Shown here piece after piece: positions 1 through 21,276 of a DNA stretch of 21,276 bases. Every line of letters starts with the position of its first letter. Position 1 is the stretch's first letter. The notes beneath the pieces are model-generated. The model was not told the origin of the DNA and did not search any database. It saw only the letters and a program-made list of their open reading frames with translations. The DNA comes from a virus: IMG/VR virus record IMGVR_UViG_3300047498_000031, positions 1-21,276 of that record; one strand, given 5' to 3'. The translations under genes and the position numbers were made by a program.

Positions 1-99
1 CGATCCGCCTGCCACCGCTCGCCAGTCCGATCCGCCTGCCACCGCTCGCCAGTCCGATCCGCCTGCCACCGCTCGCCAGTCCGATCCGCCTGCCACCGC
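1..99. repeat. 27-bp tandem repeat, about 3.7 copies
   Basis: Three perfect 27-bp units (1-27, 28-54, 55-81) are followed by a partial fourth (82-99). The window starts inside or at the edge of the array, so the true copy number is unknown. The period is nine codons, and two or more frames stay open through it, so it could be the end of an upstream coding region or a non-coding array. No function can be read from the sequence alone. Confidence 0.9.
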
Positions 100-109
100 C
101 GCGCGATTT

Positions 110-318
110 CCGCAGATTTCCGCCGTTCTGTCCGTTTCCGCCTGCCGCGAACGGCGCCGCCTTGCACGCGATTCCGCAGATTTCCGCCATTGTGAACGCC
201 GCCGCCGCCGCCCATGCGCGCCGCGCATCGGAAAAACCGCAGATTTCCGCCATTCTTGCCCGCCGCCGCATGGGCGACGCGCCTGCCGATGCGTGAAAAA
301 CCGCAGTTTTCCGCCATT
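110..318. repeat. Four regularly spaced 18-bp direct repeats
   Basis: The element CCGCAGATTTCCGCCATT occurs at 110-127 (one mismatch), 174-191, 237-254 and 301-318 (one mismatch). Start-to-start distances are 64, 63 and 64 bp, close to six turns of B-DNA, so all copies would face the same side of the helix. The flanks are partly shared: copies 1 and 2 follow CGCGATT, copies 3 and 4 follow GAAAAA. The spacers of about 46 bp are otherwise unrelated. The array sits upstream of the packaging genes and could be a protein-binding array such as an operator, packaging site or iteron set. That role is inference. Confidence 0.8.
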
Positions 319-342
319 CCGGGCAGGGGGGTTTCGCTTAGG

Positions 343-360
343 CACGGAAAACCTTCCGTG
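343..360. promoter_or_regulatory. Perfect 7-bp inverted repeat (hairpin or operator)
   Basis: CACGGAA (343-349) and TTCCGTG (354-360) are perfect reverse complements around a 4-base loop. There is no T-run after it, so it is not a standard intrinsic terminator. Its place about 140 bp before the HTH gene fits an operator or a folded element in a leader transcript. The role is inferred only from position and symmetry. Confidence 0.4.
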
Positions 361-430
361 AACCGTGGTGGGGCGTGAAATTTTGGATGGCACGATAGAG
401 GCAGGGGGGGTCAAACCGAGGAAAACCGCC

Positions 431-478
431 GGGCAAGCCATTTTGCCACCCGCGAAATGAGCGGGCAGGCCATTATGC
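431..478. repeat. 16-bp imperfect direct repeat before the first gene
   Basis: GGGCAAGCCATTTTGC (431-446) and GGGCAGGCCATTATGC (463-478) match at 14 of 16 positions and lie 32 bp apart, about three helical turns. The second copy ends 24 bp before the ATG of the HTH gene. The first copy also contains a short inverted repeat, GGCAA/TTGCC. The pair is a plausible binding site for the neighbouring HTH protein or for terminase. Confidence 0.6.
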
Positions 479-502
479 GAGCCTGAAACCGGAAGGAATC
501 CG

Positions 503-751
503 ATGTCCGCCGAGACCGAAGACGACCCGACGATGGACAAAGACCGCATGCGCGAACTGTTGGCCAAGATCGGCTGGTCGCAGCACGAGTGCGCGCGGCG
601 GTTGCACGTCGATAGCTCCGTGGTGAGAAAGTACTGCCGAGGCTACTACAAGATTCCCGACAACGTCGGCGTCTGGCTGGAGCGGCTGGCCGCGATCCCG
701 GAGTTGCAGACGCTTCCCGAGGGCTGGGAAGCCTGGGACCAGGCTGCCTGA
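503..751 (+). CDS. Small helix-turn-helix DNA-binding protein
   Basis: This 82-aa protein has a helix-turn-helix core of the Cro/XRE kind at about residues 17-60. The pattern is SQxECARRLxVDSSVVRKYCRGYYKIP: a first helix, a turn, then a recognition helix with basic residues. The C-terminus is short and rich in Trp and acidic residues, with no enzyme or oligomerisation domain visible. The start at 503 is favoured by a strong GGAAGGA (491-497) six bases upstream; later in-frame ATGs exist at 533 and 548 but have weaker signals. It is followed after one base by the HNH gene, so the two are probably co-translated. It could be a late-gene regulator, or a DNA-binding accessory to packaging, given that it heads the terminase cassette. 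The HTH call is firm; the role is not. Confidence 0.8.
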   Translation: MSAETEDDPTMDKDRMRELLAKIGWSQHECARRLHVDSSVVRKYCRGYYKIPDNVGVWLERLAAIPELQTLPEGWEAWDQAA

Positions 752-752
752 C

Positions 753-1067
753 ATGGCAAGCGGCCGAAGCGCGGTCTTCTACGCCTCACCGGCCTGGGGG
801 CGCCTGCGAGCAGCCTGCCTTTTTGACGCCGGAGGATGGTGCTCTGTCGAGGGCTGCCGCAGGCGGGCAGTGGTGGCCGACCACATCGTAGCGCGGCCGC
901 ACAGCCCCGTCCTGACCGCCGCTGACGTGCCATCCAACCTGCGCGCCCTCTGCCAGCAGCACGACGCCCAGGTGAAGGAGCGGCGCGGCGTGCGGCGGAA
1001 CGACGGGGAGTTCTTTCTACGCGGCGCCGACTGCGACGGCTGGCCGCTCGACCCGAAGCGCCGATGA
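753..1067 (+). CDS. HNH endonuclease
   Basis: This 104-aa protein has the HNH (beta-beta-alpha metal) nuclease signature. C30-x4-C35 and C67-x2-H70 form the likely zinc knuckle. D43-H44 in VADHIV is the catalytic D/H pair, with N62 and H70 completing the motif. The length is usual for free-standing phage HNH proteins. HNH nucleases next to terminase genes are known to act with terminase in cos-site cleavage in many phages, such as HK97 gp74, and the position here (before the small and large terminase genes) fits that exactly. It starts one base after the HTH stop, with its ribosome site inside the HTH gene. A homing-type HNH is the alternative, but the compact operon position argues for packaging. 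Confidence 0.88.
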   Translation: MASGRSAVFYASPAWGRLRAACLFDAGGWCSVEGCRRRAVVADHIVARPHSPVLTAADVPSNLRALCQQHDAQVKERRGVRRNDGEFFLRGADCDGWPLDPKRR

Positions 1068-1080
1068 CCCAAGGTAACGA

Positions 1081-1590
1081 ATGCCCGGCCCGCCCCGCAA
1101 ACCGACCGTCCTGAAACTCATCACGGGCAATCCGAGCGGCCGACCGCTGCCCGCCGCCGAGCCGATCCCCGAGCCGTCGCTTCCGGCCGTGCCCCCACAC
1201 CTGAGCGACGAGGCAAAGGTCGAATGGGACCGCGTCGCCAACGAGATGCACGAGCTGGGTATGCTAACGCGGCTGGATCGCTCGATGCTGGCGGCCTACT
1301 GCCAGGCCTACTCCGACTGGATCGAGGCGGAGCAACACCTGCAAAAGTACGGCCGGGTGATGAAGTCCCCGATGAAGACGACCACGCGCACGGTGCGCGG
1401 CGTCACGACCACCGAAACCAGCGGTGGCTATCCGATCCAGAACCCATATCTGGCGATCCGCAACCGCGCGCTCGAATTGATGCACCGCTTCGGCGCCGAG
1501 TGCGGATTGTCGCCGGCCAGCCGAACAAGGGTATCGACCGACAGTGGCAAAGCCGCCCCGACCAGGGACAAAGCCGCCAAGTACTTCTGA
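1081..1590 (+). CDS. terS: Terminase small subunit, P27 family
   Basis: This 169-aa protein matches the P27-type small terminase family, which binds the packaging site in phage DNA and loads the large subunit. It shows the N-terminal PGPPRKPTxLKLxxGNPSGRPL signature (residues 2-23), a Pro-rich linker with EPxP, and a helical core (residues 41-92). The closing segment NPYLAIRNRALELMHRFGAECGLSPASRTRV (121-151) is typical of the family. The start is preceded by AAGG at 1071-1074. The last 47 bases overlap the predicted large-subunit start in another frame, which suggests coupled production of the two subunits. The C-terminal tail after residue 151 is Lys/Arg-rich, as expected for the part that contacts large terminase or portal. 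Confidence 0.92.
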   Translation: MPGPPRKPTVLKLITGNPSGRPLPAAEPIPEPSLPAVPPHLSDEAKVEWDRVANEMHELGMLTRLDRSMLAAYCQAYSDWIEAEQHLQKYGRVMKSPMKTTTRTVRGVTTTETSGGYPIQNPYLAIRNRALELMHRFGAECGLSPASRTRVSTDSGKAAPTRDKAAKYF

Positions 1591-3421
1591 CGATGACCCG
1601 GTCACGGCCTGGGCGCGTGCCGTGCTGGCGGGCCACGTCGTCCAGGGTCCGCACGTCCGCAACGCCTGCCGCCGCCACCTGGACGACCTGAAGGCTGGGC
1701 CGAGCCGGGGGCTCGCGTGGGATTTGGCGGCCGCCATGCGCGCGATCAACTTCTTCCCGGACGTGTTGTGCCTCGGCGGCGGGCAATTCGAGGGCACGCC
1801 GTTCGAGCTGCACCCATCGCAGCAGTTTATCATTGGCAGCCTGTTCGGCTGGCAGAAGGCGAACGGGAAGCGGCGTTTCCGCCGCGCCTACATCGAGATC
1901 GGCAAAGGAAACGGCAAATCCCCGATGCTGGCCGGGATTGGACTCTACTGCATGTTGGCCGACCACGAGCCACGCGCGGAGGTCTACGCGGCCGGCAGCA
2001 AGAAAGACCAGGCGATGATCCAGTTTCGCCACGCGGTCGCCATGGTGGACCAGTCGCCGGCTCTGGCGAGGCGGCTAGTCCAGTCGGGGAGCAACCCGGT
2101 CTGGAACCTCGCCGATCTGCGCACCGGCAGCTTCTTCCGGCCGATTGCCTCGGCGGATGGTCAGAGCGGCCCGTCGGTGCATTGCGCGCTGTGCGACGAA
2201 GTCCACGAGTACCACGACGAGGCCACGATGGAGATCCTTGAGCGCGGCTTTAAGTGGCGGCGCCAACCGATGCTGATTATGGCAACTAACGCCGGAACGG
2301 ATCGCAACTCCATCTGCTGGCGCGAGCATCAGCACGCGGTCGCCGTTGCCGCCGGCACGCGCACGCCGGACGAGACGTTCCAGTACGTGGGCGAGGTCAT
2401 CGACGACGATGCGTTCGCGTTCGTGTGCGCGCTCGACAAGGGCGACGATCCGCTGACCGATCCGTCGTGCTGGGTGAAGGCCAACCCGCTGCTGGGAGCC
2501 ACCGTGACGGAGGAATACCTGGCCGGAGTGGCGCGGCAGGCGCGCACGCTGCCCGGCAAGCTCAACAGCATTCTCCGGCTGCACTTTTGCGTCTGGACGG
2601 ATGCAGCGGAAGCCTGGATGTCGCGCGCCACCTTGGAGCCGACGCTGGCCGAGTTCGACCCGGAGACGGCGCACGCCGGCGAGGATGTGTGGCTGGGCCT
2701 CGATCTGTCGGGAACGCAGGACTTGGCGGCGGTCGCGGCCGTGGTGAAGACCGGATTGGTGGACGTCACCCGCGACGACGGCACCGTGGTCAAGCTGCCC
2801 ACCTTCGACGCCTGGATCGAGGCGTGGACGCCGGGAGACACGATGGCGGAGCGGGCGCTGCGGGATCAGGCGCCGTACGACATCTGGGCGGCCGAGGGCT
2901 ACCTGCACGCCGAGACCGGCAAGACGATCCGGCTGGATTTCATCGCGGCGAGGCTGGCCGCGTTAGCGTCCATCTTCCGCGTCCGGCGGCTGGCATTCGA
3001 CCGATATTCGTACCGGCGGCTGGAGGAAGAAATGGCCTTCATCGGCCTGTCCCTGGATGCCATCGAGCACCCGCAGGGCGGCCGCAGGCGCGGTCCCGCG
3101 CCCGAAGCCATGCTCGCCGAGGCGAAACGAAACGGCGTCGAAGCCCCGCAAGGGCTGTGGATGCCTGGCAGCCTGATCGCGGCCGAGAACCTTTTTCTGG
3201 AGAATCGCATCCGTATCGCCCGCAACCCTGTGCTGATCTCGGCCATCATGTCGGCCGCCATCGAGCGCGACCCGTTCGACAACCGCTGGTTCAGCAAGCG
3301 TCACGCGGTCGGCCGCATCGACGCGCTGGTGGCGCTCGCCATGGCCATAGGCGCCGCCACGATGGATTTGGCCGCGCCCGTCGTCTCGCCCTATGCCACG
3401 CGCGGGATTCTCGTCCTGTGA
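1544..3421 (+). CDS. terL: Terminase large subunit (packaging ATPase/nuclease)
   Basis: This is the ATP-driven motor and nuclease that cuts phage DNA and pumps it through the portal. At 625 aa it resembles HK97/P27-type large terminases. A Q-like segment FELHPSQQF (about 87-95) is followed by Walker A GKGNGKS (120-126), Walker B ALCDEVHE with D218-E219, and coupling motif MATNAG (about 246-251). The C-terminal RNase H-like nuclease has its acidic residues in LGLDLSG (D387), AFDRYSY (D486) and RIDALVA (D593). The chosen start is a GTG at 1544 inside the small-subunit gene, with AAGGG at about 1526-1530; the first 20 residues are low-complexity and the true start could be slightly later. The stop overlaps the next gene's GTG start. 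Confidence 0.95.
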   Translation: MAKPPRPGTKPPSTSDDDPVTAWARAVLAGHVVQGPHVRNACRRHLDDLKAGPSRGLAWDLAAAMRAINFFPDVLCLGGGQFEGTPFELHPSQQFIIGSLFGWQKANGKRRFRRAYIEIGKGNGKSPMLAGIGLYCMLADHEPRAEVYAAGSKKDQAMIQFRHAVAMVDQSPALARRLVQSGSNPVWNLADLRTGSFFRPIASADGQSGPSVHCALCDEVHEYHDEATMEILERGFKWRRQPMLIMATNAGTDRNSICWREHQHAVAVAAGTRTPDETFQYVGEVIDDDAFAFVCALDKGDDPLTDPSCWVKANPLLGATVTEEYLAGVARQARTLPGKLNSILRLHFCVWTDAAEAWMSRATLEPTLAEFDPETAHAGEDVWLGLDLSGTQDLAAVAAVVKTGLVDVTRDDGTVVKLPTFDAWIEAWTPGDTMAERALRDQAPYDIWAAEGYLHAETGKTIRLDFIAARLAALASIFRVRRLAFDRYSYRRLEEEMAFIGLSLDAIEHPQGGRRRGPAPEAMLAEAKRNGVEAPQGLWMPGSLIAAENLFLENRIRIARNPVLISAIMSAAIERDPFDNRWFSKRHAVGRIDALVALAMAIGAATMDLAAPVVSPYATRGILVL

Positions 3422-3594
3422 AGTGGCTCGCGGCCGTGCTGCCGGTGCTGGTGCGTGATCTGGCAGGCTTGGCTGGCGCCGCGGGCGTGTCCTATGGCTG
3501 CTGGCAGATGTGGAAGCCGCTCGGCTGGGTCGCCGGCGGGGCACTGCTGATCGCCGGTGCGTGGCTGATGGCGCGCGGAGGCGAGGCGCCCTGA
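3418..3594 (+). CDS. Small two-helix membrane protein between terminase and portal
   Basis: This 58-aa protein has two predicted hydrophobic helices, at about residues 14-32 and 34-52, joined by a short KP turn and ending in a charged MARGGEAP tail. It starts at a GTG whose last two bases are the first two bases of the TerL stop (GTGA, 4-base overlap), and its TGA overlaps the portal ATG (TGATG), so it sits in a strict translational-coupling chain. The function is unknown. Small membrane proteins are common near terminase and portal genes in related phages. A role in docking packaging complexes at the membrane, or in lysis, is possible but unsupported. The coupling and clear membrane pattern make it a likely real gene. 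Confidence 0.7.
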   Translation: MKWLAAVLPVLVRDLAGLAGAAGVSYGCWQMWKPLGWVAGGALLIAGAWLMARGGEAP

Positions 3595-4916
3595 TGCGCG
3601 GCCTGTTCGGCTTGATGGCGCGGCAGTCTCAGAGGGCGAGCGCGGGCGTGCCGTCGTACGGCATGATCCCGCCCCTCGGCAGCGTGGCGACGGCCTCGGG
3701 CCTGCTGGTGTCCCAGGCCACCTCCATGAGCGTGTCGGCGGTCTACGCGGCCGTGACGACCCTCGCGCACGACATCGCGCGCTGCACGCCGTCGCTCGGC
3801 TCGCTCAACGAGGATGGTTCGCGCGACCTGGTGCTCGATCACCCGGTTGCGAAGCTGCTGAAGCGCCCGAACCGCATTCAGACGTGGTTCGAGTTCATGC
3901 GGGATTTAATCATCGGCTTCATGCTGCGCGGCAACGGCTACGCCGTGATCCTGCGCGATGGGCGCGGCCGCCCGGCGGAGCTGCTGCTTCTGAACCCGGA
4001 CGCGGTGATGATCCTCGAAGCCGTCGACGGCTCCATATTTTACCAAGTGAACAGACTTGGGCTGTTCCAAATCCAAATGCTGTCGAACACCCCGCTGTGC
4101 ATCCCGGCCGAGGACGTGCTGCACCTGCGCGGACCCTCGTTCAACATGCTGGTCGGAGCCAGCACGATCGGACTGGCGCGCGACAGCATCGGCCTTGCCA
4201 TGGCGCAGAGCCAGCAGCAGAGCCGATGGATGGGAAACGGCGCAAAGCCGAGTGTCATCCTCGAAACGGCGCGCACACTCTCGGTGCCGGAAGCCACGCG
4301 CCTGAAAGAGTCGTGGAACGAATACAGTGCCGGCATCCAGAATGTCGGCAAGACGGCCGTCCTCGAATTTGGCGTGACGGCGAAAGCGATGGCGCTGACC
4401 AGCGTGGATCTGCAATTCATCGACCAGACCAACCTGACGATTCAAGACATCGCGCGGTTCTTCAATGTGCCGACGCGCAAACTCATGCAGCCCGACACGT
4501 CGCGCGGCAGCACGATCATCATGGAAGAACAGGCTTACGTGAACAGCGCGATCTCGCCGAAGTTGGAGATGATCGAACAGAAATTCATGGTGTCGTTCGA
4601 TCTCGACAAGGAAGGCCTGACGCTGGACCTGAACGAAGACTCGCTGCTTCGTGCCGATCCGCTGACGCGCTACAACCTCGGCCGTATCGGCAAATTGTCC
4701 GGTCTCATAACGACGAATGAATGGAGAAGGGGCGAACGCCTCAAACCCGACCCGAACGGCAACGTCATTATGCAGCCGGTCAATATGGCGGCACTCGGGT
4801 CGGACATGAGCGGTCAGGCGCCCGACGATGCCGGACGACCAAAAGCGGGCAACATGCCCGGCGGCGGACCGGACACGGCCGCCACGCTTAGCGACCAAGT
4901 CGCCCCCAGCGGTTAG
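3594..4916 (+). CDS. Portal protein, HK97 family
   Basis: This 440-aa protein is the HK97-type portal, the 12-mer ring at one capsid vertex through which DNA is packed and released. Recognisable parts are the N-terminal SVSAVYAAVTTLAHDIA segment, HPVAKLLKRPN, the GNGYAVILRDGRGRPAELLLLNPD wing region, and IPAEDVLHLRG. IGLARDSIGLAMAQSQQQSRWMGNGAKPS and the late FNVPTRKLMQPDTSRGSTIIMEEQ region before the crown follow. The C-terminal 40 residues are Gly/Pro/Asp-rich and probably disordered. Its ATG overlaps the previous TGA by one base. The size and motif order are normal for the family, with no sign of truncation. Confidence 0.95.
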   Translation: MRGLFGLMARQSQRASAGVPSYGMIPPLGSVATASGLLVSQATSMSVSAVYAAVTTLAHDIARCTPSLGSLNEDGSRDLVLDHPVAKLLKRPNRIQTWFEFMRDLIIGFMLRGNGYAVILRDGRGRPAELLLLNPDAVMILEAVDGSIFYQVNRLGLFQIQMLSNTPLCIPAEDVLHLRGPSFNMLVGASTIGLARDSIGLAMAQSQQQSRWMGNGAKPSVILETARTLSVPEATRLKESWNEYSAGIQNVGKTAVLEFGVTAKAMALTSVDLQFIDQTNLTIQDIARFFNVPTRKLMQPDTSRGSTIIMEEQAYVNSAISPKLEMIEQKFMVSFDLDKEGLTLDLNEDSLLRADPLTRYNLGRIGKLSGLITTNEWRRGERLKPDPNGNVIMQPVNMAALGSDMSGQAPDDAGRPKAGNMPGGGPDTAATLSDQVAPSG

Positions 4917-4924
4917 AGGAATCA

Positions 4925-5143
4925 ATGCAACTGCAACTCGTGGAAACTGTCACACCGTTCGACAAAAAGCGCGTCGAACGCGCGTACTGGGATTTTGTCA
5001 TAAAGCGCCCTCAGTGGCGCGTTGAGAAATCGGAGGCCACGGGAAGGGTGTTCCTGACCGCCGACTTAACGGTGAGTGCGGCCGAGGCCGACGCGGTGCG
5101 CGATGACTGGCGGCAGGCGTGGACGAAGGCGCAGATGCCATGA
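4925..5143 (+). CDS. Small hypothetical protein after the portal
   Basis: This 72-aa, Trp- and charge-rich protein is not recognised. It shows two features: FDKKRVERAYWDFVIKRPQW near the N-terminus and an acidic helix AAEADAVRDDWRQAWTKAQ at the end. There is no signal peptide or membrane segment. AGAGGA (4915-4920) stands five bases before the ATG, and the stop overlaps the next gene's ATG (ATGA), supporting real expression. Its place between portal and protease suggests a small head-assembly accessory, in the position where GTA clusters also carry a small gene (g3.5). That comparison is by position only. Confidence 0.65.
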   Translation: MQLQLVETVTPFDKKRVERAYWDFVIKRPQWRVEKSEATGRVFLTADLTVSAAEADAVRDDWRQAWTKAQMP

Positions 5144-5457
5144 TGGACAATCCGCCGGTGGATCGGTCGCGCATGGGCGTGCTGCAAATCAGCAAGCCGG
5201 CCTTGGCAAATCTGCTGCGGCTGCCGGCCGGTATCGCGGTCGAACGGTGCAGCTACGACAGCTATCGCGAGGTCTTTCTCGTCGTGTTTGTCGGAGAGCC
5301 GATGCCGCAGATGGAGCGCGGCCTTCCGAAATCCGTCGGCATCGTCATGGAGGAAAACCGCGAAACGCCTGGGTTCCGCCGGCTGTACATGAGCTGGGAG
5401 CACCGGCCGGATGTGCGATGGCTGCATTCGATGATGCCGCTGGAGGAAGGCCCATGA
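5140..5457 (+). CDS. Hypothetical protein between portal and protease
   Basis: This 105-aa protein of unknown family has a hydrophobic beta-strand core, REVFLVVFVGEPMPQ, and a C-terminal half rich in aromatic residues and Arg (RRLYMSWEHRPDVRWLHSMM). The start at ATG 5140 makes an ATGA overlap with the previous gene. A second ATG follows immediately at 5143, and a GTG at 5119 would lengthen it by seven residues with no better signal. The stop TGA overlaps the protease ATG (ATGA). Position and coupling suggest a head-morphogenesis accessory. No catalytic motif is visible. Confidence 0.68.
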   Translation: MMDNPPVDRSRMGVLQISKPALANLLRLPAGIAVERCSYDSYREVFLVVFVGEPMPQMERGLPKSVGIVMEENRETPGFRRLYMSWEHRPDVRWLHSMMPLEEGP

Positions 5458-6824
5458 CGATGATCCGAAGCATTTTCCCGGCCGAGGTGACGACCGAAGG
5501 GCTACCCGACGACGAAGTCGTGGTGCGGATGAGCACGGCGATCAGGGGACGCGACGGGCACATTCTCGAGCCGGCCGGTGCGAACCTGACCAACTTCCGT
5601 GCCAACCCGGTGGTCTTGTGGGGCCACAACACCGACGAACCCGTCGGCATGGCGATGGAGATTTCGCAGCAGGCGGATTGCCTCATGGCGCGCTGCAAAT
5701 TCGCGCCGGCGGGAGTGTCGACGGTCGCCGACAAGACGCGCGGCCTGGTCAAAGCTGGGATCGTGCGCGGTGTCAGCATCGGGTTCGAGATAATTGAGGC
5801 AACGCCCATCGACCCGGCAAGGCCGCGCGCGGGCCTGCACGTCACCAGCTGGGAGCTGTACGAATGTTCGTTCTGCTCGGTCCCTGTTGACACCGGCGCC
5901 GGTGTGACCGCGCGCTCATTGGAGGCAGCCGCCATGCACGACATTGCCAACGTCCGCAGCCGCATGTTGGTCGGAAGCCCGACTATGCAGGTACGCGGCC
6001 TGTATGCCGTCGGGGAGCTGGCGTGGCTGCTCGGCAACCTCGGCTACTGCCACGATTCCGCGACCTGGGAGGCCGAAGTCGAGGCGGACAACAGCCAGGT
6101 GCCAGCCATGCTCGGCGAGGCGCTGAAGACGCTGGGCGCCGCGCTGGTGGCCATGACGCAGGAGGAAGTCTCGGAGCTGCTATCGGCCAAGGGCATCGAG
6201 ATCGACGACATGGGGGGCCTGCCCGGGGACGAGCGCGCCTACGTCGCCGAGGGGCTGACGCCGACGATCCGCGCCTTCCGCGTCGGGGTGGCCAGGGCGC
6301 GGCTGCGATCCGGCCGCGTGCTGAGCCAGGGCAACGCCAAGGCGCTCGGGGACGCGGCCACTCACATGCAGAAGGCGACGGATCGGGCCGACACGGCCGT
6401 TGCCGCCAACGACAAGGCCGGAAACGCACACGAGAAGGCGAGCGACGCGCACGCGGCCGCCTCGACCGCGCACGAAAAGGTAGGTGAGGCGCTGACGGCG
6501 GCCAAGGAAAGCCCCGAGGACGCGGCCAGCCACATCGCCAGGGCGGAGAAGGCCCACAAGACCCTCGGCAATAAGCTGGATGCCATTGCCGAGAACCAGG
6601 CATCCGGCGGCGACGCGCATGGCGATGCGACCGACGCGGTTGCCGGCGCGGCACGTTCGATGCGCGCCGCCACGCGCTGCATTCGCAGCGTGCTCTCGAA
6701 CAGCGAAACCGAAATTCAAACGAGCGACGGAACCAACTCGGACACCACTTCCGAGAAAGACCGCGCGGATGCGGACTATCGGCGCCGGCAGATCGAATTG
6801 TACCTGCTGGCGGACGCGCCTTAG
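5454..6824 (+). CDS. Prohead protease (HK97 family) with long scaffold-like tail
   Basis: The first 160 residues are a serine protease of the HK97/U35-S78 prohead type, which trims capsid subunits during maturation. VVLWGHNTDEPVG carries the catalytic His (H58), GIVRGVSIGFE the Ser (S108), and the ELYECSFCSVPV strand the usual acidic residue (E137 probable). The protein is 456 aa, whereas protease-only members are near 200 aa. The extra 290 residues include a helical region (about 165-290) and an Ala/His/Lys-rich coiled-coil run (about 300-400) with repeated HEKA/HAAA patterns, and a charged C-terminal end. This looks like a protease-scaffold fusion, which would explain why no separate scaffold gene is seen. 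The ATG overlaps the previous stop by ATGA. The protease call is firm; the scaffold role is inferred. Confidence 0.9.
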   Translation: MTMIRSIFPAEVTTEGLPDDEVVVRMSTAIRGRDGHILEPAGANLTNFRANPVVLWGHNTDEPVGMAMEISQQADCLMARCKFAPAGVSTVADKTRGLVKAGIVRGVSIGFEIIEATPIDPARPRAGLHVTSWELYECSFCSVPVDTGAGVTARSLEAAAMHDIANVRSRMLVGSPTMQVRGLYAVGELAWLLGNLGYCHDSATWEAEVEADNSQVPAMLGEALKTLGAALVAMTQEEVSELLSAKGIEIDDMGGLPGDERAYVAEGLTPTIRAFRVGVARARLRSGRVLSQGNAKALGDAATHMQKATDRADTAVAANDKAGNAHEKASDAHAAASTAHEKVGEALTAAKESPEDAASHIARAEKAHKTLGNKLDAIAENQASGGDAHGDATDAVAGAARSMRAATRCIRSVLSNSETEIQTSDGTNSDTTSEKDRADADYRRRQIELYLLADAP

Positions 6825-6887
6825 CCCACCGGCTCGCCGGTCGCCCTTATCGCCGCTTGGGCCACGGCATCCACGGAGCAAAATAAG

Positions 6888-8282
6888 ATGACGGTCAAGA
6901 TTGCGGACCTCCGCACTCAGCGCGGGGTGGTGTTCGACCAGTTCAAGGTGCTGGCGGAGCGCCAGGTGCTCACCGAGGCGGAGCGCATCGACTATACCGA
7001 CAAAAAGCGGGCGCTCGCCGAGTTCGACGACCAGATCACGCGGGCAAAGGAAGCGCAGGACTTGGCTGCGACGACCGCAACGCCGGTCGCGGGGCAGACG
7101 GTGGCTGCCACCGTTGCAGACGATCCGTACACGAAAACGCGCTCGCTCATCGTCGGCGCCGCCATCCGCATGATCGGCCGCTCCGGCGGCTCGCTTGTGG
7201 ATGCGCGAGATTCGGCAAAGACGCTCTATGGCGAAAGCCACCCGGTCACTCGCGCGCTCATCGTGTCGAGCGGCACGGCCGGCGGATTCATTGTGCCGCC
7301 CGACTACATGAACGAAATCATCGAATTGCTGCGCGCTCAGACGGTCGTGCGCGGCAGCAATCCGCGCAGCTTGCCGATGCCGCGCGGCACGATGACGCTG
7401 CCGTCGCAGACCAGCCCGGCCACTGCCACCTATGGGGCAGAGTCCACACCGATTGCGGCGTCGCAGCCGGCCCTCGGCCAAATCGTCGCGATGTATCGCA
7501 AGCTGACGGCGCTCGTGCCGGTCAGCAACGATATGATGAGGTATGCGGATCCGGCGGCGGATGCGTTCGTGAGGGACGATCTGGTAAAAGTGATGGCGTT
7601 GCGTGAGGATTTGGCATTCCTGCTCGGCGATCAGACCGCCGGCACGCCGATGGGGTATCTCGGGTTCGCGAATCGCTGGGTCGTGGCAAATGGCGGCACA
7701 CCTGGCCTCTTTCTCACGACGTCCGCCTCGATAGCCGCAGTCAACGGTGCGGATTCGGCGTCGACGACGGGCGGCAACTTCATCACCAGCACCTATGCCT
7801 TCAATCTGGCGACGGCCGCGCTGGAACTCGGCGCGTGCCAGAACAAGCTGGACACGGCAAACGTGCCCGACTCCCGGCGCGTGTGGTTCATGTCGCCGCG
7901 AAGCAAAAACTACCTGTTCAACCTGCTCAATGCGCTCGGCGTCTATGTCTATCGCGATGAAATGGCGCAAGGGAAGCTGCTCGGCTATCCGTGGAAGACC
8001 ACCACGCAGATCGGCAACAATTACAGCGATGCGGCCGGGCACACAAACTGCTCGTTCATCTTCTTGGTGGAAATGGACGAGGCGATGATTTTGGATTCCA
8101 TGCAGCTGGAGTTGGCCGTCAGCCGCGAGGGTTCCTACATCGACTCCACCGGGGCCACGGTCAGCGCCTTCCAGAACGACCAGACGTTGATTCGCGCAAT
8201 CAGTGAGCACGATTTTCAGATGAGGCACGATCAGGCCGTCGCCGTGCTGCAATTCGTCGCTTGGTCGCCGTCCAGCACCTAA
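6888..8282 (+). CDS. Major capsid protein, HK97 fold
   Basis: This 464-aa protein is the HK97-family shell protein. Residues 1-60 form a charged coiled-coil delta domain, the part normally removed by the protease encoded upstream. The linker to about 120 is Ala/Thr-rich. The mature domain begins near ALIVSSGTAGGFIVPPDYMNEIIELLR (123-149), the usual N-arm and first helix, followed by the E-loop (about 155-200) with PRGTMTLPSQTSPATATYGAE. The end has FLVEMDEAMILDSMQLELAVSREGSY and QTLIRAISEHDFQMRHDQAVAVL, typical of the A and P domains. GGAG at 6875-6878 precedes the ATG. The 63-base gap upstream contains a small hairpin (6828-6841). Its own ribosome site, not stop-start overlap, fits high output. 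Confidence 0.95.
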   Translation: MTVKIADLRTQRGVVFDQFKVLAERQVLTEAERIDYTDKKRALAEFDDQITRAKEAQDLAATTATPVAGQTVAATVADDPYTKTRSLIVGAAIRMIGRSGGSLVDARDSAKTLYGESHPVTRALIVSSGTAGGFIVPPDYMNEIIELLRAQTVVRGSNPRSLPMPRGTMTLPSQTSPATATYGAESTPIAASQPALGQIVAMYRKLTALVPVSNDMMRYADPAADAFVRDDLVKVMALREDLAFLLGDQTAGTPMGYLGFANRWVVANGGTPGLFLTTSASIAAVNGADSASTTGGNFITSTYAFNLATAALELGACQNKLDTANVPDSRRVWFMSPRSKNYLFNLLNALGVYVYRDEMAQGKLLGYPWKTTTQIGNNYSDAAGHTNCSFIFLVEMDEAMILDSMQLELAVSREGSYIDSTGATVSAFQNDQTLIRAISEHDFQMRHDQAVAVLQFVAWSPSST

Positions 8283-8315
8283 GCGACGCCATTTTTCTCA
8301 TAGGAGACCGGGCCA

Positions 8316-8795
8316 ATGGCCGACATTCTCTCGCAACACAAGATCGGTTCTACCGTCGTCCTCAAGCGCGTGAGTGCCGACGTCGCGGTGACGGCGGGGG
8401 GCGCCGGCAACAACGTGGTCGTCACCGGCCTCGTCATCGACCGCATGGCGTTCGCCAGCGGCATGCCGAATACCGGAATACTCGGCCTCGACTACACGGC
8501 GACGCTGGGGGCGACCAACACCGTCAGCTTCGCGCACAATACCTATACGTCGCCCGACAAGGTCACATGGACCCTGTTCTATGCGGGTCCGGCTGCCGTG
8601 GCATCGACAGGCCCGACCGGAGGCGGCACCGTCACCAGCACGGTCAGCGTCCCGCTCGATCTGACGATGGCGCTGCGCTACGTCCGCATCGACTTCACGC
8701 CGACCATGTCGGCGGCGAACACCGACACCGCCAATGTTATCGCGATTGGCGCCTTCGGCGGCTTCAGCGTGTTGCCCGCGCCGCGCGCAGCATGA
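8316..8795 (+). CDS. Beta-rich virion protein after the capsid gene (decoration protein candidate)
   Basis: This 159-aa protein is not matched to a named family. It is rich in Val, Thr, Gly and Ala with alternating hydrophobic patterns typical of beta-strands (KIGSTVVLKRV, NNVVVTGLVIDR, KVTWTLFYAG, ALRYVRIDF). It lacks Cys and membrane segments. A strong AGGAGA (8302-8307) precedes the ATG. Phages often place a capsid decoration or cement protein immediately after the capsid gene, which makes that the leading guess from position. The stop overlaps the next gene's ATG (ATGA). Confidence 0.75.
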   Translation: MADILSQHKIGSTVVLKRVSADVAVTAGGAGNNVVVTGLVIDRMAFASGMPNTGILGLDYTATLGATNTVSFAHNTYTSPDKVTWTLFYAGPAAVASTGPTGGGTVTSTVSVPLDLTMALRYVRIDFTPTMSAANTDTANVIAIGAFGGFSVLPAPRAA

Positions 8796-9010
8796 GGCCG
8801 GGCGACACCCCGCGTCCCGGCATGATGCTCGTCACGATGACGCGCGACATGCGCCCGTGGCAGGCGGGTCACGATGTTCTGCTGCCCAAAGCGGTTGCCG
8901 AAAAGGCCATCGCCGAGGGAGCAGCCGTGCCCGCTGCCACGGCGCCCGCGCAAACGGCGGAGGATAAGCCGCCCGCCCGCTATCTCACGCGCGCGAAGAA
9001 ACGCAAGTGA
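8792..9010 (+). CDS. Small Lys-rich protein before the head-tail adaptor
   Basis: This 72-aa protein has an N-terminal half MTRDMRPWQAGHDVLLPKAVAEKAIAEGAA, a short beta-strand plus helix resembling small proteins often found between capsid and connector genes in siphophages. An Ala/Pro linker and a basic tail ending AKKRK follow. The start gives an ATGA overlap with the preceding gene, and the stop lies inside the GTGA overlap with the next. The basic tail could touch DNA or the capsid lumen. No function is assigned. Confidence 0.68.
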   Translation: MRPGDTPRPGMMLVTMTRDMRPWQAGHDVLLPKAVAEKAIAEGAAVPAATAPAQTAEDKPPARYLTRAKKRK

Positions 9011-9903
9011 TACTAACCACCGTCCTTCTGCATGCGGCGAGCTACCTGCTCACCGACCTGCCGACGGTAAAAGATGAGCTGTCGATCGACGCGGAAAACG
9101 TGGCGAGCGACGTATTCCTGAACCGCCAGATCGCGATTGTCAGCGAAGACGTGGCACGCTACTGCAACCGCGTTTTCCCCCTCGAAACGGTGCAGGACAC
9201 CGTCTATCCCGACCGCGACCCCTACCCGTATCAGGTGCCGGGCGGCCTGTTTCCGCTCCAGCTCTATCGCTGGCCGGTGGCGGCAGACGGCCCGACCTTG
9301 CCGACGATCCTGGATACCCCAAGCGGCCTGGTGCTGCCGTTCGCCAGCACGACCGGGGTCAACGTCGGCATGCCGGTCTGCGTGCCGGACCCTCCGGGCA
9401 CGCCGCAACAACTCATCCTGGCGCCCGGCTCGTTCGTCGTCTCGATCCTTCCCAACGTCTCGGTGACAATCAACAAGCCGACGCTCGACGATGTGCCGGC
9501 GGGCAGTCTCGTCGCGTTCGGGACGTCGGTGCATACCGGCGATCCACCGTCGCCGGCCAAGGTTTTGACGCCCGGGCTCAACTTCGTCTCGGACCTGCGC
9601 TGCGGCCAGCTGACCCGCATGAATCCGTTCATCAATTACCCGATGCGCTGGGATGCAGTGACCACGTACGTCACCTATCAGGCCGGGTTTGCGACTATTC
9701 CGCACGATCTGGCCGGCGCCGTGCTGCGCATCATCACCGGGCGGTTCAAAGGGCGCGGCCGCGATCCGCTGCTGAAAAGCATGGATCAGGCGCAGATCGG
9801 CAGCCAGACTTGGTGGGTCGGCGGCATTCCAGGCCAGCATGGCTCCTTTCCAGAGGAAATCGCCGACGTGCTCTCGCGCTATCGCGTTCCCGTGGTGCTG
9901 TAG
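9007..9903 (+). CDS. Head-tail adaptor (gp6-like connector) with inserted beta domain
   Basis: The ends of this 298-aa protein match gp6-like adaptors, the ring that sits under the portal. The N-terminal helices are LTDLPTVKDELSID and LNRQIAIVSEDVARYCNRVFPLETVQDTVYP; the C-terminal segment is VTTYVTYQAGFATIPHDLAGAVLRIITGRFKGRGRD, ending in DVLSRYRVPVVL. Adaptors of this kind are usually about 100-200 aa. The excess is explained by a beta domain at about residues 104-173 (STTGVNVGMPV ... SILPNVSVTINKPTLDDVPAGS) that also occurs in the tail tip protein at 16911. The start is a GTG forming a GTGA overlap with the previous stop. The adaptor role is inferred from the conserved ends and from its place between capsid and tail terminator. 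Confidence 0.85.
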   Translation: MILTTVLLHAASYLLTDLPTVKDELSIDAENVASDVFLNRQIAIVSEDVARYCNRVFPLETVQDTVYPDRDPYPYQVPGGLFPLQLYRWPVAADGPTLPTILDTPSGLVLPFASTTGVNVGMPVCVPDPPGTPQQLILAPGSFVVSILPNVSVTINKPTLDDVPAGSLVAFGTSVHTGDPPSPAKVLTPGLNFVSDLRCGQLTRMNPFINYPMRWDAVTTYVTYQAGFATIPHDLAGAVLRIITGRFKGRGRDPLLKSMDQAQIGSQTWWVGGIPGQHGSFPEEIADVLSRYRVPVVL

Positions 9904-10410
9904 ATGGAATTTGGCATCGCCCTGACCGGCGACCGCGAGGTTGTGCTGCGGTTCCAGCAATTCCCGAAAATGGCACACGACCGGCTGCTGGTCGCGATGA
10001 AGGACATCGAGATGCGGCTGGAGGCGGCAGTCAAATCGCAGATGCCGAAAAAGAGCAGCAAGATGCTCGGCCAGACCGGCGGGCGCGTCTACGACCACGA
10101 CAATCGGATTGCTGCCGTCGTCGGCGTGCGCGCGCCGGACCAGAACGACGCGCTCAAAGCGCAGGCGCTCGAATTCGGCTCGCACAAGACGTTCACCGTG
10201 CGCGCGCACCAGATGAAGCTGGATCACTTCTGGCACCTTGCCATTTCGCCCATCGACGTGACCGTCAAGCGGGATGGAGTCGACGGAGCGCGCAAGACCA
10301 ACCTGCCCGCGTTGCGCTTCCTGCGCGGCCCGCTGCACGCGCTCGAAGCGCAGGCCGTGCAGCAGATGCAGGAAGCCATCGACGCCGCCGCACAGGACGC
10401 CCTCGGCTGA
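9904..10410 (+). CDS. HK97 gp10-like neck/minor tail protein
   Basis: This 168-aa protein resembles the HK97 gp10-like family, which acts at the head-tail junction. It has an N-terminal strand and helix (LTGDREVVLRFQQFPKMAHDRLLVAMKDIEMRLEAAVKSQMPKKS). A strand region, RVYDHDNRIAAVVGVRAPDQNDALKAQALEFGSHKTFTVRAH, contains the typical (A)LEFG turn. The closing segment is LRFLRGPLHALEAQAVQQMQEAIDAAAQ. The start ATG follows the adaptor's TAG directly, with no gap. The stop is part of the CTGA junction with the tail terminator. The order adaptor, gp10-like, terminator, tube is normal for siphophages and GTAs. Confidence 0.85.
   Translation: MEFGIALTGDREVVLRFQQFPKMAHDRLLVAMKDIEMRLEAAVKSQMPKKSSKMLGQTGGRVYDHDNRIAAVVGVRAPDQNDALKAQALEFGSHKTFTVRAHQMKLDHFWHLAISPIDVTVKRDGVDGARKTNLPALRFLRGPLHALEAQAVQQMQEAIDAAAQDALG
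10394..10409 (+). promoter_or_regulatory. Ribosome site and CTG start of the tail terminator
   Basis: AGGA (10394-10397) stands nine bases before a CTG at 10407 whose last two bases belong to the TGA of the upstream gene (CTGA). No ATG, GTG or TTG exists in this frame between the upstream codons near 10323 and a GTG at 10467, which would delete conserved N-terminal residues. This makes CTG the most economical start. Confidence 0.55.
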
Positions 10411-10844
10411 CCAGAGACGATATTATCGACGCGCTGTTCAACCAGCTCACCGCGTCGGGCGTCTTCGTGACCACCGGCAAGCGCCTGATCTTGTGGACTC
10501 TGGTGGCGGATCAACCGGCGCTGTTCCTGCGCTATGTGCGCGACAGCTATCCGCCGCGCCCGACGCGCATGCCGTCGAAGGTCACGATGGAGTTCGAGGT
10601 TTGGTTGTACAGCGACGTGGGCAAGAACCCGAACGTCGCGCCCGCCGAAGCCATGAGCCGCCTGCTCGATGCCGTCGAAGACTCGCTTGTTCCAAGGCCG
10701 GCGTTCGACGCCCTCACCCTCGGCGGCATGGTCACAGATGCGTGGATTGAGGGCGTGATCGACATTCACCCCGGCGACTTGGACGGCCAGGCCATCGCCA
10801 TCGTGCCGGTCAAGGTGCTCGTCCCGAGCATCAAAGGCAGCTAA
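10407..10844 (+). CDS. Tail terminator protein (probable CTG start)
   Basis: This protein of about 145 aa resembles the siphophage/GTA tail terminator family (gp8-like), which caps the tail tube and joins it to the neck. It shows the N-terminal helix RDDIIDALFNQLTASG, a strand TTGKRLILW, the segment QPALFLRYVRDSYPP, a strand pair VTMEFEVWLYSDVGKNPN, the helix EAMSRLLDAVEDSL, and ends in strands AIAIVPVKVLVP. There is no standard start codon at the N-terminus; a CTG at 10407 in a CTGA overlap with the previous stop fits the family length. A GTG at 10467 is the next standard option but would remove the first helix. A -1 frameshift from the upstream gene is a weaker alternative because no slippery site is seen at the junction. 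Confidence 0.82.
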   Translation: MTRDDIIDALFNQLTASGVFVTTGKRLILWTLVADQPALFLRYVRDSYPPRPTRMPSKVTMEFEVWLYSDVGKNPNVAPAEAMSRLLDAVEDSLVPRPAFDALTLGGMVTDAWIEGVIDIHPGDLDGQAIAIVPVKVLVPSIKGS

Positions 10845-10862
10845 CCCAAAGGATTTTTCCGC

Positions 10863-11627
10863 ATGGCTGTCGCACCCGTTTCCGTCTATGCCAACGAAAT
10901 CAGCTTCGGGTCAGGAACTCTCATCGCCACGCCAACCGGCCAAGGCGGTCTCACGACGCCGATCAAATTCGGCATCCTGCAAGACGTCGCGCTGGACTTC
11001 ACCGCCGACCTCAAGGAACTGTACGGGCAGAATCGCTATGCGGTCGCGCTCGCGCCCGGCAAAACCAAGATCGAGTTGAAGGCGAAATTCGCGGCCATCT
11101 CGGGCGTGCTGTTCAATACGCTGTTTTTCGGGTCGCCGCAGACCGCGACGCAAACGATGTATCAGGACAGCGAGTTGGTGACGGTGCCGGCAACCGGCGC
11201 CGCCACGGTGTCGTCCGCGCACGCGAGCGTGTTCGGAGCGGATCAAGGGGTTTACTACGATCTCTCGGGCCAGCAGCTCGCCAGCGTGTCCGTGCCGGCC
11301 GCCGCCGGGCAGTATTCGGAGGCAAACGGCATCTACACGTTCGACACGCTGGATGCGGGCGCGCTGATGTATCTGAATTACACCTATCAGACGACCAGCG
11401 GCGTGCAAATCCCGCTTCCGAACCCGTTGATGGGAATCGGGCCGACATTCGGCGTGATCCTGGCACAAACCTTCGATGGCAGGCAGGCAACCTACGTTTT
11501 CCCGAATTGCCAAGCCTCCAAGCTGTCCATGCCGACCAAGCAGGACGATTTCACGATTACCGAGGTGGATTTCATGGTGGCGGCAAATCGCACCGGCGTC
11601 GTCGGCTACCTGAACACCAGCCTATGA
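10863..11627 (+). CDS. Major tail tube protein with inserted beta domain
   Basis: This 254-aa protein is placed and patterned as the siphovirus tail tube subunit. The N-terminal part includes GILQDVALDFTADLKELYGQNRYAVALAPGKTKIELKAKFAAISG and the end has ASKLSMPTKQDDFTITEVDFMVAA, both typical tube strands. Residues about 105-176 (VPATGAATVSSAHA ... GVYYDLSGQQL ... GQYSEANGIYTFDTLDAGALMYLNYTYQ) look like an inserted Ig-like or beta-sandwich domain that would project from the tube, as in several other phages. AAAGGA at 10848-10853 gives it its own ribosome site, fitting a high-copy protein. The stop overlaps the chaperone gene (ATGA). Confidence 0.88.
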   Translation: MAVAPVSVYANEISFGSGTLIATPTGQGGLTTPIKFGILQDVALDFTADLKELYGQNRYAVALAPGKTKIELKAKFAAISGVLFNTLFFGSPQTATQTMYQDSELVTVPATGAATVSSAHASVFGADQGVYYDLSGQQLASVSVPAAAGQYSEANGIYTFDTLDAGALMYLNYTYQTTSGVQIPLPNPLMGIGPTFGVILAQTFDGRQATYVFPNCQASKLSMPTKQDDFTITEVDFMVAANRTGVVGYLNTSL

Positions 11628-11986
11628 GCGATCCCATCGTCGTCAAGATTGGTGGCAACTCCGTCGAACTCCCGCTCGTGATGAACTTCGCGCAGCTTGA
11701 GCGGGTCTGGCCGTCGATCAAGATTCTCGCATCCAGCACCGATTCCGCCGAGCGCATCGCAGCCGGTGTCGCGTTTGCCGCCGGTGTGCTGCGCGAGACG
11801 GCGCCCGAGTGGACGGTGCCGAGAATCAAGGCGGAACTCCGGGTTTCACGCATCGGAGGCGCCAGCGAAGCGGCGGAACTGCTCGACCGCGTGCGAGAGG
11901 TGATGATCGGGTCGGGGCTTGTCATACCGGGGGAAGACGACCCGCCGGAGCCGGTGCCAGCCGCTCCGCCGGGGACGACGAGCTAG
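11624..11986 (+). CDS. Tail assembly chaperone, G form
   Basis: This 120-aa protein lies between the tail tube and tape measure genes, where siphophages encode the chaperone that coats the tape measure during tail assembly. It has an N-terminal strand pair (PIVVKIGGNSVELPLVM), a helix NFAQLERVWPSIKIL, an Ala-rich middle and a helical segment EAAELLDRVREVMIGSGL. It ends in an acidic, Pro-rich tail. The ATG overlaps the tube stop (ATGA). The coding end contains a -1 frameshift signal (11929-11973) that would join this frame to the downstream T domain, as in lambda G/GT. The identity rests mainly on position, size and that signal. Confidence 0.82.
   Translation: MSDPIVVKIGGNSVELPLVMNFAQLERVWPSIKILASSTDSAERIAAGVAFAAGVLRETAPEWTVPRIKAELRVSRIGGASEAAELLDRVREVMIGSGLVIPGEDDPPEPVPAAPPGTTS
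11929..11973 (+). promoter_or_regulatory. Probable -1 ribosomal frameshift signal in the tail chaperone
   Basis: In the G frame the codons GGG GAA (11930-11935) are preceded by another G, giving the heptamer G_GGG_GAA. After a 5-base spacer (11936-11940) the RNA can form a strong hairpin. CCCG C CGGAGC (11941-11951) pairs with GCTCCG C CGGG (11963-11973) around an 11-base loop: ten G-C or A-U pairs plus one C-C mismatch. Moving back one base enters the downstream open frame ending at 12285. The P-site codon re-pairs perfectly (GGG to GGG). The A-site re-pairing (GAA to GGA) has a mismatch, so the slippery part is not ideal, but spacing and hairpin are typical. Confidence 0.7.
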
Positions 11987-12285
11987 ACCTCGAATACATC
12001 GTGGCGGAGCTGGCAGCCGCCGGAATGGAGGGAGGATCGCCCATGCTGATCTGGCAGCGATGGACGCTGCCGATGTATTACGCGCAGCTTCGCTATTGGG
12101 GCGACCATCCACGCGAGGCACATCTGCTGCGCTTGCTGGCATCGGTCAAATTCAAGCTGCCGAAAGCGAGCAAAACGCCGAAGCGCACGGCGGTTGCCGC
12201 GCCGATAGACCTGACGGACCTGAAAACGCCGCTGACGCCGGCCGAGTTGCGCGCGCTCGGCATGAAAGGGCAGAAGATCAACTAA
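11935..12285 (+). CDS. T domain of the tail assembly chaperone (made as GT fusion by -1 frameshift)
   Basis: This frame encodes the T part of the tail chaperone. After a linker come DDELDLEYIVAELAAAG, then SPMLIWQRWTLPMYYAQLRYW, a Trp/Tyr-rich helix pair, and a basic linker with a final PLTPAELRALGMKG. The conserved-looking DLEYIVAELA lies before any ATG, which supports entry by frameshift from the G gene; the full GT product would be about 220 aa. A possible independent start exists at ATG 12043 with a strong GGAGGGAGGA (12028-12037), and a GTG at 12001, so a separate short T protein may also be made. The tape measure gene begins one base after its stop. The T part is thought to contact the tape measure or tube subunits. 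Confidence 0.78.
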   Translation, partial: RRPAGAGASRSAGDDELDLEYIVAELAAAGMEGGSPMLIWQRWTLPMYYAQLRYWGDHPREAHLLRLLASVKFKLPKASKTPKRTAVAAPIDLTDLKTPLTPAELRALGMKGQKIN

Positions 12286-12286
12286 A

Positions 12287-14875
12287 ATGGCCGGTCCATC
12301 CGTCTCGATCACCGCCGACGCCACCAGCCTGCGCGCGCAGATTGCGCTCGCGCAGCAAGACCTCAAGACGTTCACCTCCGCGCTGAATAAGACCGCGAAA
12401 GAGGTGCAGGGCGCGGCCGTCGTCACCGACGCGATGACGCAGTCGTTGGGCAAGAACGCGGCCGGTGCCAACGCGGCGACGGCTGCCATCTCCAGCCTGA
12501 AAAATCAGTTGGCCGCCGCGCAGGCCGCCGCCAGAGCTGCCGCCGGCGGACTGGATGAAACGGCCAACAAGGCGCACGGGGCTGCCAGCGCCGGAACCGC
12601 CGTCACCCGCGAGTTTTTCGTCATGGGCGACGAGGTATTGAGGGGCAATTTCTCCCGGATTCCGGGCTCGATGCTGGTGCTGGCAGAACACATGGGCGGG
12701 GTGCTGACGGCCGTCACGGCCATGTCGGGAGGATTGCTTGTCGGCGTGGCTGCCGCTGGCGCGCTGGTAGGCGCTTTTGCCATCCTGATCGTGCGCGCGT
12801 ACGAGGCCCAGAAGGCGCTCACGGCCGTTTATATGGCCGCGTTGCTGCAAGGGCGCGATGCTATCGCGGCGCAGAAGATGGCAAGTTCCGGCGCCGAGAC
12901 CATGCAGAAGGTCGGCAACGTCAGCGCCTCCACGGCCCAAACGCTTAGCAATACCATCGCGACGATCCCGGCCCTGTCGGATGCTTCCAGAGCCGCGCTA
13001 ATGGGCTTGGCGCCCGCGTTGAACCAAGTGCTGCATGCGGGCGATGCTTCGGAGACGGCGAAGTCTCTGGAATCGATCTTCCGCACGACCAGCAGCCTCA
13101 AAGCCTTCGCCACTGAGAACAAGTTGCTGATCGGCGGCCAGAAAGAAGCCTTCGACGCGGCGGAGAAAGCCGGGGACGCATATGCCGCGCAGGGCATCGC
13201 CATCGACGCGCTGAAGGCACGCATCGGACCTGGCTACGACGAGTGGATACAGAAGACGAAGGATTACAAGCAGGCGTTGGCCGAGTCCGGTCAGGAGGGC
13301 GACCTGACCCCAATGGGGGTTGCCGTCAACGCGCCTCCGACGCCGCCCCCAATGATGTCACAGACCGGAATGCGCGCCGAGAGCGACGAGACGGTCCGCG
13401 CCGAAGAAGTCCGCAACCGATATAACGCGACCTTTAGGGAGTCCGCGCTTCTCACCTCCGACATGGCCAATCTGCAAAAGCAGTTGGCCGGGGCCACGAC
13501 GACCGAGCAGCAGACCGAACTTGCCGCTCTCATCAAGATCAACCAGGCCAAGCAGGATGGCCTGAAGCCCGCCGGCGATATGTCGTGGGCGCAGCAGATC
13601 GGGGATGCAGCACAGCAGGCCGGATACAAGGCGGAACAGGCCGCCGCGAGCAGCGGGGCCAAGCGGCTCGCCATCACCGAGGCGGAGCAGAAGGCGGAGG
13701 CCGCGGTCTATCTGGCAGCCTCGAAGGACATGACCCGCACCGACGCGGAGCGGGCGGAGATGGGACACAGGGCCCTCGAACTGCAAATGGGCCTCATCAA
13801 AGAGGAAGCCGCAGGCAGGACGGTCGCCAACAAGAAGTCCAACGAGGAAGTCGTGGCCGGCTACGACGCGCAGATTGCCGCCGCGCGCGGAAACCTCACG
13901 CTGATTATGGCCATCGAGACGGAGAAACTGAATTTCCTGAAGGGCGCCTATGGTGCCGCCAGCGTCGAGTATCTGCGCGCGCAAACCGTGATGGCGTCGA
14001 TCGAGAGGGAGGAGACTCAGCGCGAGATCGAGGAAGCGAAAACCGCCGGCACCGGCGCGATCAACGACCGGAAAGCCGAACTGCAACTCGAACTTGCGCT
14101 GCGAAAGACGACGAAAGAGCAGGAGTTGCAGGCCGAACTTGCGTTCGTCGAAGCAACCGATAAGGCCACCCTGGCATCGGTCGATGCGCTGGTTGCGTCG
14201 CTGGCCCAGGGAACGCAGGCCTACACATTGGCAATGACGGATCGCCGTCGAATGGCCGTGCAGTTCGCCACCGAAGAAACTCGGCTGCGGGCGCAGCAGG
14301 TTGCGGACGAAATGGCTGCCGCGCAGAAAAGGGTGGCGCCCTATCAGCAGGCCTTCGAGAAAATGACGTCTGGCTACAGCACCATGATCGAGGGGCTGAT
14401 GGCCGGCACGACGACGTGGAAGCAGGCGGAGCAAACCGCGTTCAAGGACATGGTCGGCGCGTTCCTGGACATGACCGAACAGATCCTGTCGAAGTGGGCG
14501 GCAGCCCTGGTGATGAAAGAGGCGCTGAACATGACCGCCGACGAGATCATGGTGGCCCAGGATACGACTGCCGGCTGGTCGGCCATCTTTATGAAGATCG
14601 CCTCGCTCGACAGCGGCACGAGCTACGTCCCGCACGACATGGTCGCCACCATCCACCAGGGCGAGATGGTCGTGCCGCGATATGACGCGGATATGATACG
14701 AGGCGGCGGGGGCGGCGTCGGCCACACCTTCAATTACGCGCCGACGATCAACGGAAGCGGTCCGGGCGTCGAGCGGGCGGTACGCGGGACCGGCGAGGAC
14801 ATGCGGCAGTACATGCAACAGATGATGCGCAACGGGCAACTGTCGCTGCCCGGCCGGCAAATGAACCCGCATTGA
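12287..14875 (+). CDS. Tail length tape measure protein
   Basis: This 862-aa protein is the tape measure, whose length sets tail length and which leaves the tail during DNA injection. It has an N-terminal coiled-coil region rich in Ala and Gln (10-100) and a hydrophobic segment at about 139-169 (GGLLVGVAAAGALVGAFAILIV), probably membrane-inserting. Long helical stretches with heptad-like patterns occupy 200-700. The C-terminal motif YVPHDMVATIHQGEMVVPRYDADMI, followed by a Gly run and FNYAPTINGSG, is typical of tape measures of GTA-like tails. No peptidase domain is seen inside it. The ATG lies one base after the T-frame stop. At about 1.5 A per residue, as known for tape measures, the tail would be about 130 nm. 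Confidence 0.95.
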   Translation: MAGPSVSITADATSLRAQIALAQQDLKTFTSALNKTAKEVQGAAVVTDAMTQSLGKNAAGANAATAAISSLKNQLAAAQAAARAAAGGLDETANKAHGAASAGTAVTREFFVMGDEVLRGNFSRIPGSMLVLAEHMGGVLTAVTAMSGGLLVGVAAAGALVGAFAILIVRAYEAQKALTAVYMAALLQGRDAIAAQKMASSGAETMQKVGNVSASTAQTLSNTIATIPALSDASRAALMGLAPALNQVLHAGDASETAKSLESIFRTTSSLKAFATENKLLIGGQKEAFDAAEKAGDAYAAQGIAIDALKARIGPGYDEWIQKTKDYKQALAESGQEGDLTPMGVAVNAPPTPPPMMSQTGMRAESDETVRAEEVRNRYNATFRESALLTSDMANLQKQLAGATTTEQQTELAALIKINQAKQDGLKPAGDMSWAQQIGDAAQQAGYKAEQAAASSGAKRLAITEAEQKAEAAVYLAASKDMTRTDAERAEMGHRALELQMGLIKEEAAGRTVANKKSNEEVVAGYDAQIAAARGNLTLIMAIETEKLNFLKGAYGAASVEYLRAQTVMASIEREETQREIEEAKTAGTGAINDRKAELQLELALRKTTKEQELQAELAFVEATDKATLASVDALVASLAQGTQAYTLAMTDRRRMAVQFATEETRLRAQQVADEMAAAQKRVAPYQQAFEKMTSGYSTMIEGLMAGTTTWKQAEQTAFKDMVGAFLDMTEQILSKWAAALVMKEALNMTADEIMVAQDTTAGWSAIFMKIASLDSGTSYVPHDMVATIHQGEMVVPRYDADMIRGGGGGVGHTFNYAPTINGSGPGVERAVRGTGEDMRQYMQQMMRNGQLSLPGRQMNPH

Positions 14876-15501
14876 TGCCGCCGCTGTTCCCGTGGTTGCT
14901 GGCCGGGTTTTCGGTCGTCAAACGGCCGCAGGCAGGCGCGACCCTCGTGCAGACGGCAGGCAGCGGGCGCCAGATACGCGCCGGCATGTGGACGTATCCG
15001 ACCTGGCAGTGGGACATCAGCTGGGAATACCTGCCGGATGCGCAGGCAAACGGCTGGACATTGAACGATTTTCGCTCGCTGATCGGGTTTTTCCTGGCCC
15101 AATCGGGCGGCTACGGCGCGTTCCCGTTCAAGGATTTGGGCGAGGATGCGGTGACGGCCCAGCTGCTCGGCACGGGCGACGGAAGCACGACCACGTTCAC
15201 CCTGGTCAAGACCTTCGGGATGAGCGGGTTCGCGGGCACGGAGCCCATCGGCTACCTCGACGACACGCAGCCGATGCAGTTCTCGGTCGCCGGCATCGCC
15301 GCCGCGTTCACCGTCAACACCGCGCGGCCGGGCTACCAGCAGGTCGTGTTCGCGGCTGCGCCTGCGGCGGGCGCCGCCATCATCGGCAGCTTCGCATTCG
15401 CCTATTGCTGTCACATCAAGGGCGACGAAATCGACTTCGAGGAAATCATGTCCCATCTCTGGGCGCAGAAGAAAATGACGCTGGAAAGCGTCAAGGCCTG
15501 A
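14875..15501 (+). CDS. Distal tail protein, DUF2460 family (GTA gp12-like)
   Basis: This 208-aa protein matches DUF2460, the distal tail protein of GTA-like tails that joins the tube to the hub. Signatures are KRPQAG, SGRQIRAG, TYPTWQWDISWEYL (40-53), FRSLIGFFLAQSGGYGAFPFKD, the GTGDGSTTTFTLVKTFG strand, and the end EIDFEEIMSHLWAQKKMTLESVKA. The ATG overlaps the tape measure stop (TGATG); a TTG three bases earlier is possible. The stop overlaps the next ATG in the same way. A partial second copy of its N-terminal motif appears at the end of the window (20906 onward). Confidence 0.93.
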   Translation: MPPLFPWLLAGFSVVKRPQAGATLVQTAGSGRQIRAGMWTYPTWQWDISWEYLPDAQANGWTLNDFRSLIGFFLAQSGGYGAFPFKDLGEDAVTAQLLGTGDGSTTTFTLVKTFGMSGFAGTEPIGYLDDTQPMQFSVAGIAAAFTVNTARPGYQQVVFAAAPAAGAAIIGSFAFAYCCHIKGDEIDFEEIMSHLWAQKKMTLESVKA

Positions 15502-16379
15502 TGCGCAGCACGACGCCCGCGCTCGCCGCTTTCCTCGCCACGCGGCCGACGATGCTCTGGGTCTGCGATCTGTTCTCGTTCACGCTGGCGAGCGGCGCCG
15601 CGCTGAATTATGCCAGCGGCGATGCCGACGTGAATTATGCAGGCAAAACGTGGTACGCCACCGGCGCGCTCTCGGTGGACCGCTCGACGTGGTCGGGAAA
15701 AGACACGCTCGATATTCCCACCATGGAAATCACCATTTCCAGCGACGGCACCGATTTCGGCGCGACCAACTTCAAGACCATGCTGCACAATGGCGGTTTC
15801 GACGGCGCCTCCGTGCAGCTCGACCGCGCGATCGGCGCGGAGCCGGGGATTCCGCTCGGCCTGGTGACGCTGTTCGCCGGGCCGATTGGCGCCATCACCC
15901 TCGGCGCGCTGACCGCCAAGATCACCGTCAAGGGCTGGACGGTCGTGCTCCAGCAGTACATGCCGCGAAACGTCTATCAGACGGCATGCACGCACTCGCT
16001 GTATGACGCGAATTGCACTGTCAACCGCGCCGCGCACACCGCGACGAACACGGTGCTGGCCGCCGTGCGCAATACCATCGGCACCAACCCGAACAGCTGG
16101 ATTCTGCCGGGCGGCGCGACTGCGCCCGTGGCCAACCTCATCGGTGGCACGCTGACCATCACCAGCGGCGTCTCGGCCGGCGCGCGCCGCACAATTATCG
16201 CGGCGGTGCCGACGGCGGTCGGCTTTACCTACCCGCTCTATGCGATCCCGGCGCCCGGCGACACGCTGACCTGCACGTATGGCTGCGACAAGACGGCTGC
16301 CACCTGCGCCGCCAGGTTCGGCAATCTCCAGCACATCCGCAGCTTTCCGTTTGTGCCGCCGGCGGAGAAGGGGATTTGA
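15501..16379 (+). CDS. Tail hub protein, DUF2163 family (GTA gp13-like)
   Basis: This 292-aa protein is a DUF2163 member, equivalent to the GTA hub (gp13) and related to lambda gpL in place and fold. It has N-terminal strands with WVCDLFSFTLASGAALNYASGD and TYPE features such as WYATGALSVDRSTWSG. The cysteines stand at 163 and 172 (TACTHSLYDANC) and 258, 262, 269 (LTCTYGCDKTAATC), and the end ARFGNLQHIRSFPFVPP is the family hallmark. Cys in these positions bind an Fe-S cluster in lambda gpL and the GTA hub, so one is likely here. The ATG overlaps the DUF2460 stop (TGATG). The stop overlaps the peptidase start (TTGA). Confidence 0.93.
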   Translation: MRSTTPALAAFLATRPTMLWVCDLFSFTLASGAALNYASGDADVNYAGKTWYATGALSVDRSTWSGKDTLDIPTMEITISSDGTDFGATNFKTMLHNGGFDGASVQLDRAIGAEPGIPLGLVTLFAGPIGAITLGALTAKITVKGWTVVLQQYMPRNVYQTACTHSLYDANCTVNRAAHTATNTVLAAVRNTIGTNPNSWILPGGATAPVANLIGGTLTITSGVSAGARRTIIAAVPTAVGFTYPLYAIPAPGDTLTCTYGCDKTAATCAARFGNLQHIRSFPFVPPAEKGI

Positions 16380-16918
16380 GCGAGCCGGTGCCGCCTCCGT
16401 TCATTCCGTTGCCGGCGCTGGACCCGGGCAGCGTGACGCCGTCGCAAGAACGCGCCCTGCGCAACGCGATCATCAAGGAGGCCCTGTCCTGGGTCGGCAC
16501 GCCATACGCGCAGCAGGCGGCGGTTAAAGGCGCGGCCGTGGACTGCGTCATGCTGATGGTCTCGGCCATGGTCGCCGGCGGCATTTTGCTCCCGTTCGAC
16601 CCGCGTCCGTACCCGCCGCTGTTCCATTTGCACCGGGACGATGAACGCTATCTCGGCTGGCTGACCGCCATCGGCAACGAGGTGGCCTCGCCGCAACCGG
16701 GAGATTTCGTGTTGTGGAAGTTCGGGCGCGTCTACAGTCATGGCGGCGTCATCATTGCGCCCGGCGTGGTCTGCAACGCCTCCAGCCTGCACCGTCGCTG
16801 CACGACGAACGACATGGGCGAGGCGTGGCTTGCCACCATGCGCCAGCGCGGCGTGACGGTCGCGCGACCGCGCAAGTTCTTTGACGCCTTCGTATCGCTG
16901 CGGGTGCCGCATGGTTAG
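16376..16918 (+). CDS. Tail-tip NlpC/P60 cell-wall peptidase (GTA gp14-like)
   Basis: This 180-aa cysteine peptidase of the NlpC/P60 fold is expected to cut peptidoglycan stem peptides during entry. Motifs are EALSWVGTPYAQQAAVKGAAVDCVML, with nucleophile C57, and VYSHGGVII with H122. The PQPGDFVLWKF strand (107-116) lies between them. The usual third polar residue falls at N134 (VVCNAS) where many members have His. The start is a TTG at 16376 overlapping the hub stop (TTGA) with GGAG at 16364-16367 eight bases upstream; no ATG exists near the N-terminus. Its place after DUF2163 is exactly that of GTA gp14. The C-terminal basic segment ends before the tip gene, whose ATG lies inside it. Confidence 0.9.
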   Translation: MSEPVPPPFIPLPALDPGSVTPSQERALRNAIIKEALSWVGTPYAQQAAVKGAAVDCVMLMVSAMVAGGILLPFDPRPYPPLFHLHRDDERYLGWLTAIGNEVASPQPGDFVLWKFGRVYSHGGVIIAPGVVCNASSLHRRCTTNDMGEAWLATMRQRGVTVARPRKFFDAFVSLRVPHG

Positions 16919-19844
16919 CAGCCTGATGGGCGGAAGCGCCGCCAAGACGATCACAAAATACACGGGGCTCCAGCTGCAAACGTCGGCGCAGGGGCTTGTC
17001 ATCCCCATTGTGTGGGGCGCCAACGTCATCGCCGCAAACTTGATCTGGATGAACGACTTTCAGGCGCACTCGAAGGGCGGCGGGAAAGGCGGCGGGAAAG
17101 GCGGTGGCGGCAAGGGTGCTACGTCATACACGTACTCGGCGGCTGTGATCCTCGCGTTGTGTGAGGGACCGATCCTCACCATCGGCGTGATGTGGTCGAA
17201 CGGCGCGCTGGAGGATCTGACCGGGCTCAATCTGTCGCTGGAAAACGGCACGGCGACGCAGACCGCGCCTGCCTGGATTGAGAGCAATTATGCGTCCGAG
17301 GCGATGCCTTATGCGTACACGGCGTTCCTGTTCTCGTCGTACTACAACCTCGGCTCGGCCGCATCGCTGCCCAGCGCGAAATTCGAGGTGGTCTGCTACT
17401 CCGGCGTCAACCAGTTCGGCGAAAGGACGACATCGGACACGCCGGCCGGATCGACCGTAATCCACTTCAGCGACACCAGCCTCGTGCGCGTCGGCATGCC
17501 GATCATGCAAGTGGGCGCCGGCAGCATCCAGGGCGGCACGACAATCGTCTCGATTGCGCCCAACGCCAGCGTCACGATTTCGCTGCAAACGTTGCTGGAC
17601 ATACCATCCGGCGTCCCAATCATCATCGGCTACGAAGATGCGAATTTCGCCTTCATCATCAACGATTTTCTGACCAACCCGCAATATGGCGTGCTCGGGT
17701 TTCCGGTTGCGAGCATCGACCCGGTTTCGTTCGCGCTGTTCAACACATACTGCCTGGCGCAAGGGCTTTTCGCCTCGCCGGCGCTGATCGCGCAGGAACA
17801 GGCGCTCACCACGCTGCAACGCTGGTGTGCGCTCTGCAACACATGGATTTTCTGGTCGGGCAACGCGTTGAAATTCGTGCCGTTGGGCGACGCGGAAATC
17901 ACCGCGAACGGCGCCACGTACACGCCGATCACCACCATTGTCTACGACCTCGATCTCGACGACTTCCTGTTCGATCCGAAGTCCGAGGCGCCCATAACCG
18001 TCATGCGGATTGATCCAGCCGACGGCTACAATCGCGTCCAGCTGGATTGCAAGGACCGCGCGAACTCGTACGCCGACGCCCCGGTCTATTGGGAGGATCA
18101 GGCGCTTATCGACCAGTACGGCCTCTTGCAAAGCAACACGGTGTCGGCGCCGGAAGTGTGCGATCTCGGCATCGGCGCGGTCATGGCCGCGCTCATCGGC
18201 CAGCGCAGCAGCTTTCAGCGCAACACCTATTCGTTCAAGCTGCCACTGACCTTCATCCTGTTGGAGCCGGGCGACCTGCTCACGATCACCGATCCGATCC
18301 TGGGCCTGGAGGCGGTGCCCGTGCGCGTCCGAACCGTCGACGAGGACGCCTCGATGGTGCTGACTGTCGTAGCCGAGGAATACACCGGCACTTTGGGGCA
18401 GGTGCTCTATGCGCGACCGCAGACGTCGGCCAGCAGTCCGCCGCCGGTCAGCACGTCGGTCGATCCCGGCCCGGTCAATGCGCCTTTGATCGTGGAGCCG
18501 GACCTGAGCGTGACCGGCGGCCAGTCGCAGATTTGGATAGGTGCGAGCGGCGGACGCTGGTGGGGCGGGGCGGACGTCTATCTGTCGGCCGACTCCGAGA
18601 CGTACGCGCTGGTGGGCACCATCACGGCCGCGACGCAGCAGGGCGTGCTCCTGGCGGCACTGCCGGCCCAGCCGGACCCCGATCTGGCCGACATCCTCCA
18701 GGTCGATTTCACCGAGAGCCTGTCGGTCCTGTCTACGGCGGTGGCGCAGGCCGACGCGGATGCGCTGCGCACGGCGTCGCTGATCGACAGCGAAATCGTC
18801 AGCTACGGCACGGTCACGCCGACCGGGCAGTACGCGGCCAACCTGACGTATCTGCGGCGCGGCGGCTACAGCACCACGACGGCCGCGCATCTGGCCGGCG
18901 CCGCGTTCTCCCGAATCAACCCGGCCACGGTGTTCTCGTACCCGCTGCCGACCGCGTATGTCGGCAAGGAAATCTGGATCAAGCTGGCGAGCTTCAACAC
19001 CTTCGGCAGTGCGGCCGAGAGCATCGCCGACGTCGTCGCGTACAGCTACACGCCGGCCGGCGCCCCCAACCCGGCCGGGTCGCAGCTGCTCCCGCTGGTC
19101 AACGGCGACACGCCGGCCGCGTTCATCATTACGCCGGCAGGGCAGCTTGTCTACACACCCTCGGTCTCATGGAATAACCAAGTGTCTGACACGCTGATCG
19201 TGCAATATCTGACGCTCGGGACGCACGCGGCGCGGCCCGCGTCGCCCTCGATCCCGGCCGGCGGGACGTGCCTGTACGCCGAATCCGACACGGGGCAGAG
19301 TTTCGTGTGGTCCGGGTCCGGCTGGACGCAGATCGGCGCGGGCACGCCGCTGGTCATCGAGGCGGCCGGGGCAGTGCAGGCCGCCACGACCCTCAATTTC
19401 GCGAGCAGCCTGACGGCCACCCTGGCGGGCGGCGTGCTCACCATCGCCGTGCCCGCGCCCGCGATCACCTACGGCAACCTGCCGGCCGAACTGTCGCAAC
19501 TGCCTGTCAGTTTCGCGTTTCCGGGCGCGGCCGCCGCCGGAGCCACGCTGAATTTCGTCGTGCCGAGCGCGCTGACCGTGCCGGCCAACCTGGCGGGCCT
19601 GGTGGTCTATGCCGGCACCGCGCCAACCGGCGCCGTCGCGCTGACCGTCAAGCACATCGCCGGCGGCACCACGACCACGCTGGGGACCGCGACGCTGGCG
19701 GCCGGGTCGCACACGACGACCACGCTCTCGACGCAGGCCGGCGCCTCGCTGGCGGCCGGGGACGTGCTGCAAGTCGCACTGCCCGGCACCGCGGACGCCA
19801 CGCTCGCCGACCTGTCGATCTCCGTCGTCACGGGGAGGGTCTGA
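16911..19844 (+). CDS. Large tail tip / host-specificity protein (GTA gp15-like position)
   Basis: This 977-aa protein is the tail tip or host-specificity protein. The order of parts is: an N-terminal IPIVWGANVIAANLIWMNDF segment; a Gly/Lys linker (residues 55-69); SYTYSAAVILALCEGPI, typical of baseplate-hub-like proteins; an inserted beta domain at about 177-241, shared with the head-tail adaptor; and a central region, WCALCNTWIFWSGNALKFVPLGD through EPGDLLTITDP. Beta repeats follow, with SFVWSGSGW at about 797-805 and a C-terminal Thr/Ala-rich beta domain (about 860-977), probably receptor-facing. The chosen ATG overlaps the peptidase gene by 8 bases; ATG 16926 and TTG 16881 are alternatives. 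It should form the central tip that contacts the host surface. Confidence 0.88.
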   Translation: MVSSLMGGSAAKTITKYTGLQLQTSAQGLVIPIVWGANVIAANLIWMNDFQAHSKGGGKGGGKGGGGKGATSYTYSAAVILALCEGPILTIGVMWSNGALEDLTGLNLSLENGTATQTAPAWIESNYASEAMPYAYTAFLFSSYYNLGSAASLPSAKFEVVCYSGVNQFGERTTSDTPAGSTVIHFSDTSLVRVGMPIMQVGAGSIQGGTTIVSIAPNASVTISLQTLLDIPSGVPIIIGYEDANFAFIINDFLTNPQYGVLGFPVASIDPVSFALFNTYCLAQGLFASPALIAQEQALTTLQRWCALCNTWIFWSGNALKFVPLGDAEITANGATYTPITTIVYDLDLDDFLFDPKSEAPITVMRIDPADGYNRVQLDCKDRANSYADAPVYWEDQALIDQYGLLQSNTVSAPEVCDLGIGAVMAALIGQRSSFQRNTYSFKLPLTFILLEPGDLLTITDPILGLEAVPVRVRTVDEDASMVLTVVAEEYTGTLGQVLYARPQTSASSPPPVSTSVDPGPVNAPLIVEPDLSVTGGQSQIWIGASGGRWWGGADVYLSADSETYALVGTITAATQQGVLLAALPAQPDPDLADILQVDFTESLSVLSTAVAQADADALRTASLIDSEIVSYGTVTPTGQYAANLTYLRRGGYSTTTAAHLAGAAFSRINPATVFSYPLPTAYVGKEIWIKLASFNTFGSAAESIADVVAYSYTPAGAPNPAGSQLLPLVNGDTPAAFIITPAGQLVYTPSVSWNNQVSDTLIVQYLTLGTHAARPASPSIPAGGTCLYAESDTGQSFVWSGSGWTQIGAGTPLVIEAAGAVQAATTLNFASSLTATLAGGVLTIAVPAPAITYGNLPAELSQLPVSFAFPGAAAAGATLNFVVPSALTVPANLAGLVVYAGTAPTGAVALTVKHIAGGTTTTLGTATLAAGSHTTTTLSTQAGASLAAGDVLQVALPGTADATLADLSISVVTGRV
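17073..17117 (+). repeat. Lys-Gly coding repeat in the tip protein
   Basis: An in-frame array of AAG/AAA GGC GGC GGG units encodes KGGGKGGGKGGGGKG (residues 55-69 of the tip protein). The units are near-identical in DNA and suit copy-number change by slippage. The product is a flexible basic linker between the first N-terminal strand region and the conserved SYTYSAAV segment. Confidence 0.85.
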
Positions 19845-20902
19845 TGGCGCTTTATGCGTTCGATGGGTTCGACCACTACGGCAACTATACGTCCAATGGA
19901 GGCGATATGCTGTCGCGCAGCGGGCGGCTGATCTGGACGGGCAATCCCTCGCTGAATGGATCGTCGGTCGGCCGCGCGGGCTACGGCAAATCCGTCTTTT
20001 TCTCATCGGGCGGCCTCGGGCTGATCGGCGTGCTGGCCAGCCAATTCACCCATTTTTTCGCCGGCTTCGCCCTCCAAATGACGCAACCCGGAAACGTCAG
20101 CGTCGCGTTTCTGGATATGACGGCGGGAAGCGGCGGCACGATCCAATTCAGCCTGGTATTCAATTTTACCACCGCGACAATCCAGATTTTCAACGGGGCG
20201 GGCGCAATGCAGATATCGTCCGCCGCAGGAGCCTTCACGCCCACCCTGTTCAACTATGTCGAGATCGGCGCTGTCGTCGCCGCGTCGGGGTCGGTCACGG
20301 TACGCATCAACGGGGTGCAGGTTCTCACGGTAGCGTTCGACACGGTGGCGAGCGCGAATACCTGGGTCAACGGAATGTCGTTCTCGAACATCGGCGGCGG
20401 CAGCGGAAATCAATACGCGCTCGACGACCTCTATTGGTGCGACAACACGACAGGGCCGGGCGCCAATCCGATGAACACGTTTCTCGGCGATGTTGCCGTG
20501 GAAACGCTCTATCCGGCCAGCAACCACGCGGTCAGCTGGACGCCGCTCGCCGGTACAAACTGGCAGGAAATCTCCGAGACCGGCATGGACGCGGACACGA
20601 CGTACAATGCGACGGCGACGGTGGCCAACGTGGACACGTTCAATTTCCAGTCGCTTCGCGCGGCGACGAATCAGGTGCTCGCGGTGCAGGTGGTCGGCGC
20701 CTACCGCAAGGACGACGCCACGGCGCGCGTCGTGCAGCAGCGGGTGCTCAGCGGCGCCGTGGTCGGGCAGGGCACCGCGCTCTCGATCCCGACGACATAC
20801 ACGTATGCGGTCGATGTGTTCGTCGAAGACCCGAACACGGCGGCCGCGTGGACCGTGGCGGGTGTCGACGCGCTCCAGGCGGGATATGAGCTGACCGCCT
20901 GA
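19844..20902 (+). CDS. Tail fibre-associated protein, probable lectin-like (LamG-type) fold
   Basis: This 352-aa, beta-rich protein has a first part (about 1-220) that looks like a concanavalin/LamG jelly-roll: FDGFDHYG at the start, strands FFAGFALQM and SVAFLDM, then FNYVEIGAVVAASGSVTVRINGVQVLTVAFDT and ALDDLYWCDNTTGP. The second part (230-352) includes GDVAVETLYPASN, WQEISETGMDADTTYNATATVANVDTF, LAVQVVGAYRKDDATARVVQQRV and the ending WTVAGVDALQAGYELTA, a pattern seen in phage tail proteins. The ATG overlaps the tip stop (TGATG) with GGGGAGGG (19832-19838) upstream. It is likely a surface or glycan-binding tail component. The fold is inferred from strand pattern, not proved. Confidence 0.75.
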   Translation: MALYAFDGFDHYGNYTSNGGDMLSRSGRLIWTGNPSLNGSSVGRAGYGKSVFFSSGGLGLIGVLASQFTHFFAGFALQMTQPGNVSVAFLDMTAGSGGTIQFSLVFNFTTATIQIFNGAGAMQISSAAGAFTPTLFNYVEIGAVVAASGSVTVRINGVQVLTVAFDTVASANTWVNGMSFSNIGGGSGNQYALDDLYWCDNTTGPGANPMNTFLGDVAVETLYPASNHAVSWTPLAGTNWQEISETGMDADTTYNATATVANVDTFNFQSLRAATNQVLAVQVVGAYRKDDATARVVQQRVLSGAVVGQGTALSIPTTYTYAVDVFVEDPNTAAAWTVAGVDALQAGYELTA

Positions 20903-20905
20903 GCC

Positions 20906-21276
20906 ATGGCCGGGCGCGTCTCCCAGCTTGTCGTCGAGACGATCAACGGCGCTGCTGCGAACCTGCGCGCGTCGCAGTTGGTCGTGGAAGTCATGGTCGG
21001 CGTCAACGGCCATCTGCGCGTGTCGCAGGTTGTCGTCGAGACGCTGGTCGGCATTGCCTCGCACGCGCGCGCAAGCCAGGTCGTGGTCGAAGTTCTCTAC
21101 GTCATCCCGCTGCTGCCGGCGGTGACGCTGCCGCTGGTGTTCCCGGACCTGCCGGGAATCAGCTGGCCCGTCATTATGCGGCCCACATTCAAGAGTGCGG
21201 AAGCCACGTCGGCGGCGAGCGGGCGCAGCAAGCGCGTCACCTTCAGCACATGGCCAATCTGGGAATGGGATATCAG
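20906..21276 (+). CDS. Partial tail protein: RxSQxVVE repeats plus second DUF2460-like start
   Basis: The frame is open from ATG 20906, three bases after the previous stop, to the window end, so the 3' part is missing (123 codons seen). Residues 4-65 are four copies of a 17-residue unit with consensus R(V/A)SQxVVE. Residues 66-90 are Pro/Leu-rich (IPLLPAVTLPLVFPDLPG). From 91 onward MRPTF...SGRSKRVTFSTWPIWEWDI matches the DUF2460 gene at 14875: KRP, SGR, TYPTWQWDI in the same order with a one-residue gap. It may be a second distal-tail-like module carried on a repeat stalk. The full domain content cannot be judged here. Confidence 0.75.
   Translation, partial: MAGRVSQLVVETINGAAANLRASQLVVEVMVGVNGHLRVSQVVVETLVGIASHARASQVVVEVLYVIPLLPAVTLPLVFPDLPGISWPVIMRPTFKSAEATSAASGRSKRVTFSTWPIWEWDI
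20915..21118 (+). repeat. Four 51-bp coding repeats (17-aa RxSQxVVE units)
   Basis: Arg codons that begin the units lie at 20915, 20966, 21017 and 21068, giving an exact 51-bp period. The protein units begin RVSQLVVET, RASQLVVEV, RVSQVVVET and RASQVVVEV, so type V/T and type A/V units alternate. This looks like duplication of a two-unit block. Confidence 0.85.

Follow-up and report, generated by a model that had tools for sequence, protein, structure and literature searches.

The window analysed here, 21,276 bp long, comprises an entire viral record (IMGVR_UViG_3300047498_000031); its end is also the end of the contig, with no sequence further to the right. Its tail genes all lie on the plus strand. 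They begin with a tape measure protein gene (12287–14875), assigned by its composition and by a position that matches that in relatives, and a core DUF2460 gene encoding a plain distal tail protein (Dit; 14872–15501; PF09343, E = 8e-27), for which a TTG start is listed and an ATG at 14875 is equally possible. Homologs of a DUF2163 hub gene (15501–16379) and an NlpC/P60 peptidase gene (16382–16918) follow, both recognized by similarity to the annotated genes of a related locus (L004), and then a gene for a tail tip or megatron-like protein (16911–19844) that matches a Brevundimonas phage tip attachment protein at 37%. The plain DUF2460 gene thus occupies the core slot, while a LamG/ConA-like gene of phrog_2448 (19844–20902) and a repeat-bearing DUF2460 gene (20906–21276) stand behind the tip gene, separated from each other by 3 bp. 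The initial annotation had placed this second distal-tail start far outside the tail core; it lies two genes past the tail-tip gene. The LamG gene directly upstream, presumed here to encode the partner of the repeats, had not been connected with it. At the opposite contig end, positions 1–99 hold 3.7 perfect copies of the 27-mer CGATCCGCCTGCCACCGCTCGCCAGTC, directly followed by a degenerate 64-bp array (102–269); this end may fall inside a repeat for assembly reasons.

The last ORF has its ATG at 20906 and runs off the end of the contig. The 123 residues present comprise four RxSQxVVE units of 17 residues (51 bp) each (20915–21118, with starts at 20915, 20966, 21017, and 21068), followed by the beginning of a DUF2460 domain. 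The units read RVSQLVVETINGAAANL, RASQLVVEVMVGVNGHL, RVSQVVVETLVGIASHA, and RASQVVVEVLYVIPLLP, and homologous arrays occur in relatives. The 17-residue period is exact across all four units: lag 17 gives 27 identities, and none of 10,000 shuffles exceeds 19 at any lag from 1 to 35. An alternation of unit types had been read as block duplication, which is rejected at the DNA level: units 1 and 3 are alike (37/51 identical positions), units 2 and 4 (27/51) score as low as the remaining pairs, and Tandem Repeats Finder detects no DNA array in the repeat region. Because units 2 and 4 are dissimilar in DNA, the V/A alternation is no evidence of such a duplication. The units alternate polar and hydrophobic residues and have a strong beta propensity. 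AlphaFold gives them no structure (pLDDT about 33–45) in either of two models, one of which is a chain joined to the LamG protein and both of which derive from shallow alignments.

The DUF2460 segment (21125–21274) covers the first 50 residues of the domain before the contig ends. Residues 74–123 of the ORF align to the core Dit (14872–15501) by BLASTP with 40% identity over 50 residues (E = 2e-7), and a window-free HMM, built solely from the DUF2460 domains of other phages, scores 43 bits across 49 residues of the ORF. The match is therefore significant in a profile search, and the joining of a second Dit start to 17-residue repeats, as initially annotated, is borne out by the ORF, the period, and the domain match. 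A Pfam search of the last ORF returns no DUF2460 call, as the fragment includes just a quarter of the domain. In all relatives examined, the same N-terminal part runs on into a complete DUF2460 domain of about 200 residues (Pfam E values of 1e-41 and 6e-28). The complete fusion matches two proteins of the PDB by sequence, the distal tail protein Rcc01695 of RcGTA (6tba) and the Dit of roseophage R4C (8gtc). Foldseek finds the Dit fold in the model of one relative, L011 (8gtc_G, E = 1.7e-10, TM-score of 0.75 on the target). Judged by sequence, the last gene is the start of a DUF2460 (Dit) protein behind a repeat arm.

Rcc01695 (gp12) and the R4C Dit carry the same DUF2460 domain (PF09343) by sequence, and for 8gtc also by fold. 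Like most of the relatives, they occupy the slot between tape measure and hub. Their chains of 210–214 residues lack a repeat arm, whereas the window copy has one, is the second of its genome, and follows the tip gene. Within the window, it is the plain copy that sits between the tape measure and the DUF2163 hub gene.

Relatives carrying the fusion were found with a degenerate two-unit DNA pattern, and further loci came from LamG and DUF2460 searches. Direct searches with the 123-residue protein against phages, viral_contigs, and genome_contigs gave no match at default limits, nor did a related-locus search with the tip protein. A repeat-only tblastn against cultured phages was equally negative; cultured phages do contain such repeats in genes adjoining LamG genes. 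Repeats joined to a complete DUF2460 domain occur in at least 19 distinct other genomes, where the fusion is usually the sole DUF2460 of its record and stands at the place of the distal tail gene. The gene order in relatives is tape measure, LamG-like, repeat::DUF2460, DUF2163, NlpC/P60, and tip. The pairing of a repeat stalk with a tail-plug domain had been regarded as exceptional; among these phages it is widespread, and PHROG 2913 already includes it. Other arrangements also occur. In L033, L054, and L056, some repeats sit between two domains, and the long DUF2460 proteins of L054 (11064–12860) and L056 (12599–14011) have extra repeat kinds (FAGRxxR-like and VSKQVQFVA) preceding the RxSQ units, reminiscent of stacked modules for docking or spacing. 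Three relatives (L063/L074, L068, and L069) encode two tandem DUF2460 genes, of which the N-extended copy adjoins LamG and the plain copy lies on the hub side; in L068 and L069, the extension contains degenerate repeats at most. The layout of the window, with a plain core Dit and a LamG/repeat-Dit pair behind the tip gene, is absent from every other locus fetched. Because the plain copy faces the hub and the N-extended copy adjoins LamG in the window and in these three relatives, the arrangement suggests a plain structural Dit alongside one that bears the adhesin, either mixed in one ring or in a second ring.

The neighbor of the repeats is highly consistent. Among 23 loci selected by the repeat pattern alone, 21 have a gene of a single LamG-like family immediately before the repeat gene; three locus pairs are identical or nearly identical, and without them the count is 18 of 20. 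L032 has repeats and no LamG gene was found there, and in L037 LamG and repeats are one gap apart. With a strict automatic gene caller, LamG is upstream in 17/23, where a gene drawn at random from these loci would be expected to give 2.5. Loci were also selected by DUF2460 alone, using a narrower DUF2460 alignment and automatic counts after removal of near-identical copies and of loci lacking upstream sequence. Here, an arm and LamG occur together in 8 loci, an arm without LamG in 2, a plain DUF2460 with LamG in none, and a plain DUF2460 without LamG in 45 (Fisher p = 4e-8, a guide only since the genomes are related). Both exceptions prove on inspection to be calling errors: the upstream ORF of L132 has an end almost identical to that of the LamG protein of L089, and the “arm” of L142 is out-of-frame sequence ahead of the true start.

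The pairing also persists when the repeats are attached to something other than DUF2460. In the cultured S20 virus, the anchor is DUF2163; L030 uses a phrog_1082 tail assembly domain, and L033 a phrog_394 tail protein whose domain we take from its sequence motifs to resemble P22 gp4/T7 gp11. Stand-alone repeat proteins keep it as well (L012, L013, L029, L034, and Mesorhizobium phage Cp1R7A-A1). Read-through from the LamG gene into the repeat gene was considered and rejected, as about a third of the junctions are in frame and all three stop codons occur. Searches of open-access papers returned no description of the consistent pairing of repeats and LamG across different anchors, and nothing relevant on a link of LamG proteins with Dit or tail repeats.

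The LamG protein gives no match in a Pfam search. AlphaFold models it as a sandwich with pLDDT mostly above 90, and Foldseek relates this model to ConA-like lectins and an alginate lyase (E about 1e-7). The protein is thus predicted to have a ConA-like lectin/lyase fold, and this fold is what points to glycan binding.

The reading we favor, with a probability of roughly 0.6, is that the repeats form a flexible docking arm that holds the upstream LamG protein on a DUF2460 Dit. The physical binding, a ratio of one LamG per unit, and the binding of glycans would all be parts of this model. The DUF2460 part would be built into the ring that terminates the tail tube, and the repeat arm would exit at the junction of ring and hub. 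The arm would emerge at the tail tip because, in RcGTA, the distal tail protein has its N-terminus where it touches hub and megatron (PMC7296036). Several LamG copies could then attach to the repeated R-x-S-Q-x-V-V-E strands and surround the tail tip with a collar that binds glycans. The suggestion of an accessory fibre plugged onto the tail survives in part: the idea of fastening an adhesin fits the evidence best, whereas a duplicated core Dit as the source of the plug does not.

A partial parallel is found in phage JBD30, whose Dit gp49 (8rk3) has an N-terminal arm in the form of a long loop that wraps the tail fibres gp47 and gp48 (PMC11445458). An N-terminal arm before the Dit domain is common to gp49 and the window ORF, the Dit part gives a weak fold match, and the gene numbers of gp47 and gp48 just precede gp49, as the LamG gene precedes the repeat gene by 3 bp. 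The two arms differ in composition, and that of JBD30 is not described as tandem repeats (PMC11445458). Moreover, gp47 and gp48 are described as nitrilase-like or unclassified and not as LamG, and gp49 has two Dit-type sandwiches in one chain. “Evolved” Dits of lactococcal and other Gram-positive siphophages are reported to contain inserted carbohydrate-binding modules (PMC10688798, PMC7291167). Such Dits likewise place glycan-binding capacity on the Dit ring, which the fold suggests for the present case; their binding module is within the Dit chain, whereas in the window phage the arm would carry it as a protein of its own.

Competing explanations concern the contact between arm and lectin as well as the source of the second Dit. 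The repeats could be a self-contained beta-structured stalk, such as a trimeric beta fibre, that keeps domains apart, with LamG as a mere neighbor that it does not contact. The alternation of polar and hydrophobic residues with its strong beta propensity speaks for such a stalk, as do the spacer-like repeats between two domains in L033, L054, and L056. However, a spacer needs no tie to LamG, yet LamG accompanies the repeats on unrelated anchors and in stand-alone repeat proteins, and AlphaFold gives no fold for the repeat monomer; we consider this explanation rather doubtful. The modeling speaks against docking: when a Trp was put in place of the LamG stop codon to link LamG and arm in one chain, AlphaFold predicted no contact, albeit from a shallow alignment of 24 rows. 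The adjacency of LamG could also stem from the co-inheritance of neighboring genes without contact.

The origin first proposed was a recent duplication of the window's core Dit, with the second DUF2460 reused as a plug for an accessory fibre, and two DUF2460 starts 6 kb apart in one genome do invite this reading. Such a duplication is disfavored because the segment resembles the DUF2460 of other phages more than the core copy: within the 50 residues available, it is nearer to the former, and as a 53-residue query it reaches a higher score with 11 of the 18 other DUF2460s tested than with the core copy. In addition, repeat::DUF2460 behind LamG occurs independently in many genomes, where the fusion is the sole Dit, and we regard a local duplicate as quite improbable. 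These comparisons, over a stretch of 50 residues that is too short for a tree, argue for a cassette of LamG and repeat::DUF2460 that was acquired, retained, or moved. A remnant, or a repeat protein with a DUF2460 fragment and no working Dit domain, is a still less likely identity for the last ORF. The window does stop inside the domain, but relatives continue the same N-terminal part through the whole domain, about 200 residues long.

The domain, its fold, and its Dit role are already known, and PHROG 2913 contains the fusion without naming it. This family, annotated as “glycoside hydrolase”, includes the complete fusion, with a match that starts inside the repeats; PHROG 13560 is the repeat alone, PHROG 2448 is the LamG protein, and both are annotated as unknown. 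No annotation as Dit, docking repeat, or partner exists for any of the three. The label of PHROG 2913 is apparently wrong, since it agrees with neither the identification as DUF2460 nor the fold, and recognizing DUF2460 corrects it for a distal tail protein. An example is the DUF2460 distal tail gene of the S20 virus (TVGG_00033; L003, 5623–6225), labelled “glycoside hydrolase” via PHROG 2913.

If the repeats are docking tags, PHROGs 2913, 13560, and 2448 gain a function, the stoichiometry of virion adhesins might be readable from sequence, and the exchange of lectins between phages without rebuilding the tail becomes testable. A wider proposal, which we put forward tentatively as a possibility, is a general plug-in system in tailed phages, in which short repeat tags are docking arrays for a LamG-type lectin from the gene just upstream. 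Such tags could be grafted on a Dit, a hub, or a short-tail adaptor or stand alone, would come in several sequence kinds, one per lectin, and would set the number of lectins displayed through their copy number.

The cultured Brevundimonas phages Polewnik, Delta, and Fanboy have two LamG genes in a row, and the next protein carries two kinds of short repeat, a K-x-x-x-Y-A-V-L type and an R-type ending in EVL (L005, 3170–5620; L070, 9628–11007; L072, 10060–11442). The two kinds might correspond to one per lectin. Small repeat proteins also follow a post-tip LamG in L059 (17113–17409) and L042 (5253–5663), with SSKFLGYAVLAPP units and RAAQ units, respectively, and no DUF2460.
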